The position numbers and the translations under genes were made by a program. Shown here piece by piece: positions 1 through 64,000 of a stretch of DNA of 64,000 nucleotides. Below the pieces are notes generated by a model. That model ran no database searches and had not been told where the DNA came from. It saw only the letters and a list, made by a program, of their open reading frames with translations. The stretch is from an uncultured Pelagibacteraceae bacterium (GTDB lineage Bacteria; Pseudomonadota; Alphaproteobacteria; Pelagibacterales; Pelagibacteraceae), in the NCBI GenBank assembly GCA_902534465.1, contig CACAPU010000001.1:62001-126000 (forward strand). Direction: 5' to 3'. Each line of letters starts with the position of its first letter. Position 1 is the stretch's first letter.

Positions 1-2
1 GA

Positions 3-494
3 TCTCTGCATAAATTTACAGCATTTACTCCTAGTATAACGAATGTAAGACCCACTAGCAGAGGTTCTATTGAACTAAAATCTTCAGATACAAGAGTGTC
101 CCCAAAAATTAAAATGAATTATTTGTCTACAGATGAAGACAGAGAAATTGCAGGCAAAGCATTAAAAATTACAAGAAACATTGTAATGAATTCTAAAGCA
201 TACAAAAAATATGAACCAGAGGAATATAGGCCTGGTATTCATATCACAAATAATGAGGAATTAGCTAAAGAGGCAGGAAAATTTTGCAGTACTATTTTTC
301 ACCCTGTAAGTACTTGTAGGATGGGTTCGGATGAAAATGCAGTCGTATCCGATAGATTAGTGGCTCATGGCTTGAAAAATTTAAGAATTGTTGATGCATC
401 TGTTATGCCATCGATAACCTCAGGAAATACTAATGCACCTACTATTATGATTGCTGAAAAAGCAGCAGATATGATAATAGAAGATGCTAGATGA
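3..494 (+). CDS. GMC-family (choline dehydrogenase-like) FAD oxidoreductase, C-terminal part, truncated by window start
   Basis: Frame is open from base 3 (SLHKFTAFTPSITNVRPTSRGSIEL...), followed by the GMC C-terminal motif FHPVSTCRMGSDENAVVSDRLVAHGLKNLRIVDASVMPSITSGNTNAPTIMIAEKAADMI. Confidence 0.9.
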   Translation, partial: SLHKFTAFTPSITNVRPTSRGSIELKSSDTRVSPKIKMNYLSTDEDREIAGKALKITRNIVMNSKAYKKYEPEEYRPGIHITNNEELAKEAGKFCSTIFHPVSTCRMGSDENAVVSDRLVAHGLKNLRIVDASVMPSITSGNTNAPTIMIAEKAADMIIEDAR

Positions 495-1066
495 CAGAAG
501 AAATTACAATTTTTTTTCAAATAATATTTATTGATTTAATTCTTGCTGGAGATAACGCAATTATTATAGGAATGGTTGCATCGAAATTTCCTCCAGAACA
601 AAGAAAAAAAATAATTTTCTGGGGAATTGGTGGAGCAGTAATATTAAGAATTTTATTAACGCTCATAACTGCTTATCTTTTACAAATAACAGGGCTAAGA
701 CTCTTAGGTGGTTTGTTATTGTTGTACATAGTTTACAAACTTTATGTTGATGTAATTAGAAATTCACAAAATGATGAGGAAAACATCAAAGTAGATAGTT
801 CATCAATGCTTAAAGCAATTTGGACTGTTTTGTTAGCTGATTTTACTATGAGTTTGGATAATGTATTGGGTGTAGCAGGTGCTGCCAAAGATCATTACTT
901 TTTATTAATTTTTGGTCTTGTTTTGTCAATTATATTAATGGCAACTGCCGCAACATTAATTTCTCGATGGATTAAAGAGTACAAATGGATAGCTTGGATT
1001 GGTTTATTTGCTATATTATTTGTTGCAATTGATTTAATTTATACAGACATCAAGTTATTTATTTAA
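491..1066 (+). CDS. TerC/YjbE-family integral membrane protein
   Basis: IDLILAGDNAIIIGMV and DFTMSLDNVLGVAGAA motifs typical of the TerC family; 4-nt overlap with upstream CDS. Confidence 0.85.
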   Translation: MTEEITIFFQIIFIDLILAGDNAIIIGMVASKFPPEQRKKIIFWGIGGAVILRILLTLITAYLLQITGLRLLGGLLLLYIVYKLYVDVIRNSQNDEENIKVDSSSMLKAIWTVLLADFTMSLDNVLGVAGAAKDHYFLLIFGLVLSIILMATAATLISRWIKEYKWIAWIGLFAILFVAIDLIYTDIKLFI

Positions 1067-1825
1067 ATGTATTTAAAAAAAATTAATCTTAAAGGGAAAT
1101 ATGCTCTTGTAACAGGAGCTGGTAAAGGCTTAGGACGCGCTTGTTCAATCGCTCTAGCTGAAGCAGGGGCAACAATTATTGGTTTGAGCAGAACATCATC
1201 TGATCTTGATAAATTAGAAAAAGATATAAAAAAAGTTAAAAGTAAATTAATCAAAATAAATTGTGATGTAATGAACTATAGCGAATTACAGGAAAAATTA
1301 AAAAAAATAAAAATTATTGATATTCTTGTAAATAATGCAGGGACTAATATTCCAGAACCATTTGAGAAAATAAAACAGCAAAGTATGAATTATTTGGTAG
1401 ATCTAAACTTAAAAGCTGCCTTTAATGTTGCACAGTTAGTTGTAAAGAAAATGATTAAAAATAAAAAAAGAGCTGGATCAATTATAAATATGTCATCTCA
1501 ACTTGGTCATGTAGGTATGTCTGGTAGAAATATTTATAATATGACTAAATTTGGAATCGAAGGTTTAACAAAGGGCATGGGCGTAGAGTTAGCAACAAAA
1601 AATATTAGAGTAAATACAGTTGCTCCGACATTTGTTGAAACTCCTATGGTAAAAAAATTTTTTAAAAATAAAAAGTTCAAAAATTTGGCTTTAGGTAATA
1701 TTCCTATGGGCAAAGCAGCTAAAGAGAGTGATGTGGCTACAGCTGTATGTTTTTTAGCATCAGATGCTGCTGCAATGATAACTGGATCATCTATTTTGAT
1801 AGATGGAGGATGGACAGCAAAATAA
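1067..1825 (+). CDS. SDR-family oxidoreductase
   Basis: TGAGKGLGR nucleotide-binding motif, NNAG, YNMTK catalytic motif, C-terminal ASDAAAMITGSSILIDGGWTAK. Confidence 0.9.
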   Translation: MYLKKINLKGKYALVTGAGKGLGRACSIALAEAGATIIGLSRTSSDLDKLEKDIKKVKSKLIKINCDVMNYSELQEKLKKIKIIDILVNNAGTNIPEPFEKIKQQSMNYLVDLNLKAAFNVAQLVVKKMIKNKKRAGSIINMSSQLGHVGMSGRNIYNMTKFGIEGLTKGMGVELATKNIRVNTVAPTFVETPMVKKFFKNKKFKNLALGNIPMGKAAKESDVATAVCFLASDAAAMITGSSILIDGGWTAK

Positions 1826-2613
1826 TGAAAAAACTGTTGCTAATACTAGCAATTTTTTTTCCAACAAATATTTTTGCAATTGAATTTGATGGTAAATTTA
1901 TTCAAGGTCATTTTATTTTAGGAAAAACAGATCCTAATTCAAAAATAATAATTGATAAGAAAGATGTCAAAGTATCAGATGATGGTTATTTTGTTTTTGG
2001 AATTGATCGAGATAGGAAGTTTGATGTTTTGATTACAAAAATTACTAATGGAAAATCAGAAAAAATAATAAAAAAAGTTTTTAAACGTAAGTATAACATT
2101 CAAAGAATTGATGGATTGCCTGAAAACAAAGTAACACCACCTGAATCTGTTTATAAAAGAATTAAAAAAGAAAATGGGAAAATTGGAGAAGCTAGAGCAA
2201 TTAACTCCAATTTAACTTTTTTTTCTGAAAAATTTATTATGCCAGTTGAAGGTATAATTAGTGGGGTTTATGGAAGCCAAAGAATTCTCAATGGGAAACC
2301 AAGATGGCCTCATTACGGTATTGATATAGCAGCAAAAAAAGGAACTGAGATTAAATCTTCTGGTACTGGGATGGTCACGATGGCTGAAAATGACCTTTAT
2401 TACACCGGAGGTACAATAATTATGGATCATGGTCATGGTATATCGACAATTTATTCTCATTTAGAAAATGTAATGGTTGAAGTAGGAGATTTAATTAAAA
2501 AAGGAGATATAATAGGAACTGTTGGCTCCACAGGTAGATCAACTGGTCCTCACTTAGATTTTAGAATAAATTGGTTTCAAACAAGGCTTGATCCAATGAC
2601 AGTTCTTCAATAG
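1825..2613 (+). CDS. M23-family metallopeptidase (LytM domain), exported
   Basis: Start trimmed to ATG at 1825 (TAATG overlap with SDR stop); signal peptide MKKLLLILAIFFPTNIFA; HYGIDIAAKKGTEIKSSGTG...DHGHGISTIYSHLENVMVEVGDLIKKGDIIGTVGSTGRSTGPHLDFRI. Confidence 0.88.
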   Translation: MKKLLLILAIFFPTNIFAIEFDGKFIQGHFILGKTDPNSKIIIDKKDVKVSDDGYFVFGIDRDRKFDVLITKITNGKSEKIIKKVFKRKYNIQRIDGLPENKVTPPESVYKRIKKENGKIGEARAINSNLTFFSEKFIMPVEGIISGVYGSQRILNGKPRWPHYGIDIAAKKGTEIKSSGTGMVTMAENDLYYTGGTIIMDHGHGISTIYSHLENVMVEVGDLIKKGDIIGTVGSTGRSTGPHLDFRINWFQTRLDPMTVLQ

Positions 2614-2622
2614 GCTATAGAT

Positions 2623-3393
2623 ATGAAAAATGATATTCAATCAGTGTCAAAAAAATTAGTAAAGGCTTATAATAGTAACAAACTTATCAATCCAATTCCT
2701 GAAAAATTCTGTAAGAATATAAAATTAGCACATAAACTTAGATTATTATGTGAAAGTAAAATTAAGGATATAAAAGTTGGTTTTAAAGCAGGGGGTACAA
2801 TAATTGCTCTCTTAAAAAAATTAAAAGAAAAAGAGCCATTTCATTCGACTGTATTTGGAAAAAATTTAATCAAATCTGGAGGAAGAGTAAAAATTAATAA
2901 ATATGCTTTGGGTACTGAAGTGGAGGTTTACTATATAATTAAAAAAAAATTTTTTGACTTTAAAGGAAAATTAAATTCAAAAAATATAACAAAGTTTATT
3001 ACTCATATGGGTCCTTGCATTGAGGTTGTTGGATTTAGACAGAAAAAAAAAGGTATTAAATATTTAGGTGACTTATGTAGTGATTTTGGTGTGAATATTA
3101 AATTTATTGTTGGAGCTAAGAAAAAATTTAAAAAAATAAATTTCAGCAATTTAAAAACAAATTTAAAAAATAAAAAAGGATTAAACGTAAACGGTAATAC
3201 AAATACTGTTTATGTAAACCCACTAAATTCTTTAAAATTTGTTCTTAACAAAATAAGAAAAGAGAAAGTTTCTTTAGATAAAGATTTTTATGTATTTACT
3301 GGCTCTACAGTTGGTGTTGTGCCAATTAAAAGCAAAGGTGAATATATAGGCAAAGTAGAGAAACTTGGTACTGTTAGAACAACTATCAATTAA
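2623..3393 (+). CDS. 2-keto-4-pentenoate hydratase / FAA-hydrolase-like protein
   Basis: Overall architecture KVGFKAGG...GRVKINKYALGTEVEVYYII...GPCIEVVGFR...FVFTGSTVGVVPIKSKGEY; weak family-level recognition. Confidence 0.65.
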   Translation: MKNDIQSVSKKLVKAYNSNKLINPIPEKFCKNIKLAHKLRLLCESKIKDIKVGFKAGGTIIALLKKLKEKEPFHSTVFGKNLIKSGGRVKINKYALGTEVEVYYIIKKKFFDFKGKLNSKNITKFITHMGPCIEVVGFRQKKKGIKYLGDLCSDFGVNIKFIVGAKKKFKKINFSNLKTNLKNKKGLNVNGNTNTVYVNPLNSLKFVLNKIRKEKVSLDKDFYVFTGSTVGVVPIKSKGEYIGKVEKLGTVRTTIN

Positions 3394-4544
3394 TGGGTCT
3401 TCATTTTTCTGTAGAAGAATTCAAAAGTAGAAAAGATAAAATAATTAAACTTTTAAAAGAGGAAAAATTGGATGCTATCCTGATGTTTAGACAGGAGTCG
3501 ATGTATTGGCTCACTGGATATGACACATTTGGGTATGTTTTTTTTCAAACATTAGTTTTGGATCAAAAAGGTGATATAATTTTATTAACAAGAGCTCCAG
3601 ATTTAAGACAAGCACAAAACACATCTAATATTAGTGATATAAGAATATGGGTTGATAAAAATGGATCAAACCCAACTGAAGATCTTAAAGTTATTTTAGA
3701 TGAATTAAATTTAAAGGGTAAAAAAATTGGAATTGAATATGAAGCATACGGATTAACTGGTCGAAATGCTTTAAGGCTAAATAAATCTTTAGAAAATTAC
3801 TGCTCAATAGAAGATACTTCTGAATTAGTTACTAAATTAAGAGTTATAAAATCCAATGAAGAAATTGATTATATAAAAAAGGCAGCAAATTTAGCTGACA
3901 AAGCTTTAAGTGAGGTTTGGAAACATGCAAAAGCAGGTGTAAGTGAGTCAAAAATTTTAGCTGAAATGAATAAAGTCATATTTGAGGGAGGTGGTGATTA
4001 TCCTGCAAATGAATTTATAATTGGATCTGGTAAAAATGCACTTCTTTGTCGATACCAAGCTGAAAAACAAATATTAAATTCACAAGATCAACTGACTATA
4101 GAATGGGCTGGAACATTCAGACATTATCACTCTGCAATGTTTCGGACTATTCCAATTGGAAAAGCTGATCCAAAACATTATAAAATGCATGAAGCTTGTA
4201 TTGAGGCTTTAAATAATTGTGAAAATAAATTGAAACCAGGTAACAAAGTTGGTGAAGTATATGATATTCATGCAAAGACTTTTGATGATTTAGGTTATAA
4301 AAATTCTAGAATGAATGCTTGTGGTTATTCTTTAGGAGCAACCTTTTCACCTAATTGGATGGATTGGCCAATGTTATACACTGGAAATCCATATATAATT
4401 AAACCAGGAAATGTATTTTTTATGCATATGATATTAATGGATTCTGAAAATAATTTAGCAATGAACTTAGGTGAAACTTACCTAGTTACAGAAAGTGGTA
4501 ACGAAAGACTTGGCAATCAAAAACTTGATTTAGTCGTTATTTGA
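3393..4544 (+). CDS. M24-family protein, metal-ligand-degenerate, creatinase/ectoine-hydrolase-like
   Basis: Creatinase N-terminal domain plus pita-bread fold; usual Asp/Asp/His ligand positions appear replaced (IEWAGTFRHYHSAMFRT, GYSLGATFS). Confidence 0.7.
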   Translation: MGLHFSVEEFKSRKDKIIKLLKEEKLDAILMFRQESMYWLTGYDTFGYVFFQTLVLDQKGDIILLTRAPDLRQAQNTSNISDIRIWVDKNGSNPTEDLKVILDELNLKGKKIGIEYEAYGLTGRNALRLNKSLENYCSIEDTSELVTKLRVIKSNEEIDYIKKAANLADKALSEVWKHAKAGVSESKILAEMNKVIFEGGGDYPANEFIIGSGKNALLCRYQAEKQILNSQDQLTIEWAGTFRHYHSAMFRTIPIGKADPKHYKMHEACIEALNNCENKLKPGNKVGEVYDIHAKTFDDLGYKNSRMNACGYSLGATFSPNWMDWPMLYTGNPYIIKPGNVFFMHMILMDSENNLAMNLGETYLVTESGNERLGNQKLDLVVI

Positions 4545-4556
4545 TCAAAAAAAGTT

Positions 4557-5549
4557 TTACATTCCCCATCTCATTGCCGCTGTATGAACTGGTGAGTCCC
4601 AATGCTTTAAGATTTCATCATCACATTTGAGAAGAGTAATTGAAGCACCTTGCATTTCAAGTGATGTACAATAATTTCCAACTAAACTTTTTGTTACTTG
4701 AACACCCTTTGATTGTAAAATTTGACATGCATCCTCATAAACTAAATATAATTCTGTTAAAGGAGTGCCTCCCATTCCATTTACGAAAAGTAAATTCTTC
4801 TCATTTTTTTCTGGTTTTAAATTATCTAAAATAGCTTCAAGAATATTTCCTACAATCGTTTTTGAGGCTTGAATTTTTTCTCTTTTTCTCCCTGGCTCAC
4901 CGTGTATCCCTACACCAAACTCCATTTCATCATCGCCTATATCAAAAGTAGGTTTTCCTGCAGCAGGAACTGTGCAGCTTGTAAATGCAACTCCCATCGT
5001 ACCAGCGTTTTTATTTACTTTTTCACCAAGTTTTTTACATTCTTCGAGTGATCCGCCGTTTTCAGCTAAAGATCCAACTATTTTTTCTACTAATACTGTT
5101 GCTGCAACACCTCTTCTTCCAGTTGTAAATGTAGAGTCTTCAACAGCAACATCATCGTTAGTAACAATACTATCATTTTTGCCAGAGTACATTTCAGCTC
5201 CCATTTGAAAGTTCATTATGTCTCCAGAATAATTTTTAACAATAAATAAAACCCCTGCACCACTATCAACATGTTCTGCTGCTGCTTGCATTTGATCAGG
5301 CGTTGGTGCTGAAAATACAAAACCTGGGCATGCAGCATCTAACATTCCATGACCAACAAATCCTCCATGCATTGGTTCATGACCACTTCCGCCACCTGAA
5401 ATTAGGGAGACTTTTCCATTTTTGGTTTTATTTTTTCTTGAAACAAAACTTGGGTCTAGATTGACATTTATAATGTCGCTATGTGCCTTACCAAAACCTG
5501 TAAGGCTCTCTTTTAAAAAATCATCGTTATTGTTAATAAATTTTTTCAT
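4557..5549 (-). CDS. dhaK: Dihydroxyacetone kinase subunit DhaK-like
   Basis: KVSLISGGGSGHEPMHGGFVGHGMLDAACPG...DFRK-type fold; IVKNYSGDIMNFQMGAEM. Confidence 0.88.
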   Translation of the reverse strand: MKKFINNNDDFLKESLTGFGKAHSDIINVNLDPSFVSRKNKTKNGKVSLISGGGSGHEPMHGGFVGHGMLDAACPGFVFSAPTPDQMQAAAEHVDSGAGVLFIVKNYSGDIMNFQMGAEMYSGKNDSIVTNDDVAVEDSTFTTGRRGVAATVLVEKIVGSLAENGGSLEECKKLGEKVNKNAGTMGVAFTSCTVPAAGKPTFDIGDDEMEFGVGIHGEPGRKREKIQASKTIVGNILEAILDNLKPEKNEKNLLFVNGMGGTPLTELYLVYEDACQILQSKGVQVTKSLVGNYCTSLEMQGASITLLKCDDEILKHWDSPVHTAAMRWGM

Positions 5550-5557
5550 TTTCCCTC

Positions 5558-6184
5558 CTAATTATTAATTACTGATTTACAAATTGTATCGATTATAAGC
5601 TGTGAAGAACGGGCTCCAGGATCTATATGTCCTTTTGCACGTTCACCTAAAAAAGAAGCTCTACCTTTTGTGGCTAACATATCTTTTGTGGATAACATTC
5701 TTTCTTCAGCAATTTTTATTACTTCATTTAAACCTGATTTAAATTCATTTTCATTTTTTAATTCGTTAAGTTTTTCTGAAACTGGTATTAAAACATCCAT
5801 CATAGTCTTTTCTCCAACATCGGCTTTTCCTCTTTCTTTCATGGCTTTAATTCCACTAATAATCATTTCACATGCTTTATTAAAATCAACATCTTTATCT
5901 AGATCAGGAGATTTAGCCATGGTCATAAAAAAAGTTCCAAATAATGCGCCTGATGATCCACCGATACCTGACAGAACTTTCATTGCTATCATATTTAAAG
6001 CTTTGGCTAATGGTAAATCTTTGATTGAATCTTCAAGTTCAACAACTAACTTTAAACCTCTTTGAATGTTAAAAATATGGTCTCCGTCTCCAATTTTTTG
6101 ATCAAGAACCTCTATTTCAGCAGAATTTTCATCTATAACTTTTTGTACACTTTTTGCTTGAGAAATTAAAAAACTAACGCTCAT
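5558..6184 (-). CDS. dhaL: Dihydroxyacetone kinase subunit DhaL-like
   Basis: Start trimmed to MSVSFL; LDQKIGDGDHIFNIQRG, GGSSGALFGTFF, GEKTMMDVLIP, KGRASFLGERAKGHIDPGARSS. Confidence 0.88.
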   Translation of the reverse strand: MSVSFLISQAKSVQKVIDENSAEIEVLDQKIGDGDHIFNIQRGLKLVVELEDSIKDLPLAKALNMIAMKVLSGIGGSSGALFGTFFMTMAKSPDLDKDVDFNKACEMIISGIKAMKERGKADVGEKTMMDVLIPVSEKLNELKNENEFKSGLNEVIKIAEERMLSTKDMLATKGRASFLGERAKGHIDPGARSSQLIIDTICKSVINN

Positions 6185-7181
6185 AAATTCTGTTTCCTTC
6201 TTGATCAAATTTTAAAACTTTTTTATTATTGATGTCAAAATTAATTGTCTCATTTATTGATGATTTATAATTACCTTGAATTGACACAAGGATTTCTTGG
6301 TCTTTAAAATTTAAAGCAACTACTGTTTCAGAGCCTAGATTTTCAATTGAGATAATTTTGGCTGAGTGGTTACCATTTCCTATTGTAATATTCTCAGGTC
6401 TTATACCAAAAGTAGGTACATCATTCATTCCAAGTAAAGTTCCAGGCAGAATATTGATTTTTGGCGAACCCAATCTTTGCGAAACATATATAGAATTTGG
6501 ATTTTCATATATCTCTTCAGGAGTACCTATTTGCACCAAATGGCCTTCTTTTAAAACTCCAATTTTATCTGCTAAAGTAGTGGCTTCTGCTTGATCATGA
6601 GTAACATAAAGTATTGTTGCATTTAGATTGGTTTGAATGTTTTTTAATTCAACCCTTAAACTCTCTCTTAATTTAGCATCTAGAGAGGATAACGGTTCAT
6701 CCATCAAGTATAAATTTGGCTCACGAACTAGCGCACGTCCAATTGCAACTCTTTGCATCTCACCACCAGATAATTGTGTAGCTTTATTATTTAGCTTATT
6801 TGAAATCTTTAACATGCTTGCAATATTCTCAACCTTAGTTTTAATTTCATCCTCAGGTAATTTTCTCATTGGAGATCTTAAAGGGAATGCTAAATTTTCA
6901 TAAACACTATAGTGAGGATATAAAGAGTATTGTTGAAACACAAAACAAACATCTCTTGATGCTGGTTGATCTTCGGTTACGGACTCATCGTTAAATAGAA
7001 TACTTCCATTATCTATTTTCTCTAATCCAGCAATACATCTTAATGTAGTAGTTTTTCCAGCACCAGAGGGGCCTAATAAAACAAAAAACTGACCATCCTC
7101 AATGGTAAAATTTATATCATGTAAGGCCTCAATTTTTTTATTATAGGTTTTAGATAAATTTTTTAATTCTATTTTTGCCAT
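6174..7181 (-). CDS. Sugar ABC transporter ATP-binding protein (UgpC/MalK type)
   Basis: Walker A GPSGAGKTT, signature LSGGEMQRVAIGRAL, Walker B LYLMDEPLSSLDAKLR. Confidence 0.92.
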   Translation of the reverse strand: MAKIELKNLSKTYNKKIEALHDINFTIEDGQFFVLLGPSGAGKTTTLRCIAGLEKIDNGSILFNDESVTEDQPASRDVCFVFQQYSLYPHYSVYENLAFPLRSPMRKLPEDEIKTKVENIASMLKISNKLNNKATQLSGGEMQRVAIGRALVREPNLYLMDEPLSSLDAKLRESLRVELKNIQTNLNATILYVTHDQAEATTLADKIGVLKEGHLVQIGTPEEIYENPNSIYVSQRLGSPKINILPGTLLGMNDVPTFGIRPENITIGNGNHSAKIISIENLGSETVVALNFKDQEILVSIQGNYKSSINETINFDINNKKVLKFDQEGNRIYER

Positions 7182-8263
7182 TAATTCATAAACTCACTTT
7201 TAAGAGATTTATCAGTCTCACCATCAAAAATAATTATGTTATCATTTGAGGGTTTTACTTGAACATTTTCGTTGATTTTAACACTTGTTGAAATATCAGT
7301 TTTTACTTTGATTTCTCCAAAATTAGTTTTAACAGTTACAATTTTTCTTGAGCCTAAATATTCAACTCCAAATACTGAACCTTTAAGACCACCTTCGTTA
7401 GTAAGAGATAAATTTTCAGGACGAATACCAAATGAGTTTTTTTTGCCTTTTGATATCTCATACTGTTTAGGTATATTAAAATTTGTTCCTTCTATATTTA
7501 AAGTCGACTGTTCATTGGAAATCCCTTGATCAATACTTATAAAATTCATTCCAGGGGAGCCAATAAATGATGCTACAAATTTGGTAGCAGGTTTATTGTA
7601 GATTACTGAAGGTTCATCAGCTTGTAAAATTTCACCACCATCCATTACGGCAATACGATCAGCTAATGACATTGCCTCTAATTGATCGTGTGTTACATAA
7701 ACAGTGGTAGCGCCAATATCGATGTGTAATTTCTTAAGTTCTAAACACATTAATTCTCTAAATTCTGCATCCAAAGTACCTAAAGGCTCATCCATTAAAA
7801 ATGCTTTTGGTCTTCTCACTAAAGCTCTACCAAGAGCTACACGTTGTCTATCTCCACCCGATAAAGAAGAAATGTTGGAGTTTAAAATATGATCAATTCT
7901 TAAAAGTTTTGCTGCTTCTTCAACTCTAGTTTTAATTTCACTTCTAGTATAACCTTGCATTTTAAGTGGAAAAGATAGGTTATTTTTTACATTCATATGT
8001 GGATAGAGGGCAAACAATTGAAAAACGAAGGCAATATCTCTCTCAGATGCTCTTAACATTCCAACTTCTTCATCTCCTAAATAAATTTCTCCTGATGTTG
8101 GTAATTCTAATCCAGCAATCATTCTTAGAGTTGTTGTTTTTCCACATCCAGATGGGCCAAGCAAAACAAAAAACTCTTTATCATTAATTGTTAAATTAGA
8201 ATTTTTAACTGCAGTGAAATCTCCAAATGATTTTTGTAAATTTACTATTTTAATTTTAGACAT
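7181..8263 (-). CDS. Sugar ABC transporter ATP-binding protein (UgpC/MalK type)
   Basis: GPSGCGKTTTLRMIAG, LSGGDRQRVALGRAL, AFLMDEPLGTLDAEFR. Confidence 0.92.
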   Translation of the reverse strand: MSKIKIVNLQKSFGDFTAVKNSNLTINDKEFFVLLGPSGCGKTTTLRMIAGLELPTSGEIYLGDEEVGMLRASERDIAFVFQLFALYPHMNVKNNLSFPLKMQGYTRSEIKTRVEEAAKLLRIDHILNSNISSLSGGDRQRVALGRALVRRPKAFLMDEPLGTLDAEFRELMCLELKKLHIDIGATTVYVTHDQLEAMSLADRIAVMDGGEILQADEPSVIYNKPATKFVASFIGSPGMNFISIDQGISNEQSTLNIEGTNFNIPKQYEISKGKKNSFGIRPENLSLTNEGGLKGSVFGVEYLGSRKIVTVKTNFGEIKVKTDISTSVKINENVQVKPSNDNIIIFDGETDKSLKSEFMN

Positions 8264-8264
8264 A

Positions 8265-8456
8265 TTAATCCGGAAAGTGACTTGTGATTACGAAACCTAT
8301 AGTTCCAACTAAAATTACAATAAATGAGTAAGTATACATCCACATTGCAAATGGTTGCAACAACATGAAAACTCCTAATAAAATTAATACTGTAGATAAA
8401 TTTTCCCAGTAAACTCTTCTAAATATTTTTCTCATTAATGATTTTTCTTCTTGCAT
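8265..8456 (-). CDS. Small (63 aa) two-TM protein within sugar ABC operon
   Basis: Start trimmed to MQEEKSLMRKIFRRVYWENLS; TAATG overlap with permease stop at 8456-8458; hydrophobic segments VLILLGVFMLLQPFAMWMYTYSFIVILVGTIGFVI. Confidence 0.75.
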   Translation of the reverse strand: MQEEKSLMRKIFRRVYWENLSTVLILLGVFMLLQPFAMWMYTYSFIVILVGTIGFVITSHFPD

Positions 8457-9400
8457 TATTTTCTCACTGCTCCAAAAGTAATACCTCTCAAAAGGTGTTT
8501 TCTTAAAATAATTGTAAAAATCATCACTGGTAATAAAAATAAAGTTGTACCAGCCCCAATAGCAGGCCAATCCAAACCTCCTTCTCCTATAATTGTCGGG
8601 ATGAATGGTGGAGCTGTTTGTGCGTTAAATTGAGTGAGGAGAACAGCAAATGCATATTCGTTCCATGAAAAAATCATGCAAAAGATTGCTGTTGCAGCAA
8701 TACCGGTCATCGCTTGTGGAAGAACAACTTTAAAGAACGCTTGAAGTCTAGAATATCCATCAATCATAGCTGCTTCTTCGTATTCTTTAGGAATTTCATC
8801 CATAAATCCTTTTAAAAGCCATACTGCTAAACTTAAATTTACTACTGTATATAATATGATCATTCCAAGGTGAGTATCCCCTAAACCTAATTTTCTATAC
8901 ATAATGAATATTGGAACAGCCACCGCTATTGGTGGAAACATCCTGGTAGAAAGAATAAAAAATAATAAATCATCTTTTAATGGAACTCTAAATCTCGAGA
9001 AAGCATACGCCGCTAATGCGCCCAAAAATACGGATGCAAAAGTTGACCCAAAGCCAATTATCATTGAATTTGAGTATCTACCTAAAAATTTTGATGGCCC
9101 CGTTATGACCATTTCTCTACTTCTAACTAATTCTTCATACCAAGTTTCTGGAGCTGGCAAAGAGTCAAGATATTCCTGAGATTGCCTAGATCTATTAGTG
9201 AACAAGTTAACATATCCCTCTAAAGATGGTTCAAACAATACTTCAGGTGGATAAGAAATTGCACTATTAACATTCTTAAAACTTGTCATTACCATCCAAG
9301 AAATAGGTATCAATGTTATTACTGTGTAAACAATAATAATTGTTGCAGCAAGTTTCTTTGAAAACGATGAAGGTTCTAAATATGATCTGGATGTATCCAT
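8456..9400 (-). CDS. Sugar ABC transporter permease (MalG type)
   Basis: EAAMIDGYSRLQAFFKVVLPQAMTGIAATAIF EAA loop. Confidence 0.92.
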   Translation of the reverse strand: MDTSRSYLEPSSFSKKLAATIIIVYTVITLIPISWMVMTSFKNVNSAISYPPEVLFEPSLEGYVNLFTNRSRQSQEYLDSLPAPETWYEELVRSREMVITGPSKFLGRYSNSMIIGFGSTFASVFLGALAAYAFSRFRVPLKDDLLFFILSTRMFPPIAVAVPIFIMYRKLGLGDTHLGMIILYTVVNLSLAVWLLKGFMDEIPKEYEEAAMIDGYSRLQAFFKVVLPQAMTGIAATAIFCMIFSWNEYAFAVLLTQFNAQTAPPFIPTIIGEGGLDWPAIGAGTTLFLLPVMIFTIILRKHLLRGITFGAVRK

Positions 9401-10299
9401 CAGCGTTCCTTTATTTTATTCATTACTTTTACATATACATTTCCAAAACCAAAAATAGTTACAAATAAAATGACAGCAAAAGCTGAACTGTAACCAGTTT
9501 TCCATTTTTCAAATGCTTCTCTTTTTAAATTGATTGAGGCGAGCTCTGTAGCTGAACCAGGGCCACCAGATGTAAGTTCAACGACCATGTCGAACATTTT
9601 GAAATTCTCAATCCCTCTAAATAACAAAGCCAACAATAAAAATGGTAATACAGATGGTAGTGTGATGTATATAAATTGTTGCCATTTACTAGCTCTATCA
9701 ACTTCAGCAGCCTCATATAAATAATTTGGAACTGATCTTAGACCGGCTAAACAAATCAACATTGTAAAAGGTGTCCACATCCAAGTATCAACTATAACTA
9801 TTGACCAAGGTGCGAGTTCACTTGAACCAATCATATCAAAACTTCCAAAATCGTAAAAAAAGTTTACTACGTAATTAAATAAACCTACTTGAGGATTATA
9901 AAGATAAGTCCAAAAAACACCCACAACAGCAGGCGATAACATCATAGGTAATACTATTAGTGTGGTTAATAATTCATTACCTTTAAATTTCCTGTTTAAT
10001 AATAAAGCCAAACCTAATCCTATTACTGCCTGAAGTAACAAAGTCCAAAACATAAAGTTTGCAGTAACCTGCATTTTTTCCCATATGGCCTCTTTATTGA
10101 GAACCTTTATATAATTTTTTAAACCAACAAACTGTGGTTCTCTCCCAATTTTATTTGCGTAAAAATTTGTAAAAGACATTCTGATTGCATAAATCAAAGG
10201 ATAAATATTTATCGCCAATAAAAGAAAGACAGATGGTCCAATGAAAAGCCATGCTACAGCCTTATCAGAAAGTCCTTTAAATTTTTTTTTAACGCTCAT
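9400..10299 (-). CDS. Sugar ABC transporter permease (MalF type)
   Basis: EAAEVDRASKWQQFIYITLPSVLPFLLLALLFRG EAA loop, six TM. Confidence 0.92.
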   Translation of the reverse strand: MSVKKKFKGLSDKAVAWLFIGPSVFLLLAINIYPLIYAIRMSFTNFYANKIGREPQFVGLKNYIKVLNKEAIWEKMQVTANFMFWTLLLQAVIGLGLALLLNRKFKGNELLTTLIVLPMMLSPAVVGVFWTYLYNPQVGLFNYVVNFFYDFGSFDMIGSSELAPWSIVIVDTWMWTPFTMLICLAGLRSVPNYLYEAAEVDRASKWQQFIYITLPSVLPFLLLALLFRGIENFKMFDMVVELTSGGPGSATELASINLKREAFEKWKTGYSSAFAVILFVTIFGFGNVYVKVMNKIKER

Positions 10300-10312
10300 A
10301 TGATTTTTTTAA

Positions 10313-10346
10313 GAAAAAAGGGGAGATATTACCTCCCCTTTTTTTT
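10313..10346 (-). terminator. Intrinsic-terminator-like hairpin between SBP and permease genes
   Basis: GGGGAG(10320-10325)/CTCCCC(10333-10338) stem extended by A-run/T-run on both sides; minus-strand transcript reads ...ggggaggtaatatctccccuuuuuucuu. Confidence 0.8.
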
Positions 10347-10366
10347 TATATTTTTAAATATTAATG

Positions 10367-11671
10367 TTAAAGTTTTCCGTCTGCTTCAAATACTTCAACC
10401 CACTCTTCGATAATTTTATCTAGAGCGCCTTTAGCAGTTCCTTTTCCATTAACAACGTAATCATGAATAGCTTCCTGCATAGGTAACATTAACTCAACAA
10501 ATGTTGGTTCTTGCCAAAAATCTTTGACAATTCCCATTGAGTCCAAGAAACCTTGGGCATAAACTGTAGATGTAGGGAACGATGGTGAATTTAATACATC
10601 ATTATGACATGAATATCCGCCTAAATCCCACCATTTTTGCTGTACATCTGGTCTTGCAAACCATTTAATATATTCTAATGCAAGATCTTGTTTATCTGAA
10701 TATTTAACAACAGATATACCTTGTCCACCTAATGTTGCAGCAGCTACGTTTTGTTTTGGATTTGCAAAGAAACCACTAACTCTTCCGTCGCTATCTTCTT
10801 TAGAAACACCTGGCCAAAAAGCATACCAGTTCATTTGGAATGCTACTTGTCCTGATTTATATGCATCTAAGTTTGCTACCATATAAGCATCAGAGTGTCC
10901 TGGAGGAGCACAGTCCTCATATAATTTTCTATAGAACTCTACAGCTTCTACTGCTTGCGGAGAATTGAAATAACCTTCCATATCGTACGGTTTGTTTGGA
11001 TTTTCATACTCCATACCCCATGCATACATAGCAGCAGTTACACCCATTGTAATACCTTCAGATCCACGCTCTGTATTTATAGCAGCACCGTATCTTTTTT
11101 GACCATCAATTTCTCTTCCTTGGAAAAAAGTACACATGTCATATAGCTGATCCCAACTAGCAGGTACACCTAAATCATAACCATGTTTCTTTTTGAATTC
11201 AGATTTAAGCTCAGGTCTATCAAACCAGTCTTTTCTATAAGCCCATGCTAATGCATCTCCCATAGCTGGTAGTGCATAATAGTTTTCACTTCCTTTTGGC
11301 CATGTTGAATACGCATAAACTGTTGCAGGTGAGAAATCGTTCATTGAAATTCCTTCTTTATCAAAAAAGTCATTCAATTTTACGTAGTGTCCATACACTG
11401 CACCAGCACCGATCCATTGTGAGTCACCAATTAACAAGTCAAAAGTTTTACCTTTGTTGTTAAGTTCGTTCAACATACGATCAGCAAAATTAGGCCATGG
11501 TACGAATTCGAAGTTAACATCTATTCCTGTCTCTGCTGTAAACTCTTTTGTAAGTTCTTGTAGTGCATTAGCAGGGTCCCAAGCGGCCCATCCTAATGTT
11601 ATTGACTTAGCATTTGAATTTGCAGAAAAAGTAAATAGAGAAACAAACAATAAAATCATTATTTTTTTCAT
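10367..11671 (-). CDS. Carbohydrate ABC transporter substrate-binding protein
   Basis: Start trimmed to MKKIMILLFVSLFTFSANSNA signal peptide; SBP_bac_1-like, GWAAWDPANALQELTKEFTAETGIDVNFEFVPW. Confidence 0.88.
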   Translation of the reverse strand: MKKIMILLFVSLFTFSANSNAKSITLGWAAWDPANALQELTKEFTAETGIDVNFEFVPWPNFADRMLNELNNKGKTFDLLIGDSQWIGAGAVYGHYVKLNDFFDKEGISMNDFSPATVYAYSTWPKGSENYYALPAMGDALAWAYRKDWFDRPELKSEFKKKHGYDLGVPASWDQLYDMCTFFQGREIDGQKRYGAAINTERGSEGITMGVTAAMYAWGMEYENPNKPYDMEGYFNSPQAVEAVEFYRKLYEDCAPPGHSDAYMVANLDAYKSGQVAFQMNWYAFWPGVSKEDSDGRVSGFFANPKQNVAAATLGGQGISVVKYSDKQDLALEYIKWFARPDVQQKWWDLGGYSCHNDVLNSPSFPTSTVYAQGFLDSMGIVKDFWQEPTFVELMLPMQEAIHDYVVNGKGTAKGALDKIIEEWVEVFEADGKL

Positions 11672-11786
11672 TTTATCTCCTATTAATTTAATTATTCTTA
11701 ATAATAGTCTATCCAAGAAGACTTGTGCCTGCTAGTATTTTTTTTGTAAAAAATAGTTGGGTAAAAATTAAAGAGAAAGGGGAATT

Positions 11787-12842
11787 ATGAACAAAATAAA
11801 AGGTCCTGCAATTTTCCTAGCACAATTTGTAGGCGAAGATGCACCGTTTAATTCTTTAGATAATATTTGCAAATGGGCATCATCTCTTGGTTACAAAGGT
11901 ATACAAATTCCAAGTTGGGATGGTAGATTAATTGATTTAAAAAAAGCATCTGAAAGTAAAGATTATTGTGATGAGATTAAAGGAATTGCTAAATCACACA
12001 ATTTAGAAATTACAGAATTATCAACTCACCTACAAGGTCAACTTGTTGCAGTACATCCTGCTTATGACACTGCCTTTGATGGTTTTGCTGCACCTGAAGT
12101 AAGAGGAAATCCCAAAGCAAGACAAGAATGGGCTGTAAATCAATTAATGATGGCTGGAAAAGCATCAAACAGTCTAGGAATAGATAAACATGTAACTTTT
12201 TCAGGAGCACTTGCTTGGCCTTATGTTTACCCTTGGCCTCAGAGACCTGAAGGGTTAATTGAAAATGCATTTGATGAACTATCAAAAAGATGGAAGCCAA
12301 TTCTTGATCACTTTGATAATAATGGGGTTGATTTATGTTATGAAATACATCCAGGTGAAGATCTTCATGATGGTGTAACTTTTGAAATGTTCTTAGAAAG
12401 AGTTGGTAATCACAAAAGATGTAATATGCTTTTTGATCCAAGTCATTATGTTCTACAGCATCTGGATTATTTAGCTCATATTGACATTTATCATGAGAAG
12501 ATAAAAATGTTTCACGTTAAAGATGCTGAGTTAAATCCATCTGGGAAACAAGGAGTGTACGGTGGATTTCAATCATGGGTAAATAGAGCTGGTAGATTTA
12601 GATCGCTTGGTGATGGACAAGTTGATTTTAAATCTATATTTTCAAAATTAACTTCATATGATTATGATGGTTGGGCAGTTCTTGAATGGGAATGCTGCCT
12701 TAAACATCCAGAAGATGGAGCAAGAGAGGGAGCAGAATTTATTAAAAATCATATAATTAATACAACAGAAAAAGCTTTTGATGATTTTGCAGGTAGCGGA
12801 GCTGACCATGAAGCAAACAAAAAAATGCTAGGCATTAATTAA
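11787..12842 (+). CDS. Sugar phosphate isomerase/epimerase (AP-endonuclease-2-like TIM barrel)
   Basis: GVDLCYEIHPGEDLHDG, CNMLFDPSHYVLQ, MFHVKDAELNP, WAVLEWECCLKHPEDGAREGAEFI; SD-like aaagggg upstream. Confidence 0.85.
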   Translation: MNKIKGPAIFLAQFVGEDAPFNSLDNICKWASSLGYKGIQIPSWDGRLIDLKKASESKDYCDEIKGIAKSHNLEITELSTHLQGQLVAVHPAYDTAFDGFAAPEVRGNPKARQEWAVNQLMMAGKASNSLGIDKHVTFSGALAWPYVYPWPQRPEGLIENAFDELSKRWKPILDHFDNNGVDLCYEIHPGEDLHDGVTFEMFLERVGNHKRCNMLFDPSHYVLQHLDYLAHIDIYHEKIKMFHVKDAELNPSGKQGVYGGFQSWVNRAGRFRSLGDGQVDFKSIFSKLTSYDYDGWAVLEWECCLKHPEDGAREGAEFIKNHIINTTEKAFDDFAGSGADHEANKKMLGIN

Positions 12843-13996
12843 TGAATAGAAAAATACGCATCGGTATGGTTGGTGGTGGTAAAGATGCTTTTATTGGAAG
12901 TGTCCACAGAATAGCTTTAAGACTTGATGGGTATTATGAATTAGTTGCTGGATCATTTTCATCTGACTTTGAAAATTCAAAAGAAACTGGAAAAATTCTT
13001 GGTCTAGAAAATGATAGGATCTATAAAACCTATCAAGAGATGGCTGAAAAAGAGTCAACTAGAGCAGATGGTGTTGATGTAGTTTCAATAGTAACTCCAA
13101 ATCATTTACATGTGCCTATTGCAAAAATTTTTGCAGAAAATGGGATACATATTATTTGCGATAAGCCAATTGGTATGTCTAGTAAGGAAGCAATAGATCT
13201 TAAAAAGGTAATTGAAAGCAAAAAATTAATATTTGCTTTGACACATAATTACACTGGATATCCTATGGTTCGACATGCAAGATCTTTGGTTCAAAAAGGG
13301 GACTTGGGTTCTTTAAGAGTTATTCAAGCTGAATATCCACAAGATTGGTTAACAACAAAAGCAGAGGATAGTGGATTAAAGCAAGCCGAATGGAGAACTG
13401 ATCCCAATAGATCTGGCGCTGGTGGTTGTATAGGAGATATTGGAACACATGCTTATAATTTGATTAGGTTTATAACTGGATTGGAGGTAGATGAAATTTC
13501 AGCTGATATTCATACATTTGTTGAAGGGAGAAAAGTAGATGATAATGCCCAAATAATGCTAAGATTTAAAGGGGGTGCAAAAGGATCAATATGGTCAAGC
13601 CAAGTAGCAGTTGGAAATGAAAATAATCTTAAAATTAGAATATATGGAGAAAATGCTGGAATTGAGTGGAGACAAGAAGACCCAAATTACTTGAGTTATA
13701 CTAAATTTGGTAGCCCTGCTCAAAACATTACAAGAGGAAGCAATATTACTAGTGATGAAGCTAAAAATGTAACAAGAATTCCCCAAGGTCATCCAGAAGG
13801 TTATTTAGAAGGTTTTGCTAATATTTATAGTGATGTTTACAAAGAGCTATCAGCTAATATTGATAGACAAGAATATGATAAGTCAAATAATTGTTATCCT
13901 ACAATTGATGATGGAATTGATGGAATGAAGTTTATAGAAAACGTTATTAAGTCAAGTAAGAACAATAGTAAATGGATCGAATTTAATTCTAATTAA
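12842..13996 (+). CDS. Gfo/Idh/MocA-family NAD(P)-dependent dehydrogenase
   Basis: IGMVGGGKDAFIGSVHR, VVSIVTPNHLHVPIAK, GIHIICDKPIGMSSKEA; TAATG coupling to isomerase. Confidence 0.9.
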   Translation: MNRKIRIGMVGGGKDAFIGSVHRIALRLDGYYELVAGSFSSDFENSKETGKILGLENDRIYKTYQEMAEKESTRADGVDVVSIVTPNHLHVPIAKIFAENGIHIICDKPIGMSSKEAIDLKKVIESKKLIFALTHNYTGYPMVRHARSLVQKGDLGSLRVIQAEYPQDWLTTKAEDSGLKQAEWRTDPNRSGAGGCIGDIGTHAYNLIRFITGLEVDEISADIHTFVEGRKVDDNAQIMLRFKGGAKGSIWSSQVAVGNENNLKIRIYGENAGIEWRQEDPNYLSYTKFGSPAQNITRGSNITSDEAKNVTRIPQGHPEGYLEGFANIYSDVYKELSANIDRQEYDKSNNCYPTIDDGIDGMKFIENVIKSSKNNSKWIEFNSN

Positions 13997-14086
13997 ATTT
14001 TGTTGATAAATATAATTAATAAAACCCATTTTGATATTTATTTTTTTTTATAATTTGAAATCAATTTTTTAGAATGATAAATTATG

Positions 14087-14130
14087 TTTACCATATCTCA
14101 TGGTAAAAAAGAGACCGATATCGCATCGGT
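14087..14130 (+). promoter_or_regulatory. Two tandem hairpins in putative 5' leader
   Basis: TTTACCAT-ATCTC-ATGGTAAA (14087-14107) and ACCGAT-ATCGC-ATCGGT (14114-14130), both with ATCNC pentaloops. Confidence 0.6.
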
Positions 14131-14167
14131 TAAAAGCGAGTTTTGGAAAAACAAACAAGGAGAGTGT

Positions 14168-14359
14168 ATGAAAAGAATGCACAGAGTATTAAGTTCGTTT
14201 AGCCGAGGCTCAAAGAACGCTAGGCTAAATCAACTTATGTTTCGAAACTTGAAAACTGTAGAAACTAATGCAAATGGCACAAGTGGATACGTAATCAAAT
14301 CTGGAAAAAATTCAGGAGAAACATTAGGTCACTTAAAGAAAGAGGCTAAAAAGTTTTAG
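14168..14359 (+). CDS. 63-aa basic small protein of unknown function
   Basis: ATG at 14168 preceded by strong Shine-Dalgarno AAGGAGAG; MKRMHRVLSSFSRGSKNARLNQLMFRNLKTVETNANGTSGYVIKSGKNSGETLGHLKKEAKKF; ORF track start at 14084 judged too early. Confidence 0.6.
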   Translation: MKRMHRVLSSFSRGSKNARLNQLMFRNLKTVETNANGTSGYVIKSGKNSGETLGHLKKEAKKF

Positions 14360-14372
14360 CTTAAAGAATGAG

Positions 14373-14409
14373 ATATGGGGCAATCATATTTATATGCCCC
14401 ATATTTTTT
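14373..14409 (+). terminator. Strong intrinsic terminator
   Basis: ATATGGGGCA (14373-14382) / TGCCCCATAT (14395-14404), followed by T-run. Confidence 0.88.
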
Positions 14410-14414
14410 CCTTC

Positions 14415-14816
14415 CTATTTTACTGGTGTCATAATTTTTTGACCTTCAACTCCCATCGCAACAACAATCGCTTTAACAGGAACGTCTCCAATATTTTTTG
14501 ATTCATGGACTACACCCACATCTTCTACGAATGCATCTCCAGCTTTATAGATATAGCTTTTGCCTCCTTGGGTAAGCTCAATCTCTCCTTGCTGAATCAT
14601 TATTAATACCGGAAAAGAGTGGGTATGAGGAACGACCGGACCTCCTACAGGAACATTAAACTCAAAAGCAGTTATCTTTGCTTTGCCTGAAGGATATACT
14701 ATATCGTTACCCATTCCAGTTTGACTTGTAGATATAATTCTCTTTACATGTCCATCAGCTAAAACTGAATTTTTTATAACAAATATTGCAAAGAGAGTGA
14801 TTATTATTTTTTTCAT
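14415..14816 (-). CDS. Exported cupin-domain protein
   Basis: Signal peptide plus PVVPHTHSFPVLIMIQQGEIEL...YKAGDAFVEDVGVVHESKN. Confidence 0.82.
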   Translation of the reverse strand: MKKIIITLFAIFVIKNSVLADGHVKRIISTSQTGMGNDIVYPSGKAKITAFEFNVPVGGPVVPHTHSFPVLIMIQQGEIELTQGGKSYIYKAGDAFVEDVGVVHESKNIGDVPVKAIVVAMGVEGQKIMTPVK

Positions 14817-14891
14817 ATATTACCTTTCTGATTATGAGATAATAGAACACAAATGTTTTTTTATACGATATGACAAAAAGGTTTTTAGAAA

Positions 14892-15458
14892 TTATTTATT
14901 CCAAGAAACTTTAAACATTACTTCATTTCTTCTCATCATAGGTAACGTAAAGGGACCATTATATGTCGCTCTTATTGCAGGTCCGTTAATATTTATATTA
15001 TCTTCAAGAAGCTTTTGATTAAGAATATCTCTGTGTTTTAAAAAATTATTTTCAGATGCTCTACCAGAATATTGAATAACTGCAAAATGACCCTCTTCAA
15101 TTGTTGAAATTTTTATTTCTGGATTATTTGGAAGAGGAGCATTATCTTTTGTAAATTTAGATGGTAAATAGAATCGCATATAATACCCTTCATCTTTTTC
15201 TCCTTGGGTTACTGGAACTGTCATTTTAATTTCTTCAGATTTATTGTTTTGTCCTGAGATATATTTAAAGAGTTTTCTAAAACTGTTATCATCATTTTTA
15301 TTAATAACTTCTACAACCAACCTATCTTTATAGTGTCTTATCTCATAAGTATCAGTTGAATGAACTATATTATAAGTAGCTTCTTCATATGCCATTGATG
15401 AAGAATATTGGAAATTAAAAGATAAAAAAATTAAAAAAAATATAATTATTTTTCTCAT
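14892..15458 (-). CDS. SOUL heme-binding family protein, exported
   Basis: EEATYNIVHSTDTYEIRHYKDRLVVEV...KIKMTVPVTQ...FYLPSKFTKDNAPLPNNPEIKI. Confidence 0.85.
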   Translation of the reverse strand: MRKIIIFFLIFLSFNFQYSSSMAYEEATYNIVHSTDTYEIRHYKDRLVVEVINKNDDNSFRKLFKYISGQNNKSEEIKMTVPVTQGEKDEGYYMRFYLPSKFTKDNAPLPNNPEIKISTIEEGHFAVIQYSGRASENNFLKHRDILNQKLLEDNININGPAIRATYNGPFTLPMMRRNEVMFKVSWNK

Positions 15459-15463
15459 ATTAC

Positions 15464-16612
15464 TTACAAGTAATTTTCATTCATGAATAAGTTAATTCTT
15501 TTCATGCCTTCAACAATATCATCAGTACTTCTAGCGTAAGAAAATCTTATGGTGGAATTACCTCTTTTTTGATCAAAATCTAATCCAGGAGTTATGGCAA
15601 CTCCAGCTTTATCTAACACTTCCTTACAGAAATTAAGGCTATCATTGGAATATTTAGAAATATCTACATAAATATAAAATGCACCATCAGGAGGAGAAAA
15701 TTTTCCTAATCCAGCTTTAGGTAATTCTTCTAAAAGTATTTCTCTATTTTTTTTATAAACATTTACATTTTCATTTAATTCAATATTCGCGTCCATTGCT
15801 GATAACGCTGTTAATTGGCTTACATGTGGTGGACATATAAATAAATTTTGTGATAATCTTTCTACTTGTCTTACATGATCTTCTGGAACAATCATCCAAC
15901 CTATTCGCCAACCTGTCATTGAAAAATATTTAGAAAAAGAATTTATAACATAACATTTATTTGTTATTTCTAGCGCTGTTGTGGGATTATTTTCATATTG
16001 AATACCGTGGTATATTTCATCGCTTATAAAGCTTACATTATTTTCGTGTGCAGTGTTTATTAAATTTTTTAGAGTTTCCTTATCAACCATCGATCCAGTA
16101 GGATTTGCAGGAGATGCAACAAGAATACCATTTAAATTATTTTTTTTTATATCTTCAGGTACTGGCTGAAATTTATTTTGTATTTCAGTTTGAATATCTA
16201 CTGGAATTAAATCTTGAGATTTTAAAATTTGTCGGTAGCTAGGATAGCCAGGTGCTGCTATACCCACTCTATCACCAATATTAAACAAAGATGTAAAAGA
16301 TAAAATAAAAGCTCCAGATGAACCTACGGTTATTACAACTCTATTTGGATTTAAATCAATGTTGTACCAAACTCCGTATAACTTAGAAATACGTTCTCTC
16401 AAAGCAGGAAGTCCAAGAGTAACCGTATAACCTAAGTTATTATTAGATATTTCTTTAGTGATAAATTTTTTTGCTAATTTTGGAGCTGGGGTACCTGGCT
16501 GCCCTACTTCCATATGTATAATATGTTTGCCATTTTTTTCAGCTATTCTAGCAGACTCCATTACATCCATTACAATAAACGGATCAACATTGCTTCTTTT
16601 TGAATTTTTCAT
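15464..16612 (-). CDS. Pyridoxal-phosphate aminotransferase class I/II
   Basis: VASPANPTGS, SDEIYHGIQYE, SFSKYFSMTGWRIGWM PLP-lysine motif. Confidence 0.92.
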   Translation of the reverse strand: MKNSKRSNVDPFIVMDVMESARIAEKNGKHIIHMEVGQPGTPAPKLAKKFITKEISNNNLGYTVTLGLPALRERISKLYGVWYNIDLNPNRVVITVGSSGAFILSFTSLFNIGDRVGIAAPGYPSYRQILKSQDLIPVDIQTEIQNKFQPVPEDIKKNNLNGILVASPANPTGSMVDKETLKNLINTAHENNVSFISDEIYHGIQYENNPTTALEITNKCYVINSFSKYFSMTGWRIGWMIVPEDHVRQVERLSQNLFICPPHVSQLTALSAMDANIELNENVNVYKKNREILLEELPKAGLGKFSPPDGAFYIYVDISKYSNDSLNFCKEVLDKAGVAITPGLDFDQKRGNSTIRFSYARSTDDIVEGMKRINLFMNENYL

Positions 16613-16635
16613 TTTTAATTTGATTTTAAAAAAAT

Positions 16636-16827
16636 TTATAAATTAATTTTAAAAGTTCTTGCAGATTTTTCTTCAGAAATTTTAAGAATTTTGAATTTAG
16701 ATGTTTTCTCTAATTTTTTACCTTTGTTTGTCACAAATGATTTCATTTTTTTTACTTCTCCCTCAGGCATCTTTCTTGTGTACTTAAGTGTATGTTTTTT
16801 CGAGCCTATAACAAAGATTGTTTTCAT
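16636..16827 (-). CDS. Small Lys-rich hypothetical protein (63 aa)
   Basis: Fills space between same-strand genes; no recognised family. Confidence 0.45.
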   Translation of the reverse strand: MKTIFVIGSKKHTLKYTRKMPEGEVKKMKSFVTNKGKKLEKTSKFKILKISEEKSARTFKINL

Positions 16828-16839
16828 AATTTCTATATA

Positions 16840-17388
16840 TTATAAAGTATCGATTGATCCAATAATATTCAAGTTTTTATCTGTCACAACAATTTCACCA
16901 GAAGATGTTCCAATATTTAAAATTGCCCCAATAACTACGTAGTGCGTAACAAATACAATATTATTTTTACTATCTATGTTGTCTATAAATTCATAAAAAT
17001 TTTTTATCTGTTTATCCTCATTAGCTGCAAATCTTATATCGTAGAATGAATTTAAAGCATCAAATGTCTCAAATTCATCAAAAGCATATTTTGCAGTATC
17101 TTTACATCTGCACCACTCACTAGAATAAATATTATCAATTTTAATCTCATTTTTTTTAAAAATTAATCCAATTTTTTTTGATTGCTGAATTCCTATTTCA
17201 TTTAAATTTCTTTGGGTAGAACAGTTTTGTAATTCAAAATTTTCTGGATCACCATTACCTGGGGCAAGTGCATGCCTTATAAATATAAGTTTGTCTCCCT
17301 CTTTTAAAGATTCAATAACTTTGTCATTGGCAAATGAATAATTTAATTGAAACAATAAAACTGAAAAAATTAAAATTAATTTTTTCAT
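16840..17388 (-). CDS. Exported histidine phosphatase superfamily protein
   Basis: LIFIRHALAPGNGDPENF, SSEWCRCKDTAKYAF, VFVTHYVVIGAI. Confidence 0.85.
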   Translation of the reverse strand: MKKLILIFSVLLFQLNYSFANDKVIESLKEGDKLIFIRHALAPGNGDPENFELQNCSTQRNLNEIGIQQSKKIGLIFKKNEIKIDNIYSSEWCRCKDTAKYAFDEFETFDALNSFYDIRFAANEDKQIKNFYEFIDNIDSKNNIVFVTHYVVIGAILNIGTSSGEIVVTDKNLNIIGSIDTL

Positions 17389-17389
17389 C

Positions 17390-17935
17390 TTAAACAGATT
17401 GATCTTTAATTAGTTCCTTTATTTGAGGTATCATTATTTTTGGAGACCTCATTGATGGATAAATTTTTTTTACTCTTTCGTAGCTGCTTAAAGCTTTTTC
17501 ATAGTTTTTTAATTTCATTTGCACCAAGCCTTGACCTGACAAAGCTCCAAAATGTCTTTTTTCTAATTTTAAAACTTCATCAATATCGTCTTGTGACCTT
17601 TGATACTTACCCATCAAATAAAGAACTGTAGCTCGTTTATTCCACGCTTCAGCCCATTTTGGATCAAGTTCAATAACAGTTGTAAATATATCTTCAGCTT
17701 TTTGATATTCTTGACTGTTCATAAATGATGTTCCTCTTGATAATAAAGTGGTTAAGTTTTGATCTTTCGGATGAGTTGTCCAAATACCCCAAATTTTCAT
17801 TTCAGTTTCCATTGCTGAGATTTCGCCATCTTCTAAAAGTTTTTCAAAAAGTTTATCTAATTGATTATTATCTGCTGAAAAGGCTGGATTAAAAAATAAA
17901 GTAAAGACTATTAAGCTTTTTAAAATAATTTTCAT
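17390..17935 (-). CDS. Exported TPR-repeat protein
   Basis: EYQKAEDIFTTVIELDPKWAEAWNKRATVLYLMGKYQRSQDDIDEVLKLEKRHFGAL repeats. Confidence 0.85.
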   Translation of the reverse strand: MKIILKSLIVFTLFFNPAFSADNNQLDKLFEKLLEDGEISAMETEMKIWGIWTTHPKDQNLTTLLSRGTSFMNSQEYQKAEDIFTTVIELDPKWAEAWNKRATVLYLMGKYQRSQDDIDEVLKLEKRHFGALSGQGLVQMKLKNYEKALSSYERVKKIYPSMRSPKIMIPQIKELIKDQSV

Positions 17936-17941
17936 TAATTC

Positions 17942-19261
17942 TTATTTTCCCCCAACAATCATACCTTCAACATGCATTGTTGGAGAATTTGTAGAATAAT
18001 TAAATTCCAGATCGTCAGCTAGAGTTATATTTTGAAAAATATTATTTAAATTTCCAGCGATTGTTATTTCACTTACCGGATATGAGAATTCACCATTTTC
18101 AATCATTATACCACTTGCACCTACGGAATAATCTCCATTAATAATATTTGTGCCGTGACCGATAGTTTCTTTTATGTAAAGAAGTTTTTTTTCTGATTTT
18201 ATCAACTCACTAAAAGTTTTAGATCCGTTTTCAAAATACAGATTTGTTGTACCGCTTGCTCTACCATTAGACTTTCTGTTTATTTTTTTTCCATTGTAAG
18301 TGTCAATCAAATAATCTTGAAGTATTCCATTTTTAATTAAATCTAAATTAATTATACCTATACCTTCACTGTCAAAATAACGTGATCCATTAGCTTTTTT
18401 GATATCACCACGATCATTAATATTTATTTCAGTGTTGAATACTTTGTGGTTTAATTTGTCCTTTAAAAAAGTAGTGCCTTTTGCTATGGCACTTGATGAA
18501 ATGGCGCTAGCAAAGATTGAAAGAAAGTTTTTTGATATTCTTTTGTCAAATATAAGGCTAATTTTTTCACTTTTAATCTTTTTTGGATTTAATTTTTTCA
18601 CAGCATGATCCGCTGCGATAGATCCAAGCTCTTTTGGTTTTAAAATGTCATTATAAAATCTTTTACTAGTATATTCATAATCTCTTTCCATACTTCCATT
18701 GTTTTTAGAAACAACTTCACAATAAGCTGTAAATTGAGAAGTTTTATATCCATCAGCAAATCCATTTGAATTAGCTAATAAAAAATTTGATTTATTTTCC
18801 CCAAATCCTGAACCATTGGTATTTACAATTTTATTATTCGAAAAAGCCTCATCTTCTGCCTCTTTTATATAATTAATTTTATCTTCATTACTCAAATGAG
18901 TTTCATCGTATAAATCTAAATCTTTCAAACCGCTAAAATGAAGATCTTTATCTGGCAGTGAATTATATTCATCTTCGGGCGTTATCTTCATTGTTTCAAT
19001 ACATCTATCAACTAATTCATTTAAGTTACTCTCTTTAAGGTTTGATGATGCAATTGAGGACTTTTTTTTTCCTAAATATGTAGTAAGGACAACTCCAAGA
19101 TTTTCTGATCTTTCAGAACCATCTAATTTTTTATTCCTAACATTAATATTTTCAGATACAGAACTCTGTACCAAAATACTTGCATCAGTTGAGCCAAGTT
19201 TTTTTGATTTGCTAAGACAAATATCAGCAATTTTTTTTAGATAATCTTGATCTTTAATCAT
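17942..19261 (-). CDS. pmbA: PmbA/TldE metalloprotease-like protein
   Basis: TldD/PmbA family architecture; GHGTNIINGDYSVGASGIMIENGEFSYPVSEITIAGNLNNIF. Confidence 0.88.
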   Translation of the reverse strand: MIKDQDYLKKIADICLSKSKKLGSTDASILVQSSVSENINVRNKKLDGSERSENLGVVLTTYLGKKKSSIASSNLKESNLNELVDRCIETMKITPEDEYNSLPDKDLHFSGLKDLDLYDETHLSNEDKINYIKEAEDEAFSNNKIVNTNGSGFGENKSNFLLANSNGFADGYKTSQFTAYCEVVSKNNGSMERDYEYTSKRFYNDILKPKELGSIAADHAVKKLNPKKIKSEKISLIFDKRISKNFLSIFASAISSSAIAKGTTFLKDKLNHKVFNTEININDRGDIKKANGSRYFDSEGIGIINLDLIKNGILQDYLIDTYNGKKINRKSNGRASGTTNLYFENGSKTFSELIKSEKKLLYIKETIGHGTNIINGDYSVGASGIMIENGEFSYPVSEITIAGNLNNIFQNITLADDLEFNYSTNSPTMHVEGMIVGGK

Positions 19262-19266
19262 TGAGA

Positions 19267-20679
19267 TTACAATTGAGTTCCACCCACTGTCATATTGTTT
19301 ATTAATAAAGATGGTTGTCCAACACCAACTGGAACGCCTTGTCCTGCTTTTCCACAGGTACCAATTCCTGGGTCTAACATCATATCATTTCCAACCATTA
19401 AAATTTCTTTTAATGATGATGGTCCGTCACCTATTAGAGTTGCGCCTTTAATCGGAGCTCCTACTTTGCCATTAATTATTTCATATGCCTCTGTACAATT
19501 GAAAACAAATTTTCCTGATGTTATATCCACTTGACCACCACCAAAACTTACAGCAAATATACCCTTATCGACTGATTTAATCATTTCCTCTTGAGTGTTT
19601 GTGCCGCCTAACATGATTGTATTTCTCATCCTTGGCATTACGACATGTTTATAACTTTCTCTTCTTCCATTTCCTGTGGATTTTGTATTCATTAATCTGG
19701 CGTTTAATCTATCTTGCATAAAATTTTTTAGAATTCCGTCCTCTATTAAAACAGTTCTTTCGGTTGGAGTTCCCTCATCATCAATATTTAAACTACCTCT
19801 TCTATTATCTATTGTGCCATCGTCTATTATTGTAACTCCTTTACTTGCAACTTTTTTTCCTACTAAATCATGAAACGCAGAAGTTTTTTTTCTATTAAAG
19901 TCTCCCTCTAAACCATGACCAACAGCTTCATGAATTAAAATAGCAGGCCAGCCTGGTCCGAGCACTACTTTCATCTCTCCAGCTGGTGAGGGTTTACTTT
20001 CTATATTTGTGTTTGCAATCCTAAAAGCTTCATCGCAAACTTTTTTCCAGTTATCGTTCTTTAAATATTCATCATAATCTTGTCTTCCACCAATTCCATA
20101 AACACCAGTTTCTTTTCTTCCATTTTTTTCAACCATCACTGACATGTTAATTCTAACCAATGGTCGATTATCTGATAATAGCTCTCCACCAGATCTAATA
20201 ATTTCAATATTTTTCTTCTCAGCTAAAAGACTAGCTGTAACTTGCTTTACACTACTATCTTTAGATCTGGCATATTCATTCATATTATTAAGTAACTCTA
20301 TTTTTGATTTCATTGATTTGCTTTCAATCGGATCAATTTCTTTATAAAGTTTTTGATTAGTTTTTTTTATTTCTGAATTGTAAGTGCCACTATTGTTTTT
20401 TAAAGTTGATTTAAGATTATCACTTGAATTTTTTAACGATTTTTCTGAAATTTCATTTGAATGTGAGTAAGCCACGGTATCGCCTGTGACCGCTCTAAAA
20501 CCATAGCCTAAATCAGATGTATAGTTTGAACTTTTGATTTTATTATCATCTAAAACGATAGTTTCAGATTTTGTATCTTCGACGTAAAGTTCACCATCAT
20601 CACAACTATTTAAAGTCTCTGAAACAATTTTATCAGCTTTTTCTAGAGATAATTCCGAGTTTTTTAGTAAAGAGGTCAT
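19267..20679 (-). CDS. tldD: TldD metalloprotease
   Basis: LIHEAVGHGLEGDFNRKKTSAF (HExxxH), GTPTERTVLIEDGILKNFMQDRLNAR, GKAGQGVPVGVGQPSLLINNMTVGGT. Confidence 0.92.
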   Translation of the reverse strand: MTSLLKNSELSLEKADKIVSETLNSCDDGELYVEDTKSETIVLDDNKIKSSNYTSDLGYGFRAVTGDTVAYSHSNEISEKSLKNSSDNLKSTLKNNSGTYNSEIKKTNQKLYKEIDPIESKSMKSKIELLNNMNEYARSKDSSVKQVTASLLAEKKNIEIIRSGGELLSDNRPLVRINMSVMVEKNGRKETGVYGIGGRQDYDEYLKNDNWKKVCDEAFRIANTNIESKPSPAGEMKVVLGPGWPAILIHEAVGHGLEGDFNRKKTSAFHDLVGKKVASKGVTIIDDGTIDNRRGSLNIDDEGTPTERTVLIEDGILKNFMQDRLNARLMNTKSTGNGRRESYKHVVMPRMRNTIMLGGTNTQEEMIKSVDKGIFAVSFGGGQVDITSGKFVFNCTEAYEIINGKVGAPIKGATLIGDGPSSLKEILMVGNDMMLDPGIGTCGKAGQGVPVGVGQPSLLINNMTVGGTQL

Positions 20680-20754
20680 AGATTATATTTAAGGGCGAAT
20701 TATTTATCTTCAAGAATGATATGCGCGATCATTGATCACATCAAAACACATAAA

Positions 20755-21633
20755 TTAGCTAATTTTATCTAAAAAAAAATTGGTTAAATATTTTACAGTT
20801 GCTTTTGGGTTTTGTTCTGGAATGAAATGACCTGAATTTATTGCATGTCCTTCAATTTTTTTAGTTGTATATTTCTGCCAAATTTTTAAGGGTTTGAACT
20901 GTCTACCAATTACACCTTTTTTTCCCCACAATACTTGAATATGAATATTTAGTTTTTTCTTTCTGTCTTTTTTATCATGATCCAAGTCAATTGTTGCAGA
21001 AGCTCTATAGTCCTCACATGATCCATGAATTCTTTTTGGTTGCTTAAAACATTTTAAATAACTTTCTTCAACTTTTCCAAATTTATGATTTCCAGACCAT
21101 TTATCTAGACAGTATTTCATCCATTTTCTTGGATCACTCATAATCATTCTTTCAGGTAGCCACTTAGGTTGAATTAAAAAAAACCAATGAAAGTATGCTT
21201 TAGCAAAGTCTTTAGTTGTTAATTCATACATATCTAATGTGGGGCAAATATCTAAAACACTCAAAGCTAATATATTTTTTCTATGATCCCTTGCTAATCT
21301 ATGAGCCACTCTTCCTCCTCTATCATGTCCAGCTACAAAGAATTTAAAATAACCTAATTTTACCATTATTTGTTTCATGTCACTTGCCATTTCTCTTTTG
21401 GAATAATTAAAATGACTTTTATCTGAGGGTGGAGCTAAACTATTACCATATCCCCTTAGGTCTGCAGCAATAACTGTAAATTTTTTCGATAATTCCAGAG
21501 CAGTCTTGTGCCACATTAAATGTGTTTGTGGATACCCATGAAGCAAAAGTAACGGTGGACCCTTACCTCCTACTCTACAGAAAATTTTACCTTTTCTAAC
21601 TTTAATGTATTTTGACTTAAAACCTTTAAACAT
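20755..21633 (-). CDS. Alpha/beta hydrolase (haloacetate dehalogenase/epoxide hydrolase-like)
   Basis: LLLLHGYPQTHLMWHK, VAGHDRGGRVAHRLA nucleophile motif, GHAINSGHFIPEQNP. Confidence 0.85.
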   Translation of the reverse strand: MFKGFKSKYIKVRKGKIFCRVGGKGPPLLLLHGYPQTHLMWHKTALELSKKFTVIAADLRGYGNSLAPPSDKSHFNYSKREMASDMKQIMVKLGYFKFFVAGHDRGGRVAHRLARDHRKNILALSVLDICPTLDMYELTTKDFAKAYFHWFFLIQPKWLPERMIMSDPRKWMKYCLDKWSGNHKFGKVEESYLKCFKQPKRIHGSCEDYRASATIDLDHDKKDRKKKLNIHIQVLWGKKGVIGRQFKPLKIWQKYTTKKIEGHAINSGHFIPEQNPKATVKYLTNFFLDKIS

Positions 21634-21714
21634 GCTTAATAATATGAATTTTTGAAAGTATAACTAATGAAAGCTTAGTATCAATATTAATAATATTTAA
21701 TTTGAATTTACTTT

Positions 21715-22773
21715 GTGCACCTGTATAAATTCGGATTTGTGAGAATTGAAGAAGAATTAAAACTAGATTATTCAGACGTCCTTTTTAGACCTAAAAGAAG
21801 TACGCTACAAAGTCGAAAAGATGTAAATCTTTTAAGAACATACAGATTTAAATATAGTAAAAATGAGTGGTCGGGTATTCCTATAATGGCTGCAAATATG
21901 GATGGTGTCGGAGAGCTTAGAGTAGCTGAGAAATTATCTGAATATGGCATGATTACATGTTTAACAAAACAACATGATGTAAAAAAAATAAAACAATTTA
22001 AAAAAATCAAATCTATTTATAAAAATATAGCTATTAGTATTGGTACTAAAAAAGAAGATTTTGAAAATTTAAACAAAGTTTTAAGAGAATTTGGATTTAT
22101 AAAGTTCATTTGTATTGATGTTGCTAATGGTTATTCTGAATACTTTAGTAAATTTCTTAAGTCTGTAAGAGATAAATATCCTACAAAAACTATAATAGCT
22201 GGAAATGTGGTTACTGCAGACATGACGCAAGAACTTATTTTATCTGGTGCAGATATTGTAAAAGTTGGGATTGGCCCAGGAAGTGTTTGTACAACAAGAA
22301 TTCAAACAGGAGTTGGCTACCCTCAATTAAGTGCTGTAATTGAATGTGCTGATGCAGCACATGGTTTAGGAGCTCATATAATTGCAGACGGTGGATGTAC
22401 ATGTCCTGGAGATGTTGCAAAAGGTTTTGGTGGTGGTGCGGATTTTGTAATGTTGGGTGGAATGTTTGCAGGTCACGACGAAGGTAAAGGGAAAATAGTT
22501 AAATCAAACGGCTCAAAATATATTGAATTTTACGGTTCAAGCTCTGAAACAGCAAATAAAAAGCATTATGGAGGGTTATCAAATTACAGAAGTAGTGAAG
22601 GAAGAACTGTAAGAATTAAATATAGAGGAAAAATAAAAGATACAATTCAAGATATTCTAGGTGGCGTTAGAAGTAGTTGCACTTATGTGGGTGCTCCTTC
22701 ATTAAAACAATTAAGTAAATGTACTACTTTTGTAAGAGTTGCAAAACAATTTAACGATACTTTCACAAAATAA
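21715..22773 (+). CDS. guaC: GMP reductase / IMPDH-like
   Basis: [74 protein letters not shown] start. Confidence 0.85.
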
Positions 22774-22775
22774 AA

Positions 22776-23840
22776 ATGAAAGTGTATAAAATTGCATCCA
22801 TTGCAGGAGATGGAATTGGCAAAGAAGTAGTTCCAGAAGCTCAAAAAATTTTAAAAGAAGTTGCCAATCAACATCAATTCAAATTACAAATTGATGAATT
22901 TGATTTTTCATCGTGTGATTATTATGAAAAACACGGAAAAATGTTACCCGATGATTGGAAGGATAAAATTGGTAGTCATGATGCTATATTTTTTGGCGCT
23001 GTTGGAATGCCAGATCGATACCCAGATCATGTTACATTATGGGGATCACTACTTCAGTTTAGAAGAGAATTTGATCAATTTATAAATCTAAGACCAGTAA
23101 AATTATTTGAAGGTGTAAATGCCCCACTAGCTAATAAGAAACCCGGCGATATTGATATGATGATAGTTCGAGAAAATACAGAGGGAGAGTATTCTTCAGT
23201 TGGTGGAAAGATGTATCAAAACACTGAAAGAGAAATTGTAATTCAAGAAACTATTATGTCAAAACATGGGATAGACAGAGTACAAAAGTTTGCATTTGAA
23301 TTAGCAAAAAAGCGTAAAAGAAAAAAATTAACAAATGCTACAAAATCTAATGGTATATCAATAACTATGCCTTACTGGGATGAAAGATTTAATGAAAACA
23401 AAAAAAGCTATCCTGAAATTGAAACTGATCAATTTCACATTGATATATTAACTGCTAGATTTGTTTTAACTCCTGAATGGTTTGATGTTGTCGTGGCTTC
23501 AAACTTATTTGGAGATATTTTATCAGATCTAGGTCCAGCATGTACTGGAACTATAGGCATTGCACCGTCTGGAAATATTAACCCTACAAACAAATATCCA
23601 TCATTATTTGAACCGGTGCATGGTTCCGCCCCAGATATAGCAGGAAAAGGTATTGCTAATCCCGTGGGACAGATATGGTCTGGCGCCATGATGTTAGATT
23701 ACTTGGGAGAAAAAGAAGCTGCATCAAGAATAGTAAAATCAATCGAAAAGACTTTATTAGAAAAAAATAATAGAACAAAAGATTTAGATGGTGATAGCAA
23801 TACCACAGAATGTGCTAGTAAAGTTCTAAGTAACTTGTAG
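22776..23840 (+). CDS. Tartrate dehydrogenase-like / isocitrate-isopropylmalate dehydrogenase family
   Basis: IAGDGIGKEVVPEAQ, VGMPDRYPDHVTLWGSLLQFRREFDQFINLRPVKL, VRENTEGEYSSVGG, FEPVHGSAPDIAGKGIANPVGQIWSGAMML. Confidence 0.88.
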   Translation: MKVYKIASIAGDGIGKEVVPEAQKILKEVANQHQFKLQIDEFDFSSCDYYEKHGKMLPDDWKDKIGSHDAIFFGAVGMPDRYPDHVTLWGSLLQFRREFDQFINLRPVKLFEGVNAPLANKKPGDIDMMIVRENTEGEYSSVGGKMYQNTEREIVIQETIMSKHGIDRVQKFAFELAKKRKRKKLTNATKSNGISITMPYWDERFNENKKSYPEIETDQFHIDILTARFVLTPEWFDVVVASNLFGDILSDLGPACTGTIGIAPSGNINPTNKYPSLFEPVHGSAPDIAGKGIANPVGQIWSGAMMLDYLGEKEAASRIVKSIEKTLLEKNNRTKDLDGDSNTTECASKVLSNL

Positions 23841-24755
23841 ATATTGAATTGCAAAAAAAATTGTGCCTATAGAGGCAAAAGTAGAAATAAATAGAGCTTT
23901 AATAATATTTTCAGGACTAACATTATAAGCTGAACATAATACTACCGCAGTGTGTCCACAAGGTGCTACACTTACAAAAAATGCACCTGGTATTTTTTCA
24001 GGTAATCCAGCATCAAAAAATATAAATGCTATAATTAATAAAATTAGAGGAGATATTACCAATTTTAAAATAGAGACGGTTGAAGTTAATTTATTAATAA
24101 CTTTGTAAGTATAAAAAGAGAGAGTAATACCAATTGCAAACAAACCAACAGGAGAAACACAGGCCGCCAAAACAGATAATACGTAATCAATCGGCGTATT
24201 ATCAATTTTATAGTTAAATATAAAAAGCAAAAGTCCAATTAAAATTGAAAAAATCATTGGATTAAAAGTCACATTCCTTAAAAAAAACAGTAATTTAATA
24301 TTTTTTTTTGTAGTTAATTCTAAGAAAAAAGTAATCACAGATAGTAATATAACTCCATCCATTAATATTATACTGGTAACTTGCGTTATAACTTCTGTTC
24401 CAAAATAAATTTTTGTAATTGGTAATAATAAAGTTACATGGTTAGACAAGGAAACCATTAATGACCATATAATTGACTCAGGTATGGGTCTTTTAAAAAG
24501 TTTACTTGTCACAAAAAAAGTGAGTAAACCTAGACTAGCTTGCATTAAAAAATATGAAATTATTTGCTTAATGTCTACCTGGCCAATTTCACTCTGTGCA
24601 ACAAATTTTATAATTAGTGCAGGTACTGCAACGTAGAATAAAAATAAGTTTAAAACTTTTGCATGGCTTAGATCAAATATTTTTAGTCTTCCAAATATAA
24701 ATCCAAGCAAAGTTATAAAAATAAAAGGTGTTAACCCAAGAAAGATCGAATACAT
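23826..24755 (-). CDS. AEC-family transporter (auxin efflux carrier-like)
   Basis: Ten-TM pattern with GRLKIF, ALIIKFVA and C-terminal FFVSVAPCGHTAVVLCSAYNV. Confidence 0.82.
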   Translation of the reverse strand: MYSIFLGLTPFIFITLLGFIFGRLKIFDLSHAKVLNLFLFYVAVPALIIKFVAQSEIGQVDIKQIISYFLMQASLGLLTFFVTSKLFKRPIPESIIWSLMVSLSNHVTLLLPITKIYFGTEVITQVTSIILMDGVILLSVITFFLELTTKKNIKLLFFLRNVTFNPMIFSILIGLLLFIFNYKIDNTPIDYVLSVLAACVSPVGLFAIGITLSFYTYKVINKLTSTVSILKLVISPLILLIIAFIFFDAGLPEKIPGAFFVSVAPCGHTAVVLCSAYNVSPENIIKALFISTFASIGTIFFAIQYLQVT

Positions 24756-24759
24756 TTGA

Positions 24760-25551
24760 TTATAATATTGTTATTCTATGAAGAATTCTATTTCCTTTAA
24801 AAGGAGTAGCTTGATGAAGCATTGCTCTATTATCCCAAATAGCAAGCTGGTCTTTTTCCCATTCTAAAGCATATTGAAATTTTTTTTTAGTCTGGTGATT
24901 GAATAAAAAATTCTTTAATTTGTTTTTTTGTTTAGTCATGTTTGTGTTAAATTTTATAAAGTGCCCAGGGCTACAGTATATAGTTTTTTTGCTATTAATA
25001 GTTTTAATAATTTTGTGACTGGCAATTAATTCTTTTGAAATTTTTCCCTTTTCTTTCTCTCTTTCAACTGTAGTAATTGATATAGGTCCATGTGATGAGT
25101 AAATGCCTTTTAATTTATTAAGTCTAATTTTCTGATTATTAGTCAGTTTTTCATATGCTAAATACTGTGAAGAAAACTCAGTATTTGCAACACCTTTTTT
25201 AGGTACCAGTTTTGATAGCAACATTGTGTATCTTGGTGGTTTTTTTGTATATGAAGAGTCTGTATGAAATTGTTCACCAAAGCTTGGTCCCTTGTCTGAG
25301 GATTTTCTTTGTACGACAGTAATTTGTGGGTATTTTTTATTTAATCCTTTCAACCTTGGATAGTTTGCAGGTTTCCCAAATTTTTGTGCAAAATTTAGAT
25401 AAGCTTTAGAATTTAGCTTTTGTTTTGGAAAATAAATCATACCAAATTTATCAAGTGTAGATTTTATTTGTTTCAATTCATTCTTATTAATTTTATTGAG
25501 ATTACAAATAATCTCTGCTGCCTTATTTTTTTTGGGGATAATTTTAAACAT
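24760..25551 (-). CDS. TauD/TfdA-family 2-oxoglutarate/Fe(II) dioxygenase
   Basis: FGEQFHTDSSYTKKPPRYTMLLSK (HxD), WEKDQLAIWDNRAMLHQATPFKGNRILHRITI distal His. Confidence 0.85.
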   Translation of the reverse strand: MFKIIPKKNKAAEIICNLNKINKNELKQIKSTLDKFGMIYFPKQKLNSKAYLNFAQKFGKPANYPRLKGLNKKYPQITVVQRKSSDKGPSFGEQFHTDSSYTKKPPRYTMLLSKLVPKKGVANTEFSSQYLAYEKLTNNQKIRLNKLKGIYSSHGPISITTVEREKEKGKISKELIASHKIIKTINSKKTIYCSPGHFIKFNTNMTKQKNKLKNFLFNHQTKKKFQYALEWEKDQLAIWDNRAMLHQATPFKGNRILHRITIL

Positions 25552-27995
25552 TAAGCATTTTTAATATTTTTTTGATTAAGTGGCTTTTGAATTAATGAAA
25601 CAGGATATTTTTTCTTTTCTATTTCAATAGACAAATTTTTATCAATTAAATTTTCAATTGTATTTCCAGAATTTACATAACCAAAAGATATATTTTTTTC
25701 AAAATTGAATGAATAATTCCCTGAAGTTGTTCTACCAATTATTTTATCATCTAAGTAAATCGGTTCTTCATGAAGCAATAGAGGTTGTCCTGGTTTATTA
25801 TTTTTAAGAACCATCATTGCCAACAATTTTGTTGGTTTTTGATCTTTAATTTTTAATAAAGCTTCTTTTCCAATAAAATTAATATTTTTTTTATAACTGA
25901 TAGCAAATTGAAGTCCTGCTTGATATTGATTCTCTTCAGGAGATATATCATGTCCCCAATGTAAAAACCCACTTTCCATTCTCATTATATCCATTGCGTG
26001 CGCCCCACATAGAGATAAATTATGATTTTTACCTTCATTGACTATAGTTAAGAAAAGTTTTTTGCCATCTTCTATCCTTACGTATAACTCAAATCCAATT
26101 TCACCCACATATGACAATCTTTGAACCCAAACATCAATTCCATCTATTTTCACCTTTTTACCATAACTAAATTTTATTCCTTCATTTGAAAAATCATCAT
26201 CACTTATATTTGATAATAGTTTTCTAGTATTTGGTCCATATAATCCTAAGCATGCAAAATCCTCTGTTACATCTTTAAAGTTAATTTTTTCTGAGAGGTA
26301 TTTTTTTATATGAAATTTATCGTGTTCTCTTGTTGCAGCTGGACCTATTATTCTAAAATGATTTTTAGTGAGGCAAGTTATAGTAACATCTGTTTCTATA
26401 CCACCGTCCTCATTTAGCATCTGAGTGTAAGTTGATATACCTTCAAAATCTTTTATGTTTGCTGTACACAATTTTTGTAATTCTTCATGAACATTTTCTC
26501 CAGTAACATCAAATTTAGAAAAAGGTGTTAATTCGAATAAACCGACATTTTTTCTTGTATTTTTGGTCTCATATTCAGCAGATGGATACCAATTTTGGTA
26601 ACCAAAACTGTATTCATATTCAGCTTTTGCACCATTTAAAGAATACCACATGGGTCTTTCAAAACCTCCTGAAGATCCAAAACAAGCACCTAATTTTTTA
26701 AGTTCCTCATGGTATGGTAAAGTGATTTGGTTCCTTGAAGTTATATGTTGTTTATATGGCCAATGCATTCCATATAAATCGCCAAGTGTCTCTGTCACTC
26801 TTTCCATAATAAATTTTTTTGAAGAATGGAATTGTTGAAATCTTTTTATATCTACCGAGAATAAATCCTCATTAATATGTCCATTGATCATCCATTCAGC
26901 AGTAACTCGACCTGCGCCACCCGAACTTGCTATACCGATGCTATTAAACCCACAACAAGTGAATAAGTTTTTAATCTCCGGAGTCTCTCCTAATAAATAT
27001 TGTGTATCAGGTGTAAAAGATTCTGGGCCTGAGAAAAATTTTCTAATTCCAGCATTTTCTAACATTGGCAATCTATGAAAAGATTTTTTTAGATAAGGTT
27101 CAAAATGATCAAAGTCATCTGGCAATTCTCCAAAAGAAAAATTTTCAGGTACAATGCCAGTATCTTTAAATGCTGGTTTGGCATTTGGTTCAAAAATTCC
27201 AACTAACATTTTCCCAGCATCTTCTTTTAAATAAAGACAATTATTATAATCTCTCAAAACTGGTAAATTGGTAGGTAGATCCTTCATCGGCTCTGTTATC
27301 ACATAAAAATGTTCATTAGGATATAATGGAATGCTCACATTCATTTTTTCACCAATTTGTCTAGACCACATACCGGTAGCTAGAACAACATACTCACAAT
27401 CTATTTTTCCTTGTGGAGTCTTTACTCCAACTATAGATTTATTTTTGACCAAAATTTTTGTAACAGGTGTTTTTTCAAAAATTTTTGCACCTTCCATCCT
27501 AGCCGCTTTTGCTAAAACGTTGGTGACACCTATTGGGTCAGCCTGCCCATCTTTAGGCATAAAAACACTTCCAATAATGTCCTCATTGTTTACTACTGGG
27601 TATAAATCTTTTGTTTGTTTTTTATCTAAAACTTGCACTTCAACATCTGATAATTGAGCTGTAGTTGCTTGTCTTAGCAACTCTTGCATTCTATCATTTG
27701 TTGTTGCAACTGTAATAGCTCCATTTTGTTTTAATCCAATTGATAAACCAGTTTTTTTTTCTAAATCTTGGTAAAGATCTAAAGTATATTTTCTAAGTTT
27801 TGTTATAGTTGATGAAGCTCCTAATTGGCCCATAAGACCGGCAGCGTGCCAAGTTGTTCCTGATGTCAATTGATCTCTTTCTAATAAAACGACATCCTTC
27901 CAACCAAATTTAGCAAGATGGTACACACATGATGTACCTGCAACACCACCTCCAATAACTACAACTTTTGAGCTTTTTGGTAATTCTTTATCCAT
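25551..27995 (-). CDS. FAD-dependent oxidoreductase + GcvT domain (dimethylglycine/sarcosine dehydrogenase-like)
   Basis: VVVIGGGVAGTSCVYHLAKFGWKDVVLLERDQLTSGTTWHAAGLMGQ; C-terminal GcvT fold. Confidence 0.88.
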   Translation of the reverse strand: MDKELPKSSKVVVIGGGVAGTSCVYHLAKFGWKDVVLLERDQLTSGTTWHAAGLMGQLGASSTITKLRKYTLDLYQDLEKKTGLSIGLKQNGAITVATTNDRMQELLRQATTAQLSDVEVQVLDKKQTKDLYPVVNNEDIIGSVFMPKDGQADPIGVTNVLAKAARMEGAKIFEKTPVTKILVKNKSIVGVKTPQGKIDCEYVVLATGMWSRQIGEKMNVSIPLYPNEHFYVITEPMKDLPTNLPVLRDYNNCLYLKEDAGKMLVGIFEPNAKPAFKDTGIVPENFSFGELPDDFDHFEPYLKKSFHRLPMLENAGIRKFFSGPESFTPDTQYLLGETPEIKNLFTCCGFNSIGIASSGGAGRVTAEWMINGHINEDLFSVDIKRFQQFHSSKKFIMERVTETLGDLYGMHWPYKQHITSRNQITLPYHEELKKLGACFGSSGGFERPMWYSLNGAKAEYEYSFGYQNWYPSAEYETKNTRKNVGLFELTPFSKFDVTGENVHEELQKLCTANIKDFEGISTYTQMLNEDGGIETDVTITCLTKNHFRIIGPAATREHDKFHIKKYLSEKINFKDVTEDFACLGLYGPNTRKLLSNISDDDFSNEGIKFSYGKKVKIDGIDVWVQRLSYVGEIGFELYVRIEDGKKLFLTIVNEGKNHNLSLCGAHAMDIMRMESGFLHWGHDISPEENQYQAGLQFAISYKKNINFIGKEALLKIKDQKPTKLLAMMVLKNNKPGQPLLLHEEPIYLDDKIIGRTTSGNYSFNFEKNISFGYVNSGNTIENLIDKNLSIEIEKKKYPVSLIQKPLNQKNIKNA

Positions 27996-28022
27996 GGATT
28001 TACTATTAACGTATAATAATAA

Positions 28023-29081
28023 TTAAAAACAGACAATGTGGTCAATGTGAATTGGCCTTTTAATTCCGAACTTTTCATCTATTTCATGTTGATGAATATG
28101 ATGAGAATGCACGAATACTGGAATTTGTAAATTACTTTCAGTTTTAAGGGTGTAAATAAAATTTGTACCTCTGAACTTACGATCAACTACCTCTAGTTTT
28201 AAATTACTTTTATCATCATGTTCTAAATCTTCAGGTTGCAGTAAGAGTTTTACATTTGAACCATTAGGGTAATGTTTTACAAAATTCCCTTGTATTGTTC
28301 CTAAATCTTTATTTTCTAAACTATTCTCACTTGTTACTTTAGCAGGAATCAAAATTCCTCTATTTAGGAAATTTACAACCTCTATTGAATTAGGAAAGTG
28401 ATAAACATTATATGGATCATCAAACTGTTTTAATTGTTTATTTAAAATAATTCCACACTTACTTCCTAAATAAAAAGCTTCATATGAGTCATGAGTAACA
28501 ATAATAGTTGTTATTTTAGATTTACTTAATAATTGTTTTAGCTCGACTTGAATTTCTTCTTTAAAACTTTGATCAACATTTGAAAGTGGTTCATCTAGAA
28601 GAAGTAAATCTGGATTAGAAACTAATGATCTTGCTAACGATGCTCTTTGAGCTTCTCCAGCACTAATTTCATGGGGATATTTGTTTAATATTTTTTTTAG
28701 GTTTAAAAAATTAATTATCTCTTTTGGATTTATTTTCTTTTTTTTCTTACTTTTTTTTTCTGTCCCAATTAAAATATTTTTTTCAACGTTATAATGTGGA
28801 AATAAACTATTTTCTTGAAAAGCAAGTGATATGTTTCGGTCCTCTGGTTCAACATGTTTGTTTTTTGAGGACATTAACTTGTTATTAATTGTTATTGATC
28901 CATTAACGATTCTCTCTAAACCAGCTATGGTTCTCAAAATTGTTGTTTTTCCAATTCCAGATGGGCCCAATAAACAAATAACATCTCCCTCGTTTTGAAT
29001 GGAAAATGATACGTTTTTAACTTTAGTTTGACCGCCAACTATAAAATCTACATTTTTGACTTCTAAAAAATTTTTACTCAT
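28023..29081 (-). CDS. fbpC: Iron(III) ABC transporter ATP-binding protein (FbpC-like)
   Basis: GPSGIGKTTILRTIAGLER, SAGEAQRASLARSL, LLLLDEPLSNVD; downstream of FbpB-like permease. Confidence 0.85.
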   Translation of the reverse strand: MSKNFLEVKNVDFIVGGQTKVKNVSFSIQNEGDVICLLGPSGIGKTTILRTIAGLERIVNGSITINNKLMSSKNKHVEPEDRNISLAFQENSLFPHYNVEKNILIGTEKKSKKKKKINPKEIINFLNLKKILNKYPHEISAGEAQRASLARSLVSNPDLLLLDEPLSNVDQSFKEEIQVELKQLLSKSKITTIIVTHDSYEAFYLGSKCGIILNKQLKQFDDPYNVYHFPNSIEVVNFLNRGILIPAKVTSENSLENKDLGTIQGNFVKHYPNGSNVKLLLQPEDLEHDDKSNLKLEVVDRKFRGTNFIYTLKTESNLQIPVFVHSHHIHQHEIDEKFGIKRPIHIDHIVCF

Positions 29082-30702
29082 TATTTTCTTTTAAAATATA
29101 TTTTGAAGATATTGTAATAAAAAAAGCTGCAATTAAAATTAAAAATAATGATGGTACTGCAGCTGCCTCAAGCATATCTTCGGAAGCTGAAATATAAGCT
29201 GTTGTTGCAAATGTCTCAAAATTAAAAGGCCTTAAAACAAGGGTAATTGGCAATTCCCTGATTATCTCAAGTGAAATTAGTATTACAACAAAAAGAAGAG
29301 AGTTTCTCAAATAAGGAATATGAATATTAAGAAATGTCTTTCTCTTGGAATATCCAAGAAGATAGGCGCTTTCATCCACAGAAAGGTTTATTTTTTCATA
29401 ACCTGATTTAATCCCATTAAATGCTAATGAGTAAAAACGAATAAAATATACAATTACCAAACCTAAAATTGACCCAATAAATACTTTTTTAATGGATAAG
29501 AAACCTAGTGATTTAATAAACGTATTATCTAACCAAGCAATAAAAGTTATAAATGCTACAGCTAAAATTACACCTGGAATCGCATATCCCGAAATTGATA
29601 ATGTTGATAGAAAATTAAGAGTTTTATTTTTTGAAACACGATTTCCATAGTTAGATATTAAAGCAAAAACTATTAAAACAAGGCTAGATAAACCAACTAA
29701 ATATAAAGTATTTAACAAAAGGTTTATTACATTTATATCAAAAAAGTTTTCTGGAAATTTAATTGTCCAATAAAGCATTTGTCCTAAGGGAAAAAGGAAA
29801 CTCAAAAAGAATAAAATAAAACAAAAAAGGAAAGCAAATAATGATTGGTAACCTGAAAGGTTTATTTTTTCTTTTTGTTTAAAACCACCTCTTGAGTCTA
29901 AATGATACTTTGCTTTTTTTCTAGATAGATTTTCTGTTATAAATAAAATGAAAATAAATAATAATAGAAAAAAAGATATTCGATTAGCAAAGGCTAAATC
30001 ATCAAAAGTAATCCATGCATTATAAATTCCAGTTGTTAATGTATTGACCGAAAAAAAGTCAACAGCTCCAAACTCTGCTAAAGTTTCCATTGCAACTAAT
30101 GATAAGCCAGCAACGATTGCTGGTCGCGCAGCAGGTAGAATTATTGAATAAAAAGATTTAAATTTTGAAAAACCTAAATTTTTTCCAAGTTCAATCAAAT
30201 TTTGTGATTGATAAAGAAATGATGATCTAGCTAAAATATAAACATATGCAAATAGTGAAAAAGAAATTGACAAAATTAAACCAAACATACCATCGAATTT
30301 TGGTATATGTTTGTTATACTCTCCGTCTCCAAATAAGTTTTTAAGAATTGTAAATGCTGTTCCATAATTATCAAAAAAAGCAAATAGAGAATATGCATAT
30401 ATATAAGGAGGAATTGCAAAAGATAATATCAAGGCCCATTTAAAAAAATTAACTCCTGGAAATTTAAAAAAAGAAACAATATATGCTGAGCCAACCCCAA
30501 GTACAAAAGTTAAAATTAAAACCCCAATCAAAAGTGATAAAGAATTAAAAATATATTCAAATAAAAAAGTATCTTTGAGTATTTCAAAATATCTAGAGGT
30601 TTCTTCAAAAAAACTTACAGATACTGTTAATATTGGAATAATAACCAATAAAGAAATTAAAATGGAGCTTAAAAACCATATATTAAATTTTATTGAGAAC
30701 AT
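29074..30702 (-). CDS. fbpB: Iron(III) ABC transporter permease (FbpB-like, duplicated permease domain)
   Basis: Two permease halves with EAA-like loops (ELGKNLGFSKFKSFYSIILPAARPAIVAG; DESAYLLGYSKRKTFLNIHIPYLRNSLL). Confidence 0.87.
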   Translation of the reverse strand: MFSIKFNIWFLSSILISLLVIIPILTVSVSFFEETSRYFEILKDTFLFEYIFNSLSLLIGVLILTFVLGVGSAYIVSFFKFPGVNFFKWALILSFAIPPYIYAYSLFAFFDNYGTAFTILKNLFGDGEYNKHIPKFDGMFGLILSISFSLFAYVYILARSSFLYQSQNLIELGKNLGFSKFKSFYSIILPAARPAIVAGLSLVAMETLAEFGAVDFFSVNTLTTGIYNAWITFDDLAFANRISFFLLLFIFILFITENLSRKKAKYHLDSRGGFKQKEKINLSGYQSLFAFLFCFILFFLSFLFPLGQMLYWTIKFPENFFDINVINLLLNTLYLVGLSSLVLIVFALISNYGNRVSKNKTLNFLSTLSISGYAIPGVILAVAFITFIAWLDNTFIKSLGFLSIKKVFIGSILGLVIVYFIRFYSLAFNGIKSGYEKINLSVDESAYLLGYSKRKTFLNIHIPYLRNSLLFVVILISLEIIRELPITLVLRPFNFETFATTAYISASEDMLEAAAVPSLFLILIAAFFITISSKYILKENNE

Positions 30703-30725
30703 TTAGATAATATTGAATAGTTGGT

Positions 30726-31292
30726 TTAATTTTTATTTTTTTCTGAAAGATATTTAATACAATTCTCTGGCGTTGTCTCGATGTATGGATCATCGTCTGA
30801 TCCATCATTATTAATACCTGGTTCTTGCCACCATTTTTCAATAATTCCATTATTTATAATTGCCATATATCTCCAACTTCTTTGCCCAAATCCGTTATGA
30901 TCTTTAGATACTAGCATACCCATAAATTTAGTAAAAAGTCCTGAACCATCAGGAATTAACTTAATATTATGAATTTTCAATTTATCTGCCCATGCATTCA
31001 TAGTGTAAGAGTCATTTACTGAACAACAGTATACCTCATCTATTCCAAAATCTTTCAATTTTAAGTAATTATTCTCAAAACCTGGAAGTTGTTGTGAAGA
31101 GCATGTAGGAGTAAATGCTCCTGGTAAACTAAAAATTACAACTCTTTTATCTTTAAAATAGTCATCAGTTGATTTATCAACCCACTTACCACCTATTGAA
31201 CATTCATTAGGAAAGTTAGAACTATCTCCTTCTCTAGTCTTAAAAATTACTTTAGGTATTTTGAGTCCGATCATATCAAAAGTTTTATGCAA
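30726..31292 (-). CDS. Peroxiredoxin (Prx5-like)
   Basis: KRVVIFSLPGAFTPTCSSQQLPGFENNY, VYCCSVNDSYTMNAWAD. Confidence 0.9.
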   Translation of the reverse strand: MHKTFDMIGLKIPKVIFKTREGDSSNFPNECSIGGKWVDKSTDDYFKDKRVVIFSLPGAFTPTCSSQQLPGFENNYLKLKDFGIDEVYCCSVNDSYTMNAWADKLKIHNIKLIPDGSGLFTKFMGMLVSKDHNGFGQRSWRYMAIINNGIIEKWWQEPGINNDGSDDDPYIETTPENCIKYLSEKNKN

Positions 31293-31296
31293 TTTT

Positions 31297-31329
31297 AAAA
31301 GTGCTTACGAAGGATACATAGGCACTTTT
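31297..31329 (-). terminator. Hairpin downstream of fbpA/small ORF
   Basis: AAAAGTGC (31297-31304) / GCACTTTT (31322-31329) inverted repeat in the intergenic gap. Confidence 0.55.
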
Positions 31330-31341
31330 ATTAAGAAAAGG

Positions 31342-31491
31342 TCAGATATTGAATACTTTTAGAATGTGCGGAAAATCTTTAGTATTTATCTCTGATAACT
31401 TTCTTTTATTTATTCTGTTATTAATTTTTTTACACTCCTCAGCACATGGGACACATGGCTTAGTTGATTTATTGTAATTAACATCAGACAT
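31342..31491 (-). CDS. 49-aa Cys-motif peptide (CVPCAEEC)
   Basis: Start trimmed to MSDVNYNKSTKPCVPCAEECKKINNRINKRKLSEINTKDFPHILKVFNI; 23-nt gap after fbpA stop, same strand. Confidence 0.5.
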   Translation of the reverse strand: MSDVNYNKSTKPCVPCAEECKKINNRINKRKLSEINTKDFPHILKVFNI

Positions 31492-31514
31492 AAATTTTTT
31501 TTTATTCGTCAATG

Positions 31515-32543
31515 TTACTTCCAACCTGCAGCTGTCATTACTTCTAATGCGTCTACTTGTTTATCTCCATAGCTAGCAACACTTGTAGTAAGATCTTGTT
31601 TGAAATCTAAACCTAAGTTATTTACTACTAATGGATTTGGTGAAACACCTGCAATCATCGGAAACTCAAAAGTATTATTAGTGAAATGTTCTTGAGCTTC
31701 GGGTGATAATAAATAATCTACAAGTGCAATTGCATTAGCTTTATTTGGAGCACCTTTAACAAGAGCAGCACAACTAATGTTCATGTGTGTTCCTCTATCG
31801 TTTTGATTAGGGAAAAATGCTTTTACTTTTTTAGCAGCTGCTTGTTGTTCTGCGCCTTTGTTCCCGGATAACATCAAAGCTAAATAGTATGTGTTTGCGA
31901 CTGCAATATCTGCTTCTCCTGCTGCAACTGCCATAATCTGAGCTCTATCATTACCTTTTGGATCTCTAGCCATATTAGCAACAACACCTTTTGCCCACTC
32001 TCCAGCAGCTTTTTTTCCATTATTTTTTACTAATGATGCTACTAAAGATTTATTGTAAATATTGCTAGATGCTCTTATTGCAATTCTACCTTTCCATTTA
32101 GGGTCAGCTAAACTTTCATAAGTTAATCCTGATAATTCTGCCCCACTTACTCTTTCTGGAGCGTAATAAACTATTCTAGCTCTCTTAGCTACTCCAACCC
32201 AGTGAGTAGTTCTAAAGTTTTTTGGAACTGAAGATTTGATAGTTGGTGAAACAAGCCCTGCTTGTGTCATACCTTTAGCTTTAAAAGCACCACATCTTCC
32301 AGCATCTGCTGTGATGTATAGATCAGCAGCTGAATCTGCGCCTTCCTCGATCATTCTTTTCTCTAAAGCTCCAGCTTTACCATTAATTAAATTTACTTTA
32401 ATTCCAGTTGCTGCAGTAAATTTGCTATAAAGTTCTGCGTCGGCTTTATAGTGTCTAGCATTAAATATATTAACCTCATTTGCTATCGCAAAAGTTGAAA
32501 CAAATAAGGATAGAATTAATGCTGAAATTGATATTTTTTTCAT
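31515..32543 (-). CDS. fbpA: Iron(III) ABC transporter substrate-binding protein (FbpA-like)
   Basis: Signal peptide, NIFNARHYKADAELYSKFTAATGIKVNLINGKAGALEKRM, ANTYYLALML. Confidence 0.9.
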   Translation of the reverse strand: MKKISISALILSLFVSTFAIANEVNIFNARHYKADAELYSKFTAATGIKVNLINGKAGALEKRMIEEGADSAADLYITADAGRCGAFKAKGMTQAGLVSPTIKSSVPKNFRTTHWVGVAKRARIVYYAPERVSGAELSGLTYESLADPKWKGRIAIRASSNIYNKSLVASLVKNNGKKAAGEWAKGVVANMARDPKGNDRAQIMAVAAGEADIAVANTYYLALMLSGNKGAEQQAAAKKVKAFFPNQNDRGTHMNISCAALVKGAPNKANAIALVDYLLSPEAQEHFTNNTFEFPMIAGVSPNPLVVNNLGLDFKQDLTTSVASYGDKQVDALEVMTAAGWK

Positions 32544-32603
32544 TAATCTCTCTCTATGTTAGTTGTTTATGTATTTATAATGGTTCTGAGAACTATTCGC
32601 AAT

Positions 32604-32622
32604 GAGAATGATTATCAATCTC
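32604..32622. promoter_or_regulatory. Fur-box-like palindrome upstream of fbpA
   Basis: GAGAATGATTATCAATCTC; 16/19 match by eye to GATAATGATTATCATTATC; flanked by ACTATT (32592-32597) and AATAGT (32623-32628). Confidence 0.75.
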
Positions 32623-32660
32623 AATAGTGTCGCACTAAATTATTATGAATTATAGGGTTT

Positions 32661-33551
32661 TTAAGACTTAAACTCAGAAATTTTACTATAAAGAAAATTT
32701 CTGAAGGTTGTAACTCTAGCTACGTTTTTAAGAGATTCTGGAAAAACGAAATGAGCTTCCGTAATTGGGCCCTCGATGTTAGGTAAAACTTTAATTACAT
32801 TTCTTGATAATGATACTAAATAATCAGGCAAAGCAGCAAGTCCTACTCCACTTTCAACTGCAAGCAGCAAGCCCATAACACTGTTTACTTTCATTACAGT
32901 TTTTCTTTTTTTATTATCTTTCACTCCTAATTTTAGTGCCCAGTCAGGATTAAAAACAGGAGAAGGTGCCCCTCTTCCAAATGATATAAATTTATGCTTG
33001 CTTAAATCATTTATTGTTTTTGGTATCCCATATTTTTCAAAATATTTAGTAGACCCATAAATATGGTAATTAATATCCATCAATTTTCTTTGAATATAAT
33101 TTAATTGTTTGGGTCTTCTCATAAAAATACCAATATCGGCTTGTCTAGTACTTAGATCTAATTCTTTATCATCAAAAATTAATTCTATTTCAATTTCTGG
33201 ATTTAATTGCATAAATTCTTGAATCCTTGGAGTTAACCAGTGGGTACCAAAACTTCTTACAGTGGTAATAGTTAATTTTCCTGTTGGCTTATGTTTTTGG
33301 TCTCCTAATGTTGTTTCAACCTCTTTAAGTTTACTTATGACCTCATGAGCTGTTTTGTAAACATATTCTCCATTTTCAGTTAATGTTAATCCTCTAGCGT
33401 GTCTCTCAAATAGTTTTACTTTCAAATCTTCTTCTAATGACTGAATTTGTCTGCTTATAGCAGACTGACTTAGATTAAGTATAACTGTAGCACTGGTAAA
33501 GCTTCCTGCTTCAGCTACTGCATGAAAAATTTTTAATTTATCCCAATCCAT
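32661..33551 (-). CDS. LysR-family transcriptional regulator
   Basis: N-terminal HTH: MDWDKLKIFHAVAEAGSFTSATVILNLSQSAISRQIQSLEEDLKVKLFER. Confidence 0.93.
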   Translation of the reverse strand: MDWDKLKIFHAVAEAGSFTSATVILNLSQSAISRQIQSLEEDLKVKLFERHARGLTLTENGEYVYKTAHEVISKLKEVETTLGDQKHKPTGKLTITTVRSFGTHWLTPRIQEFMQLNPEIEIELIFDDKELDLSTRQADIGIFMRRPKQLNYIQRKLMDINYHIYGSTKYFEKYGIPKTINDLSKHKFISFGRGAPSPVFNPDWALKLGVKDNKKRKTVMKVNSVMGLLLAVESGVGLAALPDYLVSLSRNVIKVLPNIEGPITEAHFVFPESLKNVARVTTFRNFLYSKISEFKS

Positions 33552-34552
33552 TATTTATTTACATCAACTAATATTCTATTTTTTAATTTTCCTTCTAACA
33601 TTTCAGGAAAAACATCTAAAAGTTCATTCAAACCCACAGTTTTGATTGATTTTTCCAAAATATCGAAATCTACATATTTGGGAACTTCACCCCAAACAAA
33701 CTCTTTTCTTTTATTACTAATATTTACTGAGTCGATACCCCATAATTTAACTGCTCTTAGAAAAAAAGGCACAACAGAAGTATTTAATTTATTGCTACTT
33801 GCATTGCCACAAATTGCTACTATTCCTTTTAATCTAGTTTGAGAAATTGCATTCGCTAAAATATTTCCACCAACAGTATCTACAACACCATCCCAAGTAC
33901 CTTTTCCAATTAAACTAGCTTCACCCTCAAATTCTTTACGATCTATAACGTTTTTTGCACCTAGTTCCATTAAATATTCTGCTTTATCTGGTTTACCTGT
34001 CAATGCAGTTACATTACAACCCATTTTAGATAATACCATTACCGCAACCATTCCAACACCCCCAGTAGATCCAGTTACAAGTACATCGTTAACTTTGCTT
34101 TGTAAAAATAACTCTTCTTTAGCTTTTACTGCAAAGGCACACAGCATTGCTGTTAAACCAGCAGTTCCCATCATCATTGCATGTTTGCTATTTAGATTTG
34201 ATGGTCTTTTTATTAAATGTTCTGCTTTCACTCTTGCATATTGTGAAAATCCACCATGAAATAATTCACCAACTCTACATCCAGTAAGAATTACTTCATC
34301 TCCAACTTTAAATTCATCTGATTTACTTTCGCTAACTGTTCCAGAAAAGTCTATCCCGGGAATTCTTGGAAACTCTTTAACTAACTTTGCACCATTTTTT
34401 AAAATTAAAGCATCTTTATAATTTAAATCAGAGTAATCTACCTTTACTAAGACATCACCGTCTTTTAGAAAATCTAAATTTAAATCACTAACTGCTCTAG
34501 TGAACTTTTCTCCCTCTTGGTTGATAACCAAGGCTTTAAAAGTATCGGACAT
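33551..34552 (-). CDS. acuI: MDR-family oxidoreductase, acrylyl-CoA reductase (AcuI/YhdH)-like
   Basis: DYSDLNYKDALILKNGAKLVKEFPRIPGIDFSGTV, MMMGTAGLTAMLCAFA, VTGSTGGVGMVAVMVLSKMGCNVTALTGKPDKAEYL. Confidence 0.78.
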   Translation of the reverse strand: MSDTFKALVINQEGEKFTRAVSDLNLDFLKDGDVLVKVDYSDLNYKDALILKNGAKLVKEFPRIPGIDFSGTVSESKSDEFKVGDEVILTGCRVGELFHGGFSQYARVKAEHLIKRPSNLNSKHAMMMGTAGLTAMLCAFAVKAKEELFLQSKVNDVLVTGSTGGVGMVAVMVLSKMGCNVTALTGKPDKAEYLMELGAKNVIDRKEFEGEASLIGKGTWDGVVDTVGGNILANAISQTRLKGIVAICGNASSNKLNTSVVPFFLRAVKLWGIDSVNISNKRKEFVWGEVPKYVDFDILEKSIKTVGLNELLDVFPEMLEGKLKNRILVDVNK

Positions 34553-34565
34553 GTGTAATTATACT

Positions 34566-35174
34566 CTATTCTTTAATAAATCGTAAGTATCTATTCTGAA
34601 TAGAAAGATCGTCCTTAAATTGACCTAAAAAGTAATTAGTAACAGTAGATGCTCTTTCTTTTTTTATCCCTCTGGTAGTCATACATTGATGAGCTGCATC
34701 AATTGTTACTGCTACTCCTTTAGCATCAAGAGCAGTCATAATTGATTTAGCAATTTGTAGTGTTAATCTTTCCTGTGTTTGCAACCTTTTTGCAAATACA
34801 TCAACAACCCTTGCTAGCTTACTTAGTCCTACAACTCTTTCTTTTGGTATGTATGCAACATGTGCCATACCCAATATTGGAACCATATGATGTTCGCAAT
34901 GACTTTGTACAGAAATATTCTTTTGAATTACCATGTCGTTGTATCCTTCAACGTCACCAAAAGTTTTTTCTAAAACTTTATTAGCATCCTCTTTGTATCC
35001 ACTAAAAAATTCCTTATAAGCTTTTATTACTCTCTTTGGTGTTTCTAACAAACCTTCTCTATTTGGGTCCTCACCAATCCAAGTTAATATCTTAATCAAA
35101 GCCTCTTCGGCTTCTTTATCTGAAACTTGTTTAATCTCTAAACTTTTATTGTCTGTGTCTTTTACTAATTTCAT
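34566..35174 (-). CDS. folE: GTP cyclohydrolase I
   Basis: SHCEHHMVPILGMAHVAYIPKERVVGLSKLARVVDVFAKRLQTQERLT, TRGIKK. Confidence 0.95.
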   Translation of the reverse strand: MKLVKDTDNKSLEIKQVSDKEAEEALIKILTWIGEDPNREGLLETPKRVIKAYKEFFSGYKEDANKVLEKTFGDVEGYNDMVIQKNISVQSHCEHHMVPILGMAHVAYIPKERVVGLSKLARVVDVFAKRLQTQERLTLQIAKSIMTALDAKGVAVTIDAAHQCMTTRGIKKERASTVTNYFLGQFKDDLSIQNRYLRFIKE

Positions 35175-35250
35175 AGCGCCTTTTTATACAGTAAATACTT
35201 TATTTTAAAAATATTTATTATATCTATATATATGCTACATAATCACCCAA

Positions 35251-35718
35251 ATGTTCAAAAAAAGAGAAAATGTCGCTGATATAGAAGAAGGTAACCTATT
35301 ATCGCCAAAATTTGATAATGATGGTTTAATTCCTGTGATTACTACATGCAGTAAAACTAAAGAAATTCTAATGCATGGGTATATGAATGTTGAAGCATTA
35401 AAAATGACTATTGAAACAAAAGAAGCTCATTACTGGAGTAGATCTAGAAAAGCGATTTGGCATAAAGGAAAAACAAGTGGATTTACTCAAAAAGTAAAAG
35501 AAATAAGAATTGATGATGATCAAGATGCGGTATGGATTACTGTTGATATTGGTGACGGAGCTAGTTGCCATGTTGGTTATAGATCTTGCTTTTATAGATC
35601 GGTTCCAATGGGAAAAATTGAGAATGGTCGAAAAGTTGAAATGAAATTCGAAGAAGAAAATAAAAAATTTGATCCAGAAGTTGTTTATAAAGGACAACCA
35701 AATCCTACCAAAATTTAA
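35251..35718 (+). CDS. hisI: Phosphoribosyl-AMP cyclohydrolase
   Basis: HYWSRSRKAIWHKGKTSGFTQKVKEIRIDDDQDAVWI...CHVGYRSCFYRSV. Confidence 0.9.
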   Translation: MFKKRENVADIEEGNLLSPKFDNDGLIPVITTCSKTKEILMHGYMNVEALKMTIETKEAHYWSRSRKAIWHKGKTSGFTQKVKEIRIDDDQDAVWITVDIGDGASCHVGYRSCFYRSVPMGKIENGRKVEMKFEEENKKFDPEVVYKGQPNPTKI

Positions 35719-36092
35719 TGAGTGAAATTCAAAAAAATGTTCTTGGAGAAGATCTAGAAGAATGTTCAAAAAATCCTTTAACTGGTTGGTTTAGAGATGG
35801 TTGTTGCAATACAGATGAAAATGATCATGGGTTACATACAGTTTGTGTAAAAGTTAACGATGAATTTTTACAATGGTGTAAAGAAGCTGGTAATGATTTA
35901 ATCACGCCTCACCCTGAGTTTGGTTTTCCCGGACTTAAAGATGGTGATAACTGGTGTGTATGTGCAGGTTGGGTTGCTAGAGCCTTAGAAGCAGGAATTG
36001 GATGTTCTATTTATCTAAAAAAAACTCATATGAACACTTTAAAACTTGTACCAATTGAAACTTTAAAAAAGTTTGCAATAGATCTTTCCTAA
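35718..36092 (+). CDS. DUF2237-family protein
   Basis: NVLGEDLEECSKNPLTGWFRDGCCNTDENDHGLHTVCVKV...GDNWCVCAGWVARALEAG. Confidence 0.8.
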   Translation: MSEIQKNVLGEDLEECSKNPLTGWFRDGCCNTDENDHGLHTVCVKVNDEFLQWCKEAGNDLITPHPEFGFPGLKDGDNWCVCAGWVARALEAGIGCSIYLKKTHMNTLKLVPIETLKKFAIDLS

Positions 36093-37712
36093 TCACATAT
36101 TTCCATACTTAGGTCCGCCGCCACCTTCTGGAGTAACCCATGTAATATTTTGTGATGGCTCTTTTATATCGCAAGTTTTGCAATGAATACAGTTTTGAGA
36201 ATTTATAACAAACTTTTCAACTTCATTTTCTTTCTGTATTTCATAAACACCAACAGGGCAATATCTTTGAGCAGGCTCATCATATTTTCCTAAAGTATAT
36301 TTGATTGGCAAATCTTTATCTTTAAGTTGAAGATGAACAGGTTGATTATCAGTATGGTTTGTTCCTGTTAAGTAAACTGAACTAGTTTTATCAAATGTAA
36401 TCACATTATCTGGTTTTGGATACTCTATTTTAGGCATTTCATTAGCGGGCTTCAATGTTTCGTGATCAGCATGCTTATGTTTAAGAGTAAAAGGTAATTT
36501 TCCTTTAAATAAAATTTGATCAATTCCTGTAAATATTATTCCCAAAATTAAACCCCAACTAAAACTTGGTTTAACATTTCTGGCTTCATATAATTCCTTA
36601 TAAACCCAACTATTTTTAAATTTTTCTTCATAAACAGATAATTCTTTGTTTGAATTTAAATGATCTACAATAGTCTCAGCTGCAATCATCCCGCTCTTCA
36701 TTGCCGTGTGGGAACCTTTTATTTTTGGCATATTTAAAGTACCAGCATCACAACCAACCAATAGTGCACCCGGCATAAACATTTTAGGCAAACTTTGAAA
36801 ACCACCCTCTATAAGTGCTCTTGCTCCATAGGATATTCTTTTACCACCTTCCAACATTGACTTGATTGCAGGATGAGTTTTAAATCTTTGAAATTCATCA
36901 AAAGGTGATAGATGAGGATTTTTATAATCAAGCCCTATGACATAACCTAAAAAAATCTGTTTATTTTCAGCATGATAAACAAAGCTTCCTCCATAAGTAT
37001 TATTATCTAAAGGCCAGCCTGCTGTATGCATTACTAAACCTTCTTCATGTTTTTCCTCTTTTAATTCCCAAATTTCTTTGAAACCAATTCCATATTGTTG
37101 TGGATCTTTTCCTTTATCTAATTCAAATTTTTTAATTAATTCTTTTCCTAAGTGACCCCTACAACCTTCAGCGAAAACTGTTACCTTTCCATGGAGCTCC
37201 ATTCCAGGTTCATAACTATCTTTTTTATTTCCATCTTTATCTAAACCCATATCTTGAGTTGCAATACCTTTCACAGAACCATCTTCGTTATATAAAACCT
37301 CACTTGCAGGAAACCCTGGAAATATTTCAACACCTAAATTTTCAGCTTGCTCTGCTAACCATCTACATAAATTAGCAAGACTAATTATATAGTTATTATG
37401 ATTTTGTTGAACTTTAGGTAATAACCAAGTTGGCCAACTAATTTTTTTAGTCTTTCCTAAAAATAAAAATTTTTCTTTAGTAACTTTTGTTTTAATTGGT
37501 GCATTAAGATCCTTCCAATTAGGCAACAGTTCATCTAAAGCTCGTGTTTCAAACACGTTCCCTGATAAAATATGTGCACCTATTTCAGATGCTTTTTCTA
37601 ACAGGCAGACATTAATATCTGGATTTAACTGCTTTAATTTAATTGCAGTTGAAAGTCCTGATGGTCCGCCACCTACGATTACTACATCGTATTCCATCAC
37701 TTCTCTGGACAT
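36093..37712 (-). CDS. Electron transfer flavoprotein-ubiquinone oxidoreductase
   Basis: DVVIVGGGPSGLSTAIKLKQ; C-terminal 4Fe-4S FVINSQNCIHCKTCDIKEPSQNITWVTPEGGGGPKYGNM. Confidence 0.95.
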   Translation of the reverse strand: MSREVMEYDVVIVGGGPSGLSTAIKLKQLNPDINVCLLEKASEIGAHILSGNVFETRALDELLPNWKDLNAPIKTKVTKEKFLFLGKTKKISWPTWLLPKVQQNHNNYIISLANLCRWLAEQAENLGVEIFPGFPASEVLYNEDGSVKGIATQDMGLDKDGNKKDSYEPGMELHGKVTVFAEGCRGHLGKELIKKFELDKGKDPQQYGIGFKEIWELKEEKHEEGLVMHTAGWPLDNNTYGGSFVYHAENKQIFLGYVIGLDYKNPHLSPFDEFQRFKTHPAIKSMLEGGKRISYGARALIEGGFQSLPKMFMPGALLVGCDAGTLNMPKIKGSHTAMKSGMIAAETIVDHLNSNKELSVYEEKFKNSWVYKELYEARNVKPSFSWGLILGIIFTGIDQILFKGKLPFTLKHKHADHETLKPANEMPKIEYPKPDNVITFDKTSSVYLTGTNHTDNQPVHLQLKDKDLPIKYTLGKYDEPAQRYCPVGVYEIQKENEVEKFVINSQNCIHCKTCDIKEPSQNITWVTPEGGGGPKYGNM

Positions 37713-37733
37713 ATTATTTTTTTACAGTATTTG

Positions 37734-38687
37734 TTATTTTTGTATAGTGTTTAATTTATTCAACTCCTCTAAGAATTGAGGAAGTGCTTCGAATAAATCA
37801 GCTTCTAAGCCGTAGTCTGCGACACTAAAAATTGGTGCCTCACCGTCTTTATTTATAGCCACGATAACTTTACTTTCTTTCATGCCAGCTAAATGCTGGA
37901 TAGCCCCAGAGATTCCAACTGCTATATATAAGTCTGGAACTACTACTTTACCTGTTTGTCCAACCTGATGTTCGTTTGTAATATAACCTGCATCAACTGC
38001 TGCTCTTGATGCCCCTATTGCAGCATTTAATTTGTCTGCAACATCAGTTATTAATTTGAAATTCTCACCACTTTGCAACCCTCTTCCTCCAGAAATTACA
38101 ATTCTAGCTGTTCCTAATTCAGGTCTATCTGATTTAATTTCCTCTCTGTTCACAAATTTTGTATTTTCAGTTTTATCTGCTGCATCCACTTTCTCAATTT
38201 CTGCTGACCCACCTGTGGTTTCAGCCGCCTCAAATGATGTTGGTCTTATTGTTATACACTTTTTCTCGTCATTACTTTTGACAGTAGCAAATGCGTTACC
38301 AGCATAAATTGGTCTTAGGAATGTATCTGGAGCAATTACTTTTATTATATCACTCACTTGAGAAATATCTAATAATGCAGCAATTCTAGGCATTAGATTT
38401 TTTCCAAAGGTATTTGCTGAACAGACTATATGAGAATATTTATCAGCATGTTTTAAAATTGCTGAAGTATAATTTTCAGCAATATAATTTTCATAAATTT
38501 CATTATCCATATGAAGTACTTTTTTTACCAAAGGTACCTCAGATAAGGATTTTGCAACGTCATCTGCATTATGACCAATTAATAAAACATGTAAGTCTTG
38601 ATCTATCTGAGATGCAGCTGTAATTGCGTTTAAAGTAAATGATTTGACTTCTTTATTGTTATGCTCTGCTATTAATAAAACTGACAT
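37734..38687 (-). CDS. etfA: Electron transfer flavoprotein alpha subunit
   Basis: [60 protein letters not shown]. Confidence 0.95.
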
Positions 38688-39436
38688 TATATTACCTTAG
38701 CCTCATTTTTTAATTTTTGCACCAACTCCTCAACACTAGCAACCTTTATACCTGCTTTTCTTTTAGGCGGTTCCTCAATTTTAATATGTTCTATTCTAGG
38801 GTTAGTATCAACTCCTAGATCTGACGCATTAATTTGTTCAATAGGTTTTTTCTTTGCTTTCATAATATTTGGTAGTGATGCATATCTTGGTTCATTTAAT
38901 CTTAAGTCACATGTCACTATTGCAGGTGTATTAACTTCAATAGTTTCTAAACCCTCATCGACTTCTCTAGTTACTTCTAATGAATTTTCTTTAACTTCAA
39001 TTTTTGATGCAAAAGTAGCTTGAGGCCAGTTTAAATGTGCAGCCAACATTTGACCAGTTTGGTTGCAATCATCGTCAATTGCTTGTTTGCCCATGAAAAC
39101 TAAATCTGGATTTTCTTTTTCAACAATTTTTTTAAGAATTTTAGAAACAGCAAGAGGTTCTAATACACTATCCACTTTTATATGAATTCCTCTATCCGCT
39201 CCAACTGCTAGTGCTTTTCTAACAGTCTCTTGGGCTTTTTCTTCTCCAACTGTTACAGCTATTATTTCTGAAGCTTTTCCAGCCTCTTTAATTTTAACAG
39301 CTTCCTCAATTGCATTATCATCTGGTGGATTAGTTGACATTTTAACATTGTCTGTCACAACGCCACTGCCATCCTCTTTTACTCTTATTTGGACGTTATA
39401 ATCAATTACCCTTTTTACAGCGACTAAAATTTTCAT
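38687..39436 (-). CDS. etfB: Electron transfer flavoprotein beta subunit
   Basis: [53 protein letters not shown]. Confidence 0.95.
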
Positions 39437-41871
39437 TATGCTCTTAATAATTTATTTTCTGCATCATAAGGACTCTCCTCTAAAATTGTTGCCTCATGCA
39501 TCTTACCAAGTATATCAATCTTTAGTTTTTGTCCAATATTAGCTAGCTCTGGCTTAACCATTCCTAGTGCGATAGATTTTCCTAGTCTAAAACCAAAATC
39601 ACCTCCTGTTGCTCTACCGACAACACTACCGTTTTCATAAATAGGGTTATTTCCAAGCACGTCTGCATCACTTGTTTCATGAACTTCTAAAGTAACAAGT
39701 TTGTTATCAAAACCTTTCTCTCTCCATTTATTCAAAGCTTCTAAACCAATAAAACTTCCTTTATTTGGATGGACGAATCTATCTAAACCACTTTCATATG
39801 GTGAATATTCAATGGATAATTCGGTGCCAACCAATTTGTAAGATTTTTCAACTCTTAAACTGTTCATAGCTCTTATACCATATGGTTTTAAACCTAAATC
39901 TTGTCCTGCATCCATTAACTTATCAAAAATATGGTTTTGATATTCAATAGGATGATGTAGTTCCCAGCCTAACTCTCCTACAAAATTTACTCTCATTGCA
40001 TTTACTGGTGCAAATCCTACATCTACTTGTTTTGCACTTAACCATTTAAAATTTTCATTTGAAAAATCATCATTAGATACTCTTTGCATTAACTCTCTGG
40101 CTTTTGGTCCTGATACAACTAGAACACCTTTGCTGTTTGTTAAGTTTTCAAATTGAACAGTTCCATCTTTTGGCATCCAACCTAATATCCAGTCATGATC
40201 TAACCTTTGAAACGCTCCCGCAGAAACCAAATAAAAACTACTTTCTGATTCTCTCATTATTGTAAATTCTGAATGAACACCACCTTTAGTATTCAATGCA
40301 TGACATAAATTTATTCTACCTATTTTTTTTGGAAGTTTGTTTGCGACCAACTTATCTAAAAATTCCTCAGCTCCAGGACCTTTTATTCTACATTTTGCGA
40401 ATGCTGTCATATCTAGTAGACCAACATTTTCCTTTACATTCTTGCACTCTTTCTCGATAGCCTTGAACCAATTTGATCTTCTAAAAGACCAATCGTCCTT
40501 TTGCTCCATCCCATCAGTTGCAAAAAAATTAGGTCTTTCCCATCCAAACTTTTGACCAAAAACTGCACCAAGATTTTTCATTCTGTCATAACAAGGAGCT
40601 GTTCTTAATGGTCTTGCAGCTGGTCTTTCTTCATCTGGAAAGTGAGTGATAAATACATGGCTGTAAGCTTCCTCATTTTTCTCTTTAAGATAAGATTTTG
40701 AGCAATAATCACCATATCTTCTTGGCTCAACACCTAACATATCTATTGTTGGCTCTCCATCTACAATCCACTCTGCTAATTGCCAACCTGCTCCACCAGC
40801 GGCAGTAATTCCAAAGCTGTGACCTTCATTTATCCAAAAATTTTTTAAACCCCATGCTGGTCCAACAATGGGATTTCCATCAGGTGTATAACAGATAGCA
40901 CCGTTGTAAACTTTTTTAACTCCTACTTCTCCAAAAGCAGGAACTCTATGTATCGCACCTTCAATATGTGGTGCTAGTCTATCCAAGTCTTCTTGGAACA
41001 ATTCGTATTCAGACTCTTTGGAAGGTCCATTAACATAACATGCTGGAGCTCCATCTTCATAGGGACCTAATATTAAACCACCGGCCTCTTCTCTCATATA
41101 CCATCTACTATCACTATCTCTTAATACTCCCATCTCAGGTAATCCATCTTTTTTTCTTTTTTGAATTTCTGGATGTGGCTCTGTTACAATATATTGATGT
41201 TCAACAGGTATTACCGGAATATCCAAACCTACCATTTTTCCAGTCTGTCTAGCAAAGTTTCCAGAGCAAGAGATTACATGTTCGCATTCTATTGACCCTT
41301 TATCTGTTTCAACAATCCAACCATCCTTATTTTGTCTCATCGCTAAAACTGTTGTATTTCTATATATCTCAGCTCCTCTATTTCTCGCCCCTGTTGCTAA
41401 CGCTTGAGTTAGATCGGCAGGTTGAATGTAGCCATCTTCAGGATGTTGTATTGCTCCAACTAGATCATCTGTATGACATAATGGCCAAATTTCTTTAACT
41501 TGTTCTGGAGTTAAAAATTTAACATCTACTCCGATTGTTTTAGCAACACCCGCATACTGGTGGTATTCATCCATCCTGTCTTGATTGCTTGCTAATCTGA
41601 TATTTGATACAACACTAAATCCAACATTCTTTCCAGTTTCCTCTTCTAAACTTTTATATAAATTGACGGCATACTTATGAAGTTGTCCTACTGAATAACT
41701 CATATTAAATAATGGAAGAAGTCCCGCAGCATGCCATGTAGAACCTGAAGTTAATTCTTTTCGTTCAGCTAATACAACATCAGACCAACCTTTTTTTGCT
41801 AAATGATAAAGTGCGCTGACACCAACAACACCTCCACCAACTACTACGACTTTTGCTTTTGATTTCATCAT
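39436..41871 (-). CDS. FAD-dependent oxidoreductase + GcvT domain (dimethylglycine/sarcosine dehydrogenase-like)
   Basis: [49 protein letters not shown]-terminal GcvT; directly abuts etfB. Confidence 0.9.
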
Positions 41872-41911
41872 GCGATTTTTACCTAATTTTTCTTATAAAC
41901 AAAACATAATT

Positions 41912-42127
41912 CTAGTAGTCATAATCGTCATCATCGTCATCTCTCCATCCCATTTGATACATTAGATAAGCTGCGGTTATTACACTAATGACACCTGCAA
42001 CCATACCAAAATTTACCCCCATCTCTTGTCCAAAATAGTACCATCCAATTTGGGTCGCGCCAATTGGCGGGATGCAAAGAATAGCCATTAATATTGCAAT
42101 TCTAACTGGAAAACTTGGTTTTTTCAT
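41912..42127 (-). CDS. Small two-TM membrane protein with Asp-rich C-terminal tail
   Basis: Start trimmed to MKKPSFPVRIAILMA (TAATG overlap); ends YQMGWRDDDDDDYDY. Confidence 0.65.
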   Translation of the reverse strand: MKKPSFPVRIAILMAILCIPPIGATQIGWYYFGQEMGVNFGMVAGVISVITAAYLMYQMGWRDDDDDDYDY

Positions 42128-42609
42128 TAGATAGATGAACCCATCGGCATAGGTTGAGAGACCGCAGTGGTAAGCCAACAATTTTTTAAAAATCCATCGA
42201 GCTCATATTTTTCAACTTGCCATTTAAATTTATAATACTTTTTGTCTTTGTCCATAATTGTCACTTCAAAAGTCGATACGCCCTTTGATTTATATACCTC
42301 TACAATTTCATAGTTCTCATGGTTTAAAAGCATTGAGTAGGAATCTGTTTTGATCATATTTTTAAATCTCTCAATAGGTCCTGTTACTCTCTGATTATTT
42401 GGGTGCGCAAAAAACCATGTTTGAATTATCCCATGATCTTTATTAGGAGTATCATTTTTCATCAAAGCATTAAGTTGAATTTCAATTACTTCTCTAGGTT
42501 CAATATCTGGATTTGGTTTTTTTATTTCTGCTTTTAATTCATTTGTAGAAAAAATTAAAAATATAAATATAAAAAAAATTCTATAAATGTCTGGCTGTAT
42601 TTTTAACAT
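42127..42609 (-). CDS. DUF4864-like exported protein
   Basis: Start trimmed to MLKIQPDIYRIFFIFIFLIFSTNELKA; EVIEIQLNALMKND...FAHPNNQRVTGPIERFKNMI. Confidence 0.7.
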   Translation of the reverse strand: MLKIQPDIYRIFFIFIFLIFSTNELKAEIKKPNPDIEPREVIEIQLNALMKNDTPNKDHGIIQTWFFAHPNNQRVTGPIERFKNMIKTDSYSMLLNHENYEIVEVYKSKGVSTFEVTIMDKDKKYYKFKWQVEKYELDGFLKNCWLTTAVSQPMPMGSSI

Positions 42610-43150
42610 CTTCCAAAAACTCAATTCTTTTTTCATTTGATACAAATGGTACAGCAAAATATCGTTTATAGGTAATGTCATAAATACCACACTTATTAAA
42701 AATACCTTTTTTAATTCTTCTCAGGGGTAAATTTAAAAAAAAATCTGAAATTGAGAATCTGGGTGAACCATATGTGCAAAAAATCAAAGCCTTTTTGCTT
42801 TTTAGCTTCCCAACAGCATATCCATAATTACCAAAAAGTTTCTTAAATGAAAAAGCCCAAGGTGGCGCTAAAACCTTATCGATCCAACCTTCTACAATAG
42901 CAGGCATTCTATAATTCCATATAGGAGCAACTAGAACAATTAAATCAGAATCGTCAATTTTTCTTCTGTGATCCAAGACAATATCATCAGCATTTTCACC
43001 AGCATATACTGGATCAAATTTTTCTTTATATAAATCTACACATTCAACTAAATGACCATTTTCTCTAGCAGATTTTATGAAATTATCTTTTATAGCAGAA
43101 TTAAAAGATTTATCGTTGTAATGCCCATATACCAAAAATACTTTTTTCAT
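42581..43150 (-). CDS. Flavodoxin-fold NAD(P)H oxidoreductase (MdaB/KefF-like)
   Basis: KVFLVYGHYNDKSFNSAIKD, LIVLVAPIWNYRMPAIVEGWIDKVLAPPWAFSF. Confidence 0.87.
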   Translation of the reverse strand: MKKVFLVYGHYNDKSFNSAIKDNFIKSARENGHLVECVDLYKEKFDPVYAGENADDIVLDHRRKIDDSDLIVLVAPIWNYRMPAIVEGWIDKVLAPPWAFSFKKLFGNYGYAVGKLKSKKALIFCTYGSPRFSISDFFLNLPLRRIKKGIFNKCGIYDITYKRYFAVPFVSNEKRIEFLEDVKNTARHL

Positions 43151-43617
43151 TAATCTTTAAGGACTGGAAAAACTGGATTAGATTTTTGAAAAAGTTTTTG
43201 GTACTCCTGTTTTATACATCTATTGGAAATAAATTGGATATTCTCTTTATCTGCTAAAACTTTTGCCTCCTCACTGTGAATTCCGTATTGTAACCATAAA
43301 ACTTTTGTTCCTTTTTTAATTGCTTCTTTTGCAATTCCTTCAGCCTCTTTTGAGGGTCTAAAAACATCAACTATGTCTATTTCTTCCTTTATCTTATCTA
43401 AACTTTCAATCATTTGTTCCCCATTTACAATCTCACCAACTGCAAAAGGGTTAATAGGAATAACTTTATAACCAAAATTTTGCATATATTTCATAACAAC
43501 ATTTGCTGGTTTTCTCTTAAGATTTTTTCTATCCTCTCCTTTTTTTTCAGAGCTCACTCCAATCATTGCTATGGTTTTTGATTTTCTCAAAATAGATTTA
43601 ATTTCATTATCGTTCAT
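43150..43617 (-). CDS. CoA-binding domain protein (YccU type)
   Basis: KTIAMIGVSSEKKGEDRKNLKRKPANVVMKYMQNFGYKVIPINP, VDVFRPSKEAEGIAKEAI, WLQYGI. Confidence 0.88.
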   Translation of the reverse strand: MNDNEIKSILRKSKTIAMIGVSSEKKGEDRKNLKRKPANVVMKYMQNFGYKVIPINPFAVGEIVNGEQMIESLDKIKEEIDIVDVFRPSKEAEGIAKEAIKKGTKVLWLQYGIHSEEAKVLADKENIQFISNRCIKQEYQKLFQKSNPVFPVLKD

Positions 43618-43638
43618 TATTTTCTTTCTGAATAACTA

Positions 43639-44412
43639 TTATTTATTTTTCCAACTAGGTTTTCTTTTTTGTAAAAAAGCTGATATTCCCTCTTTTGCAT
43701 CTTGCGAAGCCATATTTACAGTCATCATTTTACTTGTAAACTTATAAGCATCTCCAAGTGGCATCTCTAATTGTTTATAAAATGCTTGTTTTCCGATCTT
43801 AATTGTTAAATTTGATTTTGAAGAAATTTTTTTTGCAATTTTTAAAACTTCTATATTTAGTTTTTTGTTTGAAAAACAATCATTAATCAAACCAATTTCC
43901 TTAGCGTATTTTGCATTTATTGGATCTCCAGTCAGAAGCATCTTCATCATGATTTTACGAGTTACTTTTCTACTCACAGCAACCATCGGAGTACTGCAGA
44001 AAAGTCCTATATTTACTCCTGGTGTTGCAAAGGTGGCATTTGTTGTACTGTAAGCAAGGTCACAACTTGCGGCTAACTGACATCCAGCTGCATAAGCTGC
44101 ACCATGTACTTTTGCAATAACAGGCTTCTTTCCTTCAACAATTTTCATCATTAATTTTGAGCAAAGATTAAATAATTTTAAGTGATTTAATCTATTTTTA
44201 ATTCCACCAACCTCTTTAAGATTATGGCCGGCGCTGAATCCTTTACCTGATCCCTCTAATATTATTACTCTTGTATTATCATCCTTATCTAATCGAGTAA
44301 AAGTATTCAAAAGATCCCTTAAAGTTTTAAATGAAAGTGAATTATAAGTTTTAGGATCATTAATTATTACATTTGTAATTCCGTTTCCTAATTTTTTTGT
44401 TTTTACATTCAT
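43639..44412 (-). CDS. Enoyl-CoA hydratase/isomerase family protein
   Basis: GKGFSAGHNLKEV, KPVIAKVHGAAYAAGCQLAASCDLAYS, LTGDPINAKYAKEIGLIND. Confidence 0.9.
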   Translation of the reverse strand: MNVKTKKLGNGITNVIINDPKTYNSLSFKTLRDLLNTFTRLDKDDNTRVIILEGSGKGFSAGHNLKEVGGIKNRLNHLKLFNLCSKLMMKIVEGKKPVIAKVHGAAYAAGCQLAASCDLAYSTTNATFATPGVNIGLFCSTPMVAVSRKVTRKIMMKMLLTGDPINAKYAKEIGLINDCFSNKKLNIEVLKIAKKISSKSNLTIKIGKQAFYKQLEMPLGDAYKFTSKMMTVNMASQDAKEGISAFLQKRKPSWKNK

Positions 44413-44419
44413 ATTGTAA

Positions 44420-44794
44420 TTATTTTAACTCACCATCTTCACGCATTTTAGCTCTAATTTTTGTGGCAGAAATTTTTTGTATTTCTTCAGACAATACTAT
44501 CTCCTCAATTTTGTAACCAACTCCTCTCCCGTAACAAATATTTGTAATATTTGGCACCATCATTATTTTAAATCTTCCTTCAAATTCAGGATTTAATTTA
44601 TTTTCAATATTTTTTTTTACCGTTTCAAAGTCGAATGGATTGTCATCAACTCCTTGAACGTCTCTTATTTGAATACACACTTGACCGGTCTTTTTGATGA
44701 TCTCTTTAAATAAAGTATAGTGACCCTCATGAAATGGCTGCCATCTTCCAAGCATTTGTGCTGTTGGTTTTTTATTATCCCATTCATAACTCAT
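44420..44794 (-). CDS. Cytidylyltransferase/NMNAT-like nucleotidyltransferase
   Basis: MLGRWQPFHEGHYTLFKEIIKKTGQ (HxGH-type) and C-terminal KISATKIRAKM (ISxTxIR). Confidence 0.8.
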   Translation of the reverse strand: MSYEWDNKKPTAQMLGRWQPFHEGHYTLFKEIIKKTGQVCIQIRDVQGVDDNPFDFETVKKNIENKLNPEFEGRFKIMMVPNITNICYGRGVGYKIEEIVLSEEIQKISATKIRAKMREDGELK

Positions 44795-45201
44795 TATGAT
44801 ATCTCCTTTATTATTTTATCCGCCCAAAACTTAGCATCTTGAGTAGTTACACGAAAATCATATTTTTCTGGTTTGACAAACATTTGATTAGTATCGTCAA
44901 ACCTTCCTTCTTTAATCGTGTCTACCCAAATAACAAAATCTGCAGGGAATAAACTTCTTGCTTTTGGAGTTGGGCAAATAAAATCTGCCACAACATAATT
45001 TCCTTGATTTTTCAGCTTTAAAGCAAAGTCTGCCATTCTTTTAGCTTGTCTTTTTCTACCCTCCTCAGAAAAATCCCAATCATTTGCTTCTTTTCTAACT
45101 TCGTCAGCATTTAATCTTTTTGCATTCAGTTTTGGAGCAAGTTCTTCTGCCAATGTTGTTTTGCCAGCCCCAGGCAAACCCATAATTAAAACTATTTTCA
45201 T
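44794..45201 (-). CDS. APS-kinase (CysC)-like P-loop kinase
   Basis: LIMGLPGAGKTTLAEELAPKLNAKRLNADEVRKEANDWDFSEEGRKRQAKRMADFA. Confidence 0.8.
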   Translation of the reverse strand: MKIVLIMGLPGAGKTTLAEELAPKLNAKRLNADEVRKEANDWDFSEEGRKRQAKRMADFALKLKNQGNYVVADFICPTPKARSLFPADFVIWVDTIKEGRFDDTNQMFVKPEKYDFRVTTQDAKFWADKIIKEIS

Positions 45202-46436
45202 TAAATTTGTTCTAAAGGATGATGAGACATTAATTCTAATCCATTTTCGCCAACTAAATATTGTTGTTCTAATTTCACTCCCTCATGACCTCCAACTTCG
45301 CCGATATAACTTTCTAGGGTAATTGTCATATTTTTTTGAAATATACCGCTTCTTTCTCCACCATCAGTCGGATATCTAATTGCTGGCCACTCATCACATA
45401 AACCTATTCCATGAAGCATGACTGAATATCTATTTCCGTAATATTTTTCAGGAAGTATCCATGCCTTTTCAGTAAATTCTCTAAATGATACTCCATCTTT
45501 AATTAATCTTGAATTATAGTCAATCTGCTCAACTGCTGTTGAATAAATTTTTTTTTGATGTTCATTAAATTTATTTCCACAAACAAAAGCTCTAGAAATA
45601 TCTGCACAATATCCATAAGGGCCTACCATATCTGTATCAAAGGATACGATCTCACCATCTTGAATAATCTTATTACTACTTTCTTGCATCCAAGGATTGG
45701 TTCTAGAGCCTGAAGATAATATTCTACACTCTATCCACTCTCCACCATTTTCAATGTTCGTTTTATGTAAAATCGACCATAACTCATCTTCAGTAATTCC
45801 TGATTTCAAATAATCTCTCATTTTAATTATTCCAATATCAGCAACATCTAAAGCTGCTCGCATGCATTTAATTTCTTCAGACGATTTAATAACTCTAGCC
45901 TGTTCAAGTATTTTTTTCGCTTCTAAAACTTGAATTCCTTTTTTATTAAGCTCATTTACGGCTGGACCATTGATTACATCAATTGCGATTTTTTTACTTT
46001 TAAAATAAGAGTTAGATAAATCATTTACTTCATTGACCCATTTTTTAAGTTGCAACTCTGATTGGTCACCATTGCTAAAATAATCCCAAGTAATTGCTGG
46101 TCTTATTTCATCTATTAAATTGAGACCTTTAGATAATATTTCACAGTTAAAATATTCATATAATATTGTTGGACCATCAACAGAGATAAAACAATATCTT
46201 GTAAGATTATGCATATTATAAACACTCATATTCACAGTATCTAATGCATACCTTACATTTACTGGATCAAATAAAATACATGCCTCTATATTATTTTTCT
46301 TTAATTCATTTCTTAATCTATCAAGTCTATAAGATCTAAGTTCGTCAAAATCTATTTCATCTTCTCTTAATCTTTTTTTTGAAATATATTTCTTAATTGG
46401 TTGGTTTTCTGAAAGAATTTTTCTGTTAAACTTCAT
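45201..46436 (-). CDS. M24-family protein, DddP (DMSP lyase)-like
   Basis: LFDPVNVRYALDTVNMSVYNMHNLTRYCF, NGGEWIECRILSSGSRTNPWMQESSNKIIQDGEIVSFDTDMVGPYGYCADISRAF, MLHGIGLCDEWPAIRYPTDGG; metal-ligand pattern D/D/H/E/E appears retained. Confidence 0.65.
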   Translation of the reverse strand: MKFNRKILSENQPIKKYISKKRLREDEIDFDELRSYRLDRLRNELKKNNIEACILFDPVNVRYALDTVNMSVYNMHNLTRYCFISVDGPTILYEYFNCEILSKGLNLIDEIRPAITWDYFSNGDQSELQLKKWVNEVNDLSNSYFKSKKIAIDVINGPAVNELNKKGIQVLEAKKILEQARVIKSSEEIKCMRAALDVADIGIIKMRDYLKSGITEDELWSILHKTNIENGGEWIECRILSSGSRTNPWMQESSNKIIQDGEIVSFDTDMVGPYGYCADISRAFVCGNKFNEHQKKIYSTAVEQIDYNSRLIKDGVSFREFTEKAWILPEKYYGNRYSVMLHGIGLCDEWPAIRYPTDGGERSGIFQKNMTITLESYIGEVGGHEGVKLEQQYLVGENGLELMSHHPLEQI

Positions 46437-46438
46437 CT

Positions 46439-46879
46439 CTATAACATCTGTACACCAACTCCTGTTTTTGGATAGGTGTATAAATTATAATTTGCACAAA
46501 GCTCATCTCCTGGTTTCAAATCTTTTATTGAAACCATAAAAAAATATTTTGCGTCTGGTTTCTCTCTTAAATTATAATACATGTTTTCTAAATTATCATC
46601 ATTTTCGTTAAATTTTTTTGCTTTTGCGGTAGGATCAATTGGATCACCAAACTTTAATGTAGGTAAAATATTTGATACCATTCTTTGAACTGTAGGATTG
46701 TCAGAATGATTATAAAAACCACCTAATGGAGTTCTTATATATTTATTTTCAAACTGCTCATCTCTTATGTGAGTAATTCCGATAAAAGTATTAGCTTTAA
46801 TTTCTTTGGTTGCGAATAATCCCAAACCTTCGATTGGTGAACTTTTTATTGTTAATGCATCTGGTAAAGGTCTGTACAT
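46439..46879 (-). CDS. SET-domain protein (putative protein lysine methyltransferase)
   Basis: Start trimmed to MYRPLPDALTIKSS; IEGLGLFATKEIKANTFIG, GGFYNHSDNPTVQ, LKPGDELCANYNLY. Confidence 0.8.
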   Translation of the reverse strand: MYRPLPDALTIKSSPIEGLGLFATKEIKANTFIGITHIRDEQFENKYIRTPLGGFYNHSDNPTVQRMVSNILPTLKFGDPIDPTAKAKKFNENDDNLENMYYNLREKPDAKYFFMVSIKDLKPGDELCANYNLYTYPKTGVGVQML

Positions 46880-46893
46880 ATATTTCGCACTTT

Positions 46894-48069
46894 CTACACA
46901 ATGTGAGTTGCCACCCACTTGTGAAATTGATGTGTTGGATTATCCATATCAGGAGAAAAATTTCCACCATTATATGCATGTGAGTTGCGGCCTAATTGCA
47001 TTCTTTGAATTATACCAACATCTTCTTTTTGAATATCTTCCCACAATTTATGATTTTGTTTTCTTAATGATTTAAATTCTAATGATTTTGCGGCTTTTTC
47101 ACCTACATAATATATTTCCATGTGCTCTAAAGTTTTTTTATGACTAATGGGTTCTAACCAATATGCGTAGAAATGATCTTTATGTATACCTAACATAACA
47201 TTGGGAAACAAAGCTACATACTCTGCAATATTTTCTTTTTCTTTGGGCCAGTTAGGAAAGCAAGGAAATTTTTTCTTACCTTTAAATTTTGGATTGTAAA
47301 CAACTGTGCCTTGGCCTGCAAAGCGGTTTGGTAATCCTTGAATATGATAGTGATCTTCAATTTTTGAATAAGAATTTAAACCTGGATGAACCCATGGCAA
47401 ATGATAACTTTCACAATAATTTTCAATTGCAAATTTCCAATTACATTTTGCATTTATTTTAAAATAACCAAAATCATTTGCATGATTAATTAATTTTCTA
47501 TCTTTTTTTTTCCAAAATTTAGCCCACCTATCATTTAAGGGTTTAATATATTTTTCAAATGGAATTTCGTTGTTACTAATATTAATAAAAATTAAATCTA
47601 ACCAAACACATGATCTTATTTCTTTTAAATTGTTTTTATTTTTTTTAAATTTTGGGCTACTATGTTGGTTCATCCCACCTATATGAGGTGTTGCAATTAG
47701 CTTTCCATCTGATGTGTATGACCATGAATGATAAGGACATCTGATAACATTTCTAATATTGCCTTTTTTGTTTACTAGCTTTACTCCTCTATGACTACAG
47801 ACGTTATGAAAAACTTTTATCTGATCTTTTTTATTCCTTACTAAAAATAATGGCAGTCCTAACAAGTTAAATGGTTTTACATCGCCGATATTTGGCAAAG
47901 AACTTGCTACTCCTATTACAGTCCATTTATTTTCAAATATTTTCTCTCTTTCTATTAAAGTATAATCTTTACTTGTATAACATTCGTTGGGGAGTCCATG
48001 TGCTTTTGAAATTGGTTTCTTAACTATATCTAATTTTTTTTTATCTATAATTTTATAAATTGCTGACAT
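46894..48069 (-). CDS. Rieske [2Fe-2S] aromatic/quaternary-amine-type oxygenase alpha subunit
   Basis: CSHRGVKLVNKKGNIRNVIRCPYHSWSY Rieske centre; non-haem Fe motif ENYCESYHLPWVHPGL. Confidence 0.88.
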   Translation of the reverse strand: MSAIYKIIDKKKLDIVKKPISKAHGLPNECYTSKDYTLIEREKIFENKWTVIGVASSLPNIGDVKPFNLLGLPLFLVRNKKDQIKVFHNVCSHRGVKLVNKKGNIRNVIRCPYHSWSYTSDGKLIATPHIGGMNQHSSPKFKKNKNNLKEIRSCVWLDLIFINISNNEIPFEKYIKPLNDRWAKFWKKKDRKLINHANDFGYFKINAKCNWKFAIENYCESYHLPWVHPGLNSYSKIEDHYHIQGLPNRFAGQGTVVYNPKFKGKKKFPCFPNWPKEKENIAEYVALFPNVMLGIHKDHFYAYWLEPISHKKTLEHMEIYYVGEKAAKSLEFKSLRKQNHKLWEDIQKEDVGIIQRMQLGRNSHAYNGGNFSPDMDNPTHQFHKWVATHIV

Positions 48070-48070
48070 T

Positions 48071-48700
48071 TTATTTTGTCACTTCATATAGACCAAGCCA
48101 TGCATTTACATCTTTACTAGCAATATAATCAGATTTAAAAAACTCTATTTCTTTCCATTTATTTTCATTTTTTAATTGTTTGATTTTTTTATCAAATCCA
48201 TATTCCTCATATATTCCCTCGTTAATAGTGAAACAAATTAGACCTTTATTTTTAGTAATTCTAATAAACTCATCTAATGCAGGTGGTTTTACATGTCCAA
48301 AAGTAAATGTGCCCACACACATTAAAGCATCATATTGATCATCCTTTTCCTTGATTGGTTTATTTAAATCTACTTTATCTAATTTTTTATAAAGGTTATT
48401 TGGAACCAAATCTAAAAGTTTTTGGGATAGATCGGCACCAAAAAAATTAGTGAAACCATACTTTTTCAATTCTACACCAACCAATCCAGTTCCACATCCA
48501 GCATCATAAATATTAATATCTTTTTCTTTTTGATGTTTATTGAAAACTTCTGCTGTTTCCTTTGGGCCAGTATAATTCCATTCAACCATATCTTTATCAT
48601 ATTTATTATCCAAACCCCATTCGTCATAAAAATCCATCACCTCTTTTGTTTCTTTTAGTTTATAAATTGGAACTTTGTTACCTACATCTTTTTGGGCCAT
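48071..48700 (-). CDS. Class I SAM-dependent methyltransferase
   Basis: INIYDAGCGTGLVGVELKKYGFTNFFGADLSQKLLDLV. Confidence 0.88.
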   Translation of the reverse strand: MAQKDVGNKVPIYKLKETKEVMDFYDEWGLDNKYDKDMVEWNYTGPKETAEVFNKHQKEKDINIYDAGCGTGLVGVELKKYGFTNFFGADLSQKLLDLVPNNLYKKLDKVDLNKPIKEKDDQYDALMCVGTFTFGHVKPPALDEFIRITKNKGLICFTINEGIYEEYGFDKKIKQLKNENKWKEIEFFKSDYIASKDVNAWLGLYEVTK

Positions 48701-51105
48701 TACCCTCTCATTTTTTCTCCACTTGGATCATAAAGTGCTTCTTTGATAATTGAACAATTGAATAAATCACCATTAATTTCTACTTGTATTCCATCTTCAG
48801 ATGATAAATTTTTTTGATCTAGATATGAAAAAGCAACACTTTTATTTACAAAATGAGCAAATCCACCTGAAGTTATATACCCAATGCTATTATCTCCCTT
48901 CATTACTGCTTCATTGTTTGTGACATCTATGTCGTTTGTTTGAATTATTAAAGGAACTAATCTATTCGAGCTATTGTCTTGTTTAGCTTTTTCTTTACCA
49001 ATAAATTCTTTGTTCCAATTAATGAAACTTTCTAATCCAGTTTCTTTAGCAGTAAAATCAGGTCGATAGTCTAAAGTCCACGCACCCCAATTTTTCTCTA
49101 GTCTCATAGACATTAAAGCTCTTCCACCAAAAGGTTTAATACCAAATTCTTTTCCCGCCTCCATTAACTCCTCATAAAGTTTAATTTGGAAATGTGGCGC
49201 AACATATATTTCATAACCAAGTTCACCCGTGAATGAAATTCGGTTTATAATTGCTGGAACACCTCCAACAAACATTCTTCTTGAGTCTCTAAATCTAAAT
49301 TTTTCATTAGATACATCGTCTCTAACTATTTTTTCTAAAACTTTTCTCGAATTAGGTCCTGCTATAGATATTCCATGAAATTCATCTGATCTATTTTTAT
49401 ATTCAACATTAAATTTATCTAAATGGCTTTCAAACCAACGTCTATGCATTTCTTGAGCTGCACCTGAACCAAAAACCATAAATTCGTTTTCATCAAGGCA
49501 TGAAACTGTAAGATCGCCACATAATTTTCCTCTATAAGATAACATTGGAGATAACGATATTCTTCCAGGATTTGGAAGCTTACCTGCCATAATATGATCT
49601 AAAAATTTTCTTGCATCTTTTCCTTTAAATTGATGTTTTGAAAAATTAGCAACTTCAATAAAACCAACATTTTCTCTTACATTAATAACTTCTTTGGAGA
49701 CATAATTATGCGATCTAGATCTTTTTATAGTTGGCTCTTCGTATGCATCTTTTTTATCATTTGCAAACCACAAAACATTTTCTAAACCAAAGCTGTCTCC
49801 CATAACCGCTCCTTGTTCTACAAACCGATCATAAAGAGCTGTTGTTTTTTGTTTTCTTCCTTTTGGTAAAGTTTCATTTGGAAATGTCATAATAAATCTT
49901 CGTTCATAATTTTCAGAAGATTTAATTGTTCCGTATTGAGGTGATGCATAATCTCCAAATCTTGCAACATCCATTGCCCAAACATCTATTGATGGTTCTC
50001 CGTCAATTATCCATTCAGCAATACATTTTCCAACTCCTCCTCCTTGACAAAAACCAGCCATTACACCCACTGCTACCCAATAATTTTTCATTCCGGGAAC
50101 AGGTCCAATTAATGGTGATCCATCAGGTCCAAAAGTAAAAGGCCCATTTACAATATTTTTAATTCCTGCCTTTTCTAACGCTGGCATTCTTTCAAAACCT
50201 ATTGCTAATCTATCTTGAATATTATCTAGTTTTGGTTCTAATAACTCATGACCAAAATTCATAGGTGTTCCTTCAACCTTCCATGGTGTTGATTTTGGTT
50301 CATAAGTTCCAAGAAGCATTCCTTTTCCTTCTTGTCTAAAATAAATGTTACCTTCAAAATCAGTTCCAATAGGAATTCTTTGATCACCCATTGCTTCAAT
50401 TTCTGGAATAGCTTCAGTGATTAAGTAGTGATGCTCCATTGGTTGAACTGGTAGATTAATTCCTGCAAGCTGTCCAACTTCTCTTGCCCATAAACCTCCA
50501 GCGTTAATAACTATTTCAGCTTTTATATTGCCCTTGTCAGTTATCACATCCCAACTTCCATCCTCTTTTTGTTTTGTGTCTTTTACAACTGTATGTGTAT
50601 AATATTTTCCACCATGAACTTTTGCTGCTTTAGCAAAAGCATAAGTCACACCTGATGGGTCTACTTCCCCATCAATTGGATCCCACAATGCTAGAAGGTA
50701 TCTTGATGGATCAATTAAAGGATTTTTCTTTTTTACTTCCTCTAAAGAAACAAACTCTTGGTCAAGACCCATATATCTTGCTTTAGACCTCTCTCTTTTT
50801 AAATAATCCGCCCAAACATCATTTGAAGCCAAATAAAATCCCCCACTTGATTTGAATCCAACTGAATGGCCAGACTCTTTTTCAATTTCTTTGTACAATC
50901 CGATTGTATAAGCCATCATTCTAGAAATATTTGGGTCAGATGAAATCACATGTACATTTCCAGCTGCATGCCAAGAGGATCCAGATGTGAGTTCATTTCT
51001 TTCAAGAAGAATACAATCTTTTAAACCAAACTTTGATAAATGATAAAGAATGGAACAGCCTACTACGCCGCCACCTATGATGACTACTTTTGCATGATTT
51101 TGCAT
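48700..51105 (-). CDS. FAD-dependent oxidoreductase + GcvT domain (dimethylglycine dehydrogenase-like)
   Basis: VVIIGGGVVGCSILYHLSKFGLKDCILLERNELTSGSSWHAAGNVHVI; GcvT C-terminus; abuts BHMT. Confidence 0.9.
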   Translation of the reverse strand: MQNHAKVVIIGGGVVGCSILYHLSKFGLKDCILLERNELTSGSSWHAAGNVHVISSDPNISRMMAYTIGLYKEIEKESGHSVGFKSSGGFYLASNDVWADYLKRERSKARYMGLDQEFVSLEEVKKKNPLIDPSRYLLALWDPIDGEVDPSGVTYAFAKAAKVHGGKYYTHTVVKDTKQKEDGSWDVITDKGNIKAEIVINAGGLWAREVGQLAGINLPVQPMEHHYLITEAIPEIEAMGDQRIPIGTDFEGNIYFRQEGKGMLLGTYEPKSTPWKVEGTPMNFGHELLEPKLDNIQDRLAIGFERMPALEKAGIKNIVNGPFTFGPDGSPLIGPVPGMKNYWVAVGVMAGFCQGGGVGKCIAEWIIDGEPSIDVWAMDVARFGDYASPQYGTIKSSENYERRFIMTFPNETLPKGRKQKTTALYDRFVEQGAVMGDSFGLENVLWFANDKKDAYEEPTIKRSRSHNYVSKEVINVRENVGFIEVANFSKHQFKGKDARKFLDHIMAGKLPNPGRISLSPMLSYRGKLCGDLTVSCLDENEFMVFGSGAAQEMHRRWFESHLDKFNVEYKNRSDEFHGISIAGPNSRKVLEKIVRDDVSNEKFRFRDSRRMFVGGVPAIINRISFTGELGYEIYVAPHFQIKLYEELMEAGKEFGIKPFGGRALMSMRLEKNWGAWTLDYRPDFTAKETGLESFINWNKEFIGKEKAKQDNSSNRLVPLIIQTNDIDVTNNEAVMKGDNSIGYITSGGFAHFVNKSVAFSYLDQKNLSSEDGIQVEINGDLFNCSIIKEALYDPSGEKMRG

Positions 51106-51106
51106 G

Positions 51107-52147
51107 TTAGTATTTTACTTCTTTATTGACGTCTTTCAATGTCTTGTCTGTCCCATGGTGAAAATGTTTAGTCATATCTGGCATGTACTTCATGGCAATT
51201 GGTTTTTTACCAACTGCAACAGCCATTTGTCTAACATGATGAGCTTCAGCACCACAACAAATACCGATTAAATTAATTTTTTCTTTAAGACATTCTTTTG
51301 CAAATTCAGCCATTTCAAATCTGTTACAATATAAATTATCTAGAGCAACAGGGAATGCATTTCCTCCAGGAATGCAGTCACATCCGTGATCTGTCTGATT
51401 CAAAAATCCTGGTTCTTCCTCTGTTGTTCTATATGGAACAGGAAGACCTGCAACATGACAGGAAACTTTTTTTCTTATTTTTTTTAAAAGTTTCATGGTC
51501 ATTTCTGGACCTCTATAACAATTCAAACCAACAACATCAGCACCAAGATCTTCAATTATTTTACATGCGTCTTCAGCAGTGTGGCCATCTCTTGTCAAAT
51601 CACCACGAGGTATTGCATAATTGGCAACTGCAATCAAACCTTCATCCTTAATTGCTTTTAAAGCTATCTTCATTTCATCTACCCAATTAATTGTTTCTGC
51701 AACTACAAAGTCAACTCCTGCCTCTTTGGCCCAAAGCACTTGCTCTTCGTACATCTTTTGACATTCTTTGAATGAGTTTTTGTCTTTTGGATCAAAAATA
51801 TTTGTATTAGCAACATCTCCACAAACCATTAAGTCTAAATCTTTAAATTCTTTCGCAGCATCCTTTGCAATTTTAAGTGCATTTTTTTGCATCGGCTCTA
51901 GCAAATGTTCTTTTCCAATAATTCTTAATTTCTCTCTATGTCCATAATAGGTGAAAGCTTGAACAATATCTGAACCAGCTCTAATAAATTCTCTATGTAA
52001 TTGTGTAACTACATCTGGATGCTCTAAAACTACTTCTGGCACAAATGGACCTGCAGAAAGATATCCTCTCCTTTCCATCGCAAATAAATATCCCTCTGCG
52101 AATATAACGGGACCCTCATCTAATCTTGATAATAAATTTTTATTCAT
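51107..52147 (-). CDS. bhmT: Betaine-homocysteine S-methyltransferase-like
   Basis: LDEGPVIFAEGYLFAMERRGYLSAGPFVPEVVLEHPD, VVGLNCYRGPEMTMKLL, LIGICCGAEAHHVRQMA Zn-Cys motif. Confidence 0.88.
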   Translation of the reverse strand: MNKNLLSRLDEGPVIFAEGYLFAMERRGYLSAGPFVPEVVLEHPDVVTQLHREFIRAGSDIVQAFTYYGHREKLRIIGKEHLLEPMQKNALKIAKDAAKEFKDLDLMVCGDVANTNIFDPKDKNSFKECQKMYEEQVLWAKEAGVDFVVAETINWVDEMKIALKAIKDEGLIAVANYAIPRGDLTRDGHTAEDACKIIEDLGADVVGLNCYRGPEMTMKLLKKIRKKVSCHVAGLPVPYRTTEEEPGFLNQTDHGCDCIPGGNAFPVALDNLYCNRFEMAEFAKECLKEKINLIGICCGAEAHHVRQMAVAVGKKPIAMKYMPDMTKHFHHGTDKTLKDVNKEVKY

Positions 52148-52280
52148 ATTTATTTAATAATTTATTTCTAAATAAAGTGAGTTTAAAGACAATTTTAACA
52201 CAACTCAAAGTTGAAACTAGTTTGCAATTTTTCCATCTATATGTTCTGATGATTTATAATTAATTAATTAGGAGATAATA

Positions 52281-53291
52281 ATGAAATTAAAAAGAATCTT
52301 ACTTTCTGCATTATTTGTTTTAGGCGTTACATCTTTCGGTAATGTTGCTAATGCAAAATGTGGAGACATTAGTATTGCTAATATGAACTGGGCTTCTGCA
52401 AACTTCATGGCTGAAGTTGACAAAATCATATTAGAAGAAGGTTATGGATGTAATGTTGAGCTTGTGCCTGGTGCAACTCAGCCAACTTTTGCATCTATGC
52501 AAGAAAAAGGTGAACCAGATGTAGCCCCAGAATTTTGGGCTAACGCTGCAATCATTGCTTTAAATAAAGCAGTTGATGAAGGAAGAATGCACTCACTTAA
52601 TAAAGCACCTATTACTGGTTTAGGTGAAGGATGGTGGGTGTTACCTGCTACTTTAGAAAAACATCCTGAACTTACAACTGCTGAAGCAATTTTGGCAAGA
52701 CCGGATCTATTTCCTCATCCAGAGGATCCATCAAAAGGTGGGTTTCATATTTGTCCTCCAGGATGGAACTGTGAACTAAGTAATAGAAATCTTTACAAAG
52801 CTTTTGACATGGAAGCAAAAGGTTGGGCTATTGTTGAAACAGGTTCTGCTGCAGGATTAGATGGATCAATTGCTAAAGCTGCTGAAAGAGGTGAAAACTG
52901 GTTTGGTTACTATTGGTCACCAACAGCTATCATTGGTAAATATGATATGAGAGCTGTGGACATGGGAGCTTGGGGTGGAAAAGATAACTGGGATAAATGT
53001 ATAGTTTTACCAGAACAAGAATGTGGAGACCCTAAAGCAACTTCATGGACAAAATCTGAAGTTTACACAATCGTAACTGACAATTTCAAAAATACAGCTG
53101 GAAGTGCTGGTATGGATTATTTCAAAAAAAGAACTTATCCAGGTCCAGTAATGAACGGTATGTTAGTTTGGATGGGTGAAAACCAAGCAGAGGGTGCTGA
53201 TGCTGCAATTGAATTCCTAACAAACCAAGAAGATGTTTGGTCTAAGTGGGTTTCAAGTGAAGCTGCTGCAAAAATAAAAAAAGCACTATAA
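52281..53291 (+). CDS. ProX/OpuAC-family ABC substrate-binding protein (betaine/TMAO-type)
   Basis: Signal peptide; ISIANMNWASANFMAEVDKIILEEGYGCNVELVPGATQPTFASM; SD aggaga upstream. Confidence 0.88.
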   Translation: MKLKRILLSALFVLGVTSFGNVANAKCGDISIANMNWASANFMAEVDKIILEEGYGCNVELVPGATQPTFASMQEKGEPDVAPEFWANAAIIALNKAVDEGRMHSLNKAPITGLGEGWWVLPATLEKHPELTTAEAILARPDLFPHPEDPSKGGFHICPPGWNCELSNRNLYKAFDMEAKGWAIVETGSAAGLDGSIAKAAERGENWFGYYWSPTAIIGKYDMRAVDMGAWGGKDNWDKCIVLPEQECGDPKATSWTKSEVYTIVTDNFKNTAGSAGMDYFKKRTYPGPVMNGMLVWMGENQAEGADAAIEFLTNQEDVWSKWVSSEAAAKIKKAL

Positions 53292-53305
53292 TTAGTGTAA
53301 ATATT

Positions 53306-53332
53306 ACTGAACCCGTTTATAACGGGTTCAGT
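53306..53332 (+). promoter_or_regulatory. 12-bp perfect stem-loop between SBP and permease genes
   Basis: ACTGAACCCGTT-TAT-AACGGGTTCAGT, ending 7 nt before the permease ATG at 53340. Confidence 0.85.
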
Positions 53333-53339
53333 TAAAAAA

Positions 53340-54224
53340 ATGGATTTCTTAAATTCGATACCTGTAATGGATAGAACAGCTCTTAGGGAGCTGAAAAAGG
53401 GTATTGATTTAAGTTTTAAAGATTTTTCAAGAGCTTATGGAGATGGAATAGAAAGTTTTTTTGATCCACTACTATATTTTTTAATTTGGTTAGAAAAGTT
53501 ATTAGTAAATAGTCCTTGGCCTTTAGTCATAGGAGCATTTGCTCTGTTGGCTTGGATTGGTTCAAGAAGTATTAAGCTGGTTATAGGAACTGTAATTTGT
53601 TTTCTAATTATAGGTTATTTTGGGATGTGGAAAAATTGTATGGCAACTGTTGCTATAATTTCTGTTTCTACACTTGTCTGTATTGTTGTTGGAATACCTA
53701 TTGGAGTATTAATGTCAAAATCAAGTAGAGCAGAAAAAACTATTCTACCCGTATTGGACATGATGCAAACGATTCCAAGTTTTGTGTATCTAATTCCAAT
53801 AATTATGCTTTTGGGTATCGGAAAAGTCCCTGGTTTATTGGCAGTTTGTATTTATGCTTTACCTCCAGTAGTCAGGCTAACAAATCTTGGGATTAGAGAA
53901 GTAGATAAAGAAACACTTGAGGCAAGTGAAGCATTTGGTGCAACACCTATGCAGAAGTTAAAATCAGTTCAAATACCTCTTTCTCTACCAACTATTTTTG
54001 CAGGTATTAACCAAACAATTATGATGGCTTTAGCCATGGTAGTTATTGCATCTATGATTGGGGTAAAAGGTCTTGGAGTACCTATTTTACAAGCAATTTC
54101 AAATCAGTATTTAGCACTTGGAATGATGAATGGGCTAGCCATAGTTGCTTTAGCAATTATCTTTGATAGGGTAACTCAGAAATATGGTGAGAGAATTCAA
54201 AAGCACAGAGGCCAGAAAAAATAG
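53340..54224 (+). CDS. ProW-family ABC permease
   Basis: DKETLEASEAFGATPMQKLKSVQIPLSLPTIFAGINQTIMMALAMVVIASMIGVKGLG. Confidence 0.92.
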   Translation: MDFLNSIPVMDRTALRELKKGIDLSFKDFSRAYGDGIESFFDPLLYFLIWLEKLLVNSPWPLVIGAFALLAWIGSRSIKLVIGTVICFLIIGYFGMWKNCMATVAIISVSTLVCIVVGIPIGVLMSKSSRAEKTILPVLDMMQTIPSFVYLIPIIMLLGIGKVPGLLAVCIYALPPVVRLTNLGIREVDKETLEASEAFGATPMQKLKSVQIPLSLPTIFAGINQTIMMALAMVVIASMIGVKGLGVPILQAISNQYLALGMMNGLAIVALAIIFDRVTQKYGERIQKHRGQKK

Positions 54225-54286
54225 CTCTGACATTTTAGCTTACGATTTTTCTAGACAGACATTTTAAAATAAATAATTATTCAAAA

Positions 54287-55015
54287 ATGAATTTTTCATT
54301 AGAAATTGGACCTCACACAGATCTTGATACTTTACCTGAAGTTAAAGATGTTTATGTGACTATGCTACCTGGAGGAGATTATAAAGAAACTGCGGATAAA
54401 TCTGGTGACTTGGTTAAGAAAGGATTTAATCCAGTACCCCACTTCCCAGCTAGATCAATAAATAATGAAGAAGAACTTAAAGACTACATTTCGAGATGTA
54501 AAGATTTAGGTGTGAAACAGATATTGGCTATAGGTGGAAGTAGAGACCCAGTTGGAAAATTTGACAGCTCATATCAAATATTAGAGACAGGATTATTTGA
54601 TGGAATTAAGATTGGAATTGCTGGACATCCAGAGGGTAGTCCTGATATATCCGATTCAGAATTAGAAAAAGCAATGATAGATAAAAAGCCTTACGCTGAT
54701 TATATTGTAACCCAATGGTTATTAGATTCTCAGCCTATCGTTGATTTCATTTCTAAACAAACGATACCAGTTCATGTTGGAATAACTGGGCCCATGAAAA
54801 TTTCAAGCTTAATAAAGTTTGCAAATATTGTAGGGGCAAAAAATTCCATTAACTTTCTTAAATCTAATTTTACTAAGGCATTAGATTTATTGAAACCTAA
54901 AGACCCTAATGATCTAATTGGGAAAGTTAAATCGCATACTGATTATTTTCACATTTATACATTCGGCGGCTTGAAGGAAACAAACAAGTGGTTGAAGGAG
55001 AATAACTATGTCTAA
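54287..55015 (+). CDS. Methylenetetrahydrofolate reductase-like protein
   Basis: FSLEIGPHT...DVYVTMLPGGDYKETADKSGDLVKKGFNPVPHFPARSINNEEEL...ILAIGGSRDPVGKF...KIGIAGHPEGSPD. Confidence 0.8.
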   Translation: MNFSLEIGPHTDLDTLPEVKDVYVTMLPGGDYKETADKSGDLVKKGFNPVPHFPARSINNEEELKDYISRCKDLGVKQILAIGGSRDPVGKFDSSYQILETGLFDGIKIGIAGHPEGSPDISDSELEKAMIDKKPYADYIVTQWLLDSQPIVDFISKQTIPVHVGITGPMKISSLIKFANIVGAKNSINFLKSNFTKALDLLKPKDPNDLIGKVKSHTDYFHIYTFGGLKETNKWLKENNYV

Positions 55016-56366
55016 AGAATTTGACTATAGTAAGCTAAGACACGTAACATCAGTAGATCAATCTGATAGAAAAGTGCCTTATAATTTAAGACAAAGCGGA
55101 CCAACAAAAGTTGAAATGTTAATTTCAACACGTGTAAGAAAGTCACCATACTGGCATTTATCAATGCAAGCTGGTTGTTGGAGAGCAACTGTATATAATC
55201 GTATTTACCATCCAAGAGGATATGTAAAACCTGAAGATGGAGGTGCAATGGTTGAGTATGATGCAATTGTTAATCATGTAACAATGTGGAATGTTGCAGT
55301 TGAAAGACAAATTAGAGTGAAGGGTCCTGATGCAGAAAAATTTGTAGACTATGTAATTACAAGAGATGCTACAAAAATTTCTCCAATGAGAGCAAGATAT
55401 GTAATTCTTTGTAATGCATATGGCGGTGTATTAAATGATCCTATACTTTTAAGAATATCAAAAGACGAATTTTGGTTTAGTTTGTCTGATAGTGATATAG
55501 GTCTTTATTTACAGGGTGTAAACTCCGACGAGAGATTTAATGTAGAAATTGATGAGATAGATGTAAGTCCTGTTCAAATTCAAGGACCAAAATCTAAAGC
55601 GTTAATGAAAGATTTATGTGGAGATCAAGTTGATTTTGATAACATGCCCTTCTATGGTTTAGCAGAAGCTAAAGTTGGTGGAAGAAGCTGTGTAATTTCT
55701 CAATCAGGATTCTCAGGTGAAGCAGGTTATGAGATATATTTGAGAGAGTGCACTTTATACGCTGAGGATATGTGGAATGCTGTTCTTGAAGCAGGTAAAA
55801 AACATAGTTTAATGGTAATTGCTCCAGCTCACCATAGAAGAATTCAAGCTGGAATTCTTTCTTGGGGGCAAGATATGGATAATCAACACAATCCATTCCA
55901 ATGTAATTTAGGTTATCAAGTTTCATTATCCGGTAAAGGTGAATGGAATAAAAAAGCTGACTATGTTGGAAAAAAAGCTCTTGAAAAAATGAAAGCTGAT
56001 TTAAAAGCTGGACATAAACCTTATAAACTTCAATTGGTTGGTCTAGAATTAGGTGGAAAGCCAATTGAGGAATACGCTCCTGATTTTTGGTTAATTTCAG
56101 ATGAAGGTGGTGGAGAGCCAATTGGATTTATTACTTCACCTTGGTATCACCCTGAAAAAAAACAAAATATTGCAATGGGATATGTGCCTTTTGATGGAAC
56201 ATTGAACGCAAATGGTTTTCCAAAAGGAAAAGTAGGATCTAAATTCAAGGTACACTTGCCTGAAAAATATTCTGAAACTCCAGGCAAACCGGTAGATGCT
56301 GTAATAGTTGATATACCATTTAAAGAGTCTTACAACGCAAATACGAGAGAAGTTGTAAAAGGTTAA
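55008..56366 (+). CDS. GcvT/DmdA-like aminomethyltransferase-family protein
   Basis: ISTRVRKSPYWHLSMQAGCWRATVYNRIYHPRGY, MWNVAVERQIRVKGPDAEKFVDYVITRDATKI, GFSGEAGYEIYL, AGILSWGQDMD. Confidence 0.85.
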   Translation: MSKEFDYSKLRHVTSVDQSDRKVPYNLRQSGPTKVEMLISTRVRKSPYWHLSMQAGCWRATVYNRIYHPRGYVKPEDGGAMVEYDAIVNHVTMWNVAVERQIRVKGPDAEKFVDYVITRDATKISPMRARYVILCNAYGGVLNDPILLRISKDEFWFSLSDSDIGLYLQGVNSDERFNVEIDEIDVSPVQIQGPKSKALMKDLCGDQVDFDNMPFYGLAEAKVGGRSCVISQSGFSGEAGYEIYLRECTLYAEDMWNAVLEAGKKHSLMVIAPAHHRRIQAGILSWGQDMDNQHNPFQCNLGYQVSLSGKGEWNKKADYVGKKALEKMKADLKAGHKPYKLQLVGLELGGKPIEEYAPDFWLISDEGGGEPIGFITSPWYHPEKKQNIAMGYVPFDGTLNANGFPKGKVGSKFKVHLPEKYSETPGKPVDAVIVDIPFKESYNANTREVVKG

Positions 56367-56373
56367 ATAATTA

Positions 56374-56400
56374 TAAGGGAGGAGCAAAACTTCTCCCTTA
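56374..56400 (+). terminator. Stem-loop downstream of GcvT/DmdA-like gene
   Basis: TAAGGGAGGAG-CAAAA-CTTCTCCCTTA (11 bp incl. one G-U); no T-run, so possibly a 3'-stabiliser. Confidence 0.6.
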
Positions 56401-56406
56401 AAACTT

Positions 56407-56952
56407 ATGCTAGCACAATTTCTAGAGATTTTTTTTAAATCCTTAAAGTTAGATAGAAGCTTATACAAAGATAATAAATACTTTGGAGAAGCTGCAATAT
56501 ATTTTGCAGGTCTTGTAATGATACTGGATGGAGTTGCAGGTGCTGTAGCGGCAAATTCAATTATTAAAACTTCAGTTGGTATTTCTGGTTTGACGGCCCT
56601 TTTAACATGGTTTGTTTGGGCAATTTTTATTTTTGTAATTGGTGTTAAAATTTTTCCTGACAAAGGCAGCAAAGTTCCATTTAAAAAAGTATTAATTGCC
56701 GTAGGATATGCTCACGCACCAGGTTTAATAAGATTTTTTGCAGTTACACCAGACTTAGTTTTGCCAATTATTTTTCTTACACAGTTTTGGATATTTGCGT
56801 CTTTAATTATATCTACAAAGCAAATATTAAATTTAAGGTCTAATCTAAAATCTTTTGGAGTAGTATTTTTATCTTTTCTTATAATTGCTTTTCTCTCAAT
56901 AACATTCATTATAAATAGAATGAACTCAATCCCAGTCAGCAATATAAGTTAA
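56407..56952 (+). CDS. YIP1-family-like membrane protein
   Basis: Multiple TM segments, VGYAHAPGLIRFFAVTPDLVLPIIFLTQFWIFASLIISTKQIL. Confidence 0.65.
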   Translation: MLAQFLEIFFKSLKLDRSLYKDNKYFGEAAIYFAGLVMILDGVAGAVAANSIIKTSVGISGLTALLTWFVWAIFIFVIGVKIFPDKGSKVPFKKVLIAVGYAHAPGLIRFFAVTPDLVLPIIFLTQFWIFASLIISTKQILNLRSNLKSFGVVFLSFLIIAFLSITFIINRMNSIPVSNIS

Positions 56953-57116
56953 AGAGGAAATACAGTCTTTGAGGTTCTACAAGATTTGCACAACTTGTAT
57001 CCTGTCAAAATTAAATTTTGTGTAACACTTTCATCTTCTTTATGACATTCTTCACAAATCTCGTCTAAATCTTTTAAATTTTTCTCCAAAAAATCATCTT
57101 TTTTTTTATCAGTCAT
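56949..57116 (-). CDS. 55-aa CxxC/CxxC putative zinc-ribbon miniprotein, not in supplied ORF track
   Basis: Translated by hand: MTDKKKDDFLEKNLKDLDEICEECHKEDESVTQNLILTGYKLCKSCRTSKTVFPL*; 8-nt overlap (ATGACTGA) with upstream DUF3726-like CDS. Confidence 0.7.
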   Translation of the reverse strand: MTDKKKDDFLEKNLKDLDEICEECHKEDESVTQNLILTGYKLCKSCRTSKTVFPL

Positions 57117-57717
57117 TATCTGTTAAACCAGCCCCTGCAGTTCTTGATTTAGACTCCTCGCTTTCCTCAACATAAGTTTTAATTGAAAGTTTATGCATTT
57201 CTAACCATTCGTCCTCGGAGAAGTTATTTTTATTATCTAAAAATTTAATATTTATTTTGTCTGATTTTTCTAAAATATCCCCACTTAAATAATTAGAATA
57301 AATAGATTCATTAAAATTAAACAAAAACTCTTTATTGTCCATTTTTAAGAATATTCTTTTACCAATAATCTCTGACGCCCTACTCAAAAAAGATAAAAAT
57401 ATCAGAGGAAAAGCTATTTTATTAATTTCAATTTCATTAAATTTTAAAATTACAGGAGATTGATCATAAAAATTTAACCCACAAAGTATCGGACAATAAT
57501 ATCCTTTTGCTGTATTTGAAGGAGAAATTTCTCCAATATTTTCAAAGTTACTAATATTATAAATTTTAAAGTATTGGTTAAGATTTTTAAGTCCTGGCAA
57601 ACCAAACATTTCAAGCAATCTTATATTTTTTCCAACTTCCTCAGAAATACCCCATGAAAAACCTTTAGCCTTAGTTGCTCTTTTAATTGTAGTTTCTATC
57701 TCGCTATAACTTCTCAT
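57109..57717 (-). CDS. DUF3726-like protein
   Basis: SYSEIETTIKRATKAKGFSWGISEEVGKNIRLLEMFGLPGLKNL...GYYCPILCGLNFYDQ. Confidence 0.65.
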   Translation of the reverse strand: MRSYSEIETTIKRATKAKGFSWGISEEVGKNIRLLEMFGLPGLKNLNQYFKIYNISNFENIGEISPSNTAKGYYCPILCGLNFYDQSPVILKFNEIEINKIAFPLIFLSFLSRASEIIGKRIFLKMDNKEFLFNFNESIYSNYLSGDILEKSDKINIKFLDNKNNFSEDEWLEMHKLSIKTYVEESEESKSRTAGAGLTDND

Positions 57718-57723
57718 ACGAAA

Positions 57724-59376
57724 TTAATTATACATCCAATAATTATCAAAATTTGAGAGTTCTGATGGCAAAGGTGCGCCCTGAAACATGCAAATACGTA
57801 ACCATTTGTCTGATCTAGGATCAAATTTTATTGCACCAAAAAAAGACAACTTAAGCCTTAACATATCAATAGGCATTAATTTATAACCAATTGTATTATC
57901 TTGAATTTCTGCATAAGGACATTTTTCAGAAATAAATACTCTTCTTACTACATGTCTTAAATGATTGTTATCCAATAAAAATTTTCCAATTTTGGAACTA
58001 TTTTTTTTTGTGAATACTATTTCATAAAGCTTTTTGATATCTCTTGCGATTGCAAGTGGTTGTTCTAAATTTGATCCATCATCGATATACCTATCCCCTA
58101 TTCTTGGCTCCTCTTTATTTTTTGAAATAAACCAGAAATTTTTATTATTTTCCTCCTTACTAAAATCAATTTTCAAAATTTCAGAGTAATTCTTTTCAAT
58201 TATATTTCTCAAATCTTCAACAGTTCTTTCAACAGGAATATTGAAGTATTTTTCTTCATTTGAACTCATTTTAGATACTAAAGGATCTACTATTTTATCA
58301 TATGGCTCCATCATCATAGAAACAATATACTCAATACATTCATCATTTAAATTCTCCTCAGCCCAAATATAAATATTATTAAATTGATAAGAATTTTCAA
58401 ATTTAAACTCATCTTTCATAAATTTTATAAATTTTTTTAAATCTAATATTAAATTTTTAATTTTTTCTTTTTGAAATTCGCTGTCAGTATGCCAGCTAGT
58501 AATATTTTTTAGTGATTTAATTAAACACTGATAAAAAATATCTAAATCATTTTTAGAAACTTTTTCTATTTCTCTTATTTTTTTTAAAACTGTTTCTCTA
58601 GCAGTTATCCAATTATTAAGTAAAGTGGGATGGTTTACTATAAATGGTGCCATACCAAGTCCTGTAGAATTTCCTATTCCTAGAGTTCTGCTGATATTAT
58701 TATCTAGTTCAACAGCATTCTTCGGACTAATACTTTTTGCAATATGATTAACTTGGTCAAGTGTGAATTGTCTAACTAAATAAACCAACATCATCTCTAG
58801 TCTAAATGGCCCACAAATTTCATCCCTATTTTTAATCCTAAATCTATCAGCTAAACCAAATTTACCAGATCCATAGACTGCAGTGGTTCTATAAAGATAA
58901 CCAATTTTAGATATAAATTCTTTATCTGGTTGTTGACCTTTTGACAAATTTTCAACTACATGATTAAACAACCTGACAGATTTATTAGCTCTTGATAGAG
59001 TTAATTCTTTGTAAGATAGCCTTCCGACCTCTTGTTTAGGCACATTATTACTAAGTCTATCAACATCTTCTTTAGTTGGAATTCCATCAAATAGAGTAAA
59101 TGCAGCATCCCATTTAGTGGCTATAACTCTATCTGATCTTTCGTCATCCTTAATTTCATTTGCAAAACAAATTAAAGAATAAGTTTTTTTTTCTTTAGTA
59201 AAAGAGTAAATTGCTCTTCCAAATCCTTTGTCGTTTAATTGAAAAAGGTCTCTACTATATTTCCAATCTTTAAACTCTTTTAAGAAAGATCTCAAAAAAG
59301 AGAGTTTTGATTGATGAAAAGAACCAAGTTTAGACAACTTCATCAGAAATTTAGGGTCTCTTAACTTAATTTCCAT
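57724..59376 (-). CDS. Large conserved-looking protein of unknown function (550 aa)
   Basis: Long intact ORF coupled by TAATG to the M19 dipeptidase; no family recognised. Confidence 0.8.
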   Translation of the reverse strand: MEIKLRDPKFLMKLSKLGSFHQSKLSFLRSFLKEFKDWKYSRDLFQLNDKGFGRAIYSFTKEKKTYSLICFANEIKDDERSDRVIATKWDAAFTLFDGIPTKEDVDRLSNNVPKQEVGRLSYKELTLSRANKSVRLFNHVVENLSKGQQPDKEFISKIGYLYRTTAVYGSGKFGLADRFRIKNRDEICGPFRLEMMLVYLVRQFTLDQVNHIAKSISPKNAVELDNNISRTLGIGNSTGLGMAPFIVNHPTLLNNWITARETVLKKIREIEKVSKNDLDIFYQCLIKSLKNITSWHTDSEFQKEKIKNLILDLKKFIKFMKDEFKFENSYQFNNIYIWAEENLNDECIEYIVSMMMEPYDKIVDPLVSKMSSNEEKYFNIPVERTVEDLRNIIEKNYSEILKIDFSKEENNKNFWFISKNKEEPRIGDRYIDDGSNLEQPLAIARDIKKLYEIVFTKKNSSKIGKFLLDNNHLRHVVRRVFISEKCPYAEIQDNTIGYKLMPIDMLRLKLSFFGAIKFDPRSDKWLRICMFQGAPLPSELSNFDNYWMYN

Positions 59377-60344
59377 TAATTAATTCCTTTATAAAAATTA
59401 AACCAATTGTTTCCTAAAATATCATTTACTTCATTTTCATTAAAACCTATTTTTTTCAATCCTTTTTCTAAATTACTAAACCCTCTTGCATCAATAAACC
59501 ATTCAGGTTGATTAGGAAATTGTGGTTTACTTTTGCTCCCTTCACCATAATTTTTTGTTTTACTCCACGTTCCATTCCTCATCCACTCAACGATACTATC
59601 TGGTTGATTCAAACAAAGGTCAGAACCAATGCCTATATTTTTTACTCCCATTATTTCAACAGTTTTTGCAACCATTTCACAAAAGCTATCTAATTTACAG
59701 TTCGTTCCATCTTTCAGATGATGTGCATACAAAGAAAGCCCAAGCATTCCTCCACTGTTTGATAAATGTTTTAAAAGTGTTTCAGATTTATTTCTTAAAG
59801 CACTATGCCAAAAAGATGGATTAGCATGAGTAATTGCAATTGGTTTTTCACTAATATCTATAGCGTCCAATGTACTTTTTTCACCTGAATGCGACATATC
59901 AATAACTATTCCAATTCGATTCATTTCTTTTATAGCTTCTCTTCCAAAATTTGTTACACCAGAGTCATTTTTTTCATAACATCCTGTAGCTAAAAGAGAT
60001 TGGTTATTGTAAGTAAGTTGCATGAATCTACATCCATGATGATGAACTTTCTCAATTAAATTAATATCATCCTCAATTGGAGAACAGTTTTGAAAGCCAA
60101 AAAATATTGCAGTTTTATTTTCTGACTTAGCCTTTATTATATCCTCAAAAGTTTTTCCCGGAAATATTAGATCTGAATTTTCATTAAATAAGTTATCCCA
60201 TTCTTTTAATTTAATTAAAAATTCATCATAGTCCTCATGATATACTACTGTCGCATGCACTGCGTTCAGTCCAGCATCTCTGTTGATTTTAAAAATATCT
60301 CTTGACCAGTTGCAATATTGAAGATTATCAATTCGATAATTCAT
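59376..60344 (-). CDS. M19 (membrane/renal) dipeptidase-family protein
   Basis: GCRFMQLTYNNQSLLATGCYEKNDSGVTNFGREAIKEMNRIGIVIDMSHSGEKSTLDAI, ITHANPSFWHSALRN, IGIGSDLCLNQPDS. Confidence 0.88.
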   Translation of the reverse strand: MNYRIDNLQYCNWSRDIFKINRDAGLNAVHATVVYHEDYDEFLIKLKEWDNLFNENSDLIFPGKTFEDIIKAKSENKTAIFFGFQNCSPIEDDINLIEKVHHHGCRFMQLTYNNQSLLATGCYEKNDSGVTNFGREAIKEMNRIGIVIDMSHSGEKSTLDAIDISEKPIAITHANPSFWHSALRNKSETLLKHLSNSGGMLGLSLYAHHLKDGTNCKLDSFCEMVAKTVEIMGVKNIGIGSDLCLNQPDSIVEWMRNGTWSKTKNYGEGSKSKPQFPNQPEWFIDARGFSNLEKGLKKIGFNENEVNDILGNNWFNFYKGIN

Positions 60345-60431
60345 ATTAAAAACACATTATAATTATTACAAATTTTGTCGACTAGTTTTAATTTTAAGAC
60401 TATATTAATTATATTAATTCAAAAACTTAGC

Positions 60432-60926
60432 ATGAAAAAGAAAAGATATAGTCACAGAGTATCCATTGTAATGGGAAGCAAATCTGACTATTCGACAATG
60501 AAATTATGTGAAAAAACTCTGAAATTACTTAAAGTTAATTATGAAACTAGTATTGTTTCCGCTCATAGAACACCTGAGAGAATGTTCAATTATGCAAAAT
60601 CAGCAGAGTCAAGAAACATTAACGTAATTATTGCGGGCGCAGGAGGATCTGCACATTTACCAGGCATGATTGCTGCATTGACAAGAATACCAGTAATAGG
60701 CGTTCCTATTGAAAGTAAAAAACTAAAAGGTCTAGATAGTCTTTTATCTATAGCCCAAATGCCTAAAGGTATTCCGGTTGGAACAGTTGCCATAGGAACT
60801 GATGGTGCCATAAATGCTGCATTGTATGCAGCATCTATAATTTCTAATTTTGATCCTAAAATTAAAAACAGCTTAATAAAATGGAGATCTAAACAATCCA
60901 AATCTGTTAAGAAAAAACCAAATTAA
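60432..60926 (+). CDS. purE: N5-carboxyaminoimidazole ribonucleotide mutase
   Basis: Start trimmed to [87 protein letters not shown]. Confidence 0.96.
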
Positions 60927-61970
60927 ATGAAAAATCCTATTTTAGGAATTATAGGTGGAGGTCAACTTGGAAGTTTGCTGTCAGTAGCTGCTAACAAAAT
61001 TGACATTAAAACTGTTATTTTAAGCGATGATGAGAATGCGCCAGCTAAAAACTTTACGGAAAAATTCATATATGGAAAATATGATAACAAATCAATTACT
61101 CAGGAATTTATCAATAGTGTCGATTTAGTTACTTACGAATTTGAAAATATTCCATTTAATATTCTTCAAAGTATAAATAATGAAAAAACAGTTTTGCCTA
61201 AACCTGAGATTAATAATTTAATCCAAAATAGATTGACAGAGAAAAATTTTCTCAATGATATAAATATTCAAACTACCCAATATGTTTCTATAAAACATAT
61301 AGACGAATTAAAAGAAAATGAAAATTTTTTGCCAGGATTGCTAAAAACAACTACATTAGGATATGATGGGAAGGGTCAATACAAATTAAATAGTAAAAAA
61401 GATATATCTAATGAAATAGATTTTTCTAAAGAATACATATTAGAAAAATTCATTAATTTAAAAAAAGAAATATCCGTTATCATTACAAGATTTGGTAATC
61501 AAAAATATGAAATATATGAACCAATTGAAAATGTTCATGAAGACCAAATTTTAAAGCAATCTAAAATCCCTGCAGATGTTTCGAAAGCAATTATAATTAA
61601 ATCCACTGAGTGGGCAAAAAAAATTGTAGAGGATTTAGATTATATTGGAACATTATGTGTAGAGTTTTTTATTGACAAAAATGATAATTTATATGCTAAC
61701 GAAATAGCTCCCAGAGTTCATAACTCAGGACATTTGACAATTAATTCTCACAATATAAGTCAATTTGAAAATCATGTCAGAGCTGTATGTGGTTTAGAAA
61801 AAATTAATACAAAGAAAATATATAATGCCAAAATGATAAATTTAATAGGTGACGATATTTCAATATATAGAGACAAAAAATTTTCTGAGAACGAATTCTT
61901 TTTTGACTATCTTAAAAAAGATATAAAAAATAAAAGAAAAATGGGTCATATAACAATCATTGAAAAATAA
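60927..61970 (+). CDS. purK: 5-(carboxyamino)imidazole ribonucleotide synthase
   Basis: LGIIGGGQLGSLLSVAA, TYEFENIPFNIL, EIAPRVHNSGHLTINSHNISQFENHVRAVCGL. Confidence 0.95.
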   Translation: MKNPILGIIGGGQLGSLLSVAANKIDIKTVILSDDENAPAKNFTEKFIYGKYDNKSITQEFINSVDLVTYEFENIPFNILQSINNEKTVLPKPEINNLIQNRLTEKNFLNDINIQTTQYVSIKHIDELKENENFLPGLLKTTTLGYDGKGQYKLNSKKDISNEIDFSKEYILEKFINLKKEISVIITRFGNQKYEIYEPIENVHEDQILKQSKIPADVSKAIIIKSTEWAKKIVEDLDYIGTLCVEFFIDKNDNLYANEIAPRVHNSGHLTINSHNISQFENHVRAVCGLEKINTKKIYNAKMINLIGDDISIYRDKKFSENEFFFDYLKKDIKNKRKMGHITIIEK

Positions 61971-61974
61971 TATC

Positions 61975-62595
61975 TTAAATTTGTTGAATTAATGAGGCGC
62001 TATTATTTGTTGGTTTATTGACATCTTTAGATATTTCGTGAAAAGTCAAACTTACTTTGTTACAATCTTTTAAAATAGTTGAACCAAAATGTTCAATGTT
62101 TAAATATTTATCTATATCTTTTTCATAAAGTATTACTGGTTGTCTATGATGAATTTCTGAAATATTTTGGCTTGCCTCCTCAGTTATCATGCAAAATTGG
62201 CCTTCATCGTAAATTGCAGCTATAAAAATTGTTTTTTTATCATTTCTGAAAAAATAATATGGAATTTTGTTATCTTTTGTTCTTTTCCACTCGTAGAAGC
62301 CATCGGCAACAACTACACATCTTTGCGTTTTTATAAGTTTTTTAAATGAAACCTTTTCATCAATTGTTTCTAGTCTTGCATTTATCAAGGCTTTAAAGTC
62401 TTTCTGTTTTGCCCATGATGGAATAATTCCCCATTTAAGATTTTCAACAGTATTGCCATTTTTATATTTCATTATTACAGGAAGATTTTGATATGGGTGT
62501 GCATTATAATTATCACTGTCTTGAACTTTAATGGCAGTTTTTACGATATTTTTTGTTTTTGCAACAGCATTCGTTACTACGTATCTTCCACACAT
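61975..62595 (-). CDS. SRAP/HMCES (YedK)-family abasic-site protein
   Basis: MCGRYVVTN, NAHPYQNLPVI, LKWGIIPSWAK, INARLETIDEK, RCVVVADGFYEWKR, RQPVIL. Confidence 0.93.
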   Translation of the reverse strand: MCGRYVVTNAVAKTKNIVKTAIKVQDSDNYNAHPYQNLPVIMKYKNGNTVENLKWGIIPSWAKQKDFKALINARLETIDEKVSFKKLIKTQRCVVVADGFYEWKRTKDNKIPYYFFRNDKKTIFIAAIYDEGQFCMITEEASQNISEIHHRQPVILYEKDIDKYLNIEHFGSTILKDCNKVSLTFHEISKDVNKPTNNSASLIQQI

Positions 62596-62630
62596 ATATT
62601 TAATATTGGTTTAATTTATTTTTCGATTAT

Positions 62631-63101
62631 ATGTTCTTCAAAATGATTAAATCAATAGAAAATAACTTTGATAACCCACAGGTAAATGAACTTCTTAGAA
62701 TCCATTTTATTGAATTAAGATCTGTATCACCAGAAGGCAGTTCACATGTATTAGATGTGCAAGGTTTGAGAGTGCCGAGTATAAAGTTTTGGAGTTTATG
62801 GGAGAATAATGATTTAGTTGGATGTGGAGCTTTAAAAACTCTTTCAGAAGATCACGGAGAATTTAAATCAATAAGAGTTGTAGATAAATTTAGAAAAAAA
62901 AAATATGGAGAAAAAATTATCACTCATTTGATTGATAAATCAAAAAAAATTGGAATTAAAAAAATAAGTGTTGAAACAGGAGCTGGAGAATTTTTTGCCC
63001 CAGCAAGAAAATTATTTAAAAATTTTGGTTTCAAAAAATGTAAACCTTTTGCACATTATAAAGAGGATCCAAATTCATGTTATTATAGTTTAAATTTGTA
63101 A
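62631..63101 (+). CDS. GNAT-family N-acetyltransferase
   Basis: LVGCGALKTLSEDHGEFKSIRVVDKFRKKKYGEKIITHLIDKSKKIGIKKISVETG. Confidence 0.87.
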   Translation: MFFKMIKSIENNFDNPQVNELLRIHFIELRSVSPEGSSHVLDVQGLRVPSIKFWSLWENNDLVGCGALKTLSEDHGEFKSIRVVDKFRKKKYGEKIITHLIDKSKKIGIKKISVETGAGEFFAPARKLFKNFGFKKCKPFAHYKEDPNSCYYSLNL

Positions 63102-63105
63102 TTTC

Positions 63106-63546
63106 ATGAAAAAAAATTTAGCCAAACCCTATATACTTTATGTTGCTGAGGTTATTTATATAGCAATCAGTGAAATTAAAAGTAAAGAGCAAAATATAAG
63201 CAATATTGATGCTATGGAAAGATTCATAGGTTCACCATTATATGAAAAAATAAGTACTGGTAAGTATCATGATGATTGGTTTGAAGAGTTAAAAAAAAAT
63301 AATTATATTGATATCAATTCTGGAGAAAAAATTTCTGCCGAAGTAATTCGGCTTTTAAATCTTCAAAAAGAAGCAATGATGAAGCAATTAATTAAATTTC
63401 CTGATTTATACTATGCAAAAAGTCATTTTCCTTTAGATATTTCTCAAAGAGCTATTAACCATCTGTGGAGGGTGTGTGAAAGTTACGAGTTGTGGTGTAA
63501 TGAAACAAAGAATACTAAGTTAATAAAATTAAACATAATTGAATAA
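63106..63546 (+). CDS. Hypothetical protein (146 aa)
   Basis: Intact ORF in same-strand run; no recognised family. Confidence 0.6.
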   Translation: MKKNLAKPYILYVAEVIYIAISEIKSKEQNISNIDAMERFIGSPLYEKISTGKYHDDWFEELKKNNYIDINSGEKISAEVIRLLNLQKEAMMKQLIKFPDLYYAKSHFPLDISQRAINHLWRVCESYELWCNETKNTKLIKLNIIE

Positions 63547-63550
63547 CTTT

Positions 63551-64000
63551 ATGAATCAAATTTCCAAATTCGTTGACTCCACTTTGTTAGATTTAGGAAG
63601 ACAATTTAAATTATCCTATTTGCCACCTCTAATGATTTATCTTGCAGCTGGAATTTCGGGTTTAACAGGAATAGTAGGTACATTTTTTGTCAAAGATTAT
63701 CTAAATCTATCAGCAGCCTTTCTTGCTGGACTAGGGTTTTGGGCTGGTATTCCTTGGGCACTAAAAATGCCATTAGGTCATTTAGTAGATTTAATTTGGA
63801 ACAAAAAAAATTATATGGTTTATGTAGGAGCTACACTAATTGGTTTAAGCTTATTGATAATGTATGGATTAATTATCCATACAGAATGGATGTCCACAAT
63901 TCTAAAAGTAGAGACTTGGTTTGTAATAAGTGTTCTTTTAGCTCCCATTGGATATGTAGTTCAAGATGTTGTTGCAGATGCAATGACAGTAGAAGCTGTT
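63551..64000 (+). CDS. MFS/BT1-type multi-TM transporter, truncated by window end
   Basis: Hand translation MNQISKFVDSTLLDLGRQFKLSYLPPLMIYLAAGISGLTGIVGTFFVKDYLNLSAAFLAGLGFWAGIPWALKMPLGHLVDLIW...; open at window end. Confidence 0.7.
   Translation, partial: MNQISKFVDSTLLDLGRQFKLSYLPPLMIYLAAGISGLTGIVGTFFVKDYLNLSAAFLAGLGFWAGIPWALKMPLGHLVDLIWNKKNYMVYVGATLIGLSLLIMYGLIIHTEWMSTILKVETWFVISVLLAPIGYVVQDVVADAMTVEAV

Follow-up and report, generated by a model that had tools for sequence, protein, structure and literature searches.

A 64,000-nucleotide stretch of DNA from an uncultured Pelagibacteraceae bacterium (the window) carries closely packed genes for an M19 protein, a 550-residue protein (P550), a DUF3726 protein and a four-cysteine miniprotein (Cys4), raising the question of which of them belong together and what compound they handle. 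An earlier note, made from the sequence alone, described a four-gene minus-strand unit with overlapping or nearly abutting ends, and its coordinates all match the sequence: the M19 and P550 genes share 1 nt as a stop/start overlap at 59376, P550 and DUF3726 are separated by a 6-nt gap (57718-57723), and DUF3726 and Cys4 overlap by 8 nt (57109-57116). Among 112 Pelagibacter loci, 106 retain the M19/P550 overlap and 106 the DUF3726/Cys4 overlap, so that the layout did not arise by chance; all four open reading frames are real genes. At its other end, the Cys4 gene is convergent with a Yip1-family gene, with a 4-nt overlap at 56949-56952.

Table 1. Genes of the cluster and nearby features of the window.
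Feature	Position	Strand	Pfam
M19 (Peptidase_M19-family amidohydrolase, 322 aa; cassette gene 1)	59376..60344	-	PF01244, 3.4e-67
P550 (550-aa protein)	57724..59376	-	no match
DUF3726 protein (202 aa)	57109..57717	-	PF12525, 7.5e-21
Cys4 miniprotein (55 aa)	56949..57116	-	nothing above cut-off
Yip1-family membrane protein, outside the cassette	56407..56952	+	PF04893, 1.1e-7
DMG-oxidase-like gene, upstream within the window	48700-51105		
BHMT-like gene, upstream within the window	51107-52147		
opuAC-like and permease genes, betaine-type, upstream within the window			

Of 197 Pelagibacterales genomes, 138 carried P550, as did 53 of the 385 Alphaproteobacteria sampled, and no P550 was found in the viral contig set (viral_contigs). 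A gene-neighbourhood check for all four genes, as the earlier note had proposed, returned co-occurrence of M19, P550 and DUF3726, a conserved three-gene core whose linkage is retained across Pelagibacterales and in much more distant lineages. At alphaproteobacterial loci outside SAR11, M19 lay near P550 in 27 of 31 cases, with no nearby M19 in the other four. The evidence supports the view that M19-P550-DUF3726 is a conserved metabolic unit tied to betaine or methylated-amine catabolism. Moreover, P550 and DUF3726 are fused in one protein of a Mesorhizobium, and a short partner gene lies immediately 3' of P550 in distant lineages, suggesting that P550 and DUF3726 probably form one complex; to this extent the multi-subunit complex suggested earlier stands, but Cys4 drops out of it, as we discuss below.

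Features of the three proteins

The M19 protein matched the PF01244 profile over the full domain, and its closest solved chain was 2i5g (7.2e-57). We take the canonical two-zinc site of family M19 to consist of an N-terminal HxD, a bridging Glu, two His and an Asp as ligand positions. The cassette protein matches the 2i5g subgroup over its full length and retains the two His and the late Asp ligands (H152, H173 and D242), but it lacks the N-terminal HxD and has Gln at the position of the bridging Glu (Q85, in 34 of 34 cluster members). Based upon these differences, it is probably not a classical two-zinc dipeptidase.

P550 had no match in Pfam or NCBIfam and no credible sequence match in the PDB, against which its profile gave weak helical matches only. 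Its invariant residues include R83, D90, R163, G233-x-G235-N236, E423 and R425. P550 also showed no similarity to Ldh_2, and its AlphaFold model from a SAR11-only alignment was unusable (pLDDT 48.6, pTM 0.31).

The DUF3726 protein scored 74.2 bits against PF12525, whose curated cut-off is 22.1, and it ends in a conserved tail, GAGAGLxDND. Searching the literature for DUF3726 by text turned up no paper. The DUF3726 profile matched Ldh_2 (PF02615) with an E-value of 3e-6 and a probability of 88% for all partners, compared to E >0.07 for controls. Both DUF3726 and the partners of distant P550s are remotely colinear with the N-terminal half of Ldh_2, and the Natrinema partner scored 36.2 bits against that family, below the cut-off of 38.8. 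By contrast with Ldh_2, DUF3726 is shorter (~200 versus ~333 aa) and, in the alignment, lacks the catalytic SHG motif. Judged by these comparisons, DUF3726 looks like a remote, degenerate relative of Ldh_2 dehydrogenases. Its AlphaFold model had a pLDDT of 58.4 and gave no significant Foldseek match to the PDB; among the matches listed, the Ldh_2-type oxidoreductase YiaK had the highest query-normalised TM score (0.41, E 2.8), which is suggestive only.

The wider operon and a proposed route from homarine

In roseobacters, the core lies in a longer operon, ordered LysR-ALDH-M19-P550-DUF3726-Ldh, with betaine-type transporters. The five structural genes and the regulator occur together in Roseobacteraceae and Aminobacter, and the transporters of the roseobacter and rhizobial operons are of the BCCT or glycine-betaine ABC type. 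The operon ALDH best matched models of 2,5-dioxovalerate/2-oxoglutarate-semialdehyde dehydrogenases.

The roseobacter cassette also adjoins a "sarcosine oxidase" (soxBDAG) operon, a neighbour outside the cassette itself. The AraC-type gene beside this operon resembled TmaR, but regulators of the DJ-1/AraC kind are found next to several operons of this type, and soxBDAG was therefore assigned by a tree in which Mgd sequences adjoining mgsABC/glnT formed the reference clade, apart from sarcosine oxidases. The cassette-adjacent MgdABCD/SoxBDAG-type operons of three roseobacters and of locus L163, which represents one other lineage, fell in the Mgd clade (support 99/98). The source genome, too, has a soxBDAG operon only 4.8 kb away from M19; in the tree, both SAR11 soxBDAG paralogues branched with the sarcosine-oxidase side and could be Mgd or Sox.

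A passage in one paper states that Mgd takes part in the catabolism of homarine, or N-methylpicolinate (PMC13390433, citing Nat Microbiol 2026 11:1531), and R. pomeroyi, a roseobacter, consumes homarine rapidly (PMC12817926). Because of this reported role of Mgd, we infer that the cassette is probably the version of the 2026 homarine pathway that SAR11 carries. The reading that we favour as likely is that M19-P550-DUF3726 is the core of a cassette degrading an N-methylated zwitterionic N-heterocycle, most probably homarine, to N-methylglutamate, which Mgd would then process. The homarine pathway is reportedly encoded by an operon, homABCDER, found in Rhodobacterales and SAR11, in which five structural genes and a regulator presumably lie together. 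The roseobacter cluster resembles it, likewise having five structural genes and a regulator, occurring in Rhodobacterales/SAR11 and being linked to Mgd, and this hom-type association with Mgd is present for the roseobacters and L163. Pelagibacter differs in that only three of the genes lie together in the window, with no linked LysR, ALDH or Ldh_2. An ALDH-Ldh pair on C4 of the source genome was an unconvincing candidate for the missing steps, with 30-37% identity and a place in a separate TRAP-transporter cluster.

From the observed gene set, gene order, wider operon and Mgd-adjacent position, we infer a substrate and the following individual steps. Homarine has seven carbons and N-methylglutamate six, which requires the loss of one nitrogen-bound ring carbon (C6). 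P550, as the proposed large subunit of a ring-opening enzyme, together with DUF3726 as the proposed small subunit beside it, would open the ring between C5 and C6, so that a formyl group stays on the nitrogen and C5 becomes an aldehyde; the M19 protein, acting as an amidohydrolase and not a dipeptidase, would remove the formyl group; the Ldh_2-type reductase would saturate the remaining unsaturation; the ALDH, related to 2-oxoglutarate-semialdehyde dehydrogenases, would oxidise C5; and Mgd would convert N-methylglutamate to glutamate and a folate-bound C1 unit. Pelagibacter would need unlinked paralogues for the steps assigned to ALDH and Ldh_2. Counting against this reading are the lack of linked ALDH and Ldh_2 in Pelagibacter, the SAR11 soxBDAG operons on the sarcosine-oxidase side, and the 4 of 31 non-SAR11 loci without a nearby M19.

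In the trigonelline (tgn) pathway, the ring is opened by a flavin monooxygenase/reductase pair. The route proposed here is alike in opening an N-methylpyridinium carboxylate ring via an N-formyl-N-methyl intermediate, but it would use P550 and DUF3726, for which the searched libraries yielded no detectable resemblance to any known oxygenase. More tentatively, P550 and DUF3726 may constitute a new two-subunit class of enzyme that opens pyridinium rings and has no recognisable counterpart among known structures, its small subunit being a degenerate Ldh_2 dehydrogenase taken over for a structural or activating role, and a divergent branch in rhizobia and relatives (P550 - partner - M19 - ABC transporter) may serve a different N-heterocycle. 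For the branch on pSymB of S. meliloti, the case for trigonelline as substrate is weakened by the failure of a strain without pSymA to grow on trigonelline (PMC4207669), which implies that pSymB alone is insufficient.

Other readings and the Cys4 neighbour

The same kind of cassette could instead convert another betaine or N-methyl imino acid, for example N-methylproline or pipecolate betaine, to N-methylglutamate. Both the BCCT or glycine-betaine ABC transporters and the Mgd link suit several N-methylated compounds, but such substrates have no obvious need for the amidohydrolase encoded in every cluster, and the Mgd-linked pathway of marine bacteria named in the passage cited above is that of homarine (PMC13390433), making this reading unlikely.

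We consider it distinctly improbable that the cassette serves demethylation of glycine betaine, dimethylglycine or sarcosine, as might be supposed from the betaine-type genes upstream in the window (DMG-oxidase-like, BHMT-like, opuAC-like and permease) and from pepD, which precedes dgcAB in both Vibrio natriegens and P. aeruginosa (PMC12093977). In most other lineages these betaine genes do not accompany P550, the roseobacter-linked soxBDAG belongs to the Mgd clade and not the sarcosine-oxidase clade, and betaine demethylation offers no place for ALDH and Ldh_2. Moreover, neither dgcA nor dgcB turned up beside M19, judged by the protein families detected in the window and by the annotations of the P550 loci read. 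The betaine-demethylation genes to which the earlier note pointed are not the key link; elsewhere, the informative neighbour is the Mgd-type soxBDAG operon.

Multiple observations set Cys4 apart. First, it was convergent with Yip1 in all 107 loci that have both genes. Second, Cys4 and Yip1 are kept at L212 and L213, where the cassette is missing, and at L211 they lie together, 510 kb from the cassette. Third, no Cys4 gene was detected in the f2-family genomes tested, most of which carry P550, or by BLAST in the non-SAR11 loci. We therefore rejected Cys4 as a cassette member and judge its gene to be a neighbour outside the cassette, so that the four-gene unit holds as a local layout and becomes, in function, three genes plus a neighbour. 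One complex of all four proteins, with Cys4 as a zinc-binding subunit or maturation factor, would accord with the conserved DUF3726/Cys4 overlap and with the four cysteines of Cys4, invariant in ten aligned sequences, but is already contradicted by this distribution and is very improbable indeed.

Implications for SAR11 and the P550 family

The role of the cassette is no longer a blank. Homarine is an abundant phytoplankton metabolite, and SAR11 are among the most abundant ocean bacteria; with P550 in 138 of the 197 Pelagibacterales genomes sampled, the cassette may mark a main route from a methylated pyridine to glutamate and C1 units in surface-ocean bacteria. If the homarine reading is true, ring opening would depend on a protein family whose fold has no known counterpart, a prediction open to direct test, and a shared function could be given, across many genomes, to genes at present annotated as "dipeptidase", "hypothetical" and "DUF3726".

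Gene order and distribution of the three-gene unit

The cluster lies in a 64-kb segment (G000:C1:62001-126000) of a 1.1-Mb SAR11 (Pelagibacter-like) genome. An earlier note proposed that its four minus-strand genes form a coupled unit encoding a complex with a metabolic or maturation role. The four open reading frames and their overlaps and gap are exact in the sequence, but distribution and synteny show that the functional unit consists of three genes, for an M19-family protein (Pfam, 3.4e-67), the 550-residue protein P550, and a DUF3726 protein (Pfam, 7.5e-21).

Coordinates of the genes and related loci
Feature	Locus	Position	Strand	Size
M19	window	59376-60344	minus	322 aa
M19/P550 overlap	window	59376		1 nt
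P550	window	57724-59376	minus	550 aa
P550/DUF3726 gap	window	57718-57723		6 nt
DUF3726	window	57109-57717	minus	202 aa
DUF3726/Cys4 overlap	window	57109-57116		8 nt
Cys4	window	56949-57116	minus	55 aa
Yip1 (membrane protein)	window	56407-56952	plus	
soxBDAG operon	L209, 6168-11274	window-equivalent 65168-70274		
Second soxBDAG operon	L210	69-5138		
Cys4 homologue	L214 (G007)	7765-7920		
P550-DUF3726 fusion	L182, Mesorhizobium sp. 131-2-1	8956-11400		814 aa
P550 and partner	L193, Natrinema versiforme plasmid pNVE500	8965-11621		partner 317 aa
Ldh_2/ALDH cluster	L221 (G000:C4:34000-48000)	5274-12062		
Divergent P550 locus	L192, S. meliloti 1021 pSymB	387147-408820		

Among Pelagibacterales, 138 of 197 genomes carried P550, and the sampled Alphaproteobacteria had it in 53 of 385. 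It was also plasmid-borne in Roseobacteraceae, rhizobia, Caballeronia, Variovorax, Vibrio, and the haloarchaeon Natrinema. The single-nucleotide M19/P550 overlap was kept in 106 of 112 Pelagibacter loci, and M19 lay within 4 kb of P550 in 27/31 other alphaproteobacterial loci. A short partner gene immediately followed the 3' end of P550 in 49 of the 55 loci read, and the two genes often overlapped by 4 nt; the other six comprised one fusion and five loci without a partner call under the ORF rule used. The single P550-DUF3726 gene of Mesorhizobium sp. 131-2-1 is a ready-made construct for structural work.

Multiple observations place Cys4 as a neighbour instead of a fourth member. First, Cys4 and Yip1 were convergent in all 107 loci with both genes, and a Yip1-like/Cys4 pair without P550 occurred in two genomes from another genus. 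Second, in two genomes without P550 (G017 and G048), the Yip1-Cys4-purE order stays and the cassette is absent from between Cys4 and purE. Third, the pair lies at ~279 kb and the cassette at ~790 kb in genome G005. Finally, Cys4 was not found in the genomes tested from sampled family f2, most of which have P550. The overlap of Cys4 with DUF3726 is thus a local, lineage-specific arrangement. In L214, the gene that a Cys4 homologue overlaps at the 3' end is an unrelated one of 391 aa, adjoining tripartite-tricarboxylate-type transporter genes; in Pelagibacter it is DUF3726, a different gene.

Sequence features of the three proteins

For the M19 protein, a classical two-zinc dipeptidase is unlikely, because glutamine replaces the bridging glutamate in 34/34 cluster members and the N-terminal HxD is missing. 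His152, His173, and Asp242 are kept; all of these positions are metal ligands in canonical M19 dipeptidases. In the alignment, the nearest solved structure, 2i5g, has the same replacements.

Searches of Pfam, NCBIfam, and PDB sequences with P550, as a single sequence or a 39-member profile, gave no credible match. Its invariant residues are mainly Arg, Gly, Asp/Glu, Asn, Pro, and aromatic. The lack of any invariant cysteine, with His249 as the sole nearly invariant histidine, argues against an iron-sulfur enzyme or a usual two-His non-haem iron oxygenase and leaves flavin, nicotinamide, or cofactor-free chemistry.

Distant P550 partners in Natrinema (4.8e-9, slightly below the gathering score) and Variovorax (0.005) match Pfam Ldh_2, and core and distant partners are related in profile comparison (E 1.9e-15). 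A profile of all partners was colinear with the N-terminal half of Ldh_2 over 154 columns (E 3e-6, probability 88%), and M19, aldehyde dehydrogenase (ALDH), P550, and reversed Ldh_2 controls gave E > 0.07. Because these are single-pair E-values, kinship of DUF3726 with Ldh_2 is likely but not proven. Having neither the SHG motif nor the C-terminal portion of Ldh_2, DUF3726 probably serves as a subunit that is non-catalytic or has been repurposed. Most members conserve GAGAGLxDND at the extreme C-terminus. The Natrinema pair, whose partner nearly reaches the Ldh_2 cut-off, adjoins a BCCT transporter and an ALDH; this partner is possibly an early form of the DUF3726 subunit.

Wider operons and neighbouring dehydrogenases

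Aliiroseovarius, Ruegeria TM1040, Aminobacter, Mesorhizobium, and Phaeobacter share the order LysR-ALDH-M19-(BCCT)-P550-DUF3726-Ldh-family oxidoreductase, accompanied by transporters of the BCCT, glycine-betaine ABC, or other types. The ALDH scores highest against 2,5-dioxovalerate and 2-oxoglutarate-semialdehyde dehydrogenase models, under their equivalog cut-offs. In a genome of the other SAR11 family (L177), an ALDH-Ldh pair adjoins DUF3726 and is directed away from it. Neither gene was found at the cassette in the window's genome, where paralogues elsewhere are only 30–38% identical.

In Aliiroseovarius, TM1040, and Phaeobacter, the cluster is bordered by an operon that carries the annotation sarcosine oxidase beta-delta-alpha-gamma; L162 and L163 have related operons close to P550. 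In a tree of alpha subunits, references were assigned by gene context: N-methylglutamate dehydrogenase (Mgd) beside mgsABC, one also with glnT (Aminobacter, R. etli, Sphingobium), and sarcosine oxidase by an operon followed by glyA and serine ammonia-lyase. The three roseobacter subunits and that of L163 fell in the Mgd clade (support 99/98), sarcosine oxidases formed a separate clade (100/100), and the L162 subunit was a long branch without placement. The window's small SAR11 genome has two soxBDAG operons, one 4.8 kb past M19 and immediately outside the window, the other elsewhere. Because both paralogues branch with the sarcosine-oxidase side, the tree does not tell which is the Mgd copy, a choice likewise left undecided in PMC3160333.

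A separate cluster in the window's genome (L221) holds an Ldh_2 oxidoreductase, a hydrolase-like gene, an ALDH, and a TRAP-type transporter. A divergent P550 branch (~25–33% identity; L192, L225, L226, L227) has the order P550-short partner-M19-ABC transporter; L225–L227 carry an IclR gene upstream, with gabT or succinate-semialdehyde dehydrogenase genes close by.

A proposed route from homarine

An operon, homABCDER, reportedly converts homarine to N-methylglutamate and glutamate in Rhodobacterales and SAR11. Like it, the roseobacter cluster has five structural genes and one regulator. PMC13390433, citing a 2026 paper (Nat Microbiol 2026 11:1531), names Mgd as a participant in homarine catabolism. 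Homarine has seven carbons and N-methylglutamate six, so one nitrogen-bound ring carbon must be lost. We propose that P550-DUF3726 opens the ring at C5–C6, leaving an N-formyl group that a deformylating amidohydrolase would remove; completing the route to N-methylglutamate would call for a reductase and a C5-semialdehyde dehydrogenase. Cleavage, deformylation, reduction, and semialdehyde oxidation fit the gene set, onto which we infer that these steps map. The present analysis contributes the Mgd-clade neighbour, the DUF3726-Ldh_2 link, the atypical M19 site, and the removal of Cys4 from the unit, some of which the 2026 homarine paper may already report. The three-gene unit is most likely the SAR11 version of the homarine catabolic pathway reported there.
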